Shown piece after piece: positions 1 to 64,000 of a stretch of DNA of 64,000 nt (its first letter is position 1; each line of letters begins with the position of its first letter). The translations under genes were made by a program, and so were the position numbers. The notes under the pieces are model-generated. The model saw only the letters and a list, made by a program, of their open reading frames with translations, did not search any database and was not told the origin of the DNA. The stretch is from positions 62,001-126,000 of the forward strand of contig PQAM01000015.1 in the NCBI GenBank assembly GCA_003104975.1, in the 5' to 3' direction. The stretch comes from Candidatus Methylomirabilota bacterium (GTDB taxonomy: Bacteria; Methylomirabilota; Methylomirabilia; Methylomirabilales; Methylomirabilaceae).

Positions 1-691
1 CCAGTATCTCCCCCACGTGCGCGAACTCCCCCTCTCCCCAGAGTTTCGTGCGCCAACGCGCCTGAGGATTGAGGGCGATCACCGGCATATTCGGCCCGAC
101 CCCTGCCTCCGCCAGGAGCGCCTCCGCCCTCGCCCCGTCGTCTGGCCTGGAAGCGAATACAAAGGTCTTCACCAGCGGTTCTGCGCCCAGAAACCTGGCA
201 GCCTCCAGGTACCGGTCTACGGCATGCACAGGCCCGGGCGGAAGCGGCACCACGTGCGTCAACGCGCGCCCGCTCCCCTCGCGGCCCCCCGCGAGGCCGA
301 CCCGGAATGGTGCACCGGCGCAGAGCACCATCAGCGCGCTCTTCAGCAATCCCTGCAAATCAATCACCAGGTCGTACTGACCGCGACGGAGTTCCGCGAT
401 CAGCGCCGCGACCTCCCGCAGCGTCCCCGACCCGTGAAGGGGCGATCGCACCGCTCTTCCCCACCGCCTGCGGCCTGACACGATGACCCGATCCAGCAGG
501 GGATGACCCAGCAGCAGCCCTGCCGCCTCCTCCTCTATCAGCCACGCGATATATCGATCGGGGTACCGTCGTCTGAGCGAGCTGAGAAACGGCAGCGCAT
601 GGACCACATCGCCGAGCGAACTCGGCTTGATGATGAGGATGCGCTGTACCCGGTCCATCGGTACAGGGTCACGTCGGGATGGGGCGCTCAT
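1..691 (-). CDS. waaC: Lipopolysaccharide heptosyltransferase I (partial, cut by window start)
   Basis: GT9-family enzyme that adds the first L-glycero-D-manno-heptose to Kdo on lipid A at the inner membrane. About 230 N-terminal codons are visible and the reading frame runs off the window. After a short leader the N-terminus reads RILIIKPSSLGDVVHALP, the classical WaaC opening (nucleotide-binding Rossmann start). Further on are LVIDLQGLLKSAL and VIALNPQARWRTKLWGEGEF, the start of the second Rossmann domain. The ATG at 691 overlaps the stop of the upstream waaF-gmhB gene as ATGA, so translation is probably coupled. The C-terminal half cannot be checked. WaaC rather than WaaF is chosen from the IKPSSLGD opening and because a WaaF already lies next to it. 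Confidence 0.88.
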   Translation of the reverse strand, partial: MSAPSRRDPVPMDRVQRILIIKPSSLGDVVHALPFLSSLRRRYPDRYIAWLIEEEAAGLLLGHPLLDRVIVSGRRRWGRAVRSPLHGSGTLREVAALIAELRRGQYDLVIDLQGLLKSALMVLCAGAPFRVGLAGGREGSGRALTHVVPLPPGPVHAVDRYLEAARFLGAEPLVKTFVFASRPDDGARAEALLAEAGVGPNMPVIALNPQARWRTKLWGEGEFAHVGEIL

Positions 692-2340
692 CCCTGGTGG
701 CGCCTTTGCGCAATCCACTCGGCAGCCTCCAGCAGATCGCTCGCCGTATGGGCGGGCATCGGACCCCCTGCTGCGCGCAGGCGCTCCAACGACTCCCGCC
801 CGTAGCCTGTCAGCACCAGCACCGCAGGGAGACCCAGCCGATCCGCCAGCCGCATGTCGCTGACCTTGTCCCCAACCACATACGACCGTTCCAGGTCCAC
901 CTGTTGCTCAGCGGCCGCCTGCTGAACCAATCCGGGTTCAGGCTTCCGACACAGACAGCCGCGTCTGTACGGGAATCGTCCTTCCCGAGGATGGTGAGGA
1001 CAGTAGTAAAAGGCGTCGGTCTCTCCACCATCCGCTTGGAGCAGTTGCAGAAGCCGTCGATGCACCGCTTCGACCGACTTCTCAGTGGCGTCCCCCCTGG
1101 CGACTCGCGCCTGGTTACTGACGACGATCCGCAGATACCCTGCTTCGCCAAGGCGTTTCAATGCCGCCGCTGCGCCGGGGATCGGTCTCATCAGCTCGGG
1201 GTGTTGGATCGCCCCGATCTCCTCATTGATGGTGCCGTCCCTGTCCAGAAAGACCGCAGGGGCTCGCCGGATAGTCTGCTCGACGGAAAGGGGCACACGC
1301 GTGAGCAGCGCCTCCGCCGCAGCCACGACCCGTTCCACGTCCAGCCCCTGCATGCATCGATGATCGATCGGGCAGTCGCGGTAGCGGCACGGGCTGCAGG
1401 TCGGTGGATTCTGAACAACCTGATGACCGATACCGAGAGGGGCTGTGTGGCGAGGATCCGTAGGACCGAATAGCGCGACGCAAGGGATCCCCAAGGCGGA
1501 GGCCAGATGCATCGTCCCCGTATCGTTCGTTAGTAAGAGCGTACACCGCTTCAGCAGGCTGGCCAACTCAGTCAGACCCGTCCGGCCGCCGAAATCGATC
1601 ACCGTCCCGCGGATCCGATCGCGAAGGATTTTCGTTAGTGACGCCTCCCGCGATGAGCCGAACAGCAAGGCAATCGCATCAAACCGATCGGCCAGACGCT
1701 CGGCGACAGCCGCAAATCGCTCGATGGGCCAGCGCTTTGCCGTCCCATAGCTGGCCCCCGGTGTGATGCCGATGACCAGGGAGTGAGGGGGAAGGCCCGA
1801 TTCAGTGAGCAGCTTCTCGGCCTCCGCGTCGCTCTCCGGCGGCAGCAGGAACCCGCCGGGCCGGACCCACGCATCCCACTTGAGCGCCCGCAGCAATCCA
1901 AGGTAGGCCTCAGCCTGATGGAGCACGGCCCCGCTCGATGGCCGCACCCCGACCGTCAACAGCGGGCCCCGCCCGTCGGCGATATAGCCGATACGATGCG
2001 GGATCCGTGCCAACCAACCGATCAGCGCAAACCGGAAGCTGTTTGGGAACAGCAGGGCCAGATCAAAGGATCGCTGTCGCAGCACGGTCGCCGCCCACAA
2101 CAACTCGCCGCGAGGGGGCAATTCAATAAGTTCGTCGACACATGGCAGGGATCGAAACAGCGGACTGAGCCATGGACGCACCAGGAGCGCGATCCTTGCG
2201 CCGGGAAACGAGTGCCGCAGGTTGGCAAGGGCGGGTAGTGCGAGCACCGCATCACCCAACCAATTCGGGCTTGCGACCAGAATCGATCGCACCCGGTCAG
2301 CTTCGAACGTCCGTCGAACGTGCAGCGTCGCAGGAGTCAT
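688..2340 (-). CDS. waaF-gmhB: Heptosyltransferase II fused to D-glycero-D-manno-heptose-1,7-bisphosphate 7-phosphatase
   Basis: A 550-residue two-domain protein. Residues about 15-340 are a GT9 heptosyltransferase II: opening RSILVASPNWLGDAVLALPA and the late motif NDTGTMHLASALGIP followed by GPTDPRHTAP. Residues about 360-550 are a HAD-IIIA phosphatase of the GmhB type: FLDRDGTINEE with the catalytic DxD, then the zinc loop CPHHPREGRFPYRRGCLC and KPEPG, then VGDKVSDM. GmhB removes the 7-phosphate during ADP-heptose synthesis and WaaF uses the finished donor, so one chain joins a supply step to a transfer step. The start at 2340 is preferred because it overlaps the stop of the lpxL-type gene as ATGA. 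An in-frame start 99 bases upstream would encode only repeat-derived residues. It overlaps waaC by 4 bp. Confidence 0.9.
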   Translation of the reverse strand: MTPATLHVRRTFEADRVRSILVASPNWLGDAVLALPALANLRHSFPGARIALLVRPWLSPLFRSLPCVDELIELPPRGELLWAATVLRQRSFDLALLFPNSFRFALIGWLARIPHRIGYIADGRGPLLTVGVRPSSGAVLHQAEAYLGLLRALKWDAWVRPGGFLLPPESDAEAEKLLTESGLPPHSLVIGITPGASYGTAKRWPIERFAAVAERLADRFDAIALLFGSSREASLTKILRDRIRGTVIDFGGRTGLTELASLLKRCTLLLTNDTGTMHLASALGIPCVALFGPTDPRHTAPLGIGHQVVQNPPTCSPCRYRDCPIDHRCMQGLDVERVVAAAEALLTRVPLSVEQTIRRAPAVFLDRDGTINEEIGAIQHPELMRPIPGAAAALKRLGEAGYLRIVVSNQARVARGDATEKSVEAVHRRLLQLLQADGGETDAFYYCPHHPREGRFPYRRGCLCRKPEPGLVQQAAAEQQVDLERSYVVGDKVSDMRLADRLGLPAVLVLTGYGRESLERLRAAGGPMPAHTASDLLEAAEWIAQRRHQG

Positions 2341-3302
2341 GGCTCTGAGTGTAGGGGGTCGGGTGTAGGATGGAGGGTATAGGGTGTCGGGTAGTCGGCG
2401 TGCGGTTGGGTCTTCCATCGACGGTGCACCCACAGCCACTGGGACGGCGCCTTCCGGACCAACCCCTCAATCGCCTTGGTGAAGGACGCCGTGTTGGCCA
2501 CCACGTCCGCCTTGAGATGCCCGGTCCTGATCAACGGGACCGCTTGCTCCACAAGGACGGTGTGCCGATCCCGCCCGTGTCGGACGATCGCGGCAGGAAG
2601 CACCGATGCGTCGGTTCTCATGGCTAAAAGGGCGGGCGCCAAGGCCGTACAGGCCGGCATCCCGAAGAAATCGACAAACACCCCCTCTTTCCAGGTGATG
2701 TTCTGGTCCATCAGGATCCCGATACTCTCTCCACGCAGCAGTGTGTGCACCAGCGTCGACATCACCCGCTTCTTCGGCAGCACCCTCGTTCCCCAGGCGG
2801 TCCGCATCCGTGTGACGGCGCGATCGAGATAGGGATTGTCGAGGGGCCGCGTCACAATGGACAGCGGCTCTCCCATCAGGGCGGACGCAAGCGGCAGCAG
2901 TTCCCATGATCCCAAGTGGGCGGTAATATAGATGATCCCCTTGCCCCGGCGCTTGGCTTCCTCAAAGTGCTCATATCCTTCGATCCGGATGAATTGTCGG
3001 AAATTGTCCCGATCAATCTTGAGCATCCGGCAGGTCTCCACAACGGTTCGGCCCAAATTGACGAAGGTCGAACGGGTCAGTTCGGCGACCTCTCGAGATG
3101 ACAGCTCACCATGAAAGGCCCGGCGCAGGTTGTCCTGGGCGATCGACCGGTGCTTGTGGTCGAGGCGGTACAGTGTCGCCCCAAGCCCCTCACCGATAGA
3201 ATAGGCCATGGATGACGGCAGGTACACCATACCCCTGGCCAGTCCGGCCACAAGGAGATACTCCAGATAGGCGGCAATCCCGCCACGATCCTTGGACTTC
3301 AT
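2337..3302 (-). CDS. lpxL: Lipid A biosynthesis acyltransferase (LpxL/HtrB family)
   Basis: Membrane-associated acyltransferase expected to add a secondary acyl chain to Kdo-lipid A (or its precursor) on the inner leaflet. The catalytic H(x4)E motif is seen as HLGSWE near residue 129. The family signature GILMDQNITWKEGVFVDFFG follows near residue 195, and a hydrophobic anchor lies in the first 35 residues. The length of 321 is normal. ATG at 3302 overlaps the lpxK stop as ATGA, and the stop overlaps the waaF-gmhB start. The last about 18 residues (304-321) are translated from a degenerate heptanucleotide array (see repeat at 2349) and look like an added tail rather than conserved sequence. 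Whether it is LpxL, LpxM or another late acyltransferase cannot be decided here. Confidence 0.88.
   Translation of the reverse strand: MKSKDRGGIAAYLEYLLVAGLARGMVYLPSSMAYSIGEGLGATLYRLDHKHRSIAQDNLRRAFHGELSSREVAELTRSTFVNLGRTVVETCRMLKIDRDNFRQFIRIEGYEHFEEAKRRGKGIIYITAHLGSWELLPLASALMGEPLSIVTRPLDNPYLDRAVTRMRTAWGTRVLPKKRVMSTLVHTLLRGESIGILMDQNITWKEGVFVDFFGMPACTALAPALLAMRTDASVLPAAIVRHGRDRHTVLVEQAVPLIRTGHLKADVVANTASFTKAIEGLVRKAPSQWLWVHRRWKTQPHADYPTPYTLHPTPDPLHSEP
2349..2390 (+). repeat. Degenerate heptanucleotide array in the 3' end of lpxL
   Basis: Six consecutive 7-mers read on the plus strand: GTGTAGG, GGGTCGG, GTGTAGG, ATGGAGG, GTATAGG, GTGTCGG. They belong to the same sequence family as arrays at 9509, 9545, 42627, 45612 and 55718. 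This copy encodes the C-terminal tail of the LpxL-type protein and ends just before the waaF-gmhB start codon. Confidence 0.75.
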
Positions 3303-4423
3303 GACGCGCGTGCCGATACCAGGCGGCTCAACATGGCATCCAACAGTTCAGCGCCCTCGAGCAATTCAAGTGAGATCGATACGGCGTACAGAGGAACACC
3401 CAGCTCCGCGACGTTCAGGCGTGCCAATTTTACCATATCCTTTTCCGTCGTCACTATCATGGAGGCACCGACCTGTTCGGCCGCTTCGCGGATCAGCCTC
3501 AGATCGGAGGCGACGTAGCGGTGGTGATCTGGAAGGCGGTGGTGCGCCGCAACGACCGTCCCGAGCCGCTTCAGCGTCGTTTCAAACCGGTCCGGATTGG
3601 CGATACCGGACACCGCCAGCAGTCGCCGTCCGGTCAACGTCTCAAGGCCCAATGCCTGTCCGCTCCTGACGTCGATCAGGCCCACAGGGCGATGGGTCGC
3701 CGCAGCGATCGGGACGGTCGGCGCGTACTGCCGAACAACCTGGATGGCGGGCCCCAGCTCGCCTCCGCCGTCGGCGTTCGTCAGGATCACCATATCGGCC
3801 CGTCCGAGCGCCTCCGGCGGCTCCCGCAGTAGTCCGGAAGGCAACAGTCGGCCGTATCCGAGGGGATTCGCCGCATCAATCAGCACGATGTCCAGATCGC
3901 GGTGGAGCCCGAGATGCTGAAACCCGTCATCCAGAATAATGACGCCGCACTGGACCTGCTCAAGCGCCAGCCTGCCGACCCGATAGCGATCGGCACCGGT
4001 CAAGACGGCAACATCGGGCAGATGCCTGGCCAGCAGATAGGCCTCGTCGGCCGCGATCGGCGGCTCGCACCGGACACGGCTGCCGTCGCTGACGATCGTC
4101 GGCGCCGTTGAGCCGCCCCGATACCCCCGTAAGATAATGACGACCCGGTGGCCTCGTTCGCGCAACCGGCCGGCCAGCATCTCAACACACGGGGTCTTTC
4201 CGCTACCGCCGACGCTCAGGTTGCCGACGCTCAATACCGGAATCGGAAGTCGGCGCGTCCTGGCAAGACCATGCGCATACAGTGCCGTTCGAAGCGAGAC
4301 GGCGGCTCCATACGCACGCGATACCGGACGCAGGCACGCAAGCCAGGCCTGCGCGGACCATGGTCCCGGGGGCGCCGCCATGCAGCGCAGCGTCCAGGTC
4401 GACAGCGCCTCAATCCCTTTCAC
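3299..4423 (-). CDS. lpxK: Tetraacyldisaccharide 4'-kinase
   Basis: Phosphorylates the 4' position of the lipid A disaccharide precursor to give lipid IVA at the cytoplasmic face of the inner membrane. The P-loop is written VGNLSVGGSGKTP near residue 65-77, the characteristic LpxK Walker A. Further family signatures are ILDDGFQHLGLHRDLDIVLID with NPLGYGRLLPSGLLREP, and the C-terminal VTTEKDMVKL. The length of 374 is slightly above the usual 330. The start is GTG at 4423, overlapping the waaA stop as GTGA. The stop overlaps the next start as ATGA. Alternatives are unlikely. Confidence 0.95.
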   Translation of the reverse strand: MKGIEALSTWTLRCMAAPPGPWSAQAWLACLRPVSRAYGAAVSLRTALYAHGLARTRRLPIPVLSVGNLSVGGSGKTPCVEMLAGRLRERGHRVVIILRGYRGGSTAPTIVSDGSRVRCEPPIAADEAYLLARHLPDVAVLTGADRYRVGRLALEQVQCGVIILDDGFQHLGLHRDLDIVLIDAANPLGYGRLLPSGLLREPPEALGRADMVILTNADGGGELGPAIQVVRQYAPTVPIAAATHRPVGLIDVRSGQALGLETLTGRRLLAVSGIANPDRFETTLKRLGTVVAAHHRLPDHHRYVASDLRLIREAAEQVGASMIVTTEKDMVKLARLNVAELGVPLYAVSISLELLEGAELLDAMLSRLVSARAS

Positions 4424-5706
4424 GTCGCCAATCGCTCAAGAAGGGCGACGGTCCGTTCGCACGCGCCCTGGTGGGCCGACAGGACCGCCGCGGCCGCCTG
4501 GCCCATCTGCTCTCTGGCTGCGGGATCACGCAGGAGTCCGGCAAGCTGCGTGACAAGGTCCTCCGGACCACTCACCTGGACCGCCGCTCGTTGTTCAAGA
4601 AAATACGAGCTGATCTCCCGAAAGTTCTCCATGTGCGGGCCAAACAGCACCGGACGACCGTAGAGGGCCGGTTCAAGCAGGTTGTGGCCGCCGCGAGGGA
4701 TCAGGCTTCCCCCGACAAAGCCAACGCTCCCCACCGCATAGAGTGTCGACAGTTCGCCGACCGTATCTACAAGGATCACCTCTTTGGCGCCGTTTGCCCC
4801 GTGCGGCAAGGTGCTCCGTCTCACCGCGCGCAGCCCATGGCCGGCGACCGCTGATTCGACCTGCGCCACACGCTCAGGATGGCGCGGCGCCAGAATAAGC
4901 AGCAGATCGGCAAACTCGCCCTGGAGTTGACGAAAGGCCCGGAGCAGCGTCTCCTCCTCACCCGCATGGGTGCTCCCCGCCACCAGCACCGGTTGCTGCG
5001 TGTCGATCTGAAGCTCCCGACGCCACCGTTCGGCGAGCGTTGCGGCGTCACCGTGAAGGGCGGCATCGAACTTAAGATTGCCCACGACATGCACACGTGC
5101 AGGGCTCGCGCCCAATGCAAGGATCCGCATCGCATCGGCGTCGGTTTGCATACAGAAGAGATCAATACCCTGCAGGACCCGACGGATGAGGGGTCGGACA
5201 AGGCGGTACCGTGACAACGAACGTTCCGACAGTCTGCCGTTGATAACGGCGACCGGAATCCGTGACATCGTACAGGCGCGAAGAAAATTCGGCCAGATTT
5301 CGGTCTCGGTGAGAAGGACGAGACGAGGTCTGACGTTGGTCAGAGCTCGCTGGACGACGTTCGGAAGATCGATCGGAAAGTAGACGACGGCCTCCGCCTG
5401 CGGGAGCATCCGTCCGGCCACCTCTCGTCCGGTTGCCGTAACTGTGGAGACGATAAAGGGGGACGTTGGCCGACGGCCGATCCACCGATTGACCAGGATG
5501 GAGGCGGCGCCCACCTCCCCTACCGATACGGCATGGATCCAGACAGGCTGTCCGCCGTGAAGCCGCGAGCGCAGCGCCTCAGGATAATGACCCAGACGCT
5601 CCCACCAACCGTCCCGGTAGCGGCGGCTGCGAGCGATCCTCAGTAAGAGGGAGGGTAACCAGGCCAGCAGAACAACGGTCAGCAAAAAAGAGTAGGCAGC
5701 ATACAT
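4420..5706 (-). CDS. waaA: 3-deoxy-D-manno-octulosonic acid (Kdo) transferase
   Basis: Transfers Kdo from CMP-Kdo to lipid IVA. The protein opens with one membrane anchor (residues about 1-20) followed by RYRDGWWERLG. It then shows the Kdo transferase N-domain (IWIHAVSVGEVGAA, VVYFPIDLP, LTETEIWPNFL) and the GT-B C-domain (VAGSTHAGEEE, VDTVGELSTLYAVGSVGFVG, GGSLIPRGGHNLLEPA). These are diagnostic WaaA blocks. ATG at 5706 is preferred. A TTG 33 bases upstream would overlap the previous gene and has no ribosome-binding site. With the ATG start there is a 16-bp gap to the DUF374 gene. Mono- versus bifunctionality cannot be told from sequence by eye. Confidence 0.93.
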   Translation of the reverse strand: MYAAYSFLLTVVLLAWLPSLLLRIARSRRYRDGWWERLGHYPEALRSRLHGGQPVWIHAVSVGEVGAASILVNRWIGRRPTSPFIVSTVTATGREVAGRMLPQAEAVVYFPIDLPNVVQRALTNVRPRLVLLTETEIWPNFLRACTMSRIPVAVINGRLSERSLSRYRLVRPLIRRVLQGIDLFCMQTDADAMRILALGASPARVHVVGNLKFDAALHGDAATLAERWRRELQIDTQQPVLVAGSTHAGEEETLLRAFRQLQGEFADLLLILAPRHPERVAQVESAVAGHGLRAVRRSTLPHGANGAKEVILVDTVGELSTLYAVGSVGFVGGSLIPRGGHNLLEPALYGRPVLFGPHMENFREISSYFLEQRAAVQVSGPEDLVTQLAGLLRDPAAREQMGQAAAAVLSAHQGACERTVALLERLAT

Positions 5707-5722
5707 CCTGACCTGGCGGTCG

Positions 5723-6418
5723 TCATCGATCCGTTCCAAAGTACGTGTCGGCTCTCAGGGTGAGCAGATTGAGCCGTTCCTCGAGGGCTTCCCGGTGCTT
5801 GGCCACCTCATCCGTTGTTGCCGTCCTGGGTACGTACATCGGTTCCCCCCAGATATAGACGGCGCGAGAGAACGGGATCGGCATGAGAAATCCGTCCCAG
5901 CTTCCGAGGATCCGACGGCGCGACGCGCTGAAACTGGCCGGGACGATCGGCGCCCCCGTCAGTCTCGCCATCTCGATGATACCCGACTTGACCTGCGCGC
6001 GCGGTCCCCTTGGGCCGTCCGGCGTGATGACCAGATTCAGTCCATTTCGAATCGCGCGAACCATCTGTTTAGCGGCCCGCATCCCGCCCCGCGTTGCCGA
6101 GCCGCGAATCACCTCGAGTTCGAAATGGGCGGCGATTCGACTGATATACTCGCCGTCCCGATGCTGGCTGATGAGAATCGCGCCCGGCTGTCCGGGATAG
6201 ACGAACGGCATCATCAGGAGCCGGCCGTGCCAGAAGGCCACGATGATCCGCTCGCCCCTTGCCCAGCAGCCCTCGGGGTGCGCGCGATCCACATGAACAA
6301 CCCGCAGGCACCGAAACAGGCACTGTACCACTCTTGCCGCAAGCCATGGGACGATTTGCAGAACCAGCCGATCTTCTTTCAGGACTGCGACCGCTCGGGA
6401 CAGTGGCGACCTCCCCAT
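5723..6418 (-). CDS. DUF374 lysophospholipid acyltransferase-like protein
   Basis: A 231-residue member of the DUF374/LPLAT superfamily, often embedded in lipid A operons of non-enteric Gram-negatives. Visible blocks are IIVAFWHGRLLMMPF (acceptor His region), SQHRDGEYISRIAAHF, GSATRGGMRA and VITPDGPRGPRAQVKSGI followed by LTGAPIVPASF. The exact substrate is not known for most members. A role in acylating lipid A or a lipid precursor is an inference from the neighbourhood. The start ATG at 6418 shares one base with the lpxB stop (TAATG), which is why it is preferred over a longer in-frame start at 6466. Confidence 0.85.
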   Translation of the reverse strand: MGRSPLSRAVAVLKEDRLVLQIVPWLAARVVQCLFRCLRVVHVDRAHPEGCWARGERIIVAFWHGRLLMMPFVYPGQPGAILISQHRDGEYISRIAAHFELEVIRGSATRGGMRAAKQMVRAIRNGLNLVITPDGPRGPRAQVKSGIIEMARLTGAPIVPASFSASRRRILGSWDGFLMPIPFSRAVYIWGEPMYVPRTATTDEVAKHREALEERLNLLTLRADTYFGTDR

Positions 6419-7590
6419 TACCCTCTCTGGACCGCCATCTCCTCCGGAACGCCGGACCGCATACACTCAAGGATCGCCTCCGCCGCCCGGCCCGATGCCC
6501 CAGGCGGCCCCAAACGATCCCGTATCTGCTGAAGCTCCCGTCGCATCCGGTTGCGGAATTCCGCCGACAGAAGCAGCGGGCGCGCTTCATCGGCAATCCG
6601 CTTGGGCGTCGCGTCGAATTGAATCAACTCGGGCGCCACCCGACGTCTCGCCACCAGATTCACCATGCCGATGTACGGAACCCTGATCAACATATGGCCC
6701 AGCAGCCATGAGAGGAATGCGAGACGATACACAATCACCATCGGGGTGCCAATGACCGCCGCCTCCAGTGTGGCCGTCCCCGATGCGACCAGGATCAGAT
6801 CGGAGGCAGCCATCACCTCGCAGCTCCGTCCCTGCGTCACCCTGGCCGACACCCCCTCCTGCTTCAGGCAGGCGCCGATGAGGTCGAGGGGCAACCCATC
6901 GGCCGCGGCGATCATGACGCGCAGATCCGAATGCTCCGTCATCAATTGTTTTGCCGTTCGAAGCAGGATGGGCAGGTGCCGCGTCAACTCACCGACGCGG
7001 CTGCCTGGCAGCAGCCCCAGCACCGGGGCCTCCCCATCCAGCTCCAGACGGCGACGCGCCTCACCGGTTGACAGGAACGAGAGGGACCGATCCAGGATCG
7101 GATGACCGACGTAGAGGGCCTCGACCCCTCTTTCGCGATAGAACTCCTCCTCGAACGGAAAGATGACCAGCAGACGCCGAACATATCGTGCGATCAACCG
7201 TATCCGACCCGCACGCCACGCCCACACCTGCGGCCCGATAAAGTAGACGACAGGGATCCCGAGTCGGGACGCCGCACGGGCGAGCCTCAGGTTGAAATCG
7301 GGAAAATCGACGAGGATGACCAGATCCGGGCGTTGCTCGCGCAGATACCGGGTCATACCCCGGTACGCCCGCCAGATGGCAGGAAGCCTGGCGGCTACCT
7401 CGACGAGGCCCACCACGGCGAGGTCACCTGCATGTACATGGAGACGGACACCCGCCTGGCGCATCCGGTCTCCTCCGATCCCCTCTATCGTCAGCGAGGG
7501 CGCGCGACGAAGCAGCTCGGTCACGACCCCGGCGGCATGCAGATCCCCCGAGGGCTCGCCTGCCACGATCAGGATTCGACCACCTCGCAT
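6418..7590 (-). CDS. lpxB: Lipid-A-disaccharide synthase
   Basis: GT19 enzyme that condenses lipid X with UDP-2,3-diacylglucosamine to form the beta-1,6 disaccharide. The N-terminus RILIVAGEPSGDLHAAG, then GIGGDRMRQAG, DFPDFNLRLA, YFIGPQVWAWRAGR, LLGLLPGSRVGELTRHLP-type and VASGTATLEAAVIGTPMVIVY are all LpxB landmarks. The protein is 390 residues from the chosen ATG at 7590, which lies 5 bp past the stop of the oxidoreductase gene. A longer in-frame start at 7686 would overlap that gene by 91 bp and add a non-conserved leader. The stop shares a base with the next start (TAATG). Confidence 0.95.
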   Translation of the reverse strand: MRGGRILIVAGEPSGDLHAAGVVTELLRRAPSLTIEGIGGDRMRQAGVRLHVHAGDLAVVGLVEVAARLPAIWRAYRGMTRYLREQRPDLVILVDFPDFNLRLARAASRLGIPVVYFIGPQVWAWRAGRIRLIARYVRRLLVIFPFEEEFYRERGVEALYVGHPILDRSLSFLSTGEARRRLELDGEAPVLGLLPGSRVGELTRHLPILLRTAKQLMTEHSDLRVMIAAADGLPLDLIGACLKQEGVSARVTQGRSCEVMAASDLILVASGTATLEAAVIGTPMVIVYRLAFLSWLLGHMLIRVPYIGMVNLVARRRVAPELIQFDATPKRIADEARPLLLSAEFRNRMRRELQQIRDRLGPPGASGRAAEAILECMRSGVPEEMAVQRG

Positions 7591-7595
7591 CAGGC

Positions 7596-8552
7596 CTACA
7601 ACTGCTCCACAATCTGAGAGGCGACCTTCAGGGCGTCCCGGCCCTCCTCTCCAGAGACCAGAGGCCGTTTTCTCGTCCGAACGCACTCGATAAAACTTTC
7701 GAGCTCAACGCGGAGCGGCTCTGCCTTATCGATGACGATATCTTCCCTCACGATCGTCCGAACGGCCTCAATCGCCGTACCGCCTGTCCCCGGAATCCGA
7801 TGATAGATGGCGATCTCCTGCTGCGAGTAGTCGAGCGAGATGACGGTGTCGCGCTGAAAGATCCGCACCCGCCTGACCCGCTCGACGCTGACTCGACTGG
7901 CGGTCAGGTTGGCGACGCACCCGGACTCGAACTGCAGCCGCGCATTGGCGATGTCCACCTGATCGGAGATGACCGGAACGCCGACAGCCGTCACCTCCGT
8001 AACAGGCGACTTGATCAGGTTCAACACGATATCGATGTCGTGAATCATCAGATCGAGGACAACATCAACGTCGATATTGCGGTGGGCAAACGGGCCGAGT
8101 CGGTGGCATTCGATGAAGCCTGGATTTCTGACCACAGTGCGCAGCGCCTTGACCGCGCCGTTGAATCGCTCGCTGTGGCCGACCTGAAAGATTCGATCGT
8201 CATCCCTGGCAATCTCGACCAGTTCGTCGGCCTGGGCGGGGTACTGCGCAATCGGCTTCTCCACCAGGACGTCGACCCCACATTCCAGGAACTCCTTCGC
8301 AATCGGATAGTGGAGCAGGGTCGGTACGGCTACACTGACGGCATCGACCCTTTTCATGAGCTCGCGGTAATCGCGGCAAAGTCGGACCTGATGACGCTGC
8401 CCCACCTCGTGCAGGCGGTTGTCGTCAATATCAACGACCCCGACCAATTCAACATTCGGCAGTTCGGAGTAGATGCGCGCGTGGTGATGTCCCACATAGC
8501 CCACACCGACCACGCCCACTCGTACCGGATGACCGTTTTTCCCGTTATTCAT
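7596..8552 (-). CDS. Gfo/Idh/MocA-family NAD(P)-dependent oxidoreductase
   Basis: A 318-residue sugar dehydrogenase-type protein. The N-terminal Rossmann fold shows VGVVGVGYVGHHHARIY and ends with the family motif VLVEKPIAQ near residue 100. The C-terminal alpha/beta domain contains MIHDIDIVLNLI, including the catalytic-type Asp/His. It sits between lpxI and lpxB, so a nucleotide-sugar such as a UDP-GlcNAc derivative is a reasonable substrate guess. For example, the GnnA family oxidises UDP-GlcNAc at C3, but no GnnB transaminase is visible nearby, so this is not asserted. Start ATG at 8552. The 132 bp upstream of it carry a REP-like element. Confidence 0.85.
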   Translation of the reverse strand: MNNGKNGHPVRVGVVGVGYVGHHHARIYSELPNVELVGVVDIDDNRLHEVGQRHQVRLCRDYRELMKRVDAVSVAVPTLLHYPIAKEFLECGVDVLVEKPIAQYPAQADELVEIARDDDRIFQVGHSERFNGAVKALRTVVRNPGFIECHRLGPFAHRNIDVDVVLDLMIHDIDIVLNLIKSPVTEVTAVGVPVISDQVDIANARLQFESGCVANLTASRVSVERVRRVRIFQRDTVISLDYSQQEIAIYHRIPGTGGTAIEAVRTIVREDIVIDKAEPLRVELESFIECVRTRKRPLVSGEEGRDALKVASQIVEQL

Positions 8553-8590
8553 ATGTAATCTATCCCGCCGAAATACCAGCAGGGAAGCTG

Positions 8591-8662
8591 TCAGCCATTA
8601 GCCACGTAGGGGCGCCGCTTGCTGCGCCCTATTTGGGCAGGGCAAGTCCTGCCCCTACCCTG
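8591..8662 (+). repeat. REP-like double hairpin, copy A
   Basis: Core 8606-8658 starts GTAGGGGC and ends GCCCCTAC. Inside are two adjacent hairpins: GGGGCGCCGCTTGCTGCGCCC and GGGCAGGGCAAGTCCTGCCC. The same unit occurs inverted at 56989 and 57769. It fills the gap between lpxI and the Gfo/Idh gene. Flanking bases (8590-8602) show 7-bp steps of the AGCCATT kind. Confidence 0.8.
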
Positions 8663-8684
8663 AAGGCTGATCGCCGCCCTGCTG

Positions 8685-9485
8685 CTAGTCCGTTACAATC
8701 GCCAATCCAAGCCGGTCGGCTGCTGCCACGACCTTGTCTCGCTCAAGCATCAGGGTATGATCGGCATCCAGGGCCAACGCGGTTGCTCCCGCCTCTTCGA
8801 GGGCTATCATCGTCTCCGGCCCGACAACCGGGAGATCGAAACGCATATCCTGATCAGGGCGCCCAACCTTCACGACCACGACCCCCCCATTTCCGAGTTT
8901 GCCGCCGCGACGAATCGCGGCATCGGTTCCCTCGATCGCTTCCACGGCCAGTACCGTGCGGCGTTTCACCACGACCGTCTGACCGATCCGCAACTGTGCC
9001 ATCGAGCGGGCCAGTTCTCTGCCAAAGCTGATATCGTGCTGCTCCTCAGATGTGGCCGGCCGTGCGGTCAATACCCCCTTTTGCAATACAATTGAAGAAA
9101 GAAACCGCCGACAATCGTGGACGGTGATCCCCTCCTGTCTTAACTGGTCGCCTACGCCCGCAAGGATGGTATCGCCGCGCCGATCTTTGAGCTTCCAATA
9201 GAACAACAGCCCGGCCAGATCGATCTTAGCACGCGAAAAGAGCAGATCCAGCGGGATCTTTCCGAGCATAACGGCATCGGTGATCTTTTCACGCTTCAGC
9301 GTCGCGATCAACCGTCCAAGCTGCCCAGCCCCTACCCAACAGATCGTGTCGACCTCGTCAGCCAAACCAGGAGACGCCGCCTCCTCCACGGCCACCGCCA
9401 CAACCTTCAACCCCTGCATGCGGGCATCCCGCGCGGCCACAATCGGGAGCGGACCGCCGCCGGCTATTATTCCAAGACGCTCCAT
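8685..9485 (-). CDS. lpxI: UDP-2,3-diacylglucosamine diphosphatase LpxI (DUF1009)
   Basis: Hydrolyses UDP-2,3-diacylglucosamine to lipid X, the job done by LpxH in enteric bacteria. The 266-residue protein begins RLGIIAGGGPLPIVAA and contains MLGKIPLDLLF, GDTILAGV and FGRELARSMA. Its C-terminal half reads AVEAIEGTDAAIRRGGKLG and DLPVVGPETMIALEEAGA, the LpxI C-domain carrying the catalytic Asp region. ATG at 9485 is chosen. The in-frame upstream extension to 9566 is encoded by heptanucleotide repeats. Its position between lpxA and lpxB completes the Raetz pathway without LpxH. Confidence 0.93.
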   Translation of the reverse strand: MERLGIIAGGGPLPIVAARDARMQGLKVVAVAVEEAASPGLADEVDTICWVGAGQLGRLIATLKREKITDAVMLGKIPLDLLFSRAKIDLAGLLFYWKLKDRRGDTILAGVGDQLRQEGITVHDCRRFLSSIVLQKGVLTARPATSEEQHDISFGRELARSMAQLRIGQTVVVKRRTVLAVEAIEGTDAAIRRGGKLGNGGVVVVKVGRPDQDMRFDLPVVGPETMIALEEAGATALALDADHTLMLERDKVVAAADRLGLAIVTD

Positions 9486-9508
9486 TGAACTCCTGTGTTC
9501 CGTTCCAA

Positions 9509-9572
9509 GTGTTGAGTGTTCAGTGAAGAACAGAATCGCCGCAACTCCACACCCTACACTCGCCACTCGACA
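9509..9572 (+). repeat. Two opposed degenerate heptamer arrays between lpxI and lpxA
   Basis: 9509-9529 reads GTGTTGA, GTGTTCA, GTGAAGA. 9545-9572 reads CTCCACA, CCCTACA, CTCGCCA, CTCGACA, which is the same family in reverse complement. The two blocks face each other across about 15 bp and fill the intergenic gap up to the lpxA stop. Confidence 0.7.
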
Positions 9573-9579
9573 CTGTTGG

Positions 9580-10356
9580 TCAACGGGCGATCCCTCTCGC
9601 CGATACCTTGATGAAGTGCGTCAACTGATCGATCTCCCGACACGAGATCACCTCTGATGCGATCCGTTCCAGAGCCTGGGATGTATTCAGATGGGAGAGG
9701 AAGAGCAACCGATAGGCCTGTTTCAGCCGAATGATCGCCTCCTCAGAGATCTCGTGACGACGAAGTCCGACCGTATTCAGCCCATAGCACTTGGCCCGGT
9801 TCCCCTGTGCCTTGAGGAATGGTGGGATATCCTGCAGGACCGCAGAGCAGGCGCCGACCATCGCGTACTGCCCGATGCGGACGAACTGATGGATGCCTGT
9901 CTGTCCCCCGATGACCGCCCGCGCTCCCACCTCGACGTGGCCGGCCAGCCCGGCCTGACTGGCAACGACGACATCGTCGTGCACGACGCAATCGTGGGCG
10001 ATATGGGCATAGGCCATGATATAGTTCCGGCAACCCAGGACCGTAACGCCCCTGCCTTTCGCCGAGCCGCGATGCACCGAGGCAAACTCCCGGATCACCG
10101 TCTCGTCACCGATCACCAGCCTGGTCCGCTCGCCCCTGTCCTGGGAGATCTGAGGTGCGGCGCCCAGTACGACGTGTGAAAAGATCTGGCACCGTTCCCC
10201 GATCTCCGTGATCCCCTCGATGAGGACGTGCGAGCCGATGACGGTCCCGGACCCCACGGTTATATCAGGACCGATGATTGAAAAGGCGCCGACGCTGCAG
10301 TCGGGCGCCAGCTTTGCATCCGGCGCTACCACCGCTGAAGGATGAATCTGCGTCAT
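9580..10356 (-). CDS. lpxA: Acyl-ACP--UDP-N-acetylglucosamine O-acyltransferase
   Basis: First enzyme of lipid A synthesis, a trimeric left-handed beta-helix acyltransferase. The 258 residues start [19 protein letters not shown] with repeated hexapeptides. They contain the catalytic His region [13 protein letters not shown] and the conserved GANTVGL-like block [19 protein letters not shown], followed by the helical C-terminal domain. ATG at 10356 overlaps the fabZ stop as ATGA, so the longer in-frame start at 10422 is rejected. The stop lies directly beside the heptamer array at 9545. Confidence 0.95.
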
Positions 10357-10832
10357 GCCTCTCCCTTCACCACAGGGACCCCTGGCGGGAGGTTCGGCAA
10401 TTCCCGATCGACGACAATGCACGATAATTCCGCCTCCGCAACCAGCTTATCCTCTACAAAGGCCATGGCCTGCATGCGGCAGTTGCGGCTCCTGAGCTGG
10501 AGCAGTTCGATCTCGAATTTGACCTGATCCCCAGGGAGTACGGGCTTGCGAAATCTGGCGCGGTCGATACCGGTGAAATACAGGAGCTTCTTTTCAGCGT
10601 TCACATTCAGCGTCCGCATCAGCAGGACGCCCCCGATCTGCGCCATCGCCTCAATCACCAGCACACCGGGCATGATCGGCTGTCCAGGAAAATGGCCCTG
10701 AAAGAATGCCTCGTTGATCGTCACGTTCTTGAGCCCCACCACCCTCTTGCCCGGCTCGATCTCGAGGATCTTGTCGACCAGCAGGAAGGGATACCGGTGC
10801 GGAAGCATCTCTTGAATCTGTCGTATGTCCAT
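10353..10832 (-). CDS. fabZ: 3-hydroxyacyl-[acyl-carrier-protein] dehydratase
   Basis: Hot-dog fold dehydratase of type II fatty acid synthesis. It competes with LpxA/LpxD for 3-hydroxyacyl-ACP, which explains its place between their genes. The 159-residue protein carries [13 protein letters not shown] and the active-site block [19 protein letters not shown], with catalytic His47 and Glu61. The ATG at 10832 shares one base with the lpxD stop (TGATG). The in-frame start at 10862 lies inside lpxD and is rejected. The stop overlaps lpxA by 4 bp. Confidence 0.96.
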
Positions 10833-11917
10833 CACTGGGCTCCCCTCTCGGACGTGGACCAAGCCGTCCGTCCCGCCTGCCCCTCGGCTCCAGCGGCGCT
10901 CTCCAGCGATGCCAGACGCGCCTCTATGCGTTTAAGCGTATTCAGAATATGGGGAAGTCGATTGACTGCAGCGACGCTGCGCTTAAACGTCAGATGCGGG
11001 ACGGCGGGCGAACCGAGGACCACTTCCCCGGCAGGCAGGCTCTTCGCCACCCCGGCCTGCGCCCCAACGACGGCATCATCGCCAATCTCGATATGATCGA
11101 CGATCCCGACCTGACCGGCCAGCGTCACCCGATCCCCGATGGTCACACTACCGGAGATACCGCTCAGGGCCGCAATCACCGTATCGGCGCCCACGACGAC
11201 ATTGTGCGCAATCTGAACCAGATTGTCGATCTTGGTGCCCCGCTTGACCCGCGTCGCCCCCATGGTGGCCCGGTCGATGGTCACGTTGGCGCCGATCTCC
11301 ACATCGTCCTCCAGAACCACCCGCCCCGCCTGCGGGACCTTGATGCGGCCCCCCCGGTCGTCCCTAAGATACCCGAAACCATCGCTTCCAATGACGGATC
11401 CGCTGTGGATGACGACCCGATCGCCGATCTCGACACCCTCCCGGATCATGACCTGCGGGTAGAGCCGGCAATCGACGCCGATATGAGAGCCCTTCCCGAT
11501 ATACACCTGGGCCCCGATGATGCTCCGCCGACCGACCGTCACGCCCGCCTCAACGACCGAAAGCGGTCCGATCGCAACATCCGCCCCCAGGCGTACCCCT
11601 TCATGAATGATACTCGATGAATGGACGCCGGGCGTTGGACGGTCTGGGGTGTAGAAGAGGCGCAAGGCCTCGACGACGGTCAGATACGGATCGTTCGTCA
11701 GTAGCGCCGGCTTCGAGCAGGACGGCCCCCCTTCGCGCACAATGACAGCAGAGGCCCTGCACATCTCCAGCCTCGGCAGATCGCGGCTGTGGGCCACAAA
11801 GGTCAGGTCGCCCTCACCCGCCTCGTGCAGCGGCGCGAGGCGGGTGACCTCGATCTCACCGTCACCAATCAGCCGGCACTTCAGCCTTTCAGCCAGCTCC
11901 CTCAATTGCATAGCCAC
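10832..11917 (-). CDS. lpxD: UDP-3-O-(3-hydroxyacyl)glucosamine N-acyltransferase
   Basis: Third committed lipid A enzyme, which N-acylates UDP-3-O-acyl-glucosamine. The 361-residue protein has the N-terminal uridine-binding domain ([20 protein letters not shown]), a long left-handed beta-helix of hexapeptide repeats ([29 protein letters not shown]) and the catalytic His in [16 protein letters not shown] near residue 245. The C-terminal helix ends in a low-complexity tail. It lies 18 bp downstream of ompH, consistent with one transcript. Confidence 0.96.
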
Positions 11918-11935
11918 AACTTCTTACACTAACGC

Positions 11936-12487
11936 TTATTTTTTCTTGGCTTGGCGGGCGTTGTAACGTTCAAGGATCTCTTTGGTGAGGTCGGCCGCGT
12001 CATTGCCATAGATCACGCCGCTCTGCCCCTTCTCGACGATCAGGGTATACCCCTTCTCCTTGCCGTAGTCCCTGATGACGATCGTCAGATCGCGGAGTAG
12101 ATCATTGACCATCTCCCCTTCCCGTTTGGCGAGGTCGCGATTGACATCTTCTGTGATCCGCTTCAGATCACGAAGCTTCCGGCGAATCTCTTCCTCTCTA
12201 TCCTTCTTTGCGGCCTCACTCAGGACCGACGTCTGTTTCTGGAGGTCCGCGTCCATCTGCTTGATCTCGTTCTCTTTGGCGTTGATCTCTTTCTGTTTTT
12301 CGGCCGCCTCTGCCTTGACCTTGTCCATAGCGGCCTGCCCCTCTTTAGATTGGGTGATGACCGTCTGCAGATCGACGAACCCGAGCCGTGACGTGGGCTC
12401 CGCCGCCCACCCGACCGATGCAGTCAAGACTATCGCCGCAGTACCCCAGAATACCCATCGTCGCCAACCGACTATCACACGCATCAT
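11936..12487 (-). CDS. OmpH/Skp-family periplasmic chaperone
   Basis: Holds unfolded outer-membrane proteins in the periplasm before BamA inserts them. The 183 residues begin with a Sec signal peptide (RRWVFWGTAAIVLTASVGWA, cleavage after GWA near residue 28). A small beta strand core follows (RLGFVDLQTVI), then a long, highly charged coiled coil (about residues 60-130) and the C-terminal YTLIVEKGQSGVIYGNDAADLT, the OmpH signature. TGGAGG lies upstream of the ATG. It is placed 19 bp after bamA, the usual bamA-skp-lpxD order. Confidence 0.92.
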   Translation of the reverse strand: MMRVIVGWRRWVFWGTAAIVLTASVGWAAEPTSRLGFVDLQTVITQSKEGQAAMDKVKAEAAEKQKEINAKENEIKQMDADLQKQTSVLSEAAKKDREEEIRRKLRDLKRITEDVNRDLAKREGEMVNDLLRDLTIVIRDYGKEKGYTLIVEKGQSGVIYGNDAADLTKEILERYNARQAKKK

Positions 12488-12506
12488 ACGTTGTGTCCTC
12501 CAGATC

Positions 12507-14792
12507 CTAGAACATCGATCCCATGGTCAGGTGTACGGCACTTTTGGCCTCTCCCGGCTTTCTATCCAGGTTCAGACCCCACTCAACCCGTACCAGACCG
12601 AAAGGGGTAGCCACGCGGACGCCGCCTCCTGCCGTCGGTCGCAGGTCGGTGAGGGAGATACTGTCGCCCCCTCTGAAGGCGTTACCTGCATCGAAAAAGA
12701 TGAGGCCCTTGAGCCCCAACGGCTCATAGATAGGAAACATGACCTCGTTGTTAAAGTAGAGCGCCTTGGTACCGCCGATCCGTTCGTTGGTATCCTCATC
12801 GATCGGGCTCAGGCGGAAGGTCTTGAACCCACGCACCGTGGTGGTGCCGCCGAGATAGATCCGCTCCTGAACCGGTAGGCGTTTCCCGCCGTAGGCATCC
12901 GCTACGATCAGGTTGCCGCGGATATGCCCGACCAGCTTCCAGACCAGCGGGTGGTAGTATCCGAGATCGACGTTGAAGCGTTGAAACTTGTTGCTCCCGC
13001 CGAAAAACCTTGCCGCAAGCTGATAGGTTGCCGCCCCGACAAAGCCGGTGGTCGGATCGAGGCGGCTATCCGTCAGGTTCATCGACAGACCGAGCGAGAC
13101 CCTCCCCGTCGTACTTGTTCCTTCCTGTCGCCTGATAAGGTCAGGCGCGTCCTCGGCGACACTGAAGATCTTATCCCGTTCCCACCGATACCCGAGTGTG
13201 CCGAACAACTCCTTATGGAGTCGCCGGCCGAAGGCGATAGCGCCGCCCTTGCTGTCCTGGTCAAAGCCGATCTGCTGGTCGAAGAGCATCCGCTGATTGA
13301 AGGCGGACACGTCCAGCGAGGTCCCCGTATCCAGGATATGCGGATCAAAGAAGTTCAGCGCAAACCGACTGGCCCTGACGCCGAGCTGCGCCGAGGCCGA
13401 GACCCGCTGCCCCAGCCCCAGAAAGTTATCCTGTGAGATAGAGCCCGAACCCAGGATGCCGTCGATGGAGCTGAAACCGCCCCCGATGCTGAAGGAGCCG
13501 GTCGGTTTCTCCTTGACCATGACATCGATGTCCACCCGATCCTCGGCGGTACCCCGGCGCGTCTCGATCTTGACCTCCTCAAAGAAGCCAAGATTGGTCA
13601 GATTCTGGCGCCCGCGCGCCAACAGGCGGCTGTTGTACAGGTCGCCCTCGTTCAGCGGGATCTCCCGACGGACGACCTTGTCGCGGGTCTTCGTATTGCC
13701 TGAGATCTCGATCCGCTCCAGGAAGGCCTGCTTGCCTTCCGTGATCTCCAGCCCTACGTCGACGATGTGGCTCTCCCGATCGGTGTTGATGATCGGCGCG
13801 ACATCCGCAAAGAGATAGCCGCGCTCCGAATAGCGGTCGGTCAGCGTCAGGATATCGCGTTGCAGCACCTCGCGGCTGAAAATCCCCTGTCTGGCGATCT
13901 GGAGCGGCTTCAGCACCTGTTCGGTGCGAAAGACGGTATTCCCGGTTACCGCCAGTTCGCCAACCCGGTACTGCGGCCCCTCCTCCACCCGCACGTTGAT
14001 CTCGAGCTTCTGTTTGGCCTCGAGTACCCGGATCTCCGGCTCCGCCACCTTCACATCGAGGTAGCCGTTATCCAGATAGTACGCCTTGATCCGATCCAGA
14101 TCACGTTGCAACTCATCCCGTTTCAGCGTCCCGAAAAAGAAGAAGAGAAACAGCTCCTTCGTGGCCATCCGCGCCTTGATCTCATCCTCACTGAGCCCTT
14201 TGGCACCGGGGATCCGAATAGTAGCGATCTCAAATTTTCCCCCCTCAGTGATGTCGAGGGTGAGCGAGATATCCCCCTCCGGGGTCTTCTCGGCCTGCGG
14301 AACCACCTTGGCCTGGTAATAGCCCTCTTCTTCGTACAGCAGCCGCACCTTTTCCGTGTTCGCCGCCACGGTCTGCGGATTGTATACCCCGCCCTCCGTG
14401 AGCGTCAGTTTCTCTTTGATCTTGTCGGTCGCGATCCCCTTGTTGCCTCGGACCTTCACCTCCCGGATGGTCGGCTTCTCGGTTAGAATGAAGGTAATCT
14501 TCAGGCCCCCCTCAAACACCTCGGCATCCACCGCGACATCGTCGTAGAAGCCCAACCGATAGACCGTCTTGACGTCCTCCCTGATCTTTTCCAGGGAGAA
14601 CGGCTCTCCCACCCGGGTCTTCAGCTTGAACCTAATGGTGGTCTCGTCGATCTTGCGGCTTCCCTTGATATCGAGCTGTTTGATCTGTGCCTGTTCCTGG
14701 CCGTATGCGTGACCGAACACCAATGCCAAGAAGAAGGAGAGGACGAAAGAATAAGCGGCGAGAAACCTGGCCCTGCTCGCGAAGGCGTGCAC
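12507..14792 (-). CDS. bamA: Outer membrane protein assembly factor BamA
   Basis: Core subunit of the beta-barrel assembly machine. The 761-residue protein has a signal peptide (ending near GHAYGQ), five POTRA domains (about residues 35-430; for example IRFKLKTRVGEPFS, VKVRGNKGIATDKI) and a C-terminal Omp85 barrel. The barrel contains RGFKTFRLSPIDED and ends in an aromatic residue (LTMGSMF), as expected for a barrel. The start is GTG at 14792 with GAGGAG about 12 bases upstream, and a TAA blocks any earlier start. It is the first gene of the envelope operon. The 147 bp between it and clpC contain no convincing promoter or terminator. Confidence 0.96.
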   Translation of the reverse strand: MHAFASRARFLAAYSFVLSFFLALVFGHAYGQEQAQIKQLDIKGSRKIDETTIRFKLKTRVGEPFSLEKIREDVKTVYRLGFYDDVAVDAEVFEGGLKITFILTEKPTIREVKVRGNKGIATDKIKEKLTLTEGGVYNPQTVAANTEKVRLLYEEEGYYQAKVVPQAEKTPEGDISLTLDITEGGKFEIATIRIPGAKGLSEDEIKARMATKELFLFFFFGTLKRDELQRDLDRIKAYYLDNGYLDVKVAEPEIRVLEAKQKLEINVRVEEGPQYRVGELAVTGNTVFRTEQVLKPLQIARQGIFSREVLQRDILTLTDRYSERGYLFADVAPIINTDRESHIVDVGLEITEGKQAFLERIEISGNTKTRDKVVRREIPLNEGDLYNSRLLARGRQNLTNLGFFEEVKIETRRGTAEDRVDIDVMVKEKPTGSFSIGGGFSSIDGILGSGSISQDNFLGLGQRVSASAQLGVRASRFALNFFDPHILDTGTSLDVSAFNQRMLFDQQIGFDQDSKGGAIAFGRRLHKELFGTLGYRWERDKIFSVAEDAPDLIRRQEGTSTTGRVSLGLSMNLTDSRLDPTTGFVGAATYQLAARFFGGSNKFQRFNVDLGYYHPLVWKLVGHIRGNLIVADAYGGKRLPVQERIYLGGTTTVRGFKTFRLSPIDEDTNERIGGTKALYFNNEVMFPIYEPLGLKGLIFFDAGNAFRGGDSISLTDLRPTAGGGVRVATPFGLVRVEWGLNLDRKPGEAKSAVHLTMGSMF

Positions 14793-14939
14793 CGAACGCT
14801 TTTACTCCTCGAGTCTGGATGCGCGGGATACCTACGTTCAGTCGAAACGCGCAAACGTTACCACGGTAGCCACGATAACGCAAGCAGAAACTGGCCGGGA
14901 CGGGCCAGCGAGAGTACGACGGGCTGGAGTTACGTACGG

Positions 14940-17372
14940 TTATTTCTGGGCCTCAAGGAGGCTCGCCTCTTCGAAGGCCAGGGCGTCCCCCTCCACCTTC
15001 ACCCTCAGGGTGCCCCCTTCGGCAAAACGCCCCTTTAAGACCTCTTCGGCCAACCGATCCTCCACGTAGCGCTGGATGGCGCGGCGCAGCGGACGGGCGC
15101 CGAGGGTCGGGTCAAATCCCCGATTGATGAGAAACTCTTTGGCGCGCTCATCAACCATCAGCGAGATCCGCCGCTCCGCGAGTTGAAGCTGCAGGCGCGC
15201 GAGCATCAGATCGACGATCTGGCAGAGTTCATTCTTGCTCAACTGGTGGAAGACGATCACCTCATCAAGTCGGTTGAGCAGCTCCGGATTAAAGACCCGT
15301 TTCAGCTCGCCCAGGACGGTCTCTTTCATCTTGTCGTACGTGACCGCCTCGTCGCCACCCTTGGCAAAGCCCATCGTCGTATGGAGGCCGATCTGACGGG
15401 CGCCGATGTTACTGGTCATGATCAGGATCGTATTCTTGAAGTCGACGACGCGGCCGTAGCTGTCGGTGAGACGACCATCCTCAAAGATCTGCAGCAGCAG
15501 ATTAAAGACCTCGGGATGGGCCTTTTCGATCTCATCCAGCAGGATGACCGAAAATGGCCGACGCCGAACCTTCTCAGTAAGCTGACCGGAATCGTCATAC
15601 CCGATATAGCCGGGAGGGGCGCCGATCAGCCTGGACGTGGAGAAGCGCTCCATGTACTCCGACATATCTACGCGGATCAGCGCATCCTCCGTCCCGAATA
15701 GAAACTCCGCCAGCGCCTTGGCCAGTTCGGTCTTCCCGACACCGGTCGGCCCTAGAAAGATAAACGATCCGACCGGACGGCTCGGACTCTTGATCCCGGC
15801 GCGCGAACGGCGAATCGCGCGGCTGACGCTCTCGATGGCCTCGGTCTGCCCCACCACCCGCCTGGCCAGATCCTGCTCCATCCGCATCAGCTTGGCCGAT
15901 TCCTCCTCCTCAATCTGATAGAGCGGAATACCGGTCCATTTGGAGACGATATAGGCAACCTCTTCGGCCGTAACCATGGTCTTCTCCTTCGACCGGGACT
16001 CCTTCCACCGGGCCTTTTTCTCTTCCAACTCGGTCCGGAGCTTGCGCTCCGAGTCGCGAAGTCTGGCCGCAACCTCAAAGGCCTGGGTCCGGATCGCGTC
16101 CTCCTTCTGAGCCCTGAGCCGCTCAACCTCGTTTTCCATCTCGCGGAGTTCCGGCGGCAGCATCAGGGTCTTCAGCCGCGCCCGGGAGCCGGCCTCGTCG
16201 ATGACGTCGATGGCCTTATCCGGGAGAAAGCGATCGGCAATGTAGCGTTGCGACAGACGCGCCGCGGCCGTCACCGCCTCGTCGGTAATGACCGCGGAGT
16301 GATGCGCCTCGTAGCGGTCCTTGATCTCGCGGAGGATGCGGATCGTCTCGTCCACACTCGGCGGGCCGACCTGGACCGCCTGGAATCGCCGCTCCAATGC
16401 CCGATCCTTCTCGATGTGTCGGCGATACTCGTCGAGGGTCGTCGCCCCGATGCACTGCAGTTCACCGCGCGCGAGCGCCGGCTTCAACATGCTGGAGGCA
16501 TCGATGGCGCCCTCCGCCGCGCCGGCGCCCACCAATGTATGTAACTCGTCGATGAACAGGATGATGTTCTGCGACTGCTGGATCTCCTTGACGACGGCCT
16601 TCAGCCGCTCCTCGAACTGACCGCGATACTTGGTCCCGGCCACCATGCCGGCAAGGTCAAGTTGGACCACCCGCTTGCGCAGCAGGGTCTCCGGTACGTT
16701 GCTGGCCACGATCCGCTGAGCCAGTCCCTCCACGATGGCGGTCTTGCCGACGCCCGCCTCCCCGATCAGTACCGGGTTATTCTTCGTCCGGCGCGAGAGA
16801 ATCTGGATGACCCGCTCGATCTCGGTCTCGCGGCCGATGACGGGATCCAGCCGGTCCTGCCGCGCCATGGCGGTCAGGTCCACGCCGAACTCATCCAGCG
16901 CCGGTGTCCTTGTGGAGCTTGTCGGTTTGGAGGCCTGCTCCCCGAGCAGCTCCTGGGCCTGCGCCTTGGCGGAGGCGACGCTGACGCCGAAGTCCCGCAG
17001 GACCAACGACGCGATCCCCTCCCCTTCGCGAATCAGCCCGAGCAGCAGGTGCTCGGTGCCGATATAATTGTGGCCGAGCGATCTGGCTTCAGAGATGGCG
17101 TATTCCAGGACCTTCTTGGCCTGCGGCGTAAAGGGGATCTCACCGGCTGGGCTGAACTCGGAGCCGACCGACACGATCTTCTCGATCTCCCCCTTTACCG
17201 CGGAGATATTCACGTTCAGCTTCTTGAGAATCGCCACCGCCAGCCCATCACCCTCGCGGATCAGTCCGAGCAGCAGGTGCTCGGTGCCGACGAAGTTGTG
17301 GCCGAGGCGAATCGCCTCCTCTCGTGCCAGGATAATCACCTTGCGGGCTCGCTCTGTGAATCGCTCGAACAT
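14940..17372 (-). CDS. clpC: ATP-dependent Clp protease ATP-binding subunit ClpC
   Basis: Hsp100 unfoldase that feeds ClpP, more typical of Gram-positives, cyanobacteria and a few diderm phyla. The 810 residues show two Clp-N repeats ([28 protein letters not shown] then [15 protein letters not shown]), AAA1 with Walker A GEAGVGKT, a UVR/middle domain ([18 protein letters not shown]), and AAA2 with [20 protein letters not shown] and [19 protein letters not shown]. The start at MFERF (17372) is preferred over an in-frame start 27 bases upstream because this is where family homology begins and AGGGAG precedes it. It has its own promoter overlapping the end of lolD. Confidence 0.95.
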
Positions 17373-17423
17373 CTTCTCGCTCCCTCTTATCCTCTTCAAC
17401 GCCCTTGCGTCACCGACATGCTG

Positions 17424-17451
17424 AGTATAGCCGATCCTTCCAGAATTTCAA
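17424..17451 (-). promoter_or_regulatory. Sigma-70-type promoter for clpC
   Basis: On the minus strand TTGAAA (17451-17446), a 16-bp spacer and TATACT (17429-17424) lie about 50 bp before the clpC start. The -35 box overlaps the lolD stop codon. Both hexamers match consensus at five of six positions. Confidence 0.65.
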
Positions 17452-18128
17452 GCCCCCTCTACGATCCGTCCGTCCAATATCGTCACGATCCGATCCGATC
17501 GATGGGCCAGCTTCTCATTGTGCGTCACCATCACAAAGGTGAGACCGCGTTCCCGGTTCAACCGATGCAGCAGCTCGAAGGTCGCATCACCCGTCTTGGT
17601 ATCGAGGTTTCCGGTCGGCTCGTCCGCAAGGACGACCTTGGGCGAGGCGCCCAGGGCCCTGGCGATGGCTACCCGCTGCTGCTCTCCACCGGAGAGTTCG
17701 GACGGACGATGCACATGCCGGTGTTCGAGCCCCACCTCCTTCAGCAGGGACGCGGCGATCTGACGCGCCTCCAACCGGGTGCGGCGCGCCACCAGAAGCG
17801 GCATCATGACATTCTCCAGCGCCGTGAACTCCGGCAGAAGATGATGGAACTGAAAGATGAAACCGACCGTCCGGTTGCGGAAGGCGGCCAGTTGCCCGTC
17901 GTCCATCCGGGCGAGGCTGGTCTGCTCATAGACGATCTCGCCGGCGGTCGGACGGTCCAGGGCGCCGAGCAGGTGCAGGAATGTACTCTTGCCGGCGCCA
18001 GACGGTCCCACAATGGCAATGAATTCTCCCTTTCCAATGCGGAGATCAACACCCTTCAGAACCTCAACGGTTCCACCGTTAACCTGGAACGACTTATAGA
18101 CGCCATCCGCCCTGATCAGCTCACTCAT
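17448..18128 (-). CDS. lolD: Lipoprotein-releasing system ATP-binding protein
   Basis: ATPase of the LolCDE-type transporter that extracts lipoproteins from the inner membrane and passes them to LolA. The 226-residue ABC protein has Walker A GPSGAGKST, Q-loop FQFHHLLPEFTALENVMMP (the Lol/MacB subfamily signature), signature LSGGEQQRVAIARAL, Walker B VVLADEPTGNLD and the H-loop THNEKLA. ATG at 18128 gives an 8-bp overlap with lolC. An in-frame start five codons upstream is possible. Confidence 0.93.
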   Translation of the reverse strand: MSELIRADGVYKSFQVNGGTVEVLKGVDLRIGKGEFIAIVGPSGAGKSTFLHLLGALDRPTAGEIVYEQTSLARMDDGQLAAFRNRTVGFIFQFHHLLPEFTALENVMMPLLVARRTRLEARQIAASLLKEVGLEHRHVHRPSELSGGEQQRVAIARALGASPKVVLADEPTGNLDTKTGDATFELLHRLNRERGLTFVMVTHNEKLAHRSDRIVTILDGRIVEGA

Positions 18129-19371
18129 AACGGATGGCGACAACCGGGTCGAGTCTGGCCGCCCGCCAGGAGGGATACAGCGTCGCGAGGAAGCTTAAGG
18201 CCAGGGTCGAGAAGGCGATCAGGGCCAGATCGGTCCCTTTCATCAGAATCGGCACGGCATCCAGCAGATAGACATCGCCCTGGAGTCTGACGATTTTATA
18301 GGTCTCCTGCAGCGTACAGATGATCGCGCCCCCCGCCGTTCCCAGCAGCGTACCGACCAGCCCGATGACGACGCCTTCTACCATGAAGATCAACATGATG
18401 CTCTTGGAACTGGCGCCCATCGACTTCAGGATGCCGATCTCCGCCCCCTTGTCCATGACCTTCATGATCAGGGTGCTGACGATGTTAAAGGCGGCCACCA
18501 GGACGATCATCGTCAGGATGATGAACATGGCGATCTTCTCGAGCTTCAGTGCGGCAAAGAGATTGCGGTGCAACTGCATCCAATCCCTCGCGACATAGGG
18601 GAACCCGAGGCGCCGCTGGATCTCGACACCCACCTCTTTCGCCGTGTACAGATCGTCCACCTTGACCTCGAGCCCCGTCACCGATTGTCCCATCTGGAAA
18701 AGTTGCTGTGCCGCTGCAATGGTGATATAGGCTAATGCGCTGTCGTATTCGTACATTCCCATCTCGAAGATCCCGACGACGGCAAAACTTCGCATACGCG
18801 GCGCCATTCCGAACGGCGTCAGGACATTGCCGAAGGGAGAGATGACATTCACGCGCCCGCCGATTCCCACCCCGAGATTCGCAGCAAGGGCGCGCCCGAT
18901 GATGATTCCCTCGGGGTCGAGACGCCACCCGGTCCCCTCGGTCGGCTTTTTCAGCCGTACCGGATCGACCTCGGCGAAGCTGTCGGTAAGCGTTGTGACC
19001 TCCCGCGCGGAGTCGAGGTCGATGCCGCGCAGGACCGCCCCTGCCGCCCCGCGACCGGTGCTTAACATCACCTGATGGTAGGTGAAGGGCGAGGCCGCCA
19101 CCACGCGCGGGACCTCGCGGACCCGCGCAAGCGTCTGCGCCGGCTCCTCGATCCCCCGATCCCCATGGCGTATGATCCAGAGGTGCGCATTCGTTCCGAG
19201 GATCTTGCCACGAAGGTCGCGCTCAAACCCGCTCATCACCGCCAGCACAACAATGAGCGCCATGACGCCGAGGGCGACACCGCCGATCGAGATCAGCGTG
19301 ATCAGGGAGATAAACGCCTGTCCTCGCCTCGCCTTCAGATACCGCAATCCGACGAACAGCTCAAACGGCAT
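18121..19371 (-). CDS. lolC: Lipoprotein-releasing system transmembrane protein (LolC/LolE type)
   Basis: Membrane subunit of the lipoprotein exporter. The 416-residue MacB-like permease has one TM near residues 20-50 (FISLITLISIGGVALGVMAL), a large periplasmic domain, and three C-terminal TMs with the FtsX fold (MIVLVAAFNIVSTLIMKVMDKGAEIGILKSMGAS). Only one LolC/E gene is present next to lolD, so the transporter is probably a homodimer of this protein (LolF-type arrangement), as in many non-enteric diderms. Its start overlaps the lysS stop by 11 bp. Confidence 0.92.
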   Translation of the reverse strand: MPFELFVGLRYLKARRGQAFISLITLISIGGVALGVMALIVVLAVMSGFERDLRGKILGTNAHLWIIRHGDRGIEEPAQTLARVREVPRVVAASPFTYHQVMLSTGRGAAGAVLRGIDLDSAREVTTLTDSFAEVDPVRLKKPTEGTGWRLDPEGIIIGRALAANLGVGIGGRVNVISPFGNVLTPFGMAPRMRSFAVVGIFEMGMYEYDSALAYITIAAAQQLFQMGQSVTGLEVKVDDLYTAKEVGVEIQRRLGFPYVARDWMQLHRNLFAALKLEKIAMFIILTMIVLVAAFNIVSTLIMKVMDKGAEIGILKSMGASSKSIMLIFMVEGVVIGLVGTLLGTAGGAIICTLQETYKIVRLQGDVYLLDAVPILMKGTDLALIAFSTLALSFLATLYPSWRAARLDPVVAIRYE

Positions 19372-20866
19372 CGGGACCGGCCTGTTCGCCGTGGGCGGGC
19401 TTCAGGAGCGGAAAGAGGATCACGTCACGAATGGAGGGAGAGTCGGTCAAGAGCATCGCCAGCCGATCGATCCCAATCCCTTCGCCGGCTGTCGGCGGCA
19501 TCCCGTACTCCAATGCCCGGAGAAAATCCTCGTCCAGGCCGTGGGCCTCCAGATCGCCTTGATCGCGCTGTCGCAACTGATCAAGAAAGCGGGCGCGTTG
19601 TTCGCGCGGATCGTTCAGCTCCGAGTAGGCATTGGCGAGTTCCATGCCGCCTACGAACAGTTCAAATCGCTGGACGATCGCCGGCTCGCCCTGTTTCGCC
19701 TTGGCCAAGGGTGACAACTCGGTCGGAAAATCGATGATGAATGTCGGTTGGATGAGCTTCGGCTCCACCAGGGCGTCGAACAGCTCGGCCATGATCTTCC
19801 CCTTACCCCAGCCCGGCAACACCGTGATCCCACAGCGCCCCGCCGTCTCGCGGATGCCCGCCTCGGTCCCCAGGACCTCTGCGTCCAATCCGGCCAGCGT
19901 GACGAGCGACTCCTCCAGCGTCAGCCTCGGCCAGGGCGGCGCGAAGGAGATCTGCTGCCCCTGATAGGTCACCTGCGGATCGCCTGTGATCTCCTTGGCC
20001 AGGTACGCAAGCATCTCTTCCGTCAGCGCCATCAGATCCTGATAATCGGCATAGGCCTGATAAAATTCCAGCATCGTAAACTCGGGGTTATGCTGGGTGG
20101 AGATCCCCTCATTCCGGAAGTTGCGGTTAATCTCGAAGACCCGGTCAAAGCCGCCCACTACCAGCCGCTTCAGATAGAGCTCGGGCGCAATCCTGAGATA
20201 CAGCTTGATATCGAGGGCATTGTGATGCGTCACAAAGGGGCGCGCCATGGCGCCGCCCGCCATCGGCTGCATCATGGGTGTCTCGACCTCCAGGAACCCC
20301 CGCGACTCAAGGAAGCGACGCATCTCTGCAATCAGGCGACTCCGTTTCCTGAAGGCGTCAGCCACCTGTCGGTTTACGATGAGATCCAGGTAGCGCTGCC
20401 GAAAGCGGGTCTCCACATCGGTCAGGCCATGCCACTTCTCCGGCAGCGGCCTCAGCGACTTCGACAGGAGCTGAACCGTCACGGCTCGTATCGTGAGTTC
20501 CCCGGTACGCGTCCGAAAGAGCCGTCCCTCGACCCCGAGGTAGTCGCCGACATCCAGCAGTCTCTTGCAGAGGTCGTAGTGTGCCGCGCCCAGCGCGTCG
20601 TGGGACAGATAGATCTGAATCTTGCCAGAGCCATCCTGCAGGTGGGCAAAGGTTACCTTACCGTGCTGGCGTAGCGACATCAGACGACCGGCGACGGCGA
20701 CGGCGGGCGCTGCGTCGTCATCGCCAGGCAGCCCGGCATACGCCCGGTGAAGGTCAGCGGCAAGGTGTCGGACCTCGAAGCGGGCCGGATAGGGCTCTAC
20801 CCCTGCCGTCTCAAGCTCCGACAGCTTCCGCATCCGTTCGCCCATCAATGAACTATGTTCTTCCAC
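19361..20866 (-). CDS. lysS: Lysyl-tRNA synthetase (class II)
   Basis: Charges tRNA-Lys. The 501-residue protein has the N-terminal OB fold (AGRLMSLRQHGKVTFAHLQDG) and the class II catalytic core: motif 1 region RSRLIAEMRRFLESRGFLEV, motif 2 FRNEGISTQHNPEFTMLEFY, motif 3 GIGIDRLAMLLTDSPSIRDV. The start is GTG at 20866, with TGGAGG six bases upstream. It is the first gene after a consensus promoter and is translationally coupled to lolC and then lolD, an order seen in several diderm genomes. Confidence 0.96.
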   Translation of the reverse strand: MEEHSSLMGERMRKLSELETAGVEPYPARFEVRHLAADLHRAYAGLPGDDDAAPAVAVAGRLMSLRQHGKVTFAHLQDGSGKIQIYLSHDALGAAHYDLCKRLLDVGDYLGVEGRLFRTRTGELTIRAVTVQLLSKSLRPLPEKWHGLTDVETRFRQRYLDLIVNRQVADAFRKRSRLIAEMRRFLESRGFLEVETPMMQPMAGGAMARPFVTHHNALDIKLYLRIAPELYLKRLVVGGFDRVFEINRNFRNEGISTQHNPEFTMLEFYQAYADYQDLMALTEEMLAYLAKEITGDPQVTYQGQQISFAPPWPRLTLEESLVTLAGLDAEVLGTEAGIRETAGRCGITVLPGWGKGKIMAELFDALVEPKLIQPTFIIDFPTELSPLAKAKQGEPAIVQRFELFVGGMELANAYSELNDPREQRARFLDQLRQRDQGDLEAHGLDEDFLRALEYGMPPTAGEGIGIDRLAMLLTDSPSIRDVILFPLLKPAHGEQAGPDAV

Positions 20867-20897
20867 GGCGCCTCCAGTTGGTTGTTAGATGCGTCCG

Positions 20898-20926
20898 ATT
20901 ATAGGAAGCACCCCGATACCTGTCAA
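20898..20926 (-). promoter_or_regulatory. Consensus sigma-70 promoter for lysS-lolC-lolD
   Basis: Minus strand TTGACA (20926-20921), exactly 17 bp, then TATAAT (20903-20898): both hexamers perfect. Transcription would start near 20890, giving a leader of about 25 nt with a good ribosome-binding site. This is the strongest promoter seen in the window. Confidence 0.88.
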
Positions 20927-20957
20927 GGAGGCTCCGGAAGGGCTCGCGAGAATCGGG

Positions 20958-21458
20958 CTAGGGTATGCGCGTATGCGCCGGGCGTAAGGCGTATGCACGG
21001 AAATTTACGGCCAGCAGGCCGCTGCAGGCGGCCCTGACGGCAAAGATAGTGCGGTCGTAGAATGCGTAGCGGGTATGGCGTGCCAGACAGGGATATTCGT
21101 CGTCGATGTAGATCTCCCACGCCTCACCCATCTCACCGGCGATGTGCAGGGCGTGGGGGTTATCGTCACGCTCCCACCAGGCAAGGTAGTCATCGGCCAG
21201 CGCTGACTCCGCTGCTGTCGCGGCCTGTTGTGGCGTGAGCCCTGCGGTCATGGCAGCGTGGGCAACGGTCGGATTCACCCACCCGGCAGCAAGCCACTCG
21301 GGGAGGTCGTGGTCGGCGCGGAAGCCCAGTCTGTGCCACTCTGAAGCGATACTGAGGGCAGCAGAGTAGTCAGGGCAGACGTCGGTCCGCAGGGAGAGCA
21401 AATCGGCGATATCCGAGATAGCTCTGGCGGCAGCGCGGGAGTTGGGCTGAAAGCTCAT
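20958..21458 (-). CDS. Hypothetical protein
   Basis: A 166-residue soluble protein of unknown function, family not recognised. It is rich in Ala, Asp and Trp (SIASEWHRLGF, YLAWWERDDNPHALHIAGE, WEIYIDDEYPC) with no signal peptide or membrane segment. The C-terminus around VRAACSGLLAVNFRAYALRP ends in sequence built from GCGTATGC-like short repeats. The start is uncertain: ATG at 21458 or 21476, neither with a clear Shine-Dalgarno. It lies just upstream of the lysS promoter in an accessory-looking patch. The amino-acid composition suggests a real gene. Confidence 0.55.
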   Translation of the reverse strand: MSFQPNSRAAARAISDIADLLSLRTDVCPDYSAALSIASEWHRLGFRADHDLPEWLAAGWVNPTVAHAAMTAGLTPQQAATAAESALADDYLAWWERDDNPHALHIAGEMGEAWEIYIDDEYPCLARHTRYAFYDRTIFAVRAACSGLLAVNFRAYALRPAHTRIP

Positions 21459-21639
21459 ACACTGTGTCCGTATCATTCAGATGTGCCGTTGGCATCTCCA
21501 ATTCTGGCGACCTATTCTCTCTCAATAGGTTACAGGCCACCCATGACGAGGGTCGCCACCGACCGCGAAAGGGCGCTCTCCGAAGATATCGTCTCGCTCA
21601 CGATTATTCGATTGACTGCGGCGTCGGGCAACGCGTCGG

Positions 21640-22020
21640 TCAGCGACGCGGACCGGAACCCATACCGCCACCCGGCCCCATCCCACCGCCGGGCCCCTTC
21701 CCTTTCCCCATCGCAGGCGGCTCATCCGGCAGCGTCATGCCGCGCTCCTTGGCGCGCGCCTTCATCTGCTCATGATGTTCCTTGCGGATCTGCTCCCGCT
21801 CCTCAGCAGTCTTGGCTGCGCGCATCTTGTTGCGATACTCCATCCGTTCTTCCCGCGTCATCAATTGGCTGCCGTACATCCGCTCTTGTTGCCGAACCGT
21901 CTTGGCGGTTCCGGGGCCTCCCTCAGTCTGAGTCGGCTGTTCTTCGGCCGCAAATGCCAACCCGGCGGACAACGCCAGTAGCGACACTACGGAACCTAAC
22001 TTAAGCGTACTGTGTTTCAC
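21640..22020 (-). CDS. Small secreted/periplasmic protein with Gly-Met tail
   Basis: A 126-residue protein. A Sec signal peptide (STLKLGSVVSLLALSAGLAFA, cleavage before AEEQ) is followed by a charged helical segment MTREERMEYRNKMRAAKTAE with EREQIRKEHHEQMKARAKER and TLPDEPP. It ends in a glycine/methionine tail of GPGGGM repeats. Similar short proteins with the TREERxEYRxKMRxAKTxEER pattern are familiar from methylotrophs and other aquatic bacteria. Their role is unknown, but the layout recalls CpxP/Spy-like periplasmic helpers, and His/Met content could bind metal (inference). Start GTG at 22020 is chosen because GAGGAGG lies just upstream. A longer frame to 22101 has no signal-peptide logic. 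Confidence 0.75.
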   Translation of the reverse strand: MKHSTLKLGSVVSLLALSAGLAFAAEEQPTQTEGGPGTAKTVRQQERMYGSQLMTREERMEYRNKMRAAKTAEEREQIRKEHHEQMKARAKERGMTLPDEPPAMGKGKGPGGGMGPGGGMGSGPRR

Positions 22021-22253
22021 GGCTATCCTCCTCGTCAGTGGGTTGTGTGATTCCCGACACCCCGCGCCATCGCAACTCGTTCGATGATCGCGCCCGGCCA
22101 TTGAGCACCATCGGCCGAGATCAGCCGCTCTATTCTGTAGATGTTATAATGTAACGCCGAACCATTCCGCCGTCCAGCCCACGGCGCAGCTTTCGCATTG
22201 CACCCGGTGAAGCCGAATGTTACTCCTTCATTCAATCAACCGCAACGTACCCC

Positions 22254-22667
22254 TTAAGACGGATAAATCAGCGTAAGTGCTTCGCGTCCGTGTTTACGAT
22301 AGACCGAAAAATCGGAGTCCAGCGTAAACACTGCGTGGTTTTTATGCAGTTCGGCCATGCGCACGATACATGCATCAGCGAGAGAGATTGGCCGATCTCG
22401 ATACTTGCGGTGAAGCGCCCGCAACGCGCCAATCTCGTCTTCAATGTGCAAGGCGATTCGAACCGCGCCACTCTCCAGCATGTCCCACACGGCATCCTGT
22501 GCTTTCGGTAACCGGGCGAGCAGAAACATTGCTTCCGCCAGCACGGGTTCGCACACCAACAGTGGCGCCTCCAGTTCAGCCAGGCGTTCCACCACCCAAG
22601 CATGATACCGCTCGGCTCGGTCGAGTAACGCCACAATCGGGCCGGTATCAGCGATGGCGGCGCGCAT
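22254..22667 (-). CDS. vapC: PIN-domain ribonuclease toxin (VapC family)
   Basis: Probable toxin of a type II toxin-antitoxin pair, a Mg-dependent RNase that cleaves tRNA or rRNA in known members. The 137 residues contain the PIN acidic residues: IADTGPIVALLD at the N-terminus, CEPVLAEA with the second acidic residue, ISLADACIVRMAE and TLDSDFSVYRKHG. The length is typical. The start at 22667 overlaps the antitoxin gene by 20 bp, which supports co-translation. Target unknown. Confidence 0.85.
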   Translation of the reverse strand: MRAAIADTGPIVALLDRAERYHAWVVERLAELEAPLLVCEPVLAEAMFLLARLPKAQDAVWDMLESGAVRIALHIEDEIGALRALHRKYRDRPISLADACIVRMAELHKNHAVFTLDSDFSVYRKHGREALTLIYPS

Positions 22668-22908
22668 GGCGGCCAAAATCTGCGAGATGTTTTGGGTTGG
22701 AGGCGAGGTCCGGAATGCCGGAATCTACCACTCCGCAGGCTTTCTGCGTAAGCTCCTGTAGCGTGGGCCGGGTGGCCCGATCGCGTGGGCTTTGGATCAC
22801 CAAACGCAAACCCTCCTCCACCAGCTCTCTGAGCTTGCGGCCGCGCAAGGCCGCCTCGGCTTTAGCGTGCCGGTAGAGCTCATCAGAAATCTCGACGGTA
22901 GTTTTCAT
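22648..22908 (-). CDS. vapB: VapB-type antitoxin (ribbon-helix-helix)
   Basis: An 86-residue protein whose N-terminus KTTVEISDELYRHAKAEAAL followed by RGRKLRELVEEGLRLVI is a ribbon-helix-helix DNA-binding domain. The C-terminal half (QELTQKACGVVDSGIPDLA) would wrap the PIN toxin. It is located directly upstream of vapC with a 20-bp overlap, the standard order for autoregulated pairs. AGGGGA precedes the ATG. Confidence 0.82.
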   Translation of the reverse strand: MKTTVEISDELYRHAKAEAALRGRKLRELVEEGLRLVIQSPRDRATRPTLQELTQKACGVVDSGIPDLASNPKHLADFGRHARRHR

Positions 22909-22936
22909 GGCTTTCCCCTTTCTCGCGTATGGAATG

Positions 22937-23077
22937 TCACAAATATATTTTTACAGCTTTCCATATATCTGTCAAGATTACCTTCTTTGGAGTTTTCCGC
23001 TTTACAGCAGATCCGAAAGCCCCCCAGGTAAAACGCAGCCAGCGGCGCACCTCGTCGAGCAGCTCACTGCTGCTCAT
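22937..23077 (-). pseudogene. Truncated HEPN-domain gene stub downstream of the MNT nucleotidyltransferase
   Basis: An ATG at 23077 overlaps the end of the nucleotidyltransferase gene by 14 bp in another frame, the usual MNT/HEPN arrangement. Its first residues read MSSSELLDEVRRWLRFT, closely resembling the start of HEPN proteins (consensus like EVRRWLRxAExDL). After about 17 codons the similarity stops and the frame continues with unrelated AT-rich sequence to a TGA at 22937 (46 codons in all). I infer that the rest of the HEPN gene was deleted and the breakpoint joined to the vapBC promoter region. The call rests on a short match. Confidence 0.5.
22947..22975 (-). promoter_or_regulatory. 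Putative promoter of vapBC
   Basis: Minus strand TTGACA (22975-22970), 17 bp, AAAAAT (22952-22947), about 40 bp before the vapB start. The -35 box is perfect and the -10 is four of six, set in AT-rich DNA (AAATATATTT) unlike the surrounding GC-rich sequence. The promoter lies inside the truncated HEPN-like frame. Confidence 0.5.
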
Positions 23078-23381
23078 AAACGACCTTGCCATCGCGTAAC
23101 GCGGGCCGCAGCACGCTGCCGGCGAGATCGCCGCGACGAGCGATTTCCTCTGGCGTCGTCACAATGATGTCCTTGCTGACCGGAAGGTCGCCGAGAGCAC
23201 GGCGTATCTCCACCGTTGTGCGCCGCTTGTCCACTACTTCTCGCAGGACGACGAGCAGATCGACATCGCTCTCCGGAACGGCTGATCCTCGAGCATGCGA
23301 GCCAAAGAGAATGACGCGCACTGGATGAACTCGCTGCACGATCCGGTCAACCATCGTCTGAATCGCCGCATCCGCCGTCAT
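23064..23381 (-). CDS. MNT-type minimal nucleotidyltransferase (MntA-like)
   Basis: A 105-residue minimal nucleotidyltransferase of the Pol-beta superfamily. The catalytic motif VILFGSHARGSAVPESDVDL has the GS motif and the paired aspartates DVD, and KDIIVTTPEE carries the third acidic region. In MNT/HEPN systems the nucleotidyltransferase is an antitoxin that AMPylates a HEPN RNase toxin. Here the partner is only a stub, so this may be a relic or may act alone. The ribosome-binding site is near perfect (AAGGAGGT, six bases before ATG). A TATAAT at 23441-23436 upstream may serve as -10, but no good -35 is seen. Confidence 0.82.
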   Translation of the reverse strand: MTADAAIQTMVDRIVQRVHPVRVILFGSHARGSAVPESDVDLLVVLREVVDKRRTTVEIRRALGDLPVSKDIIVTTPEEIARRGDLAGSVLRPALRDGKVVYEQQ

Positions 23382-23614
23382 ACGCTACCTCCTTGCTCCT
23401 CACCATCCAGAACTGTGCTCGATACAGCAAAGTGTATTATACGTATCAGGTTAAGCGGGGTTTCGTTTCTCAACCCCGTCTACGGCGCACTCAAAACATT
23501 TTTTCGGACGCCGGTGATTGTCTCGCCTTTCTAATGCATTGTCAACGATCTGGCCGGTCGGCCCACAGAGAGGATATCTGCGATGGTGCCGGTCTCGTCT
23601 CATTCCCACACTAC

Positions 23615-23643
23615 TTGCGCGCAACGGATTCATCTGGCACAAT
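23615..23643 (+). promoter_or_regulatory. Possible leaderless promoter for leuCD
   Basis: TTGCGC (23615-23620), 17 bp, CACAAT (23638-23643), ending only nine bases before the leuC ATG at 23653. No Shine-Dalgarno is visible before that ATG. If the boxes are used, the mRNA would start at or within a few bases of the start codon. Each box matches consensus at four of six positions, so this is tentative. The rest of 23382-23652 holds no gene I can support. Confidence 0.3.
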
Positions 23644-23652
23644 ACGATCGTT

Positions 23653-25056
23653 ATGGCGGAGACACTACTTGACAAGGTCTGGCGGGCGCATACGGTCCGG
23701 ACGCTGCCTACGGGACAAACGCAGCTTTTCATCGGCCTGCACCTGATCCACGAAGTAACCAGCCCGCAGGCGTTTCAGATGCTGCGGGAGGCGGGGCTCA
23801 CGGTCCGCTATCCGGATCGAACCTTCGCGACCATCGACCATATCGTCCCTACTGCCTCGCAGACCAGACCCTTTGCCGACACCATGGCCGAGGTGATGGC
23901 GGTCCACTTGACGGGAAACTGCAAGGAGTTCGGCGTTCCGTTCTTCGACCTGGACAGCGGGCGTCAGGGGATCGTCCATGTCGTGGGACCTGAGCTGGGG
24001 CTCACCCAGCCGGGTATGACGATCGCCTGCGGCGACAGCCACACCTCCACCCACGGCGCCATGGGTGCCCTCGCCTTCGGTATCGGCACCAGCCAGGTGC
24101 GGGACATCCTGGCCACACAGTGTCTCGCCATGGCCAAGCCAAAGCTCCGTCAGATTCGCGTAGAGGGGAAGCTAGCCCCGGGCGTCTATGCCAAGGATGT
24201 GATTCTCAGCATCATCCGGAGGCTGGGTGTGAATGGGGGGGTGGGATACGCCTATGAGTATGCCGGATCCGCTATTGAGGCGATGTCAATGGAGGAACGC
24301 CTGACCATCTGTAATATGAGCATCGAGGGCGGGGCGCGCGTCGGCTACGTGAACCCCGATGCGACGACCTTCGCATACCTGAAGGGGCGGCCGTTCGCTC
24401 CGCAGGGCGGGGCGTTTGACCGGGCTGTCGCCTGGTGGAAGGATATGGCAACCGATCCCGATGCCGCCTTCGATGACGTCGTCCGCCTGGGTGCCGCCTC
24501 GATGGAACCTATGCTCACCTGGGGGATCAATCCCGGACAATCAATCGGGGTAACCGAACCGATCCCCCATCCGAACGACGCGCCTGATGGAGACCGAGCC
24601 GCCTCCAGTGAGGCGCTGGCCTTCATGGCGCTCACACCGGGCCGGCCGATCGCGGGGACTCCCATCGATGTCGCCTTTATCGGCTCCTGCACGAACGGCC
24701 GCCTTTCCGACCTGCGCGTGGCGGCCGAGGTGGTCCGGGGGCGCAGGGTGGCAACGGGGATCCGAGCCCTCGTCGTGCCCGGGTCTCAGGCGGTGGCTCA
24801 GGCGGCTGAAGCCGAGGGGCTGCACGAGATCTTTCTCGCTGCCGGGTTCGCGTGGCGGAAGGCCGGCTGTTCGCTCTGCCTTGGGATGAATGAGGATAAG
24901 CTGACCGGCCGGGAGCTCTGTGCCGCGTCCAGTAACCGGAACTTCAAGGGACGCATGGGAAGCCCGACGGGTCGCACCCTCCTGATGAGCCCGGCCATGG
25001 TGGCAGCCGCGGCCATCCGAGGGCAGATTGTCGACGTCCGGGAGATGCTGTCGTGA
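23653..25056 (+). CDS. leuC: 3-isopropylmalate dehydratase large subunit
   Basis: Aconitase-family large subunit that isomerises 2- to 3-isopropylmalate in leucine synthesis with a [4Fe-4S] cluster. The 467-residue protein shows [44 protein letters not shown] (first cluster Cys) and CSLCLGMN (the remaining two). The length and the DSHTSTHGA block fit true LeuC of the bacterial two-subunit type. ATG at 23653 is chosen because family similarity begins there. The frame stays open 135 bp upstream without recognisable homology. GTGA overlap with leuD. Confidence 0.95.
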
Positions 25057-25649
25057 GACAGGACGACATTCGACGTCGGATCGCAGGCCGCGCAATTGTG
25101 CTGTCCGGTAATGATATCGATACCGACCGGATTATTCCCGCCCGCTTTTTGAAATGCGTCACCTTTGAGGGACTCGAAGCGCATGCCTTTGAAGACGACC
25201 GCCGCCAAATACCGGATCACCCGTTCAACCGGGATCGCTGCCGCGGCGCAACAATCCTGATTGTCGGCCAGAACTTCGGCTGCGGCTCATCACGAGAGCA
25301 TGCGCCGGAGGCGCTCAGGCGTTGGGGCATTCGGGGCATCGTGGGTGAGTCGTTCGCCGAGATCTTCTTCGGCAATTGTACGGCCATCGGGCTGGCCTGC
25401 CTGACACTGGACAGAGAGCACATCGCCGGACTGAAAGAGGCCGTCGCAACGTGTCCTGCGCAGGAGGTCCTACTCGACCTGGAAGAACGGCTGGTGCGCT
25501 TTGAGGATCGGGGCGTCCCGGCCATGATCCCGGATGGTCCCCGCAATCAGCTCCTCACGGGAACCTGGAACGCGACGGGTGTTCTGTTGGAGGCGGAAGA
25601 GGCCATCGATCGGATCGCCCGATCTCTTCCCTACGTCACCGGCTACTGA
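25053..25649 (+). CDS. leuD: 3-isopropylmalate dehydratase small subunit
   Basis: Swivel-domain partner of LeuC. The 198-residue protein contains [20 protein letters not shown], the substrate-recognition loop [15 protein letters not shown] and the core [15 protein letters not shown]. The short form with [11 protein letters not shown] resembles archaeal/deep-branching LeuD and related hydro-lyase small subunits. Given the adjacent LeuC, leucine synthesis is the natural assignment, though citramalate isomerisation is possible. The start is GTG at 25053, overlapping the leuC stop by four bases. Confidence 0.94.
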
Positions 25650-25667
25650 GAGCGCATAAAGTCGATA

Positions 25668-25760
25668 CACAGACCCCTCACCCTATCCCTCTCCCGCAAG
25701 GGGAGAGGGGACTTTAAAAAAATCTCCCCTCCCTTGATGGGAGGGAATGAAGGGGAGGGT
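25668..25760 (+). repeat. Intergenic double-hairpin repeat (CCCTCTCCC type)
   Basis: The first hairpin pairs CCCTCTCCC (25687-25695) with GGGAGAGGG (25701-25709) around GCAAG. The second pairs CCCTCCC (25727-25733) with GGGAGGG (25739-25745) around TTGAT. Between them is ACTTTAAAAAAAT. This kind of CTCACCCTATCCCTCTCCC element is a common dispersed intergenic repeat in many proteobacteria-like genomes. It lies between leuD and the hydrolase gene. No T-run follows the stems in the plus direction, so it is not a standard intrinsic terminator. Confidence 0.75.
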
Positions 25761-25774
25761 GAACAGGAGACAGG

Positions 25775-26560
25775 ATGAAGCTCACAGCCAACGGCATCGA
25801 TATCAATTACATCATCGAGGGGGAGGGTCCGGTGGTGACGATGAGCCATGCCCTCGGATGCAATCTTACCCTCTGGGAGGCGCAGGCTCAGGTCCTCAGC
25901 GCACACTTTCGGGTCCTCAGATACGACATCCGAGGGCATGGCGGAACCAGCGCCCCCGCTGGTCCGTATAGCCTGGAACAGATGGCCGATGATCTACACG
26001 GACTACTCACCGAGTTTGGCGTTACGGCAACGCACTTCGTAGGGATCTCCATGGGCGGCATGATCGGTCAAATCTTCGCACTGAAATATCCGTCGATGGT
26101 TCGCAGCCTGGTCCTCTGCTCCACCACCAGCCGCTATCCGGAGACCGCCCGGTCGGCCTGGACGGAACGTATCCGCACGGTGGAAACGAACGGGATGAAA
26201 CCGATGGTCGAGGCGGCACTGGAACGGTGGTTTACGGCCCCGTTTCGAGAGCATCATCAGGATGTGATGGATGGGGTGCGTACCATGATCCGGGGTACGC
26301 CGCCCCAAGGCTATATCGGCTGCTGCTACGCGATTCCCACCATCGACGTCACCGATCGACTCAGCGAGGTTCGGTGCCCAGCCCTTGTTATTTCTGGCGA
26401 GCAGGATCCTGGCACTCCCGTCGCCATGGCACAGGAAATTCACGCGGCCATCCCCTCGTGCGAGTTGGCCATCCTCCCTTCGGCATCGCACCTGTGCAAT
26501 CTGGAGCAGTCGGAGGCGTTCAACTGCGCCCTACTGACGTTCCTCAACAAGGTTGCCTGA
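25775..26560 (+). CDS. Alpha/beta-fold hydrolase (3-oxoadipate enol-lactonase-like)
   Basis: A 261-residue alpha/beta hydrolase. The nucleophile elbow is FVGISMGGMIGQIFA (Ser near residue 94), the oxyanion-side motif is YDIRGHGGTSAP, the acid is in ISGEQDPGTP and the catalytic His in ASHLCNLEQSEAFN. The overall pattern is closest to PcaD-type enol-lactonases. However, no other protocatechuate-pathway gene is in the window, so the substrate is unknown. The ribosome-binding site AGGAG precedes the ATG. It is convergent with the lytic transglycosylase gene, separated by 52 bp that include a small GAGGG/CCCTC hairpin. Confidence 0.85.
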   Translation: MKLTANGIDINYIIEGEGPVVTMSHALGCNLTLWEAQAQVLSAHFRVLRYDIRGHGGTSAPAGPYSLEQMADDLHGLLTEFGVTATHFVGISMGGMIGQIFALKYPSMVRSLVLCSTTSRYPETARSAWTERIRTVETNGMKPMVEAALERWFTAPFREHHQDVMDGVRTMIRGTPPQGYIGCCYAIPTIDVTDRLSEVRCPALVISGEQDPGTPVAMAQEIHAAIPSCELAILPSASHLCNLEQSEAFNCALLTFLNKVA

Positions 26561-26612
26561 AGGCGAGGGGTTTCCACCCTCTCCGGAGGAGACCGCTAAG
26601 ATCATGAGCGCC

Positions 26613-28064
26613 TCATTCATTCGCATTCGAAGGCTCGCCGGAAGCCGGATGCTTGTTCATATCGAGCGCCGAGAGATACGCTCGTATGCTGCCAAGCTTG
26701 GCGAGATAGGTGTAGGTTTCTTCTTTGAGTCGGGAAGCACGGTTGCGGCGCGGATTCCCAACCCTGGATTCTTTCTTGATCCAGTCCTTGCCGCGCCTCG
26801 CAATCACCCTGTTTAATCGGTTTGGGCCACCGTTATAGGAAGCGGCCCAGCAGTCTTCGAGTGCTTCAGCCGAAGCGGCACAGATCTTTCTGGTCGTTGG
26901 AGTCCACCAGGGCGACATGTCAGAGTCAAAAAGGGTTATTGAGGCCTTGACAGCGTTGACATGGTCTTGCATGCCGCGCACAAACACCGGGTCAAGCTTG
27001 ACCTCGGGAAATTCGTCAAGAATCCGGGCGTAGGTAGGGCAGATAAACTGGCTGATGCCCACTGCTCCGGCAGGAGACACGCTCATCCTGAACGCCGAGT
27101 CCCGGTTGACGGCGATCTCTACCCAATATTTTTCGATAAGCCGAGAGAGCATCCCATTGCTCTCGTTTTTCTTGAATTCGCCCGGATCCATATGCTCATT
27201 GACGAGAAGCGCATGGATGAACTCAACTGGGGCTATTTCACTCAAGTTCTGCCCCGGAAACGCCCTGGATGTGACGTTGAGATCGTCCAACTCTTGAAGC
27301 GCTTGCAAGATGGCTCCCTCCAAATACCTGTAACCCTCTTCTATCACCGCCGGTGTGTGCAGTTCTGGAGAATAGGGGACATAAGAGCTGATCTGCCATT
27401 CGGCCGACCCCTGGCGGCATCTCCGTTTGCCGGTTTTTTGATCGGTCAGTACCGTACGCAGCGTACGCGATGTCCACATCGTCAGATTGACAATGACAAA
27501 CTCTTCACCATTGCAGTTGAGCAACAGATCCCTGTTAAAGCCCCAGCGGCTGCCGCCGCGCCAGATCAATTCGCAGGCGTCGTCGCGGGCGATGACCTGC
27601 GGAGGCCTGGCCTGGAGACGCTTCTTATGGTCTAACGGTACCGTTTCCTCAAATATGAAATCCCTCAACTCCCCGGTGTTGAGATTTAACCCGACAAGCG
27701 CCACATCCCGCCTGAGCATTTGATATCCGGCATACCGAACGGCGGGTTGTCGTCCCGATCTCTTCGGTCGCCTTGTCGCGGGCACAACCTCTTGGACCGT
27801 GGTAAGTTGATGGGTTAACTCCAGCCCATCCACTCGATTTCGCGCCTCTCTGATCTTTTCCAGGAGCATCGGCTCGGCCGCCGCGTGATCGCCGGGTGCG
27901 AGCAACCCGATGAGGACGATAACCATACACACCACAATGACTCCAACATACCCGATGAGGCCATCCTCACCGTTGTCCTCTTCCCCAAATTGGAGCGAGA
28001 GACTTTCTTCGCACTTCCCCATCCCACTACCCCGCGACACACGATGCAATCTGTTAGAAGCCAT
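26613..28064 (-). CDS. Membrane-anchored lytic transglycosylase-like protein (SLT domain)
   Basis: A 483-residue protein. One TM segment near residues 35-55 (GYVGVIVVCMVIVLIGLLA) places the rest in the periplasm. The middle part (residues about 70-250) has no family I recognise. The C-terminal part carries lysozyme-like signatures: VSPAGAVGISQF preceded by EIAVNRDSAFRM, whose Glu is the likely catalytic residue, and the late AASYNGGPNRLNRVI. The usual ESGFNPxA spacing is altered, so activity is likely but not certain. ATG at 28064 overlaps the upstream penicillin-binding protein gene by 11 bp. A peptidoglycan synthase and a cutter are thus co-translated. Confidence 0.8.
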   Translation of the reverse strand: MASNRLHRVSRGSGMGKCEESLSLQFGEEDNGEDGLIGYVGVIVVCMVIVLIGLLAPGDHAAAEPMLLEKIREARNRVDGLELTHQLTTVQEVVPATRRPKRSGRQPAVRYAGYQMLRRDVALVGLNLNTGELRDFIFEETVPLDHKKRLQARPPQVIARDDACELIWRGGSRWGFNRDLLLNCNGEEFVIVNLTMWTSRTLRTVLTDQKTGKRRCRQGSAEWQISSYVPYSPELHTPAVIEEGYRYLEGAILQALQELDDLNVTSRAFPGQNLSEIAPVEFIHALLVNEHMDPGEFKKNESNGMLSRLIEKYWVEIAVNRDSAFRMSVSPAGAVGISQFICPTYARILDEFPEVKLDPVFVRGMQDHVNAVKASITLFDSDMSPWWTPTTRKICAASAEALEDCWAASYNGGPNRLNRVIARRGKDWIKKESRVGNPRRNRASRLKEETYTYLAKLGSIRAYLSALDMNKHPASGEPSNANE

Positions 28065-30606
28065 TTCGATCGTCCTCGGCAGTCTCGTCTTCTTGAATGT
28101 GCGGCACGCCCGTCTCTCCCTCCGGCATCGTAAGTGGAGAGCCGGAGAGCGGGAGTGGGAAGACGAAGGGTTTTTTTGGATCCGTCGCCTCGGGGAACTG
28201 CTCTGTGGGGCGATGTGCATAGACCGCCCGCATCGTCTTGATAAATACGGGGAGCGCGTTGCGGCCTCCGGTCTCCTGCACTCTGAGCGTCCGACCGCTC
28301 GGCGTCTCGACGACTGTTTCCATGGGCAGTTTTTTCTCCCGCCCGATCCATACCGCCATACAGTAGGATGGCGAACAGCCGTAGAACCAGTTATCGGTAG
28401 TTTCCCCTGCCTCGTTGGTGGCCGTCCCGGTCTTGCCCATCACCGGGAAGTCCAGCCTGGGGATGCCGCGGCTCGGATCTCCCGTCGTCACCAGCTTCCC
28501 GGTGCCGTGCGCAAGCTCGATGGGCGCACGAAGCCCTCGAATGATGGCCAAGGCCAGCCTCTCGGCTTCCTGTTTGGCATCAGCCTCGATCGTTGTTTTC
28601 TCCTCGACGGTTAACTCGCCACTGACACCGTTCCGGACCTTTTCCAATTGAAGTTTCACCGCCAGTTTTTCTTCGACAATTTTCTGAAAGGCATTCTCGG
28701 GCGCTTTCGGCGTAGTATCGTACACTACGTCACCGGACGGCCCCTCGATCTCCTCGATGGCGTACGGTTCCACGCGGCTGCCCATGAGTCCGGCCATGGC
28801 GACGGCCATATCGAGGGGCGAAACGTCGATCGAGCCGATGGCAACCGTCAGTCCCGGATCGATGACGTGCTCCGGCAGCCCGAACCGCTGAGCGACCTCC
28901 GACGCAATCAGCGCGATCCCCTCTCGCCGGGCGCGCTCCGGATCCATCGTCGGCAATTGGATGCCGAGTCGGGCCATCAGCGCAAGGATCTCCTCTTTAT
29001 AGACGAGTCTTGGTACCCGGGAACCTCGGACAGCGCTTCGAACGTCCCGAATTGCGCTCATGGTGCAGGCATTTCGCGATTCGGCCAGGCAACGAATCGG
29101 CTCGCTGATACCGGTATATCGCGCCAGCGATTCATACGGAAAATTCTGAATACGGTGCCTTCCCCTGCCCCGACCCATTGCGAGAGAGAGCGCCGACTTC
29201 CCGTCTGCAGTCTCGTAGGAATCGTCCAGTTGGCAGGGTCCCGAGCCCTGGTCCTGACACGACAACCTCCCGCCCTTCAGGATCCAGGTCGCATAGAAAA
29301 ACGGTTTGCAGGACGATCCGCAGTGACGCCTCATCTGATTCAGCAGATATTCATTCGCCGGGAATGTCGGCTCCTGCGTAAACACCTTGATGGCCCCCGT
29401 TCTCGCATCGATGAGAACCGCCACCCCCCATAAATCGGTCAATGCGGGGTTTCGGGCCTTCATCGTCCCCATCGACTCACGAAGGGCGTCGGCGGCTGCA
29501 CGCTGCCAGCTACAGTTAATGCTGGTATGGACCTTCAATCCCTGATCGACCAGCCGTGCCGTCTGAACGATCCGTCGCCGTACGAACTCGGCGGCGTGGA
29601 GCGCCCGGCATTGGTCGTATTCGTGTCGCTGCGGAAGCGGAAGCGCTTGCCACTCCGCTGCCTGCGCCTTAGTGATAAGATGTTCACCCGCAAGTTGGTC
29701 CAGCACCCGACCACGAAGCCTCAACGCCTCTTCCGGATTGATGAATGGGGAGGCCTGCGGGGTCCGCCATGTCCCGATCAGCATCGCGGCCTCCGGAATC
29801 GATAACTCGGCCGGCTCCTTGCGGAAATAATACTGGCTGCAGGCCTTGACCCCATACCGCCCATGTCCGCAAAAGACATTATTGAGGTATAACTCGAGGA
29901 TTGTACGTCTATCCACGTGCCCTTCAAGCAGCATCGCAAACCAGAGCTCTCTCCCCTTCCGCCATAATTTGGCACTCAGGGTCCCGCTCTCCTGCTCACG
30001 ACGAAGCTCTTCTTCCGCAAACAGGATGCGGGCGACCTGTTGAGTGATCGTTGATCCCCCCTGCTGGAAACTAAGCGTCTTTAGATCCTGCCACAACGCC
30101 CGCAGAATACCCCAACCGCTGACCGGCCCCAGCCGTTTCTCAAACGACCTATCCTCTACCAGAACCGCCAACTTCGGGACGTATCCCATCTCGTCCAGCG
30201 TTGCGATCTCCCGGCAGTAGGTGCAGTACTCTCGCAGCAACTCGCCGTCCTCGGCATACACCATGCTTGTTGCGCGGCGATCCTGTATCCGCGAAAAGTC
30301 CGGCCATGTGAAGAAGCCGTTCAGGTAGAGGGCCAGCAACCCACCAGACAGGATGGGAACGGCCAGAAGCAAAAGGGCCGACAGAAACGGAGCAGCCGGT
30401 TGGACCGCCTTCTTGAGCTCGTGGGCCCACTCCCGCCGATGTTGCAAGGCAATAGTGAACCGAGCAATCACCGCTTTCATGCCGCTGCTCGCAGCTGTAA
30501 GCCATTTCGTACTCATCGCATCTATTATAACCCTAACGCCCATCACCCGGAGATGCAAGATGGGCTCTCGCCGGCCCGCATGGATCGTTTTTTCTTGATC
30601 TACCAT
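28054..30606 (-). CDS. Class A penicillin-binding protein (GT51 plus transpeptidase)
   Basis: Bifunctional peptidoglycan synthase of 850 residues. After a cytoplasmic tail and a TM segment (FLSALLLLAVPILSGGLLALY) comes the GT51 domain with VEDRSFEKRLG and the diagnostic GGSTITQQVARILF. The transpeptidase domain has SxxK as GSSCKPFFY, SxN as LAESRNACTM and KTG as VMGKTGTATNEAGE. The SxxK context (SSCKPF instead of the usual STFKPF) and the extra cysteines are unusual. Two starts are possible: ATG at 30606, or ATG at 30516 which sits 7 bp after a TATAAT and would be leaderless. Its end overlaps the transglycosylase gene. Confidence 0.9.
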   Translation of the reverse strand: MVDQEKTIHAGRREPILHLRVMGVRVIIDAMSTKWLTAASSGMKAVIARFTIALQHRREWAHELKKAVQPAAPFLSALLLLAVPILSGGLLALYLNGFFTWPDFSRIQDRRATSMVYAEDGELLREYCTYCREIATLDEMGYVPKLAVLVEDRSFEKRLGPVSGWGILRALWQDLKTLSFQQGGSTITQQVARILFAEEELRREQESGTLSAKLWRKGRELWFAMLLEGHVDRRTILELYLNNVFCGHGRYGVKACSQYYFRKEPAELSIPEAAMLIGTWRTPQASPFINPEEALRLRGRVLDQLAGEHLITKAQAAEWQALPLPQRHEYDQCRALHAAEFVRRRIVQTARLVDQGLKVHTSINCSWQRAAADALRESMGTMKARNPALTDLWGVAVLIDARTGAIKVFTQEPTFPANEYLLNQMRRHCGSSCKPFFYATWILKGGRLSCQDQGSGPCQLDDSYETADGKSALSLAMGRGRGRHRIQNFPYESLARYTGISEPIRCLAESRNACTMSAIRDVRSAVRGSRVPRLVYKEEILALMARLGIQLPTMDPERARREGIALIASEVAQRFGLPEHVIDPGLTVAIGSIDVSPLDMAVAMAGLMGSRVEPYAIEEIEGPSGDVVYDTTPKAPENAFQKIVEEKLAVKLQLEKVRNGVSGELTVEEKTTIEADAKQEAERLALAIIRGLRAPIELAHGTGKLVTTGDPSRGIPRLDFPVMGKTGTATNEAGETTDNWFYGCSPSYCMAVWIGREKKLPMETVVETPSGRTLRVQETGGRNALPVFIKTMRAVYAHRPTEQFPEATDPKKPFVFPLPLSGSPLTMPEGETGVPHIQEDETAEDDRNGF

Positions 30607-30759
30607 GATGTGAGACTTTCCACTTGACAGCGGGATCGAAGAACGCTATCAAACTATGCTACATCTGTATGAGGATCTCCGCCGCCAGTCTGACTCTCAT
30701 CCTCAGGAAGGACCCGCGAAGGAGTACATGTCCTACTGCCCAGCATGGCTGTAATTCAC

Positions 30760-30804
30760 GTGACTTACCATGCAGTTTCGGCTATATTGATGACAATTGG
30801 TCAT
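30760..30804 (+). promoter_or_regulatory. Putative gltBD promoter with overlapping palindrome
   Basis: GTGACT (30760-30765), 17 bp, TATATT (30783-30788). Immediately after, ATGACAATTGGTCAT (30790-30804) is an inverted repeat (ATGAC/GTCAT) covering the expected transcription start. A repressor-type operator is a reasonable inference. gltB begins at 30838 with AAGGAG seven bases upstream. The rest of 30607-30837 shows nothing else I can support. Confidence 0.4.
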
Positions 30805-30837
30805 TGATCGAGTACCGGAAGATAGAAGGAGAATTGC

Positions 30838-33800
30838 GTGACTGACCAGACAGATGTGGTGTCTGTAGCCCCATACGGTATCCCGCCCCAACAGGGCCTG
30901 TACGACCCGACCTATGAGCATGATGCCTGCGGTGTCGGCTTTGTGGTGGACATCAAGGGACGCAAATCCCACGCCATTATCCGGCAGACATTAACGGTCC
31001 TGAAGAATCTCCTGCACCGCGGCGCGTCCGGCTCAGAGCCGAACACGGGTGATGGCGCCGGCATCCTCATTCAGATGCCCCACGCCTTTCTCGCCCGCGA
31101 GTGTGCCAGGATCGGCATGGCCCTGCCCGCCCCGCGGCACTACGGTGCCGGATTGGTCTTCCTGCCGACCGATCCGTCACAGGCCGCCAAATGCCAGGCC
31201 GCCTTCGAGGAGATCATCCTGGATGAGGGACAGACGCTCCTGGGATGGCGGGACGTCCCGACCGATGATATGCCGATCGGCCCCAGCGCCAAGGCCGCCA
31301 AGCCGACCTTCAAGCAGATCTTTATCGGCCGCAACCCGGCTATCCAAGACGACCGGGCGTTCGAACGGACGCTGTATGTGATTCGGAAACAGGTCGAGCA
31401 TATCGTGTACGGCTCGACCCTGCCGCAGCGAAGGCTCTTCTATATCCCGAGCCTCTCCTCCAATACGCTGGTCTACAAGGGGATGCTGATAGGGGATCAG
31501 ATCGAAGCCACGTTTCCGGACCTCACGGACCCGGCGGTCGAATCGGCGCTGGCACTCGTCCATCAGCGCTTCTCTACCAACACCTTCCCCTCGTGGCCGC
31601 TGGCCCACCCGTACCGGTACATGGCGCACAACGGCGAGATCAACACACTGCGGGGCAACATCAACTGGATGCGCGCCCGCGAGGCGCTGTGCGAGTCCGA
31701 CCTGTTGCCGGATCTGAAAAAGATCTTCCCGATCGTATTGGAGGGCGGCAGCGATTCGGCGGTTTTCGACAACGTCCTGGAGTTTCTGGTGATGGCCGGT
31801 CGGCCCCTGCCCCATGCGATCCTCATGATGATTCCGGAGGCCTGGAGCGGCCACGAATCGATGAGCGAGGAGCGTAAGGCCTTCTACGAGTACCATGGCT
31901 GCCTGATGGAGCCGTGGGACGGACCGGCCTCCATTGCCTTTACCGACGGCACCGTGATCGGGGCGGTGCTGGATCGCAACGGCCTCCGTCCGTCCCGCTA
32001 CTACGTTACCAAGGACGGCCTCGTCGTGATGGCCTCCGAGGTCGGGGTGCTGGATATCGCACCCGAGAATGTCCTGATCAAGGAGCGCCTGCACCCCGGC
32101 CGGATCTTCCTGGTGGATACCGCCCAGGGTCGGATCATCGACGACGCGGAGCTGAAGCACGCCTTTGCCGCCGAACACCCCTACCAGGAGTGGCTGCGAC
32201 AGTACCTGGTCCCGCTGGAGGCGCTTCCGGCGCCCCCGCACGTCCACGAGCCGGATCACGAGACGGTGCTGCAACGACAGCAGCTCTTTGGATACACCCA
32301 TGAGGACCTGCGCCTCTTGCTGAGCCCGATGGCGCTCAAGGGTGAGGAGCCGGTCGGCTCGATGGGAAACGATGCGGCACTCGCCGTCCTCTCCGACCGC
32401 CCTCGCCTCTTGTATGACTACTTCCAGCAGCTCTTCGCGCAGGTGACCAACCCGCCGCTCGATGCCATCCGCGAGGAACTGGTCACCCAGATGGCCACGA
32501 CCATCGGCCCGGAGCGGAACCCGCTGAAGCCGGAGCCCGAGAGTTGCCGGCAGATCAAGCTGAAGACCCCGGTCCTGGATAACGAGGAACTGGCGCGGAT
32601 CCGCTACGTCGACCTGCCGGGGTTCAAGTCGATCACGCTGCCGATGCTGTTCCCGGTAGCTAACGGCGGCAGCGGCCTGGAGCGGGCGCTGGAAGAGCTG
32701 TGCCGAAAGGCCAGCCAGGCCATTGCCGACGGCTATACCTTTCTCATCCTCTCAGATCGCGGCGTCTCTAAAGATCTCGCACCGATTCCGGCCCTCCTCG
32801 CCACCGCCGGCGTCCATCACCATCTAGTCCGGGAGGGGACGCGGACGAGGGTTGGACTCGTCATCGAGAGCGGCGAGCCGCGCGAGGTCCACCATGCGGC
32901 GCTGCTGATCGGCTACGGCGCCGGCGCGGTCAATCCCTATCTCGCCTTCGAAACCCTCGATGACATGATCCACGAGGGGCTGCTCCCCGGGCTGGACCAT
33001 AAGAAGGCCGTCAAGCACTACATCAAGGCGCTGAACAAGGGGGTCCTGAAGGTCATCTCCAAGATGGGGATCTCAACGATCCAGTCGTATCGCGGCGCCC
33101 AGATCTTCGAAGCGATCGGTCTCGACAAGGCGTTCGTGGATCGATGCTTTACCTGGACCGCATCCCGGATCGGCGGTATCGGGATCGATGTGGTGGCCGA
33201 CGAGGTGATCCTTCGACACCGCCGCGCTTTCCCCGATCGCCCTGTCGGCCACCCCGACCTGGAGTGGGGCGGGCAGTACCAGTGGCGGCGGGACGGCGAG
33301 GCCCATCTGTTGAACCCTGAGACGATCGCCAAACTCCAATACTCGACCCGTACCGGCCAGTACGCGATCTTTAAAGAGTATGCGGAGCAGATCAACAATC
33401 ACGATCACAATTTGTGTACACTCCGCGGACTGTTCGGGCTCAAGTTGGCCGATCGGCCGATTCCGCTGGACGAGGTTGAGCCGGTCGAATCGATCGTCAA
33501 GCGCTTCGCGACGGGGGCCATGTCGTACGGCTCCATCAGCCAGGAGGCGCACGAGACCATTGCCATCGCCATGAACCGGCTGGGCGCCCGATCGAACACC
33601 GGCGAGGGGGGAGAGGACCCGGCCCGCTTTATCCCTGATCCCAACGGCGACTGGCGTCGCAGCGCTATCAAGCAGGTAGCCTCCGGCCGCTTCGGCGTCA
33701 CCAGCGAGTATCTGGTCAATGCAACCGACATTCAGATCAAGATGGCGCAGGGGAGCAAGCCCGGCGAGGGCGGACAACTTCCCGGGGCCAAGGTCTATCC

Positions 33801-35427
33801 TTGGATTGCGAAGGTGCGATACTCAACGCCCGGTGTCGGGCTGATCTCGCCGCCGCCGCACCACGATATCTACTCCATCGAGGACCTGAAACAGCTCATC
33901 CACGACCTGAAGAACAGCAACCCAACCGCGCGAATCCATGTGAAGCTTGTTGCGGAAGTCGGCGTCGGTACCATCGCGGCCGGCGTGGCCAAGGCGTTCT
34001 CCGATGTCGTCCTCATCTCCGGTCACGACGGTGGCACCGGCGCGTCGCCGCTCGGCTCCATCAAGCACGCGGGGCTCCCCTGGGAACTGGGCCTGGCCGA
34101 GACCCAGCAGGTGCTGGTGATGAACAGGCTGCGCGACCGGATCGTCGTCCAGGTCGATGGGCAGATGAAAACCGGACGCGACGTCGTCATCGCTGCTCTG
34201 CTGGGCGCTGAAGAGTACGGCTTCTCGACAGCTCCGCTGGTCGTGATAGGATGTATCATGATGCGTGTCTGCCATCTGAATACCTGTCCAACGGGGATCG
34301 CAACTCAAGATCCCCAGTTGCGGAAGAACTTCACCGGTGAGCCCGAGCACGTCGAAAATTTCTTCCGCTTTGTCGCCCGAGAGGTACGCGAGCTGATGGC
34401 ACAGCTCGGCTTCCGCACCTTAGACGAGATGATCGGACGGATGGATCGACTGGAGATGAAGAAGGCCGTGGATCACTGGAAGGCTCGAGGGCTCGACTAC
34501 TCATCGATCCTGTACCGGCCAGAGGTCGGTCCTGAGGTCGCCACGCGCAAGGTGCGGGAGCAGGATCACGGGCTGGGGCAGTCGCTGGACATGACCACGC
34601 TCGTCCCGCGCTGCCGACCGGCGCTGGAGCGGCGTGAGCCGGTAGAACTCCACCTGCCGATTCGCAACGTCAACCGAACCGTGGGCACCATCCTGGGTTC
34701 AGAGCTGACCCGCCGCTATGGGGGCGAGGGACTGCCGGATGATACGATCCGGATCCACTTTACGGGCTCGGCCGGACAGAGCTTCGGCGCCTTTGCCCCA
34801 AGAGGGATCACGTTGACCCTGGAGGGCGACTCCAACGACTATCTCGGAAAGGGGCTGTCCGGCGGAAAGATTATCGTCTTCCCGTCTCGCCGGGCCACCT
34901 TCGTTCCCGAGGCGAACATCCTGGTCGGCAACGTGGTGCTGTACGGCGCCACGAAGGGTGAGGTCTATCTTCGCGGGGTCGCCGGCGAGCGATTCGCGGT
35001 ACGCAACAGCGGCGCCCATGCGGTGGTCGAAGGGGTCGGCGACCACGGGTGTGAGTATATGACCGGCGGCCGCGTGGTCGTGATCGGCGGGACCGGGCGT
35101 AACTTTGCGGCCGGGATGTCCGGCGGTGTCGCGTACGTGCTGGACGAGACCGGCGATTTTAAGAACCGCTGCAATGTCAGCATGGTCGATATCGAGCCGC
35201 TGGAAGCGGCTGAGGACATCGAAGAGATCCGGTCGCTGCTGCACCGGCACGTCCACTATACCGGTAGTACCGTGGCCGACCGAATCCTGAAGGACTGGCA
35301 GGCGATGGAGGCGAGATTTGTTAAGGTGATTCCCAAGGACTACAAGCGGGCGATGAAGGCGCTCAAACGGGCTGAACTGGAAGGGATCCCCTGGGAGCAG
35401 GCGGTCATGGTGGGCGCCCATGGGTAA
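30838..35427 (+). CDS. gltB: Glutamate synthase large subunit
   Basis: Makes glutamate from glutamine and 2-oxoglutarate. The 1529-residue protein has an about 30-residue propeptide and then [11 protein letters not shown], where Cys31 becomes the N-terminal nucleophile of the glutaminase domain. Further landmarks are [20 protein letters not shown] and [14 protein letters not shown]. The FMN-binding synthase domain shows [30 protein letters not shown] and the 3Fe-4S cluster [17 protein letters not shown]-terminal GXGXG beta-helix follows ([22 protein letters not shown]). The start is GTG with a good ribosome-binding site. Full length for a bacterial GltB. Overlaps gltD by 8 bp. Confidence 0.97.
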
Positions 35428-36865
35428 GCCGACCGGTTTCATCGAATTCAAGCGCGAAAAGCAGCCGTACCGGCCTGTCTCGGAGCGGGTCCGTGACTGG
35501 CAACAGGTGATGCTGCCGTGGCCGGCGGAGACCCTGAAGCGACAGGGGGCGCGCTGCATGGACTGTGGTGTCCCCTTCTGTCATCAGGGGTGTCCGCTGG
35601 GCAACATCATCCCAGACTGGAACGACCTGGTCTATCGCGACCGGTGGCTGGACGCCATCGAGCGTCTGCACGCCACCAACAACTTCCCGGAGTTTACCGG
35701 GACGGCCTGTCCCGCACCCTGCGAGGGTTCGTGCGTCCTGGGCATTAACAACGATCCGGTGACGATCAAGGCCATCGAGTTGGCTATCGTCGAACACGCC
35801 TTCGAGGCTGGATGGATCCGGCCGGAGCCGCCTGCCGTCCGCACCGGCAAGAAGGTCGCTGTGATCGGTTCAGGCCCGGCAGGGCTGGCGGCAGCTCAGC
35901 AGCTCAACCGAGCCGGCCACTGGGTGACGGTCTTTGAGCGGGCCGACCGGATCGGGGGCCTGCTGCGCTACGGGATCCCGGAGTTCAAACTCGAAAAACG
36001 GGTCCTGGAGAGGAGACTGGACCAGCTCCAGAAGGAAGAGATCCAGTTCCGGGCCAATGCGAATGTCGGCGTCAACGTACCCGTTGATGAGCTGCGGCGT
36101 GAATTTGATGCGATCCTGCTGGCCGGGGGCGCGACGGCACCACGCGACCTGAAGATCCCGGGACGCGAACTGCGCGGGATCTACTTCGCCATGGAGTACC
36201 TCACGCTTCAGAACCGACGCTGCCAAGGCGATACCATTCCCGATGACGCGTTCATCACCGCGAGCGGCAAGCGCGTCATCATCATCGGCGGCGGCGATAC
36301 CGGCGCCGACTGCCTGGGAACCGCCATCCGCCAGGGCGCACTCTCCATTCGCCAATTCGAGTTGCTGCCATGCCCGCCGGACACACGTGCGCCCGAAAAT
36401 CCCTGGCCCCAGTGGCCCGTCGTCTTCAGGACCTCGTCCGCGCACGAAGAGGGCGGCATCCGTGAGTTTTCGGTCTCGACGACGAGTTTCTCGGGAGAGG
36501 CCGGCCAGGTGAAGCGACTGCACGCCCATCGGGTCGAGATGACGAACGAAAACGGTCGGATGGCGTTCAAGCCAATTCCGGGAACCGAGTTCGAAATAGA
36601 GGCCGATCTGATCCTGCTGGCCATGGGCTTCCTGGGTCCAGAGCGGACCGGACTGCTCAGCGATCTTGGTGTAAGGCTGACCGATCGCGGAAACGTCTGG
36701 CGGGAAGAGAACTGGATGACCAGCGTGCCGGGCGTCTTCACGGCGGGCGACATGCAGCGCGGCCAATCGCTCATCGTCTGGGCCATCGCCGAAGGCCGCA
36801 GCGCCGCCCGCGGCATCGACCACTACCTCATGGGCTGTTCCGCCCTGCCCGCCCCGCTCCCATAA
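35420..36865 (+). CDS. gltD: Glutamate synthase small subunit
   Basis: NADPH-oxidising partner of GltB that passes electrons through two [4Fe-4S] clusters and FAD. The 481 residues contain the N-terminal cluster ligands [20 protein letters not shown] and CPAPCEGSC, the FAD site [20 protein letters not shown] and the NADPH site [17 protein letters not shown]. The C-terminal FAD motif is [20 protein letters not shown]. Length and motifs are complete. The ATG lies inside the end of gltB, indicating translational coupling. Confidence 0.96.
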
Positions 36866-36938
36866 CCTCATCCGGCCTTCTCCTCCTCACAATTCTTCAT
36901 CCGGACCTCGGGGCTTCTTCGACCCGGCCCAACCCCGG

Positions 36939-36978
36939 CTACGGAGGAAATCTCCGGTAGACGGCCGGACTTTTGCTA
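36939..36978 (+). terminator. Possible weak terminator after gltD
   Basis: CTACGGAG (36939-36946) can pair with CTCCGGTAG (36952-36960) with one bulged base around GAAAT. A further GGCC-rich arm and TTTT at 36971-36974 follow. The T-run is short, and the same bases contribute to the next promoter, so this is tentative. Confidence 0.3.
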
Positions 36979-36982
36979 TACT
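36974..36982 (+). promoter_or_regulatory. Extended -10 promoter before the AlgH-like gene
   Basis: TGCTATACT is an extended -10 element (TG, one base, TATACT at 36977-36982). No good -35 box lies 17 bp upstream, which is acceptable for extended -10 promoters. The gene start is about 110 bp downstream. Confidence 0.4.
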
Positions 36983-37093
36983 TGTAATGTTGGGCGTTGG
37001 AGATTGAGAACCGGGCGGCTCGGAGCGATACCAGTGGTTATTTTTCCTACACCGAGTTCTAACACCTCAGAACCGCCCAAGGGACGGAAGGAC

Positions 37094-37750
37094 GTGTCTC
37101 GCTCCGCAAAGACCGACTCCCTGTCGTGGCGACTTGCCGGCATAGTCGCCATGGTGATGTTGCTGACATCACAATCGAATGTCCCGTATGCAGGCACCTC
37201 TGCAGGGGTAGCCTTTGCCGCCCAGCGCGCCCCGCTCACCGGTCAGCTTCTGGTCGCCAGGGATGAACTTCGAGACCCGCGATTCTTTCACTCCGTCGTC
37301 TATGTGGTTCACCATGATGCAGGGGGAGCGATGGGCCTCATCGTGAATAGACCGATGGGGAAGGCACCGTTATCCGAACTACTGGAACAAGCCGGGTTAG
37401 AAGGCACCGGGGTCACAGGAGAGATCCGCGTACACTTTGGAGGGCCGGTCGAGCCACAACGAGGATTCGTCTTACATACGGCCGATTATAAGTCCGAGGG
37501 TACAGAGGTCGTAGGGAACGGCATTGCCGTAACGGTAAGGGCGGAGATTCTCCGCGCCATAGGCGATGGAACCGGACCACGCCGGAGTCTCTTTGCGCTG
37601 GGTTATGCGGGTTGGGCGTCAGGTCAGCTTGAGGCCGAAATCGAGGCGGGAGCCTGGGAGATCGTTTCAGCCGACGAGGCGCTCCTCTTCGATGACAACA
37701 CAGACACCAAATGGGAGCGCGGGATGGCCCGACGAACGATTTATCTCTAA
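37094..37750 (+). CDS. YqgE/AlgH-family (UPF0301) protein with predicted signal sequence
   Basis: The C-terminal about 180 residues form a complete UPF0301 domain: LTGQLLVARDELRDPRFFHS followed by VVYVVHHDAGGAMGLIVNRP, GGPVEPQRGFVLH, and LFALGYAGWASGQLEAEIEAGAW. Function is not established; AlgH was linked to alginate regulation in Pseudomonas. Most members are cytoplasmic and about 187 residues. Here a GTG start at 37094 (AAGGGA nine bases upstream) adds an n-region with Arg/Lys, the hydrophobic core LAGIVAMVMLLTS and an AFAAQ-like cleavage site, so export is predicted. A TTG at 37004 is a longer alternative. Confidence 0.82.
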   Translation: MSRSAKTDSLSWRLAGIVAMVMLLTSQSNVPYAGTSAGVAFAAQRAPLTGQLLVARDELRDPRFFHSVVYVVHHDAGGAMGLIVNRPMGKAPLSELLEQAGLEGTGVTGEIRVHFGGPVEPQRGFVLHTADYKSEGTEVVGNGIAVTVRAEILRAIGDGTGPRRSLFALGYAGWASGQLEAEIEAGAWEIVSADEALLFDDNTDTKWERGMARRTIYL

Positions 37751-37797
37751 CATATTCGCACGCGGCCCACGGTTCTATCAAGTCGTGTCCACAGCTC

Positions 37798-37858
37798 GTC
37801 GATAATAGATGTAGAGCGATATCTACGCCGACCGGCGTTGTATCGCCGCATATCTACG
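37798..37858 (+). promoter_or_regulatory. Candidate flagellar (sigma-28-like) -10 element and paired direct repeats
   Basis: GTCGATAA (37798-37805) matches the sigma-28 -10 consensus GCCGATAA at seven of eight bases, but the -35 is poor. Downstream, ATATCTACG occurs twice (37819-37827 and 37850-37858) with a 31-bp period, close to three helical turns. The first copy is also part of a GTAGA/TCTAC inverted repeat. Both precede the FliK-like gene at 37890. Confidence 0.3.
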
Positions 37859-37889
37859 TCACTGAATAGCCTGCGCGGGAGAAGCCTCT

Positions 37890-39455
37890 GTGACAGCAAG
37901 GATCGATTCGGCTCTACTCGCCCGTTTCCAGACCCTCACCGCGCCTCTGCGCGAGGTGAGCGTCCCGCTCCCGCGACTCGAGCCGGGTCAGGTGCTTCGT
38001 GGTCGAGTACTTGCGGTACGAGGCAGCCAGATACTGATCGCGCTGTTGGGGGAGCAAATCGCGGCCGAGAGCCCGCTACCGGTCCAGGTTGGACAGGTCC
38101 TGGACCTGGTCGTACGCAAGGTCCAGCCGGATCGAATGACCCTGCAGATCGCCTTAGAGACCGACAGCGCGACGCGAGCCCATCAAGCGTTCACCGACCA
38201 AGACGTGACTCAACTGCTCGCCGAGCAACGATTGGCGGCAGATCCCATCAACCTACTGATCGCCCGCGCACTGATCCGCCAAGCGCTCCCGGTCACCAAT
38301 AGGATCGTACTCGCCGCACGAAACGCGCTCTCATTCATCCGGCCCCCTACGGCCGAGGAGGCTGATGCGGCGATCTTTCTTATGGTCAGGGATCTCCCCG
38401 TTACACCCCAGAGTCTGGAACTGGCACAGGCCGCTCTGCGGCAGCCGAACGGCCTTGGCGCTGGTGTGCAAACACTCGCAACTCAACTGGTTGAGCTGAT
38501 CTTGCTGACGGCGCAAGACAGCACGCTCGCGGCGCTACCGCGGCCCCTGTTCGCCCTGGTACAACAGGTCTTGCAGGATCTGCCGCTGCTCATGCCGGAC
38601 CATGCCGGCGGCCAGGCATCTGCCGCGCTGATCCGCCAGGTGCTGGATCAGACCGGCACACCTACAGAAGCGCGTCTCGCGCGGCTGCTCACAGAACCCG
38701 ATACGGTCGTCTCTCCTCCCGACCGATCAACCGATTGGACAAGCATACAGCTACCCGCCACAAAGACAGAGGCCGTCATCATCACACCACTGCCGGCATC
38801 AGAGGACCATCCGGAGCTTGCACAAGCGGATACACGCCATACGCTCCCATCGCCGACGCAACGCCGCCCTCAAGAGGCGACCTACGACTTCCGGCTGCAG
38901 CTCGCCCGTCTCGACGATACGCTGGCTCACGCTGCCGCCGAGTTGCCGCACCACCATGCGGCCGTGCCGACGCTCCATGCACTTCAGACGACGATCCGCG
39001 AACTCATCTCGGTGATTGAAGCGGATCAACTCACGAACGCCGGCATGCCTCCGCCTAACCAGGTCCAGGGTTACTACCTGTTCCATCTGCCGATCGCCGC
39101 CGCCGGCCAGGACGCGACCGATACCGCCGAGGTGCGACTCTATTACCAGCAGCAAGACCGCCACAAGCGGGTGAACCCCGATAATGCGCACCTGGCGTTT
39201 CTGCTTCAGATGAGCTCCTTAGGATCAGTCGATATCCATGTAGATTTGTACCGGAAGCATCTGCGGTGCCGGATTGAGTGCTCACGCCAGGACGCGACAA
39301 ACCTATTCCAGGAGTCGTCGCATGAGCTGGAAGGGCGTCTGCAACAAATCGGCTATACCGTAGATTCGATACGCAGCGTCACAACTCGCTCGGCTGATGC
39401 GCCCGTCGAAGGCGAGTCCTCGCCTAGTCTGTTCAAGATCGACGTACAGGCGTAG
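37890..39455 (+). CDS. FliK-like flagellar hook-length control protein (second copy)
   Basis: A 521-residue protein rich in Ala, Leu, Gln and Pro. The N-terminal region (VLRGRVLAVRGSQILIALLG, VQVGQVLDLVVRKVQPDRMT) is a small beta domain. The middle is helical and low in conservation. The C-terminus AFLLQMSSLGSVDIHVDLYR then HLRCRIECSRQDATNLFQES and LEGRLQQIGYTV has the FliK C-terminal (Flg_hook) pattern of a domain that contacts FlhB. It is followed by a free FlhB C-terminal domain gene, which supports a secretion-switch role. A second, more typical FliK lies at 58517. The start is GTG with GGGAGAAG upstream. Confidence 0.72.
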   Translation: MTARIDSALLARFQTLTAPLREVSVPLPRLEPGQVLRGRVLAVRGSQILIALLGEQIAAESPLPVQVGQVLDLVVRKVQPDRMTLQIALETDSATRAHQAFTDQDVTQLLAEQRLAADPINLLIARALIRQALPVTNRIVLAARNALSFIRPPTAEEADAAIFLMVRDLPVTPQSLELAQAALRQPNGLGAGVQTLATQLVELILLTAQDSTLAALPRPLFALVQQVLQDLPLLMPDHAGGQASAALIRQVLDQTGTPTEARLARLLTEPDTVVSPPDRSTDWTSIQLPATKTEAVIITPLPASEDHPELAQADTRHTLPSPTQRRPQEATYDFRLQLARLDDTLAHAAAELPHHHAAVPTLHALQTTIRELISVIEADQLTNAGMPPPNQVQGYYLFHLPIAAAGQDATDTAEVRLYYQQQDRHKRVNPDNAHLAFLLQMSSLGSVDIHVDLYRKHLRCRIECSRQDATNLFQESSHELEGRLQQIGYTVDSIRSVTTRSADAPVEGESSPSLFKIDVQA

Positions 39456-39463
39456 CGAGTTGT

Positions 39464-39560
39464 GTCATTGCGAGGAGTGCAGCGACGAAGCAATCCCACC
39501 GTTCTCTGCAATCTTAAGAACGCTGAGATTGCCGCGCTCCCGTTGGTCGCTCGCAATGAC
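39464..39560 (+). repeat. Palindromic dispersed repeat (GTCATTGCGAG type)
   Basis: A 97-bp element bounded by GTCATTGCGAG (39464-39474) and its exact reverse complement CTCGCAATGAC (39550-39560), with GACGAAGCAATC and GAGATTGCCGCGCTCC inside. It resembles the widespread bacterial repeat built on CATTGCGAGGAGC...GAAGCAATC. It sits between the FliK-like gene and the FlhB-domain gene. No transposase is present, so it is a MITE/REP-like element. Confidence 0.8.
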
Positions 39561-39600
39561 GAGCCAAACAGAGATCTTGCGAAGGATGGAGAACCGACCC

Positions 39601-39885
39601 GTGGCTAGACGCCGACGATCTTCACCTGACGTGCAGCGGGCCGTCGCCCTGAAGTACGACGCTGCCGAATACGCGGCGCCCGAGGTCGTCGCCTCCGGCC
39701 GCGGACACATCGCAGAAAAGATTATCGCGCTCGCCAGGACGCACGGCGTGTACATCAAAGAGGATCCGGATCTGGTGGAAGTCCTCGCCAGACTCGACAT
39801 CGGCGAGGTCATCCCGCCGGAGCTGTATGCGGTCGTCGCCGAGATCCTGGCTTTTGTGTATCGAGTCAACGCGCAGAAGCGGTAA
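39601..39885 (+). CDS. Stand-alone FlhB C-terminal domain protein (FhlB/YlqH-like)
   Basis: A 94-residue homologue of the FlhB cytoplasmic domain: RAVALKYDAAEYAAPEVVAS followed by GRGHIAEKIIALARTHGVYI, KEDPDLVEVLARLDIGEVIP and ELYAVVAEILAFVYRVN. The region aligns with FlhB just after its NPTH autocleavage site, so it has no membrane part and no cleavage motif. Such proteins can substitute for the cleaved FlhB C-domain in export specificity. GTG at 39601 is preferred (GGAG nine bases upstream). ATG at 39586 is an alternative. Confidence 0.85.
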   Translation: MARRRRSSPDVQRAVALKYDAAEYAAPEVVASGRGHIAEKIIALARTHGVYIKEDPDLVEVLARLDIGEVIPPELYAVVAEILAFVYRVNAQKR

Positions 39886-39982
39886 TCCAACGTATCACCG
39901 TCCTCGTTGCGCGATCCATCCAGAGACGTTCAATCGCCCGGATAGCTGCCACACGCGCTCAATGGAAGGCGCCCGTACGCCC

Positions 39983-40624
39983 TTACGCGACGCCGCTGCG
40001 CGCCTTGACCTGGCACCGCGTAATAAACTGGGACAGCCGTCGCTCGTCCGGCCTCGGCAGACCCGTAATACGGAGTGCGACCCTCAATCGCTGTTGCCCA
40101 AGACGTAAAAACGGTTCGGTCCGCACGACCATCGCGTCGGCCCGGATGGGCGGCTCGCCGCCGGGCAGCGTCATCGAGAGCTGAACCGTATCCCCTGTCC
40201 CGAGGCGCCCGTCGAACACAATGAGTAACCCGCCGCGACTGATGTTGACCGCTGTCGCGCGCGACGTGGCCGTTTTCTGCCCGCCTCTCGGTATGACCAA
40301 CTCGACGTCCAACAGGCACGGTTGCCTCACATCCTCCCGACGTTGAACCCTGCAAATCTCCCGTGGGGGCGTCAGATGCAGCAAGAGGCCGGATGATTGC
40401 AGCGGCGTCGAGTCAAAGCAATACAGGGCATCGTCGGCCGCCGCAGAGATCCGCACCGTTTTCGCCGCACGCAAGGATGTCGCCGGCCGATCCCCAACCC
40501 CCTCAGGCGCCAGCGACACAACCAGTGTCTGCGAATCGGCGCGCAGGATGGTCCCCGTCATCGAAGCGGGAGGATCGGTCCATTCGACCCTCACCTTCAG
40601 ATCCTTACAGATCTTGCTGCTCAC
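39983..40624 (-). CDS. PilZ-domain protein (YcgR-like)
   Basis: A 213-residue protein with an N-terminal YcgR-type beta domain (VRVEWTDPPASMTGTILRAD) and a C-terminal PilZ domain. The c-di-GMP-binding RxxxR (RREDVR in CRVQRREDVRQP) and NxSxxG (VNISRGGL) are both intact. At the end of a flagellar operon it probably acts as a c-di-GMP-responsive motor brake, as YcgR does in Enterobacteria (inference). The start GTG at 40624 is chosen: GGAAG precedes it and it overlaps the upstream peptidase gene by 20 bp. The longer frame to 40762 is mostly inside that gene. Confidence 0.85.
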   Translation of the reverse strand: MSSKICKDLKVRVEWTDPPASMTGTILRADSQTLVVSLAPEGVGDRPATSLRAAKTVRISAAADDALYCFDSTPLQSSGLLLHLTPPREICRVQRREDVRQPCLLDVELVIPRGGQKTATSRATAVNISRGGLLIVFDGRLGTGDTVQLSMTLPGGEPPIRADAMVVRTEPFLRLGQQRLRVALRITGLPRPDERRLSQFITRCQVKARSGVA

Positions 40625-41489
40625 GTCTGTCTTCCGATTCTGGACTTCCGACCATCGGGTCGATGGGGTAGCCGTTCTTGCGAAGCTCAAAGTGCAGGTG
40701 CGGTCCGGTGGCCCTCCCCGTTGCGCCGACAACGGCAATGGGCATTTCCCGATCCACCACAACCCCGACCGGAATCAGATTGGACGCATTGTGGCCATAC
40801 GACGTCGTGAACCCTCCCGTGTGCGCCAGGACAATCAGATTACCGTAACCGACCGTTCGCCCGCTGAAGATGACCCGGCCAGGCGCCGCCGGATAGACCA
40901 GCGATCCGGCCGGCATTCTGATATCGACCCCCGCATGAAAGGCCCTCACACCGGTAACCGGATCGATTCGAGGACCGAATGAGGAGCTCAATCGACCCGC
41001 GAACGATTGCATCAAGGCCCTCAGGCCGTGCAGGATGCCGGCGGGGGGTATACTCGCCTCTGCAACCGCTGCATGACGATGGAGCCCGATATCGCGCCGG
41101 CTCCCCCTCGTGCCGGACAGTACCGCGGAGAAATCGATGGCCTGACCGGGACGGATGCGATCAGGATCGGTCAGCCGATTGGCCCTGGCGACGATACCGA
41201 CGGTGCGGTAGAGGATCTCGACATCCGCCGAGGCACCGCTCTCACGCAACGCTGCCTGGACCATGTGGGATAGCGTATCGCCGGGACGGACGATGCGAAT
41301 GGTTCGCGCGTCGGTCGCCGTCGCAACGTCACGCCCATTCGCTGTCTCGTCCATCCGGGCGCCGGCCTCGGTCAGCAGATGCGGAAACCGTGACCTGCTT
41401 GATTCCAGCTCGACGCGGTCGGGCCTACCGGCATTCCCGATCGGACCTTCCGCCCCCGCATGGCGCTCAGCAGCCCACCTGACGTCCAT
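40605..41489 (-). CDS. M23-family peptidoglycan endopeptidase with LysM-like domain
   Basis: A 294-residue protein. A LysM-like segment (IRIVRPGDTLSHMVQAAL up to LTDPDRIRPGQAIDF) precedes a complete M23 (LytM) domain with zinc ligands in FHAGVDIRMPAG and HLHFELRKNG and the conserved YGHNASNLIPVG. No Sec signal peptide is visible, although the enzyme must act on the cell wall. In a flagellar operon it may replace FlgJ to open peptidoglycan for the rod, perhaps leaving through the flagellar export apparatus (inference). The true start may be the ATG at residue 46. It overlaps the genes on both sides. Confidence 0.87.
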   Translation of the reverse strand: MDVRWAAERHAGAEGPIGNAGRPDRVELESSRSRFPHLLTEAGARMDETANGRDVATATDARTIRIVRPGDTLSHMVQAALRESGASADVEILYRTVGIVARANRLTDPDRIRPGQAIDFSAVLSGTRGSRRDIGLHRHAAVAEASIPPAGILHGLRALMQSFAGRLSSSFGPRIDPVTGVRAFHAGVDIRMPAGSLVYPAAPGRVIFSGRTVGYGNLIVLAHTGGFTTSYGHNASNLIPVGVVVDREMPIAVVGATGRATGPHLHFELRKNGYPIDPMVGSPESEDRREQQDL

Positions 41490-42045
41490 TCCCGTTCTCC
41501 TCTGCCGAACCGCCGTCGCTCGTGTCGTGACCGCGGCTCATGTTCTCCGTCGGACCATCCGCCCCGACCGAGGCCATCGCCGGGAGATGGAGCATCGACG
41601 CCCTCGCCTTCCGAAGATTCATCAGCAGCGCCACCTCCCCCATCGTCATCCCGGTCGCCCGAGCCGCTTCGGCAGGGCTGAGGCCCAGGTCGAGGAGTTG
41701 CAGGGCCGCCCCCCCCGCCTCCGGTCGCTGCGGAAGCGCCTGATACCGGTCGGCCGTTCGCAGCACCTGCGCTGCCAGCGCCGAAAACTCCCGAACCAGC
41801 TCTCGCAGTTCTGCCTGCGCCGCCGCCAGGTCGGCGGCCGCAGGCGTCGCCTCTCTGCAGGTCTCAACGCTCGCTGGCTCTGCGTGCAGGGTTGCCCCAT
41901 GCAGTCGTCGTCTCACCAGAACGAACGCCGCACAGAGGCTCACCAACGCGACGGTCAGCAGGCCGAGCACGACGGCCTCTTGCGCTCCAAGCGTAAAGAA
42001 ATAGGTATCAACGTCCCTTACGATCGACGCGATCCAATTGCTCAT
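41467..42045 (-). CDS. DUF2802-type membrane protein in flagellar operon
   Basis: A 192-residue protein with one TM segment (VVLGLLTVALVSLCAAFVLV), an Ala/Glu-rich coiled coil (residues about 65-110) and a small helix-turn-helix-like end LLDLGLSPAEAARATGMTMG followed by EVALLMNLRKA. This TM-coil-HTH plan is that of DUF2802 proteins, which occur near flagellar/chemotaxis genes and have no firm function. It overlaps the M23 gene by 23 bp. Confidence 0.7.
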   Translation of the reverse strand: MSNWIASIVRDVDTYFFTLGAQEAVVLGLLTVALVSLCAAFVLVRRRLHGATLHAEPASVETCREATPAAADLAAAQAELRELVREFSALAAQVLRTADRYQALPQRPEAGGAALQLLDLGLSPAEAARATGMTMGEVALLMNLRKARASMLHLPAMASVGADGPTENMSRGHDTSDGGSAEENGNGRQVGC

Positions 42046-42073
42046 GTGCCACTCCTCTCATCACGGTCGCTGT

Positions 42074-42358
42074 TCAGATTGCGATATCGATGAGCCGACC
42101 CTTGGGCGGGATCGAGGTGATGGTCTGCTCCCGACTGTAGCAGGCTTCTGAGCATTCCTGATCAACAGACTGCCCCTCAGCCGGCCCAGGCGGCAGCGGC
42201 CGGTCACCCGATGCCGTCGCCGCACCGGACCCACCCCGCTTCGGCCTGCGCCGGGGCGTCCCTCGCGGCGTGTCCTTCCCATCCCCGCGCGACTCCGATA
42301 CGCGCTGCAGCGCGCCGACATCCGGCACAGACTCGTTGACCCGAGACAGACCGTCCAT
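42074..42358 (-). CDS. Small hypothetical flagellar-operon protein
   Basis: A 94-residue, low-complexity, Gly/Arg/Pro-rich protein ending in PPKGRLIDIAI. Short proteins with a hydrophobic C-terminal xxIDIxx end are common downstream of fliA, but I do not recognise the family. It starts at ATG 42358 shortly after the preceding gene. No signal peptide. It does not look like FlgM. Confidence 0.5.
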   Translation of the reverse strand: MDGLSRVNESVPDVGALQRVSESRGDGKDTPRGTPRRRPKRGGSGAATASGDRPLPPGPAEGQSVDQECSEACYSREQTITSIPPKGRLIDIAI

Positions 42359-42371
42359 CATCGACACCATA

Positions 42372-42980
42372 TCACCGGATACTCTCCACTAGCCTTCGCA
42401 CCGCGATGCGGGTCGCACGTTCAAACGACCAGCCGGCCGTCCCGGCGCTTCCCGGTGCGATCTTTTCGGCCCACAGCAACGCGCCGGCCGGCAGCGCCAC
42501 AAGTCTTGCCTCAACCCCAACCCTCGTCACCCTGGCCGTTCCGTCCCAATACTGATCAACACCGTACAGATCGACGACGATGGCCCGTCGGACCCCGAGC
42601 GCAGCCCAGTCGATTGCGGGGACGAAGGGTGTCGGGTGTCGGGTGTCGGGTGTCGGGTCGTCGATTGAGACCGAGTGGTCGATGCGCCACTCCCAGCCTC
42701 GCAATCGGGCCTCCTCCCGCAGCCAGTCCGGTCCCCGGACGTCGATCCCGGCACGCGACAACTCAAGAACGAAGAGCCTGGCCACCTCCTCGACCAACGG
42801 TCGATCCTCGACGGACACCAACGCCGGCAGCACCACAGTCCGACCCTCCCTGGGGATGACGACCGGCTGAGGTACGGGCGGAGGGGTCGACGATGCGCAT
42901 CCTCCAACCAGCAGACCCGCGCTCAAGAACACGGCCAATACCAGCTCACGAAGCGTAAAGGTCACGCTCTCCTCGGTCAT
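42372..42980 (-). CDS. Putative outer-membrane lipoprotein (internal start within the fliA frame)
   Basis: ATG at 42980 has GGGAGG five bases upstream, a strong internal ribosome-binding site. The 202-residue product begins with a lipoprotein signal: hydrophobic LRELVLAVFLSAGLL then the lipobox VGGC near residue 28. The mature part has a TolB/FlgO-like look (RTVVLPALVSVEDRPLVEEV followed by ARLFVLELSRAGI, and RVGVEARLVALPAGALLWAE), but the family is not certain. Residues about 108-118 are encoded by a GGGTGTC heptamer array. I think it is normally a separate gene translated after fliA. Confidence 0.65.
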   Translation of the reverse strand: MTEESVTFTLRELVLAVFLSAGLLVGGCASSTPPPVPQPVVIPREGRTVVLPALVSVEDRPLVEEVARLFVLELSRAGIDVRGPDWLREEARLRGWEWRIDHSVSIDDPTPDTRHPTPFVPAIDWAALGVRRAIVVDLYGVDQYWDGTARVTRVGVEARLVALPAGALLWAEKIAPGSAGTAGWSFERATRIAVRRLVESIR

Positions 42981-43751
42981 CAGGTCCTCCCGGCGGATCC
43001 TGATCTGAAGCAGTCGCGCCCGCATCCGGAGTATGGCAGAGGTATGGATCTGTGAGACCCGCGATTCCGAGACCTCGAGCACACGACCGATCTCCTTCAT
43101 CGTGAGTTCCTCGACGTAATACAAGGTAAGCACCATCCGCTCCTGAGTCGGTAGCCCCTCGATGATGCGGCCCAGAAGCTGCACACGCTCCCTACGGACC
43201 GTCATAACGGACGGATCGCGAGACACGGTATCCGGCAGCTCCCACATGGGCCGATCGCTCTCCGAACCGTCGGCCTCAACGCCCGGCTCATCGAGCGACA
43301 TCAACACCATCCCCCGGATCTCTCCGAGGGTACGCCAGTAACTCTCCAGATCGATCTCAAGCGCCGCGGCCACCTCGTCATCGCCCGGTTCCCGTCCGAG
43401 GTCGGCCTCCAACCGCAGCAGTGTCTGCTGGATCTCCCGCGCCTTCGCGCGGAGCGAACGGGGCGCGAAATCCTGCGCCCTGAGATCGTCGAGAATCGCG
43501 CCGCGGATCCGGTGCTGGGCATAGGTGGCGAACTCCGACGGCTGGTCGGGGTCATAGTGTTCGACAGCGGTCATCAGGCCCACCGCGCCGGCGCTTTCCA
43601 GATCGTCCAGCTCGACGCATGACGGCAATTGCAGCGAGAGCCGCCCGGCGACCTGGCGCACCAGACCGATATACGCCGTAATCAACCGATCCCTCAGCCC
43701 GGGATCCTTGGTCCGGCGATATGTTCTCCAGTCGTCCCGCGTAATGTCCAT
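42372..43751 (-). CDS. fliA: Flagellar sigma factor FliA in one frame with a lipoprotein
   Basis: Residues 1-257 are a complete sigma-28 factor: region 2 with LDDLESAGAVGLMTAVEHYD, then FATYAQHRIRGAILDDLRAQ; region 3; region 4 with LTLYYVEELTMKEIGRVLEV followed by SESRVSQIHTSAILRMR. FliA normally ends here, but no stop codon occurs and the frame continues into a 202-residue lipoprotein with its own signal peptide. At the junction the sequence CTGATGACC would give a stop-start overlap (TGATG, as used elsewhere in this locus) if read one base over. A one-base change near the end of fliA, a sequencing error, or a true fusion are all possible. It follows flhF-flhG. Confidence 0.85.
   Translation of the reverse strand: MDITRDDWRTYRRTKDPGLRDRLITAYIGLVRQVAGRLSLQLPSCVELDDLESAGAVGLMTAVEHYDPDQPSEFATYAQHRIRGAILDDLRAQDFAPRSLRAKAREIQQTLLRLEADLGREPGDDEVAAALEIDLESYWRTLGEIRGMVLMSLDEPGVEADGSESDRPMWELPDTVSRDPSVMTVRRERVQLLGRIIEGLPTQERMVLTLYYVEELTMKEIGRVLEVSESRVSQIHTSAILRMRARLLQIRIRREDLMTEESVTFTLRELVLAVFLSAGLLVGGCASSTPPPVPQPVVIPREGRTVVLPALVSVEDRPLVEEVARLFVLELSRAGIDVRGPDWLREEARLRGWEWRIDHSVSIDDPTPDTRHPTPFVPAIDWAALGVRRAIVVDLYGVDQYWDGTARVTRVGVEARLVALPAGALLWAEKIAPGSAGTAGWSFERATRIAVRRLVESIR
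42627..42657 (+). repeat. Perfect heptamer array (GGGTGTC) inside the fliA/lipoprotein frame
   Basis: Four perfect tandem copies of GGGTGTC at 42627-42654 plus a partial copy (GGG). It encodes a Pro/Thr/Asp/His linker (PTPDTRHPTP) in the lipoprotein part. Each unit is 7 bp, so gain or loss of one copy would change the reading frame. Confidence 0.85.
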
Positions 43752-43778
43752 GGTTCCTCAGAACAGGAGCTTAGGCTG

Positions 43779-43822
43779 TAGACTGTAGCCTGTTAGGCTC
43801 AACCCCTACAGCCTACAGTCTA
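43779..43822. repeat. Inverted repeat between flhG and fliA
   Basis: TAGACTGTAGCCTGT (43779-43793) faces ACAGCCTACAGTCTA (43808-43822): 14 of 15 positions pair. The arms show 7-bp steps (CTGTAGA, CTGTAGC) like the heptamer arrays. In the transcribed direction no T-run follows, so it is not a typical terminator. It may modulate fliA expression or processing. Confidence 0.65.
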
Positions 43823-43832
43823 TCCACCTTTT

Positions 43833-44693
43833 TTACAGGTGCGCGGCCCAATGTACCATTCGATCCCAGAAGGGCTCCGTCTGTGGCGCGTGGCAGCCCG
43901 ATGCCGTCAACGTTCGCGCCAGTTCGGCCAGCGAGCGCGAGGCCTTCGCATAGGGGAAACAGACCGAGAACGGCTTCTGCTCGCAAACGGCCCGGCCCAC
44001 GCACTCATCCCGCAGGACATGGCCCACAAAGCGGACCTCCACCTTGAGGAAGTGCCGGATGACCCGCCGCAACTGCTCAAACAACGCCTCGGCCTGCGAG
44101 GCCCCGTCCACCATGTTCATCAGGATGCCCGCGCGCGGATCGGCGCGGTGGCGCGACAGGACCTTGATCACCGCGTAGGCATCGGTGATGGCGGTGGGTT
44201 CCGGAACGGTGACGACGATCGTCTCGTCGGCCGCAAGCAGCAGGCTGAGGACGTTGGGCGAGATGCCCGCTGCGGTATCCAGCAACAGGATGTCGACCAG
44301 CCCCTCCAGTTGTCCCAATCGTCCCAACAGCGTGGCCTGCTCCGCGGGGGCGAGATTGGCCATCGCTTCGACCCCCCGGCTCGCCGGAATGACGTACAGG
44401 TCATTCGGCCCACGCAGCATGATGTCGCGAAGCTCCCTGTGTCCTTCGACGACGTGGCGCAGCGTATACTTCGGCGTCAACCCCAACAGCACGTCGACAT
44501 TGGCAAGACCCATATCGCCGTCGAACAGGGCTACACGGCGCCCTTCCCCGGCCAACAGCATTCCCAGATTCACGGCCAAGGAGGTCTTGCCGACGCCTCC
44601 CTTGCCGCTGGTGATCGCAATCGTTCGGAGTCTGCCCTCGGTGGCGGTCATACCCTCTCGAAGCTTCGATGCCTGATCCTGCACCTGCCTCAT
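43833..44693 (-). CDS. flhG: MinD-like ATPase FlhG/FleN (flagellar number regulator)
   Basis: ParA/MinD-family ATPase that pairs with FlhF to set flagellar number and, in polar species, restrains the sigma-54 activator. The 286 residues have the deviant Walker A ITSGKGGVGKTSLAVNLG, then DGDMGLANVDVLLGL, Walker B LLLDTAAGISPNV and EPTAITDAYAVIKVL. Start ATG 44693 overlaps flhF as ATGA. The C-terminal amphipathic helix typical of MinD-type proteins is less clear. Confidence 0.92.
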   Translation of the reverse strand: MRQVQDQASKLREGMTATEGRLRTIAITSGKGGVGKTSLAVNLGMLLAGEGRRVALFDGDMGLANVDVLLGLTPKYTLRHVVEGHRELRDIMLRGPNDLYVIPASRGVEAMANLAPAEQATLLGRLGQLEGLVDILLLDTAAGISPNVLSLLLAADETIVVTVPEPTAITDAYAVIKVLSRHRADPRAGILMNMVDGASQAEALFEQLRRVIRHFLKVEVRFVGHVLRDECVGRAVCEQKPFSVCFPYAKASRSLAELARTLTASGCHAPQTEPFWDRMVHWAAHL

Positions 44694-45862
44694 CCCTCCT
44701 CCCTGCGCTCCGACTCACCGACCAGACGCCGCGCCAGCCGTAACGGCTGCGCCTCTTCGATATCGTCCGGAACCTCTTGACCCGTTGTAAAATACGAAAT
44801 GGGAACAGCCGCCGCCAGTGCGGCCTCGCACATCGGCCCTACGGTCGCGGTTTCATCGATCTTGGTGGCAATAATGGAACTGAAATGAAGCGGCCTGTAC
44901 CCCTCGACGGCCTGCAGCAGGTCGGCCCGCTTGGTGGTTGCGCTCAGGACCAGGTGGACCTCGTATCCGTCGTCGCGGCGGGCATAGGTCGCCAACTCCT
45001 CCAATTGGTCCTGCCGCCTGGCGCTCCGTCCAACCGTATCGATAAAGATCACATCGGCATCTCGATCGTTCGTCAATGCCCGCCTCAGATCCGCCGGCAG
45101 CGGCGCCACACAGAAGGGCAGTCCGATCAGTTCGGCGTAACTCTTGAGTTGCTGGGCGCCGGCAATCCGATAGGTGTCGGTGGTGATCAGCGCCACCCGT
45201 TTCCCTTCACGGAAATGACACGCGGCCGCCAGCTTGGCGATCGTTGTGGTCTTGCCGACCCCCGTCGGCCCCACCAGCGCTACGACCCGACGCCCGGAAC
45301 CCGCGTACGATATGGGCGTCCTGACGACCTCTCGAGCCAACACCTCGGCAAGCACGGACGACACCGGCGCCGCGTCGGAGGATGCCGCCTCTCGAAGTCC
45401 ATCCCTCACGGAGGCGACCCACCGACGGGCTACTCCCTCCTCGACCTCCTGGACCAGCAACGACCAGTAGATCCGGCCGAGCGCAGGCGACAGATCGGGC
45501 GGCAGGGGCCCTCGGCCGTAGAGACCGGATATCATCCCTTTGACCTGCTCAAGCTCGCGTCGCAATATCTCAAGCTCAGGTGGAGTCGGCGCCGTCGCTT
45601 CAGCAGTTGGGGTGTTGAGTGTTGAGTGTTGAGTGTTGAGTGTTGAGTCAATACTTGACACTTGACACTTGACACTTGACACTTTGGGGGGATCACCGTC
45701 CAGCGCCGCCATGACCTCCACCCCCTGTCGTCGGGTAAACGACAGACCATCGGCGAGCGGAATGCTCTTGGTGTGCAGGATGACCGCCTCCGGGCCCAAC
45801 TCTTCCCCGATTTGGCGTAACGCCTCATCCATCGTTGCGGCGCGAAATCGCTTAAGATGCAT
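44690..45862 (-). CDS. flhF: Flagellar biosynthesis GTPase FlhF
   Basis: SRP-type GTPase that directs placement of new flagella. The 390 residues show the FlhF B domain (MHLKRFRAATMDEALRQIGE), a linker, then the N and G domains: P-loop [65 protein letters not shown]. The linker at residues about 61-84 is encoded by two perfect heptanucleotide arrays (45612-45681) and looks inserted. It overlaps flhA by 11 bp and flhG by 4 bp. Confidence 0.94.
   Translation of the reverse strand: MHLKRFRAATMDEALRQIGEELGPEAVILHTKSIPLADGLSFTRRQGVEVMAALDGDPPKVSSVKCQVSSIDSTLNTQHSTLNTPTAEATAPTPPELEILRRELEQVKGMISGLYGRGPLPPDLSPALGRIYWSLLVQEVEEGVARRWVASVRDGLREAASSDAAPVSSVLAEVLAREVVRTPISYAGSGRRVVALVGPTGVGKTTTIAKLAAACHFREGKRVALITTDTYRIAGAQQLKSYAELIGLPFCVAPLPADLRRALTNDRDADVIFIDTVGRSARRQDQLEELATYARRDDGYEVHLVLSATTKRADLLQAVEGYRPLHFSSIIATKIDETATVGPMCEAALAAAVPISYFTTGQEVPDDIEEAQPLRLARRLVGESERREEG
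45612..45681 (+). repeat. Paired perfect heptamer arrays inside flhF
   Basis: 45612-45646 is five perfect copies of GTGTTGA. After GTCAATA, 45654-45681 is four perfect copies of CTTGACA. The second block is close to the reverse complement of the first, so the pair could also fold. It lies in the non-conserved linker of FlhF. One unit more or less would frameshift the gene before its GTPase domain. Confidence 0.92.
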
Positions 45863-47945
45863 CGGACAACTCCACCATTTTGAGGACCTTCACCGATACG
45901 CGCGGTCCGATCTCGCTGTACGACAGGACCGTCACCTGCGGCAGATACCGTTCGATCAGGCGTCGCAGGTGCGGGCGGACCGCGGCCGTACAGAGGAAGA
46001 CCGGCTGCCCGGAAAGCGGCAGAGTCTGTTCCACCCCTTTGGCAACGGCCTCGACCACCTTCTGCGCCAGTCTGGGTTCCAGCGCCAGATAGCTCTCCTG
46101 CTCATTTTGTATGACCGCATCGGCCAACGCCTGTTCGATGGACGGTCCGAGCGTCAGCACCGCCAACCCGCCGTCCGGCGCCATGAGCGATCGACAGATC
46201 GATTTGGCCAGCGCCTGTCGCGCATATTCGATCAGCAAGATCGGGTCTTTGGTGTACGGCGCGTAATCGGCCAGTGCCTCGAGGGTCGTCGGAAGATCCC
46301 GGATCGACACCCCCTCCATCAACAGCCCCTGCAACACCCGCTGCAGGGCGCCCAACGAAAGCTGAGCGGGAATGATCCCATCCACCAGGGCGGGATGGGT
46401 CTGCTTGATGTGGTCGAGAAGCGCCTGCACCTCCTGCCGACCAACCAACTCCCGCGCCTCCCTTCGTATGATCTCCGACAGGTGGGTAGCCACAACCGAC
46501 GAGGGATCGACGACGGTATAGCCGACGACCTGAGCGCGCTCCTTGAGCGCCGCACTGATCCACCGTGCCGGCAGCCCGAAGGTCGGCTCCTGGGTCTCGA
46601 TCCCATCCAACGCCTCCTGGGCTGTCCCCGGGTCCATGGCCAGGAAGTGCCCGACCAGGACCTCGCCCTGCGCAACCTCCACCCCTTTGATCTTGACACT
46701 GTAGCTGTTGGGTCTGAGCGACAGGTTGTCGCGGATCCTGACGGGCGGGACCACAAACCCCATATCGAGGGCGAATTGGCGGCGGATCAGTTTGATTCGA
46801 TCCAGGAGGTCTCCACCCTGGCTTGCGTCCACCAGCGGGATCAGACCGTACCCCACCTCCAACGTCAACAGGTCGAGCGGCAGGAGCGTCTCCACCTTTT
46901 CCGGACCCGATGGCGCCACCGATCCCTCCTCTCCACTCTCCCCGTCGCCGCGTCCACCCTTTGACGACCGGGTCTTGACCCTGGAATACGCAACGGCGCC
47001 GACAAGCCCCGCCACCATGAAGAACGGCAGGAAGGGCATGCCCGGAATCAGCCCGACAAACAGGAGGACGCCCGCCGTAATTCCGAGCGGCTTGGGGTGA
47101 AAGAGTATCTGGCGGCCCAGCGTGGAACTGAGCTCCGCTTCGGAGGCGGCCCTCGTCATCACGATACCGGCCGCCGTCGAGATCGCCAGGGCCGGAATCT
47201 GCGCCACCAGACCGTCGCCGACCGTCAGCAGCGTGTAGGTCTGCAGCGCCTCCATCAGATCCATCCCGTTTTGCAGGACGCCGACGGCCAAACCACCCAG
47301 GATATTGATCGCGATAATGATCATCCCGGCGATCGCGTCACCTCGAACGAACTTGCTGGCGCCGTCCATCGCGCCGTAGAAGTCGGCCTCCCTCGAGATC
47401 TCCAGCCTGCGCGCCCTAGCCTCCTGCTCGTTGATCAGCCCGGCGTTCAACTCGGCATCGATCGACAGTTGTTTCCCAGGCATGGCATCAAGGGTGAAGC
47501 GGGCGGAGACCTCGGCGATTCGCCCCGCGCCCTTGGTGATGACCATGAACTGGATCACGGCCAGGATCCCAAAGACGACCGCCCCTACGATGTAGCTGCC
47601 ACCCACTACGAAACTCCCGAACGCGTTGATGATGCGGCCTGCCGCCGCCGTGCCTTCATTGCCGTGTAACAGGACCAGGCGTGTTGAGGCGACGTTCAAC
47701 GACAGACGGAACAACGTCAGCACCAGCAAGAGCGACGGAAACACGGACAGATCGAGCGGGCGCAGGATATATAGCGAGAGGACGAAGATCAGAAGCGCCA
47801 GCGTAATGTTGGCGGCAAGCAGGAGGTCGAGGAGAAGCGGCGGGATAGGCACCAGCATCGTCAGGAGGATGCCGATACTGGCCAGCGCGACCAGGACATC
47901 ACCCTGCAATAACGGCGTCAGACGTACGGCGTGGGTCGCTTTCAT
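45852..47945 (-). CDS. flhA: Flagellar export protein FlhA
   Basis: Nonameric ring of the flagellar type III export gate. The 697-residue protein has eight N-terminal TMs (VLVALASIGILLTMLVPIPP and following), the FHIPEP signature region in PSLLLVLTLFRLSLNVASTR, then the charged loop RFTLDAMPGKQLSIDAELNA. The cytosolic domain contains VEVAQGEVLVGHFLAMDPG and VVDPSSVVATHLSE. ATG at 47945 shares a base with the flhB stop (TGATG). A GTG one codon earlier is possible. Confidence 0.96.
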   Translation of the reverse strand: MKATHAVRLTPLLQGDVLVALASIGILLTMLVPIPPLLLDLLLAANITLALLIFVLSLYILRPLDLSVFPSLLLVLTLFRLSLNVASTRLVLLHGNEGTAAAGRIINAFGSFVVGGSYIVGAVVFGILAVIQFMVITKGAGRIAEVSARFTLDAMPGKQLSIDAELNAGLINEQEARARRLEISREADFYGAMDGASKFVRGDAIAGMIIIAINILGGLAVGVLQNGMDLMEALQTYTLLTVGDGLVAQIPALAISTAAGIVMTRAASEAELSSTLGRQILFHPKPLGITAGVLLFVGLIPGMPFLPFFMVAGLVGAVAYSRVKTRSSKGGRGDGESGEEGSVAPSGPEKVETLLPLDLLTLEVGYGLIPLVDASQGGDLLDRIKLIRRQFALDMGFVVPPVRIRDNLSLRPNSYSVKIKGVEVAQGEVLVGHFLAMDPGTAQEALDGIETQEPTFGLPARWISAALKERAQVVGYTVVDPSSVVATHLSEIIRREARELVGRQEVQALLDHIKQTHPALVDGIIPAQLSLGALQRVLQGLLMEGVSIRDLPTTLEALADYAPYTKDPILLIEYARQALAKSICRSLMAPDGGLAVLTLGPSIEQALADAVIQNEQESYLALEPRLAQKVVEAVAKGVEQTLPLSGQPVFLCTAAVRPHLRRLIERYLPQVTVLSYSEIGPRVSVKVLKMVELSDAS

Positions 47946-49021
47946 CACGCCCTCTTTCGTGTTCCGCTCATCCGATAGACATAGGCCAGGATCTCCGCCA
48001 CCGCCTTATACAGATGGATCGGAATCTGTCGACCGATAGCCACGTATTTGTGCAGGGCGCGGGCCAGGGGGGGATCCTCCACAATCGGAACCCCGTGAGC
48101 CCTGGCCGTCTCGACGATCCGTTCGGCCACCAGTCTGGCGCCCTTCGCCACCACCGTCGGGGCCTCCATCGAGGTCGCATCGTACCGCATGGCCACCGCA
48201 AAATGGATCGGGTTCACGACGACCACGTCCGCTTTCGGGACATCCGCCATCATCCGCTGCATGGCCGCCTGCCGTTGCAGACTCTTGATTCGTCCCTTGA
48301 TGACCGGATCACCTTCGGTCTGCTTCGCCTCCTCCTTCACCTCTTCCCGCGTCATCCGGATCGATTTCTCGAACTGCCACCGCTGCCAGCCGTAATCCAT
48401 GGCGGCCAGCGCCAGAAACACCAGGCTGACGCGGAGCGCAAGTTGAAAACAGATCCGACCCAACCAGGTCAGCGTCTGCATCGGGGTCATATCGAGGAGG
48501 AGCGGGATCTCCGACAGATGGCCGTTGAGCGTCCGATAGACGATAAAACCGACCAGGAGGAATTTCAGGGAGGACTTGACCAACTCCGCAAGCATCCGCC
48601 CCGGCCCGAAGAGTCGTCCGAATCCTGCCGTTGGGTTCAACCGCTCCCACTTCAGCGACAAGGCGGTCGAATTCGCCATGAAGCCGACCTGCGCAACATT
48701 CGCGGCGCAGGCCACCACAACCAACGCGCCCATAAATGGCGCGAGCATCGCCGCCATCAGCAACGAGGTACTGCGCATCGCCTGATGAACCCGCGGTACG
48801 GTCAGTTCGCCGCCGAGGTCTCGTCCCAGGTGATGGCGCATGAACTCGACCAGGTTGGCCACCAGCGTGTCACTGAGCAGGTAGAAGATCAGTGTGCCGC
48901 TGAGCAACAGCAACGCCGAGTTGATCTCCTGGCTGCGCGCAACCTGGCCGCGGGCCCTGGCCTCCTGGCGACGTTTACCTGTCGCCGCTTCAGTCCGCTC
49001 CTTACCGTCATCTGGTGGCAT
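47945..49021 (-). CDS. flhB: Flagellar export switch protein FlhB
   Basis: Export-gate protein that switches substrate specificity after self-cleavage. The 358 residues contain the N-terminal charged segment (ERTEAATGKRRQEARARGQV), four TMs and the cytosolic domain with the cleavage motif as NPIH in VVVVNPIHFAVAMRYD (NPTH in most FlhB). It ends in VAEILAYVYRMSG. The Thr-to-Ile change in NPxH is a known natural variation; the cleaving Asn-Pro is kept. Overlaps fliR by 14 bp. Confidence 0.96.
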   Translation of the reverse strand: MPPDDGKERTEAATGKRRQEARARGQVARSQEINSALLLLSGTLIFYLLSDTLVANLVEFMRHHLGRDLGGELTVPRVHQAMRSTSLLMAAMLAPFMGALVVVACAANVAQVGFMANSTALSLKWERLNPTAGFGRLFGPGRMLAELVKSSLKFLLVGFIVYRTLNGHLSEIPLLLDMTPMQTLTWLGRICFQLALRVSLVFLALAAMDYGWQRWQFEKSIRMTREEVKEEAKQTEGDPVIKGRIKSLQRQAAMQRMMADVPKADVVVVNPIHFAVAMRYDATSMEAPTVVAKGARLVAERIVETARAHGVPIVEDPPLARALHKYVAIGRQIPIHLYKAVAEILAYVYRMSGTRKRA

Positions 49022-49814
49022 ATGAGAGGCTCCGCAGCAGTGTAAACAGTTCGAGGCGAACCTGGCCTGGGCTGATCCCGATCAGGTGGATAAGGAGCGG
49101 GAACGAGACCAGCAGGACCAGCAGACCGATGACAAAGGTCACCGTGAGGCCGAACGCGAAGAAATTCAGTTGCGGCACCACCCGCGCCAACAGCCCGATG
49201 GCGACGTTGGTAATCAGCACCGCCACCATGATTGGGGAGGAGAGTTTGACCGCCAGGATCAGACTCTTGCCGAACAACGCGACCAGAACCGAGGCGGCCC
49301 CAGCAGCCGCCGCCCCGGAAAACATCCCGAGCGGGATCGAGTCGAAGCTGGCCCAGATCGCCTCCAGAAAGGCGTGGTGTCCATGGAGCGTCAGAAACGT
49401 AAGTACCGTCATCAGTTCCAGGAATTGTGCGACCACTGAGGCCTGTTGCGGGAACTGCGGATCAATGACGTTGGCGATGCCGAGGCCCATCTGTACCCCG
49501 GCCATCTCCCCCGCCAGACTGATCCCCACGAACAGCAGTCGCGCCGCCAGCCCGATCACGACCCCGACCGCAACCTCCCCCATGATGCTCAGCAGCAACG
49601 ACAACGGCTCCACGTCGCGCGCAGGGAGGACGCCGTGACCGAGCAACGGGTAGAGACTGACGGCGAGGCAGAGGGCCAAACCGGCCTTGAAGGAGATGGG
49701 AAGGTGGTTGCCTGCAAAGATCGGCGCGGAGAGGAACAGACCCCCGAGACGGAAGAGGACCAACAGAAACGACGGCGAACTCCAGGCGGACACCACCATC
49801 GGATCCATCGTCAT
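49008..49814 (-). CDS. fliR: Flagellar export gate protein FliR
   Basis: Integral membrane subunit of the FliPQR export gate. The 268 residues form about six TM segments: LLVLFRLGGLFLSAPIFAG, FKAGLALCLAVSLYPLL, GVVIGLAARLLFVGISLAGE, LEAIWASFDSIPLG and a C-terminal pair. The order fliO-fliP-fliQ-fliR-flhB-flhA is canonical. Start ATG at 49814 or two codons later at 49808. Confidence 0.94.
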   Translation of the reverse strand: MTMDPMVVSAWSSPSFLLVLFRLGGLFLSAPIFAGNHLPISFKAGLALCLAVSLYPLLGHGVLPARDVEPLSLLLSIMGEVAVGVVIGLAARLLFVGISLAGEMAGVQMGLGIANVIDPQFPQQASVVAQFLELMTVLTFLTLHGHHAFLEAIWASFDSIPLGMFSGAAAAGAASVLVALFGKSLILAVKLSSPIMVAVLITNVAIGLLARVVPQLNFFAFGLTVTFVIGLLVLLVSFPLLIHLIGISPGQVRLELFTLLRSLSYATR

Positions 49815-49856
49815 ACTCCCAAGGCCCCGTACCGCATCGTCAGCCCCATGTGATCG

Positions 49857-50126
49857 CTACCGTCCGTATAGCGGCAGATTGATGAGCAGCGATGCGGTAA
49901 ATGACAGCATCGTCTTCATCATCCACGGCAAAAAGAGGATGAGCGCCACGAACACCACCACAATCTTCGGAACAAAGGCGAGCGTGGCCTCCTGGATCGA
50001 GGTCACCGCCTGAAAGATGCTGACCAGCAGCCCTATAATGAGGCCGGCAGCCAGAATGGGCGCCGACAGCAGCAGGATAAGCTGCAAGGCCTGCGTGCCC
50101 AGATCAAGGACGACCTGTGGATTCAT
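49857..50126 (-). CDS. fliQ: Flagellar export gate protein FliQ
   Basis: An 89-residue, two-TM subunit of the export gate. Family pattern: LDLGTQALQLILLLSAPILA, GLIIGLLVSIFQAVTSIQEA then TLAFVPKIV and FLPWMMKTM. The length is typical. It lies 13 bp after fliP and 42 bp before fliR. Confidence 0.96.
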   Translation of the reverse strand: MNPQVVLDLGTQALQLILLLSAPILAAGLIIGLLVSIFQAVTSIQEATLAFVPKIVVVFVALILFLPWMMKTMLSFTASLLINLPLYGR

Positions 50127-50139
50127 GCGGACCTCCGCC

Positions 50140-50871
50140 TCACTGGAATCCCATCACCAGCGAGCGCACCACCAGATGCCACCCGTCGGCCAGGACGAAC
50201 AACAGCAACTTAAACGGAAACGAGATCACCGGAGGGGGAAGAAACAGCATCCCCATTGAGATGAGCACGCTCGAGACCACCATATCGATCACGAGGAAGG
50301 GGATGAACAGGACGAATCCGATCTGAAAGGCGGTCCGCAGTTCACTGATGGCATAGGCCGGCACCAGCACCCGCGTAGGGACGGCTGCGCGGTCTTTTGG
50401 ACGCTCCAGTCGCGCCAGATGGACCATGAGGGCCAGGTCCCGTTCCCGCGTCTGCTTGAACATGAACGCCCGAAGCGGCTGCATCGCGCGCTCGAGCGCC
50501 GTCTCCTGAGAAAGCTGCCGACTCAGATAGGGCTGCAGCGCCTCCCGATTGATCTGCTCGCCCACCGGCGCCATAATGAACAGCGTCAGAAACAGCGTCA
50601 GTCCGATCAGGACCTGATTGGGCGGCATCTGCTGGGTCCCCATGGCCGTCCGCAGGAAGGAGAGGACGATGATGATCCTGGAGAACGAGGTCAGCATGAT
50701 CACGAGGGCCGGCGCCAGGGACAACAGCGTCAGCAGGATGACGATCTGTACGGCCATCGTCGGCTCCGTACCCCCCGTGTCGCCCGTTACCAACGGCAGT
50801 TGCGGGAGCGGAACAAACGAGGAGGATCCCGCAACGAGCGGCGACGCCGCAACCAGCAGTCCGGCCCCCAT
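50140..50871 (-). CDS. fliP: Flagellar export gate protein FliP
   Basis: Pentameric core of the export gate. The 243 residues include a signal-like N-terminus, IVILLTLLSLAPALVIMLTS then FSRIIIVLSFLRTAMG, GTQQMPPNQVLIGLTLFLTL, and the C-terminal SELRTAFQIGFVLFIPFLVI with SVLISMGMLFLPP, all FliP hallmarks. ATG at 50871 shares a base with the fliO stop (TGATG), so the longer in-frame start at 50961 inside fliO is rejected. Confidence 0.96.
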   Translation of the reverse strand: MGAGLLVAASPLVAGSSSFVPLPQLPLVTGDTGGTEPTMAVQIVILLTLLSLAPALVIMLTSFSRIIIVLSFLRTAMGTQQMPPNQVLIGLTLFLTLFIMAPVGEQINREALQPYLSRQLSQETALERAMQPLRAFMFKQTRERDLALMVHLARLERPKDRAAVPTRVLVPAYAISELRTAFQIGFVLFIPFLVIDMVVSSVLISMGMLFLPPPVISFPFKLLLFVLADGWHLVVRSLVMGFQ

Positions 50872-51476
50872 CAGTTCGCACCTCCGGATCCCCACAGCCT
50901 GTTCAGTCGTCTCAACCGACCCTCCAGCCCGTCCAGCGCACCCTTCCGTTCTCGCGCCCATCCCGACGGAGCGCGATGCTCGGTTCCCTCCATCGGGCCG
51001 ATGGATGCCTCATCGACGCCGCCGTCGGACGGCGCAGTTAGGACGCTCGACGGAAGCGTATGCAAGAGCGTAATCCCAGAACCGGTGTGACCCAACAGCA
51101 AGACGTCGGTTCCGACCTGTACGAGACACAACGATTCCTTCGGGCCCAGATAGGTCCGACCGAGGATCCGGACCGTCCCGTCCCGACTGGCGCCGCGCGG
51201 CCCGCGCAGCACAACCCGTTTATAGAGGTAGACGCCGAGCGCCAGGACACCCAGTACGGTCCCCAGCGCGGTAAAGACCTGCGAGGTCACCCCCGCCTCC
51301 GGCAGCGGACTTTCTGGATCGCGATAGCTCGGCAGATCAAGCGGCTGGGGATCGACAATCGACGCCGGCTCGCTCACCTGTGCGCCTTGCGGCAACTCGG
51401 CGCTCCCTGCGGATGACGGCACCGCTATCAACCAGAGTACAACCGCCACCCACATTACACCCCGTTTCCGTCTCAT
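50871..51476 (-). CDS. fliO: Flagellar biosynthesis protein FliO
   Basis: Small membrane protein that stabilises FliP assembly. The 201-residue protein has an N-terminal signal sequence (VMWVAVVLWLIAVPSSAGSA), one TM (VFTALGTVLGVLALGVYLY) and the FliO core VRILGRTYLGPKESLCLVQV with GTDVLLLGHTGSGITLL. The tail is Arg/Gly-rich. The start overlaps fliN as ATGA. Identity rests on the core motif and position. Confidence 0.9.
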   Translation of the reverse strand: MRRKRGVMWVAVVLWLIAVPSSAGSAELPQGAQVSEPASIVDPQPLDLPSYRDPESPLPEAGVTSQVFTALGTVLGVLALGVYLYKRVVLRGPRGASRDGTVRILGRTYLGPKESLCLVQVGTDVLLLGHTGSGITLLHTLPSSVLTAPSDGGVDEASIGPMEGTEHRAPSGWARERKGALDGLEGRLRRLNRLWGSGGAN

Positions 51477-52426
51477 CGCAGGTTCTTGATCCGATCGGCG
51501 ACGCTCGTAATACTGGTCAGCCTGACCCCGAAGTTCTCGTCGATGATGATGACCTCGCCCTTCGCGATCGGCTTGTCGTTCACCAGGATATCCACCGCGT
51601 CGCCGGCCTGTTTATCCAGTTCGACAATCGATCCCGGCCCGAGCTGGAGGATCTCCCGGATCTGAAGCCGGGTCCGGCCAAGTTCCACGCTGACCTGAAG
51701 ATTGACGTCGAGCAGCATATCGATTCCGTTGGTAGATCCGACCCGTTGCTCCCCCCCGCTCAGGGGAACAAACGGACTGTGAGTTGAGGCAGACGTTGCA
51801 GACACCGCACCCTCCTTCGCCGTCACGCTATCGTTATCGGTCTGAACCTGTTCCGCATCCGGCAGCAGAGACGGGGAGACGACTAACACCGCCTCCCCCG
51901 ACACTGAACCGTCACGCATGATACGTGCCACGCAGAGCCACGGAGCGGGCGCCTCGTCGCGGAATACCGCAAGGCAGGCCCCGGCCTCGACCCCGTCCGC
52001 CACAGCCTCCGCCTCGAAGGTCACCGGTCTCCCTAACGCGCTTCGCATCGCGGTGCCCAGGCTTCCGCTGATCTGATTCACGGCCTCCGAGAGCGCGTCA
52101 CGGCAATCCGCAGACAATTCCGCCCCCGATGCGGGCTCCTCTCCCAGAATCAGGTGCGCCAGGGTCACGGCGTCGGACGCCCGCCAGATCAAGAGCTGCG
52201 TCCCGACAAGACCCTGGGTCGCCCGTATCGTCATGCCGATGCACGGTCCAGGCAGCAGCGGGTTCAGCGTCGAGGGCGATCCCGGAACCATCCGATCCAC
52301 CGTAAGCTGGACCGGCCGACCGCATAGGGCCGAGAAGACCTTGGATGCGGCCTCACAGACGAGCTTCCCGTGCCGCTCCAATGCCGAGGACGTCGCCTGA
52401 TTGTGTTGGTCAGTGGTGGACGCCAT
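51473..52426 (-). CDS. fliN: Flagellar motor switch protein FliN/FliY
   Basis: C-ring protein. The last about 75 residues are a SpoA/FliN domain: LLDVNLQVSVELGRTRLQIR then EILQLGPGSIVELDKQAGDA, VDILVNDKPIAKGEVIIIDE and FGVRLTSI. The 317-residue length exceeds a plain FliN (about 100-140). The N-terminal region (residues about 15-200; LILGEEPASGAELSADCRDA and LSEAVNQISGSLGTAMR) resembles the CheC-like domain of FliY, so it is probably FliY-type, possibly with CheY-P phosphatase or scaffold function. ATG at 52426 overlaps fliM by 17 bp. Longer starts lie inside fliM. Confidence 0.92.
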   Translation of the reverse strand: MASTTDQHNQATSSALERHGKLVCEAASKVFSALCGRPVQLTVDRMVPGSPSTLNPLLPGPCIGMTIRATQGLVGTQLLIWRASDAVTLAHLILGEEPASGAELSADCRDALSEAVNQISGSLGTAMRSALGRPVTFEAEAVADGVEAGACLAVFRDEAPAPWLCVARIMRDGSVSGEAVLVVSPSLLPDAEQVQTDNDSVTAKEGAVSATSASTHSPFVPLSGGEQRVGSTNGIDMLLDVNLQVSVELGRTRLQIREILQLGPGSIVELDKQAGDAVDILVNDKPIAKGEVIIIDENFGVRLTSITSVADRIKNLR

Positions 52427-53411
52427 TCGTCGATCTCCCCTCTGACATATCCGCGACAAGCTGAACAGCCCGCTTTCTGCGCGAGGTCCCGACCTTGACG
52501 ACATATTTCGGGACCCCCTCCACCTCAAGGACGCCGAGGGACGACGCTCCCATATCCAGGCGTACGATATCACCGACGTTGAGACGGCTGAGTTCATGGA
52601 CCGTCAACGGGATCGATCCAAGCAACGCTCGGACGCTGAGCCCGACGACCGGCATGGCCCGGGCGATCTCGCCCGAGGCCCCCTCATCCATCTCCTCCCT
52701 GTGACCCGCGATCCATCGTCGCAACGAAAGACTCGGAAGCACCGGCTCCAGCATGGACAAGGGGAAGCACAGGTTCATCACCCCCTCGACCTCGCCGATC
52801 CTTACGTCGAAACCGATCAGGATGACCATGTCGGTCGGCGCGGCGAGTTGGAGGAAGCCGGGATTGACCTCCAGATTCAACAGCTCAAACTGAAAGAGGT
52901 CGACGCGGCTCCAGGCGCTCCGCAGGTCCTCCAGCGTATGCCGGAACAGCTTAGATACCAGCGCGCGTTCGATCTCGGTGAGTTCTCGCGCGACATCGGG
53001 GATACGTCCGGCCCCCCCGAGGATCCGATCGATGATGTAGAAGATCAACCGCGGCGGGAGTTCGGCAATGGCGCCGCCCTTAAGCGGTCTCATTCCGAAG
53101 ATCCCCAGACAGGCGGGATAGCTGACCGATGCGATGTATTCGGCATACGCGATCTGTTCGACCAGGGTCGGCCGAATCTCGACGAAGGTCCTCAGCAGCG
53201 GCGAGAGCGACCCCCCCATCTGTTTGGCGAAGCGGCCGTGAAGCATCTGAAGGGCCTGAAGCTGCTCTTTCGAAATCCGGTTGGGCCGGCGGAAGTCGTA
53301 CCGGATAAATGGTCGCTTGACCTGGGTGGCGGCGGCGACGGTCGGGACGGTCCCCTTGGCGGCCGCCGACAACAGCGAATCGATCTCTTCCTGTGTCAGG
53401 ATCTCACTCAT
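52410..53411 (-). CDS. fliM: Flagellar motor switch protein FliM
   Basis: C-ring protein that binds CheY-P. The 333 residues start MSEILTQEEIDSLLSA, matching the N-terminal CheY-binding/LSQxEIDxLL motif of FliM. The CheC-like middle domain follows (FIRYDFRRPNRISKEQLQAL, GMRPLKGGAIAELPPRLIFY, then IIDRILGG) and a SpoA-type C-terminal domain (ALLGSIPLTVHELSRLNVGD). First gene after the sigma-54 promoter. Confidence 0.96.
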   Translation of the reverse strand: MSEILTQEEIDSLLSAAAKGTVPTVAAATQVKRPFIRYDFRRPNRISKEQLQALQMLHGRFAKQMGGSLSPLLRTFVEIRPTLVEQIAYAEYIASVSYPACLGIFGMRPLKGGAIAELPPRLIFYIIDRILGGAGRIPDVARELTEIERALVSKLFRHTLEDLRSAWSRVDLFQFELLNLEVNPGFLQLAAPTDMVILIGFDVRIGEVEGVMNLCFPLSMLEPVLPSLSLRRWIAGHREEMDEGASGEIARAMPVVGLSVRALLGSIPLTVHELSRLNVGDIVRLDMGASSLGVLEVEGVPKYVVKVGTSRRKRAVQLVADMSEGRSTNGVHH

Positions 53412-53764
53412 CGGACCAGCAGTGCTCCGTGGTTAGTGACCGGCATCCAGTGATTGCTCTACGGGGATGTATAGCAAGTGCAGTGCCAGCAGAAGCTGGA
53501 CAAACTGGCGGTGGAAGGTGTGATTTTCGAGCGGATCAGAGGCTTTGACGGACCCCCCGTCGATCGGCGCGATCAATAGTTCACCGCCTCAGCGGCAACA
53601 GCCTCTGAAAGTGCACAATGACAGGGAGATAGCGAGGGCGATGAAATCTGATCACATGGAAAAGAATTGGCCGTATCGCTGCGGCGGGGACGAGGCACGG
53701 GACAGGGGAAATGGGATGGACGATATGAAATATTGGACGGCAGGCGCAGAAACGAACGACGCCT
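53412..53764. other. Intergenic region between fliL and fliM
   Basis: 353 bp without a convincing gene. It holds the sigma-54 promoter at 53473. An open frame on the plus strand (53545-53787) has no recognisable similarity and overlaps the fliL end, so it is not called. No intrinsic terminator after fliL was found. Confidence 0.6.
53473..53488 (-). promoter_or_regulatory. Sigma-54 promoter upstream of fliM
   Basis: On the minus strand CTGGCACTGCACTTGCTA contains TGGCAC (53488-53483), five bases, TTGCT (53477-53473). The invariant GG and GC are 12 bp apart, the required -24/-12 spacing, with a full match to TGGCAC-N5-TTGCW. The predicted start near 53462 gives an about 50-nt leader to fliM. 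Upstream sequence would host an activator (FleQ/FlrC-type), not itself in this window. Confidence 0.82.
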
Positions 53765-54316
53765 CTACTGGATCACGAACTCGGTAAGATAGACATTCTG
53801 CAGCCGATCGGCCCCCAACTCCTTGCTGAACTGCTGTGCGATCTGCTGCTTCAGGGCCTGTAGGCTCCCGGCGCTCGTTACCTCTTCCAGCGGCTTCCCG
53901 GTCAGGATCTCGATCAGCCGATCGCTTAAGAGGGGCTTGCGCGCCTCGACCTCCTTCACCAGCTCCTCTTCTGCCGGAATTTCGATCTGGACGGTGACCT
54001 TCAGATAGCGACGTCCGTTCGTCCCGGCAATATTGACAATGGCCGGATCAAGCGGAAGAATCTTTCCGGCATGGCGCTCCTCCTTCGGCTTGACCTCGAC
54101 GGCCTCGACCTGCTCCTTTCCGTCAGCCACCAGCATCGGCTTCAGGAGGTAGATGTTGAGCGCAAAGGCGACACCGGCCAATGCAATGAAAATCCCAGCC
54201 TGCATGGCAATGACCATGAGCTTCCCACCGCCTGCGGCCGAGGTCTTCTTATCCTCTCCGCCGGACGACTCCGTTCCACCCGCCTCATGGTTTCCAGCTT
54301 TTGCGTCGTCGGCCAC
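53765..54316 (-). CDS. fliL: Flagellar basal body-associated protein FliL
   Basis: Stator-associated membrane protein. The 183 residues have a charged cytoplasmic tail, one TM (VIAMQAGIFIALAGVAFALN) and the periplasmic FliL domain with LDPAIVNIAGTNGRRYLKVT then VQIEI, LLSDRLIEILTGKPLEEVTS and the C-terminal LQNVYLTEFVIQ. Family length and ending match. It follows flbD in the motAB/flbD-fliL style order, though motA and motB are not in this window. Confidence 0.94.
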   Translation of the reverse strand: MADDAKAGNHEAGGTESSGGEDKKTSAAGGGKLMVIAMQAGIFIALAGVAFALNIYLLKPMLVADGKEQVEAVEVKPKEERHAGKILPLDPAIVNIAGTNGRRYLKVTVQIEIPAEEELVKEVEARKPLLSDRLIEILTGKPLEEVTSAGSLQALKQQIAQQFSKELGADRLQNVYLTEFVIQ

Positions 54317-54340
54317 CTGTCATCACCTCCTGCACTCCCC

Positions 54341-54535
54341 TCATGAACAAAGGGGTGTTGCGAGCGCGCGTCGATAGGCGATCACCTTCTCGACTACCTG
54401 ATCGACGCTCTCCACAACGATCAACCTCTTCCCCGTCGTCAGCGAGACGATCGTATCGGGGGTCGCCTCGACCGTCTCGATCAGTTCCGCATTCACCGTC
54501 ACCTCGACGCCATTGATCCTGCTCAGTTTAACCAT
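54341..54535 (-). CDS. flbD: FlbD-family flagellar protein
   Basis: A 64-residue protein with the pattern VKLSRINGVEVTVNAELIET then VEATPDTIVSLTTGKRLIVV and VIAYRRAL, which is the short FlbD family found next to motA/fliL in many phyla. Its function is not settled. It is unrelated to the Caulobacter sigma-54 activator of the same name. It lies 24 bp before fliL. Confidence 0.92.
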   Translation of the reverse strand: MVKLSRINGVEVTVNAELIETVEATPDTIVSLTTGKRLIVVESVDQVVEKVIAYRRALATPLCS

Positions 54536-54562
54536 TGTCAGGTCAATCCATCCATATCGATC

Positions 54563-55720
54563 TCAACAGAGCGCCACCGTCTCGGCGCCCTTACGTAGGT
54601 GATCCATCGACGGCAGCGCACACGACGCCGGGATCGCCGTTCCGCCGGACCGACGGCAGAGCCCCCCGTACACATCCAACCATCGCCTGACATTTGTCTT
54701 GAGATGAAACCTGTCTCTCACCATGGCATAGGCGTGGTGGGCCAGTCGATCTCGCTCCGCTCTGTCCTCAACCAGTCTGGTCAACTGTCTCAGCCACTCC
54801 TGATGCCGATTCTTTTTCACCAGAATACCGTCCTCTCCATCGGTAATAGTATGGGTATACGGATAGACGGGGGAGGCCACGGTCGGCACCTTGAATATGC
54901 TGTATTCGAGATATTTCAGATTGCTCTTGGCCTCGTTGAAGCGGTTGTCGCACAGCGGCGCCACGCCGATGTCCAGGCGGAGGGCCGCCATCGTCTGATA
55001 GTAGCTGTTGGTGGGCACGAACGGGTGGATCTCGAGGCTGTTTGCGGCAACCTCTCGCCGTATCCGCGTCGGCACCCAGCCAAAAAAGACCAACACGACG
55101 TCGGAACGCTGCGCCAGCAGAATGAGGGCGTCGATGGCGCCGTCAAGATCGCCCTCGTGAAAATTTGATCCCGACCAGCCGATCCTGACCCGCGCGTCTC
55201 GGAAGCTGTGCCGCTTCATGGATGATTCGACGATCGCATCGGCCAGATCGGGATCGACGGCATTAGGCAGCACGACCACCTGATCGTGCATGGTGTCGAC
55301 CACTCGTTTGAGCGGCTCGGTCGATACGGTGACGACGTCGGCCGCGCGAATGAACCGCATAAGCCTTGCGAGTCCTTCCGCTTGATAATATCGGTAGACC
55401 GGGTTTTTCACCGGTAGGTGCCAAAAGTCGTCGTCCAACTCATAGATGATCGTCTTTCCCAGCGCCTTCTGCTCGTGGACAAACTTCAACACCCCGTCGG
55501 AGAGCTGTCGCTGACAGACGATGATGTCGGCATCCCGCGCAAAGGCCCTCACCTCGTCGCTTAAGGACACGGCGGCCCGTGTATCGAGTCCGTAGAGATT
55601 ACGCAGATAGATCCCCGGCAGCAGGCACCGGTACCATCCGCACCCCGTCTGATCGGCCAGCAGGTAGAGTACCCTGAGGCTCCCCGGCGCAACCTCTCTT
55701 GTGACCGTAATCAACGCCAT
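54563..55720 (-). CDS. Glycosyltransferase in the hook operon
   Basis: A 385-residue GT-B glycosyltransferase (GT4/CgeB-like). N-domain: RVLYLLADQTGCGWYRCLLP and IIYELDDDFWHLP. C-domain: RIGWSGSNFHEGDLDGAIDA then LILLAQ, FFGWVPTRIRRE, GVAPLCDNRFNEAKSNLKYL and GEDGILVKKNRHQEWL, the donor-binding glutamate loop. Its place between flgE and flbD suggests glycosylation of a flagellar component, but the acceptor is unknown. ATG at 55720 lies inside a heptamer array. A GTG two codons earlier is possible. Confidence 0.82.
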   Translation of the reverse strand: MALITVTREVAPGSLRVLYLLADQTGCGWYRCLLPGIYLRNLYGLDTRAAVSLSDEVRAFARDADIIVCQRQLSDGVLKFVHEQKALGKTIIYELDDDFWHLPVKNPVYRYYQAEGLARLMRFIRAADVVTVSTEPLKRVVDTMHDQVVVLPNAVDPDLADAIVESSMKRHSFRDARVRIGWSGSNFHEGDLDGAIDALILLAQRSDVVLVFFGWVPTRIRREVAANSLEIHPFVPTNSYYQTMAALRLDIGVAPLCDNRFNEAKSNLKYLEYSIFKVPTVASPVYPYTHTITDGEDGILVKKNRHQEWLRQLTRLVEDRAERDRLAHHAYAMVRDRFHLKTNVRRWLDVYGGLCRRSGGTAIPASCALPSMDHLRKGAETVALC

Positions 55721-55745
55721 ACCCACACCCTACACCCTCCACCCT
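55718..55745 (+). repeat. Heptamer array over the glycosyltransferase start
   Basis: CCATACC, ACACCCT, ACACCCT, CCACCCT in tandem (55718-55745). The array covers the start codon and the usual ribosome-binding window of the glycosyltransferase gene. A copy-number change would move or alter the initiation signals rather than the coding frame. Confidence 0.7.
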
Positions 55746-55759
55746 GCGCTTTGCTCCTG

Positions 55760-56968
55760 CTACCGCAACAGGTTGAGGGTTGTCTGTTGGATCTGATTGG
55801 CTACTGAGATCACCTGGGCATTGGCTTCGTACCCCCGCTGGGCAATGATGAGGTTGACCAGTTCCGTCCCCAGGTCGACATTCGACTGTTCCAACGCCCC
55901 TGCAACGATCGTTCCTCTCCCGCCGGTTCCGGCAGCACCGAATTGGGCTACGCCTGAGTTGGGGGTCTCTCCGAACTGGCCGTTGGCCAGTCGCAGCAGA
56001 CCGGCCGGATTTGAAAAGCTGGCCAGCTTCAGTGTGTCGATGACCGTGACCAGTCCGTTGCTATAAATCCCGTTGACCGTCCCGTCGCTGGCGACATTGA
56101 AGGAGCTGAGGCTGCCCGGCGGCAGTCCGTCCTGCTGCTTCATGGAGACGTTCGAGAGGGAGGCAAATCCGGTCAGCGCACTGAAGTCGATAGACAACTC
56201 CTGACCGGAGGCCGCCGCGGTCCCGGGGTTGAAGGTAAAAAGACCTCCCGCCGACCCCGGCCCTGTCATGGTGCCGATATCTCCGCCGCTCGCAAAGGTG
56301 ATAGCCCCTGAAGCGGCACCGGTAAAGCTGGCGCCATTGGTCCCGGACACCTCATAATCCCATGTGCCGGCACTGGCCGGTGTCTCCCTTGTAAAGGCAA
56401 TATTCACCTGATGCTTGCCGCCCAGGGAATCGATGATGAAGAAGCTCGTGTCAACGGTCTCACCGGCCGCATCGTTTGCGTTGAGGTTGCCGGCCAGCTC
56501 GACCGCTTCGGTCCCCTTGGCAGCGTTACTCCCCAGGGGGATAGAGATGTCGCCATCGATTCCCTGGACCTTCAGGCCGGTCCCGGCATCGACCAGGTTG
56601 CCGTTGGCATCCAGTTCGAAGGTGCCGACCCGCGTATAGACCTGATTCTCGCCGTTACTCAGCACGAAGAACCCCTCACCCTGCACGGCCAGATCGGATG
56701 ACCGCCCGGTCGGTTCAATCGCCCCCTGCGTCTGAATGTTCAGGATGCCGCCCACAATGACGCCCGCGCCGATCTGCATCGGATCGACGCCGCCGCTCGT
56801 ATCCGTCGGCGGGGTAGCCCCCTCAAGCGTCTGGACCAATAGCTCGGAAAACTGCGCCCGGCTTGCCTTATAACCTACGGTATTGGTGTTCGCGATGTTG
56901 TTGCCGATGACGCCCAGGTCGGTCTGATAGGCCTTGAGCCCGGTGATGGCGGTGCTGAATGTACTCAT
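55760..56968 (-). CDS. flgE: Flagellar hook protein FlgE
   Basis: Structural protein of the hook. The 402 residues start STFSTAITGLKAYQTDLGVI followed by GNNIANTNTVGYKASRAQF, the conserved rod/hook N-terminal motif, then GEGFFVLSNGENQVYTRVGT near residue 100. It ends with LGTELVNLIIAQRGYEANAQ and VISVANQIQQTTLNLLR, the C-terminal coiled coil. The variable middle (D1/D2) is Gly/Ala/Ser-rich. Complete for the family. Confidence 0.96.
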   Translation of the reverse strand: MSTFSTAITGLKAYQTDLGVIGNNIANTNTVGYKASRAQFSELLVQTLEGATPPTDTSGGVDPMQIGAGVIVGGILNIQTQGAIEPTGRSSDLAVQGEGFFVLSNGENQVYTRVGTFELDANGNLVDAGTGLKVQGIDGDISIPLGSNAAKGTEAVELAGNLNANDAAGETVDTSFFIIDSLGGKHQVNIAFTRETPASAGTWDYEVSGTNGASFTGAASGAITFASGGDIGTMTGPGSAGGLFTFNPGTAAASGQELSIDFSALTGFASLSNVSMKQQDGLPPGSLSSFNVASDGTVNGIYSNGLVTVIDTLKLASFSNPAGLLRLANGQFGETPNSGVAQFGAAGTGGRGTIVAGALEQSNVDLGTELVNLIIAQRGYEANAQVISVANQIQQTTLNLLR

Positions 56969-56988
56969 CGATGACCCCTCCTATTATG

Positions 56989-57040
56989 CAGGGACAGGGC
57001 TTGCCCTGCCCGAATAGGGCGCCGCAAGCGGCGCCCCTAC
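56989..57040 (-). repeat. REP-like double hairpin, copy B
   Basis: The unit of 8606 in inverted orientation: GGGACAGGGCTTGCCCTGCC hairpin followed by GGGCGCCGCAAGCGGCGCCC, whose 9-bp stem is perfect. It lies between flgD and flgE. Confidence 0.85.
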
Positions 57041-57050
57041 ATCTCAGTTA

Positions 57051-57749
57051 TCATCCCTGTGATGGGAGTGATACCTGAGCGACGGCGTTCAAGGGAACCA
57101 GGCTTCCGTTTATAAGAAGAAAAGGTTGAGTCCCCTCGAAGGTGATGCCTGTCACGACGCCGGAGGCGGTATCGGCGCCGGCCACGCTTTCTCCGAAGGA
57201 ATCAACAGCCGTGACCTTGTACAGGTAACGCCCGGACGGCAACAGGCGCCCATCATCTCCGAGGCCGTCGAACGCCACCGCCCCCTGGCCCGCCGGTTGC
57301 GATCCAAGGTGAAGTGTCCGTACCGAGTTACCTTGCAGGTCGCTGACCTGAATAGTCACCGTCGCTGCACTGGGCAGGTCGTAGCGCAACGTGCCCGGAT
57401 CCCCACCCCCAAGCTCGATGATGGTCCCATTCGCCGTCACGACCTTTCCGATGTAGGCGGAGGCCAGGACAGCGTCCAGCGACGTACGATCTGTCCCGGC
57501 GGAGGCGGCGGTGAGCTGTGCAAGCGATGCATTGATCTGCTGCAACTGCTCCAGCGACGTAAACTGCGCGGTCTGGGCAATGAAGTCGGTACCCTGCAGC
57601 GGGTTCAACGGATTCTGGTTCTTTAACTGCGCCACCAACAGCTTCAGGAAGGCATCCTTTCCAAGCCCTCTGTCGAGCATGGAGCTTGATGGGGCACCTA
57701 CGCCCTGCGTACTGTGTGCACTGATCGCACTTTCACTTGTGATCTGCAT
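57051..57749 (-). CDS. flgD: Flagellar hook assembly scaffold FlgD
   Basis: Hook cap protein. The 232 residues have the FlgD N-terminal signature LGKDAFLKLLVAQLKNQNPL then NPLQGTDFIAQTAQFTSLEQ and LQQIN. The C-terminal Tudor/Fn3-like domain contains YIGKVVTANGTIIELGG, VTIQVSDLQGNSVRTLHLGS and LPSGRYLYKVTAVDSFG. Length is normal. It is flanked by two REP-like elements and preceded by a shorter paralogue of its C-terminal half. Confidence 0.94.
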   Translation of the reverse strand: MQITSESAISAHSTQGVGAPSSSMLDRGLGKDAFLKLLVAQLKNQNPLNPLQGTDFIAQTAQFTSLEQLQQINASLAQLTAASAGTDRTSLDAVLASAYIGKVVTANGTIIELGGGDPGTLRYDLPSAATVTIQVSDLQGNSVRTLHLGSQPAGQGAVAFDGLGDDGRLLPSGRYLYKVTAVDSFGESVAGADTASGVVTGITFEGTQPFLLINGSLVPLNAVAQVSLPSQG

Positions 57750-57768
57750 CGATCATCTCTCCCGTTAT

Positions 57769-57822
57769 GTAGCGCAGGGCTTACCCTGCCCGAAACAGGG
57801 CGCAGCAAGCGGCGCCCCTGTA
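57769..57822 (-). repeat. REP-like double hairpin, copy C
   Basis: Same unit and orientation as copy B: GCAGGGCTTACCCTGC hairpin then GGGCGCAGCAAGCGGCGCCC. It lies between the flgD paralogue and flgD, so flgD is bracketed by copies B and C. Confidence 0.82.
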
Positions 57823-57839
57823 TCGCTGACCATTGATCG

Positions 57840-58457
57840 TCACTGATTGTGATAGACGGCGGACAGCGGTACCAGTGCGCGTCCGACATCGAGAAACGGC
57901 CGGCCGTTCTCCAACCGGACCCCCATCACGCGCCCCGAGGCAGTGTTCGCGCCGGCGATCGGCTGACCCACCGCATCCGTGGCGATCACCCGATACAGGT
58001 ATTGGCCGGATGGCAGCCCTCGCCCATCAAAGAGAAGCTGGTGAAGGCCTCCTGGCCGCGGCCCGAGCGACACAGTCCTGACCACCGTCCCGTGAAGGTC
58101 CCGCACCTCGATCTGTACGGCAGCGGCAGTCGTGGGGAGACGATACGGCAGCACCGTCGCGATCGAGCCTCGTAGCTCGACGACCGATCCGTTCGCCACC
58201 ACTTTCCGTCCGATCAGATCGCCGGCCACGCGCGGTCCCATCGGCCTTGGAGAGGCTGCGACGAGAAGCGGCGATTGCGTTGATGCCACGCTCCGGCTCT
58301 GCCCCAGAATCGCGTCGAAGGGTCTCCCGGTCGGATCAGTGGCCATCCGGCCTCCGAGATCCCGCTTAAGAAGGGCCGCAGCGGTCTTTTCTGCCAGCGT
58401 ACCCAATACGCCGACCCCGATAGCGGCAAGTATTGGAATCATCTTGGTCCCCTCCAT
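57840..58457 (-). CDS. FlgD C-terminal-domain paralogue lacking the N-terminal hook-cap region
   Basis: A 205-residue protein. The C-terminal about 125 residues repeat the FlgD pattern: LIGRKVVANGSVVELRG, VQIEVRDLHGTVVRTVSLGP, LPSGQYLYRVIATDAVGQPI, GVRLENGRPFLDVGRALVPL, closely parallel to the neighbouring FlgD. The N-terminal motif for hook capping (FLKLLVAQLKNQNP) is absent. It is replaced by a hydrophobic stretch (IPILAAIGVGVLGTLAE) that could be a weak membrane or core helix. Likely a local duplicate with a changed role. Start at 58457 or five codons later. Confidence 0.8.
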   Translation of the reverse strand: MEGTKMIPILAAIGVGVLGTLAEKTAAALLKRDLGGRMATDPTGRPFDAILGQSRSVASTQSPLLVAASPRPMGPRVAGDLIGRKVVANGSVVELRGSIATVLPYRLPTTAAAVQIEVRDLHGTVVRTVSLGPRPGGLHQLLFDGRGLPSGQYLYRVIATDAVGQPIAGANTASGRVMGVRLENGRPFLDVGRALVPLSAVYHNQ

Positions 58458-58516
58458 CTTCTCAGGTTATGAGCGAGCACAGGACAGCGATCGGCTCAGC
58501 ACCGACCGCTGACCTC

Positions 58517-60718
58517 CTATACTCTGACATCGATCAGGCGATCCGGGTCCATCGCGGGAATCACCGACAGCATCGGTCGAGGATCATGCCAGGACGTCGC
58601 GGGCGGCGGGTGCTCCGGGCCGGGCGCGGCGTGAAGACCGTTCCCCGCATGGTTCCACTGACGAAGATCGACTCCAACCTGGACGTCCAGACCGGCAACC
58701 GGAATCCCCTGTTCGCCGAGGGCATTTCTGAGGCGACCCAGGTCATGAGCCAGGAGTTCCCCCGCAACGTGGTTGTCGGTCTTGATGGCTGCGACGATCC
58801 CTATATCCTTCCAGGAGACCTCGACGACCACCTCGCCGAGCGTCTGTGGGTGCAGCCGGAGCTGTACATGGCTGCCCTCGCTCCTCCGACCTAGGCGGGC
58901 CATCGTCACAATCTGCTCGGCGACCTGATCGACAAGCGCCCGAGGACGGACCGGCGGCGCGGCCGGTCCCGACTGAACCTGTCCCTCCCGCGGAGCGGCG
59001 ATACCCGGGAGATCGACGCGTGCCTGTCGTCCGTCGTCGAACGGAGGCGCGCCGCGATCGACTGGACGGCATCCGTCCGTCCCGTCGGAGACCGGCCGCT
59101 CCTGTCGCCCGTCCGGGGTGTCCCCGACACTCGCCGTCCCTTGCCGTACGACGGCTCGATGACTGTCCGCCCACTCTACCCGTATGTATCGGCGAATGTC
59201 TTCACCCTCGAGCTGATCCGGCCGGCGCACCTGCGGCTGATCGGAGAACGTCTCGATTCCTTCCGTCGGGCGCTGCCATGGCGACCGGCGCTCCCGGATC
59301 CGCCCGGATACCGCCCCTTCACCGTCGACCCGGTCTTCCATCACAGCGGCCGACCGCAACGGGTCGATAGCCTGATCGGTTGTCCGATCGACGACCGAGC
59401 GGCCGACACCGTCCTGAACCTCTCGTACTGCGGCGGCCTGAGGGGACGCACGTCGAACCGAATGAGATCCATCGCTTTGAAGGTCGCCCTGACTGCCGTC
59501 ATTGTGAGGGATGACAGCGATCGAGGCCATCCCATCGCTCTTTACGTCTCCAAGGTTCTTGAGATTGTCCCGCCCCAGTTGGTCGCCCGCCATAACATGC
59601 GCTTCGTCGGGACTGTCACCCCGGACCTGCCTGTTTATGGACCCGTCGTCCGTCGGGGAGGTGATGATCGCGATATCGGCCATCATACCTCTGCCGTCCT
59701 GCGAACTATCCACTGTCGGATGAGTCACAACGTCAGCCTGTACAGCCATAAAGCCGGGAGAGGTCGTCGTGACGTCGGTGGCATCGGGCGGCGGCGGCAG
59801 CGTGGCCTTCACAGAGACGGTCACCGTCGACTCCGCCGAGGGCGCCGCAACTCGGAGGTCGGCGGCGGGCAACAACGTGGAGCCAATCCGCAGGACAGAG
59901 GACCGATCACACGACGCAGCGTCCGAACCGAGCGGTGCGACGTTCGCAACGGCGCCGGGATCGACCTGAACCTCGGCCCGGTCGTCTTTGACGATCTCTC
60001 GATCGGTTCGGATGCGTCCCGTCGGTTGTCGTGCGACGCGGGGATCATCCGTAAGATTCGTCCCTCTCATTCGGGCCTGCTCTCCCTCAAGTAAGGAAGG
60101 AGAACCACAGGCGCGCACCTCTTCATGTTGAGAGGGCACCAGAAGGTGAGGAGGCACAGAAGAGGATCCCTCTTGCCCATCAAGGGCGACGATGGAGGTA
60201 AAAGGGCGCAAGACTTCTACTTGTGTCGCCACGGATCCGCCATCGGCGCGCACAGCGGGAATCCCGGTCTCGGTGGATAGCGATGTGACAGGCGGTCGAT
60301 GCGGGGACAACGGGGGTTCGGGAGTGACGGCGGGCGCTTCAATCCCTTGACGCACGTCCTGGAGTGCGGGTGAGCGTAAGGGTGCGGGGACCTGAACGTT
60401 CGGGCTCACCGGGATACCGAACATAGCGACAAGAAGAGCCCCAGCGGGATCGATGACGGGCGTCGCAGGAATCTTCTCATCGTGTCCCCCTGAAATGGTT
60501 TGAGTCGCGACGACACCCTCCCCGCCTTCCGGGTTGACGACCGTCCCGACCGGACTGTCCGAAATCGCCGCATCGATCATCGGACTCGTCATGCTCGTTC
60601 CCATTGCTCGTCCAAAGAGCAACACAAAATCGGCCGTTCCCTGGAATGGATCGGTCCGCGCCGGACCCATGTGAGGCGTTCCGAATACGGCCAGGCCGGC
60701 AGACTGGAGCAGGATCAT
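58517..60718 (-). CDS. fliK: Flagellar hook-length control protein FliK
   Basis: Export substrate that measures the hook and switches FlhB. The 733 residues are mostly disordered, rich in Asp, Ser, Pro, Val (residues about 60-590). They end in a Flg_hook domain: VQLRLHPQTLGEVVVEVSWK then DIGIVAAIKTDNHVAGELLA, LGRLRNALGEQGIPVAGLDV. FliK is usually 400-500 residues, so this is a long form. The start overlaps the motE-like stop as ATGA. It is the usual neighbour of fliJ and flgD. Confidence 0.9.
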   Translation of the reverse strand: MILLQSAGLAVFGTPHMGPARTDPFQGTADFVLLFGRAMGTSMTSPMIDAAISDSPVGTVVNPEGGEGVVATQTISGGHDEKIPATPVIDPAGALLVAMFGIPVSPNVQVPAPLRSPALQDVRQGIEAPAVTPEPPLSPHRPPVTSLSTETGIPAVRADGGSVATQVEVLRPFTSIVALDGQEGSSSVPPHLLVPSQHEEVRACGSPSLLEGEQARMRGTNLTDDPRVARQPTGRIRTDREIVKDDRAEVQVDPGAVANVAPLGSDAASCDRSSVLRIGSTLLPAADLRVAAPSAESTVTVSVKATLPPPPDATDVTTTSPGFMAVQADVVTHPTVDSSQDGRGMMADIAIITSPTDDGSINRQVRGDSPDEAHVMAGDQLGRDNLKNLGDVKSDGMASIAVIPHNDGSQGDLQSDGSHSVRRASPQAAAVREVQDGVGRSVVDRTTDQAIDPLRSAAVMEDRVDGEGAVSGRIRERRSPWQRPTEGIETFSDQPQVRRPDQLEGEDIRRYIRVEWADSHRAVVRQGTASVGDTPDGRQERPVSDGTDGCRPVDRGAPPFDDGRQARVDLPGIAAPREGQVQSGPAAPPVRPRALVDQVAEQIVTMARLGRRSEGSHVQLRLHPQTLGEVVVEVSWKDIGIVAAIKTDNHVAGELLAHDLGRLRNALGEQGIPVAGLDVQVGVDLRQWNHAGNGLHAAPGPEHPPPATSWHDPRPMLSVIPAMDPDRLIDVRV

Positions 60719-61476
60719 CGCGTTGCCCCTGTACTTTTGGCCTGGTCGGCGCTCTGGTCAACCCGGACATCCTCAAGCCGTTCGCTCAGTTCCTTCGCCC
60801 GTTGTCCATTCATCGCAGCCAGCACCTTCGAGGCCTGGCGATCCTTCATGGCGGCGAGTACCTCTGTCGCCATTTCGCGCTTCAGCTTGCTCAAGATCGA
60901 CGCCGCGGCCTCCGGCTCCATCCCCTCATACAGTTTGGCCAGTCTCTTCACGCCCGCCTCGCGCCTGGCATCCCGCTCCTGCGTCAGCTTCGCGCCGGAC
61001 GCCCGTAACTCTGCGAGCCATCGCTCCTCGATCTGGCTTTCCTCCTTTCGCTTGCGGATCTGTTCCTCCAACCGCAGCAGTTCCACCCGTTTCTCCGCAA
61101 GCGCCTTCTCTTGCGCGTCGTTGACGGATTGCGCTTCACCGGCCGGCGCCGGTGCGGACGCTGCGCCGGCAGTCTGCTGCGACGGACGTGATGCGTCTGC
61201 GCTCGCCGTATGCGCCACCGGTTGAACCACGGGTTTCTCCTCAGACGATTGCGAGGGAGCCTGATGATCGGGCGCGGGTCCCGCGTCGTGAGCCTGGTCC
61301 GACTCCTCCGTCGCAGCCTGCTGATCGTCCGTCGTCGCCTGTTCATCCTGTTGAGGGGTGGCTGCTTGGTGACCGAGACGCGGGAGGATACCCTGCTGGA
61401 GGACACCGGTCAGGTAGGCGGCAAGGAGCAGCATTGCCACAAAGTATCCGGCGTACAATGCGATTTTGGCCTTCAC
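60715..61476 (-). CDS. MotE-like protein (MgtE N-domain) in flagellar operon
   Basis: A 253-residue protein. An N-terminal TM (ALYAGYFVAMLLLAAYLTG) is followed by an acidic Gln/Ala-rich linker and a long charged coiled coil (residues about 115-180). The C-terminal MgtE intracellular N domain reads LAKLYEGMEPEAAASILSKL followed by MATEVLAAMKDRQASKVLAA and MNGQRAKELSERL. This is the architecture of MotE, a MotC chaperone in rhizobia, and of unnamed proteins beside fliJ in many phyla. Overlaps fliJ and fliK by 4 bp each. Confidence 0.85.
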   Translation of the reverse strand: MKAKIALYAGYFVAMLLLAAYLTGVLQQGILPRLGHQAATPQQDEQATTDDQQAATEESDQAHDAGPAPDHQAPSQSSEEKPVVQPVAHTASADASRPSQQTAGAASAPAPAGEAQSVNDAQEKALAEKRVELLRLEEQIRKRKEESQIEERWLAELRASGAKLTQERDARREAGVKRLAKLYEGMEPEAAASILSKLKREMATEVLAAMKDRQASKVLAAMNGQRAKELSERLEDVRVDQSADQAKSTGATR

Positions 61477-61937
61477 GATACCGATCTCCCTAGGGGAATC
61501 GCGGCGCGGCGCGCGCCCGCTATCTCATCAATCTCAATCTGTTGCTCGCGGACCATCTCACTCCGAAACATTTTGACCTTCCGACGCCTCAGATGCTCGA
61601 TAATCTGTTCCTCTCTGGAACGCTCCAGCAGCACCTGCCGGAGTCGGACCACCTCCGTCTGCTCGGCGGCGAGCTTCGCTTCGAGCGTCCCGATCTGCTC
61701 CCCGAGCCCCAGCAGGTAGGCGGAACGGATCGGGAGCGGGGATGGACCGGGCTGAGCGGTGCGTTCTCCCATCGCCAACCCCGCCAGCGCCTCCGCTTCG
61801 GCATCCTTCAGCCGCGCCAGCCGCTCGCGCAGCGCGCGACAGCTCCGTTGCCGCTCCGCCAATGCCGCCTCGGCCTGGTCAACCTTCGCCTCCCTGATCG
61901 CGAGAACCGATTGAAGGGGAAACCGAAAGCGCTTCAT
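61473..61937 (-). CDS. fliJ: Flagellar export protein FliJ
   Basis: Coiled-coil central stalk/chaperone escort of the FliI ATPase. The 154 residues begin KRFRFPLQSVLAIREAKVDQ followed by AEAALAERQR and are predicted to be an almost continuous antiparallel coiled coil, with a REEQIIEHLRRRKVKMFRSE end. Weakly conserved as usual, but start motif, length and place after fliI are convincing. Confidence 0.9.
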   Translation of the reverse strand: MKRFRFPLQSVLAIREAKVDQAEAALAERQRSCRALRERLARLKDAEAEALAGLAMGERTAQPGPSPLPIRSAYLLGLGEQIGTLEAKLAAEQTEVVRLRQVLLERSREEQIIEHLRRRKVKMFRSEMVREQQIEIDEIAGARRAAIPLGRSVS

Positions 61938-61952
61938 CGTACTGATCCTCCG

Positions 61953-63392
61953 TTATGCGACCACGTGAGTCGCGGCCATTCCGCCCTGGGCCGTTGAGGC
62001 GGCGCTCAGATACGACGCCTCTGCCCTCGGATCCCGCCGTGTGCGACGTGGTGTCGGCTCCGCGCCGACCTCCGGCGCAAACAGGCCGACCAGGCGCTCC
62101 ATCATCCCGGCAAAGTCCGACCGTTCGTCCGGCGACTGCCGCAGAAACGCCTCGATCCGCGTCATGTGCCGCAATGCCTCATCCACCTTGGGATTGCTTC
62201 CGGATACGTACGCCCCGATGTTGATCAGGTCCTGGGCCTGTCGATGAGCCGCCAGCAGTTCCCGACACTTGGCGGCCGCGCCTTTCACCTCCGGGGGCGC
62301 CACCACCGACATCAACCGGCTGACGCTTCCAAGGAAATCGACCGGCGGATAGTGATTCCGCTCGGCCAACTCCCTGGTCAGGACGATATGACCGTCCAGG
62401 ATGGCCCGCGCATGATCGGCCACCGGCTCGTTCATATCATCCCCCTCCACCAGGATCGTATAGAGTCCCGTGATGCTGCCGCCGTGATCCGCCGTCCCGG
62501 CCCGCTCCAAGAGCCCGGGCAGCATGGCAAATGCCGAGGGTGGATAGCCTCGCGTCGTCGGAGGCTCTCCGACCGACAGGCCGATTTCTCGTTGAGCCAG
62601 CGCGAAGCGCGTCAGGCTGTCCATCATCAGGACCACGTGCTTCCCCTGATCCCGAAAATATTCGGCGATCGCCGTCGCGACGAAGGCCGCCTGTCGCCGC
62701 AGCAGCGACGGCTCATTGGAGGTCGCCACCACCACCACCGAACGCCTCAATCCCTCTTCGCCCAACTCGTTGGCAATAAACTCCCGGACCTCCCGCCCTC
62801 GCTCTCCCACCAGGGCAATGACATTCACATCGGCCTCGGTGTAGCGGGCGATCATGCCGAGCAGCGTGCTCTTGCCGACGCCGCTCCCGGCAAAGATGCC
62901 GACGCGCTGTCCTTTACCGCAGGTGAGCAATCCGTCGATCACCCGGATCCCGGTCGAAAGCGGTTGGATGATCGGCGCGCGCGTCATGGGCGAGGGGGGT
63001 TCGCGATGAACGGAACAGCGGGCCTCACCCTCTACCGGGGCCTTGCCGTCGATCGGCCGGCCGAGGCCGTTGACGACGCGACCCAGCATCGATCGGCCCA
63101 CCGGAACCTCAAACGGCCGACCGGTCGCGATGACCTCGCTTCCGGGACGGATGCCGTGAATCTCCCCAAGCGGCATCAAAAGCAGGATCTCCCCGTGAAA
63201 TCCCACCACCTCCGCCCACACGTCGTGGCGTCCCGCCGAACGGATTCGACACAACTCGCCGATAGACGCCTCTTGCCCCACCGCCTCGACCACCAGGCCA
63301 ACCACCTTGGTAACCTTGCCGAGTGATCGGATGAGGTTAGCCTTCGCGATACGAGCACGGGCACGATCCCAATCGAACCGCGCATCGCTCAT
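61953..63392 (-). CDS. fliI: Flagellum-specific ATPase FliI
   Basis: Hexameric export ATPase. The 479 residues have the beta-barrel N-domain, Walker A GIFAGSGVGKSTLLGMIARY, VIALVGERGREVREFI, Walker B-type HVVLMMDSLTRFALAQREIG and GEPPTTRGYPPSAFAMLPGL, all FliI/YscN signatures. The C-terminal about 40 residues are a poorly conserved tail. The start shares a base with the fliH stop (TGATG). Confidence 0.96.
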   Translation of the reverse strand: MSDARFDWDRARARIAKANLIRSLGKVTKVVGLVVEAVGQEASIGELCRIRSAGRHDVWAEVVGFHGEILLLMPLGEIHGIRPGSEVIATGRPFEVPVGRSMLGRVVNGLGRPIDGKAPVEGEARCSVHREPPSPMTRAPIIQPLSTGIRVIDGLLTCGKGQRVGIFAGSGVGKSTLLGMIARYTEADVNVIALVGERGREVREFIANELGEEGLRRSVVVVATSNEPSLLRRQAAFVATAIAEYFRDQGKHVVLMMDSLTRFALAQREIGLSVGEPPTTRGYPPSAFAMLPGLLERAGTADHGGSITGLYTILVEGDDMNEPVADHARAILDGHIVLTRELAERNHYPPVDFLGSVSRLMSVVAPPEVKGAAAKCRELLAAHRQAQDLINIGAYVSGSNPKVDEALRHMTRIEAFLRQSPDERSDFAGMMERLVGLFAPEVGAEPTPRRTRRDPRAEASYLSAASTAQGGMAATHVVA

Positions 63393-64000
63393 CAGATCTC
63401 ATCCCTTCCGAGCAGACGGGCCGCTTCCTGAAGCTGACTCTCCACGCGCGCGTCGACGAGACCGGTCTCAACCTCCACCACACAACCCCAGGAAGCGATC
63501 GCAGGATCGGGGATAAGACGGGTCGACTCCTGCGAACCGAGCAGTTCTGCGCGATGCTCCATCAGCAGCTCGTAATCGCCGGGGTTGATCCGCACGGTGA
63601 TCACCTTTCGGCTTCCGGCGACCTCCAGGGCCGATCGGACGAATTGTGCGGCCGCATCGCGGCGCGCGCCTAATTCCGACCGAAGCACCCGCTCCGCAAT
63701 CGCGACGGCAAGACCGACCAACTCTTCCTCTGTGTTCGCGATGACGGCGTGACGGGCGGCTGCAACCTGTCGGCAGGCCTCCTGCAGCCCCAACTCCAAC
63801 GGTTCGAGGCGACGCCGCATCTCCTCCATCGCCTCCTGTCGACCCTTGGCATACCCCTCCCGTTCGGCCTCGCGTACGATCTGTTGCGCCGCCTCACGCG
63901 CCGACCGTACGATCGTCTCGGCCTCCTGTTCGGCCGCCCGGATCGATTCGTACCCCGACTGGATCGGTTCAGGTTCCGTCGCCCGTACCCCATCGATCGA
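63392..64000 (-). CDS. fliH: Flagellar assembly protein FliH (partial, cut by window end)
   Basis: Negative regulator/peripheral stalk of FliI. The open frame continues past the window edge; 202 C-terminal codons are visible. It shows the FliH pattern: a Glu/Ala/Gln-rich coiled coil (EQEAETIVRSAREAAQQIVR then EAEREGYAKGRQEA, with GxxxG-like spacing) followed by the V-ATPase E-like domain ELVGLAVAIAERVLRSELGA and VRINPGDYELLMEHR, DPAIASWGCVVEVETGLVDA. An ATG at 63829 inside is not the true start. Confidence 0.92.
   Translation of the reverse strand, partial: SIDGVRATEPEPIQSGYESIRAAEQEAETIVRSAREAAQQIVREAEREGYAKGRQEAMEEMRRRLEPLELGLQEACRQVAAARHAVIANTEEELVGLAVAIAERVLRSELGARRDAAAQFVRSALEVAGSRKVITVRINPGDYELLMEHRAELLGSQESTRLIPDPAIASWGCVVEVETGLVDARVESQLQEAARLLGRDEI

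Follow-up and report, generated by a model that had tools for sequence, protein, structure and literature searches.

A sigma-28 gene that continues in frame into a lipoprotein

We found that in a Candidatus Methylomirabilota bacterium a complete FliA (sigma-28) coding sequence runs without a stop into a signal segment, a lipobox and a periplasmic-type domain, and sequence comparison with related species confirmed that this in-frame fusion is genuine, far beyond chance. The gene lies on the minus strand of the window (the whole stretch of 64,000 nucleotides that was analysed, contig PQAM01000015.1, from a genome of 3.0 Mb). It starts with an ATG that has a Shine-Dalgarno sequence and ends with a TGA, with 459 codons and no stop in between. 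The features of the gene are as follows.

42372..43751, minus strand (43751→42372): whole fused ORF, 459 amino acids plus stop; FliA/sigma-28, signal segment, lipobox, periplasmic-type domain
42981..43751, minus strand: FliA/sigma-28 part, about residues 1-257; regions 2, 3 and 4 and C-terminal tail
42900..42980, minus strand: predicted signal segment, residues 258-284; acidic stretch (net charge -2) and hydrophobic core LVLAVFLSAGLLVGG (residues 270-284)
42897..42911, minus strand: lipobox LVGG↓C285, identical in four species
42375..42899, minus strand: C-terminal lipoprotein domain, residues 285-459 (175 from C285); modelled PelC/CsgG/FlgT-like fold
42978..42980, minus strand: in-frame ATG, codon 258; candidate internal start, ATC in the other three species
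42986..42991, minus strand: GGGAGG, Shine-Dalgarno-like, in the window species only
Tryptic peptides spanning the junction: EDLMTEESVTFTLR (window species), DDLIAEESATFTLR (G005), DDLIHEESASFTLR (G006), DDLITEESAAFTLR (G010)

A proline-rich linker separates the lipobox (LVGGC, C285) from the C-terminal domain. The fusion gene is located in a large flagellar cluster, in which FliI, FliM, FlhB, FlhA, FlhF and FlhG are recognisable on the same strand (names given from the sequences and the order of the genes rather than from a family search). Directly downstream of the fusion there is a 98-aa ORF (42074-42370, minus strand), whose C-terminus GRLIDIAI is recognisable in all four fused species; it is much shortened in G005, and it had no match in family profile searches. 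We also observed perfect or near-perfect 7-base tandem repeats inside coding frames (42627-42663, 45612-45648 and 45653-45684; units GGGTGTC, GTGTTGA and ACTTGAC), which fall within a variable loop of the C-terminal domain and within flhF (STLNTQHSTLNTQHSTLNT). Similar 7-base units are present upstream of flagellin genes in relatives.

The fusion is conserved in all sampled fliA-bearing species of the genus

The family sample consisted of 15 genomes, all from one genus, and fliA was present in four of them. All four species carry the full-length, stop-free frame, as the original prediction of a complete FliA in frame with a signal peptide, lipobox and periplasmic domain had it. The other three fused proteins are 76-80% identical to that of the window, and one of the fused species (G005) has a genome assembled as a single contig of 2,752,854 bases. 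Over large segments of the fusion the pairwise dS among the four species was about 0.6-1.1, and dN/dS was 0.11-0.15 for the FliA part, 0.12-0.23 for the signal core (residues 263-284) and 0.20-0.31 for the C-domain, indicating that all three are under purifying selection; the 15-residue linker (248-262) evolved faster than the rest. Because three other species keep the same full-length frame with dN/dS of 0.11-0.31, the open frame is far beyond what chance would leave. These comparisons indicate that the fusion is stably fixed and kept under selection, and its translation as one chain is very likely. The stop-start overlap at the junction, one base out of frame, would fit an error in sequencing or assembly, or an indel that recently inactivated the gene, but the frame common to four species, one of them with a single-contig genome, and the strong purifying selection already refute this explanation, to which we assign practically no weight.

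In the genus, fliA is missing from 11 of the 15 species (G001-G004, G007-G009, G011-G014). Flagellin is encoded in all four fusion genomes; it is absent from the three fliA-less species tested. Taken together, the 11 species without fliA and the three without flagellin suggest that flagella were lost in much of the genus.

The N-terminal half has the features of FliA

Sigma-28 is a soluble late flagellar sigma factor that is held by FlgM. Residues 23-247 of the fusion match the FliA/WhiG family (TIGR02479, 239.1 bits against a cut-off of 189.6), and the Pfam domains Sigma70_r2, r3 and r4 all score above their cut-offs, so that regions 2, 3 and 4 are present. The protein thus resembles FliA in its regions and its family score, as it does in its flagellar cluster and in the presence of FlgM (PF04316, which scores above its cut-off in each of the four fusion genomes). 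It differs from FliA in its length: the sigma-28 chains encoded at 80 loci of other phyla stop 13-72 residues past the region 4.2 motif, whereas that of the fusion continues for about 225 residues, and this extra stretch holds the signal segment, the lipobox and the periplasmic-type domain. The lipoprotein domain was found in none of the 80 loci. A sigma-28 from an unclassified bacterium (L144, match from 3001, WJIQ01000176.1) has a 72-residue tail that ends in a hydrophobic stretch (Kyte-Doolittle mean 1.95), possibly an independent case of a membrane-tailed FliA.

We found no other fliA of normal form in the genome, the remaining matches being distant sigma factors of 25-33% identity. We scanned the genomes for sigma-28 promoters with a simple consensus (TAAA-N15-GCCGATAA, at most one mismatch) and obtained 19-26 matches per genome versus 9-14 in the reversed control. 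Neither the consensus scan nor an alignment of flagellin upstream regions revealed a clear sigma-28 promoter, and upstream of flagellin no clear site was seen.

The fusion probably arose once from an overlapping gene pair

The original prediction had pointed to related genomes as the place where two separate genes might be seen. Such genes occur only outside the genus, and within it fliA is fused in every sampled species that has it. In a species of the same order and another family (G021), fliA ends at its own stop and overlaps the lipoprotein gene in another frame; in a species of the same class and another order (G088), the pair overlaps as TGATG; a third unfused pair (G040) is a weaker case. 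The unfused orthologous lipoproteins carry the lipoboxes LVAGC and ALAGC, and the fused and unfused domains are homologous, with 22 invariant columns and 29-32% identity to the window. Among the 95 genomes of the class that were searched, every match to the lipoprotein domain adjoins fliA; the domain represents an unnamed family of this class of bacteria.

In a tree of the FliA part the four fused proteins form one group with full support, and therefore a single fusion event is enough; an overlapping gene pair probably fused once. Since the unfused pairs overlap in different frames, an ancestral frame change, in the ancestor of the flagellated species, would have joined both genes. Of the predicted one-base indel that erased the fliA stop, a frame change is consistent with the overlapping out-of-frame genes of the unfused relatives; as a local error or a recent event, the indel is contradicted by the frame that four species share.

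A predicted internal lipoprotein signal and a modelled PelC/CsgG/FlgT-like fold

The fusion has no N-terminal signal peptide with a basic n-region of its own; its signal is internal. The signal segment has a 19-residue Kyte-Doolittle mean of 2.0-2.3 in all four species, and its hydrophobic core of 15 residues ends in LVGG↓C. Sec signals usually have basic n-regions, and the signal peptides of two stand-alone orthologues carry net charges of +1 and +2. In all four fused species residues 258-269 have a net charge of -2, and the C-terminal tail of FliA, with a net charge of +3 to +5, supplies the positive flank. From this distribution of charge the signal looks adapted to its internal position. 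A stable membrane anchor would usually be longer than this hydrophobic core, and tethering might therefore be transient. An LspA gene is present in three of the four fusion genomes (the fourth genome is 80% complete), and RseP is present in all four.

A model of the C-domain built from six sequences (pLDDT 75, pTM 0.72) aligned with PelC (Z 12.9 over 133 residues), CsgG (Z 10.4) and FlgT, a protein of the flagellar basal body (Z 10.0), in structure comparisons that included Foldseek. Sequence searches gave weak matches to GNA1162-like proteins (PF05643) in five of the six members (best E 0.013) and a marginal match to PDB 4hrv (E 0.045). The C-domain model thus aligns with the PelC/CsgG/FlgT/GNA1162 fold over most of its length, whereas the similarity in sequence is marginal at best. 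Folds of the PelC/CsgG/FlgT type are common among periplasmic and outer-membrane proteins, and the gene context of the C-domain would fit a role in the flagellar basal body. The full-length AlphaFold model of the fusion was poor (pTM 0.34), also around the junction, and was not used for topology.

Proposed maturation of the fusion and its alternatives

Among ECF sigmas there are known cases of fusion to a membrane segment. In IutY, an ECF sigma is joined to a membrane anti-sigma factor, and Prc and RseP release the sigma part (PMC8999054); the ECF52 protein SCO4117 has a periplasmic domain (PMC8999054; PMC5826349). In E. coli, RseP is described as taking part in the removal of signal peptides from the membrane (PMC8144685). 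By sequence and model, the fusion resembles these proteins (IutY/ECF243, ECF48/52/53) in having an N-terminal sigma factor, a membrane segment and a periplasmic domain in one chain. They are, however, ECF sigmas fused to anti-sigma domains, whereas here the sigma factor is sigma-28 (it has a region 3 and matches FliA/WhiG families best, so it is not of the ECF type), a lipobox is present and FlgM is separate. Neither the whole protein nor the C-domain had a Pfam or NCBIfam match to a fused anti-sigma domain. Among sigma-28 proteins we found no report of a membrane fusion in the open-access literature.

Starting from the sequences (the fusion and its conservation, the lipobox, and the LspA, RseP and FlgM genes) and from the modelled fold of the C-domain, we infer a topology, an LspA cleavage and a release. 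A single pass of the ribosome would yield one chain with its FliA portion in the cytoplasm, where the basic FliA tail would act as the cytoplasmic flank of the internal lipoprotein signal. The chain would insert N-in/C-out and place the PelC/CsgG/FlgT-fold domain in the periplasm; lipidation and a cut by signal peptidase II (LspA) at C285 would then free the lipoprotein. Sigma-28 would be left with a membrane tail and would either work tethered or be freed once RseP cuts the signal remnant, and export of the periplasmic part would be coupled 1:1 to sigma-28. We favour this model as a whole, a fixed fusion with an internal lipoprotein signal and a tethered or RseP-freed sigma-28, with moderate confidence, and membrane insertion and processing seem reasonably likely from the sequences. 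Release by RseP, which we draw by analogy, is a tentative proposal. Equally speculative is a polyprotein switch, in which export of the lipoprotein and the signal-peptidase II cut would be followed by an intramembrane cut of the remnant that yields free sigma-28.

The fusion might instead stay intact as a ToxR-like one-component regulator, with the C-domain as a periplasmic sensor (e.g. of flagellar assembly) and sigma-28 permanently tethered. Such a regulator would share all the evidence for the fusion (the frame in four species and the dN/dS ratios), would suit a periplasmic-type domain with a FlgT-like fold, and has parallels in the membrane-fused ECF sigmas with periplasmic domains (IutY, SCO4117; PMC8999054). 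However, the invariant lipobox cysteine and the presence of LspA lead one to expect cleavage, and the hydrophobic core has only about 15 residues; we consider an intact fusion rather unlikely. A degradation scheme, in which a cytoplasmic protease cuts FliA off and the lipoprotein half is a mere by-product that is degraded, would agree with the fast evolution of linker 248-262, but is very improbable, since an unchanging lipobox and a dN/dS of 0.20-0.31 in the C-domain show that this half is still selected.

It had also been predicted that a fused product and a lipoprotein initiated separately at ATG258 may both be made, from the GGGAGG, the in-frame ATG and the out-of-frame TGATG at the junction, all of which are indeed present in the window. 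In the window species the Shine-Dalgarno sequence of ATG258 reaches -10.3 kcal/mol, almost as strong as at the best gene starts in the cluster (flhG -11.1, flgE -10.7), and in this species alone such a strong internal start could yield a separate lipoprotein. In the other three species, however, codon 258 is ATC with a Shine-Dalgarno sequence of -4.0 to -4.5 kcal/mol, no internal ATG, GTG or TTG has one better than -4.4 kcal/mol, and ATG258 is the derived state on the tree, with moderate support (85/86). The n-region of a separate lipoprotein would moreover have a net charge of -2. Fourfold-site variation at the junction lies at the 61st percentile of windows, with only 13 sites that count; as this is ordinary, it gives no hint that an overlapping start or a frameshift element has been conserved. 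We rejected both, since synonymous change shows no suppression and conservation is lacking for the ATG, the Shine-Dalgarno sequence and the TGATG. As a conserved arrangement the two products do not hold, and as a general explanation they are distinctly less probable than an intact fusion.

We return to the preferred model, in which the fused chain would be inserted and cleaved. A fixed and selected fusion would imply a membrane-localised or membrane-matured sigma-28, and with it a second layer of control. If the polyprotein switch were true, flagellar expression would pass two gates, FlgM and the secretion of a lipoprotein of the envelope or basal body. The fusion also appears to illustrate how an overlapping gene pair can turn into a single regulator.
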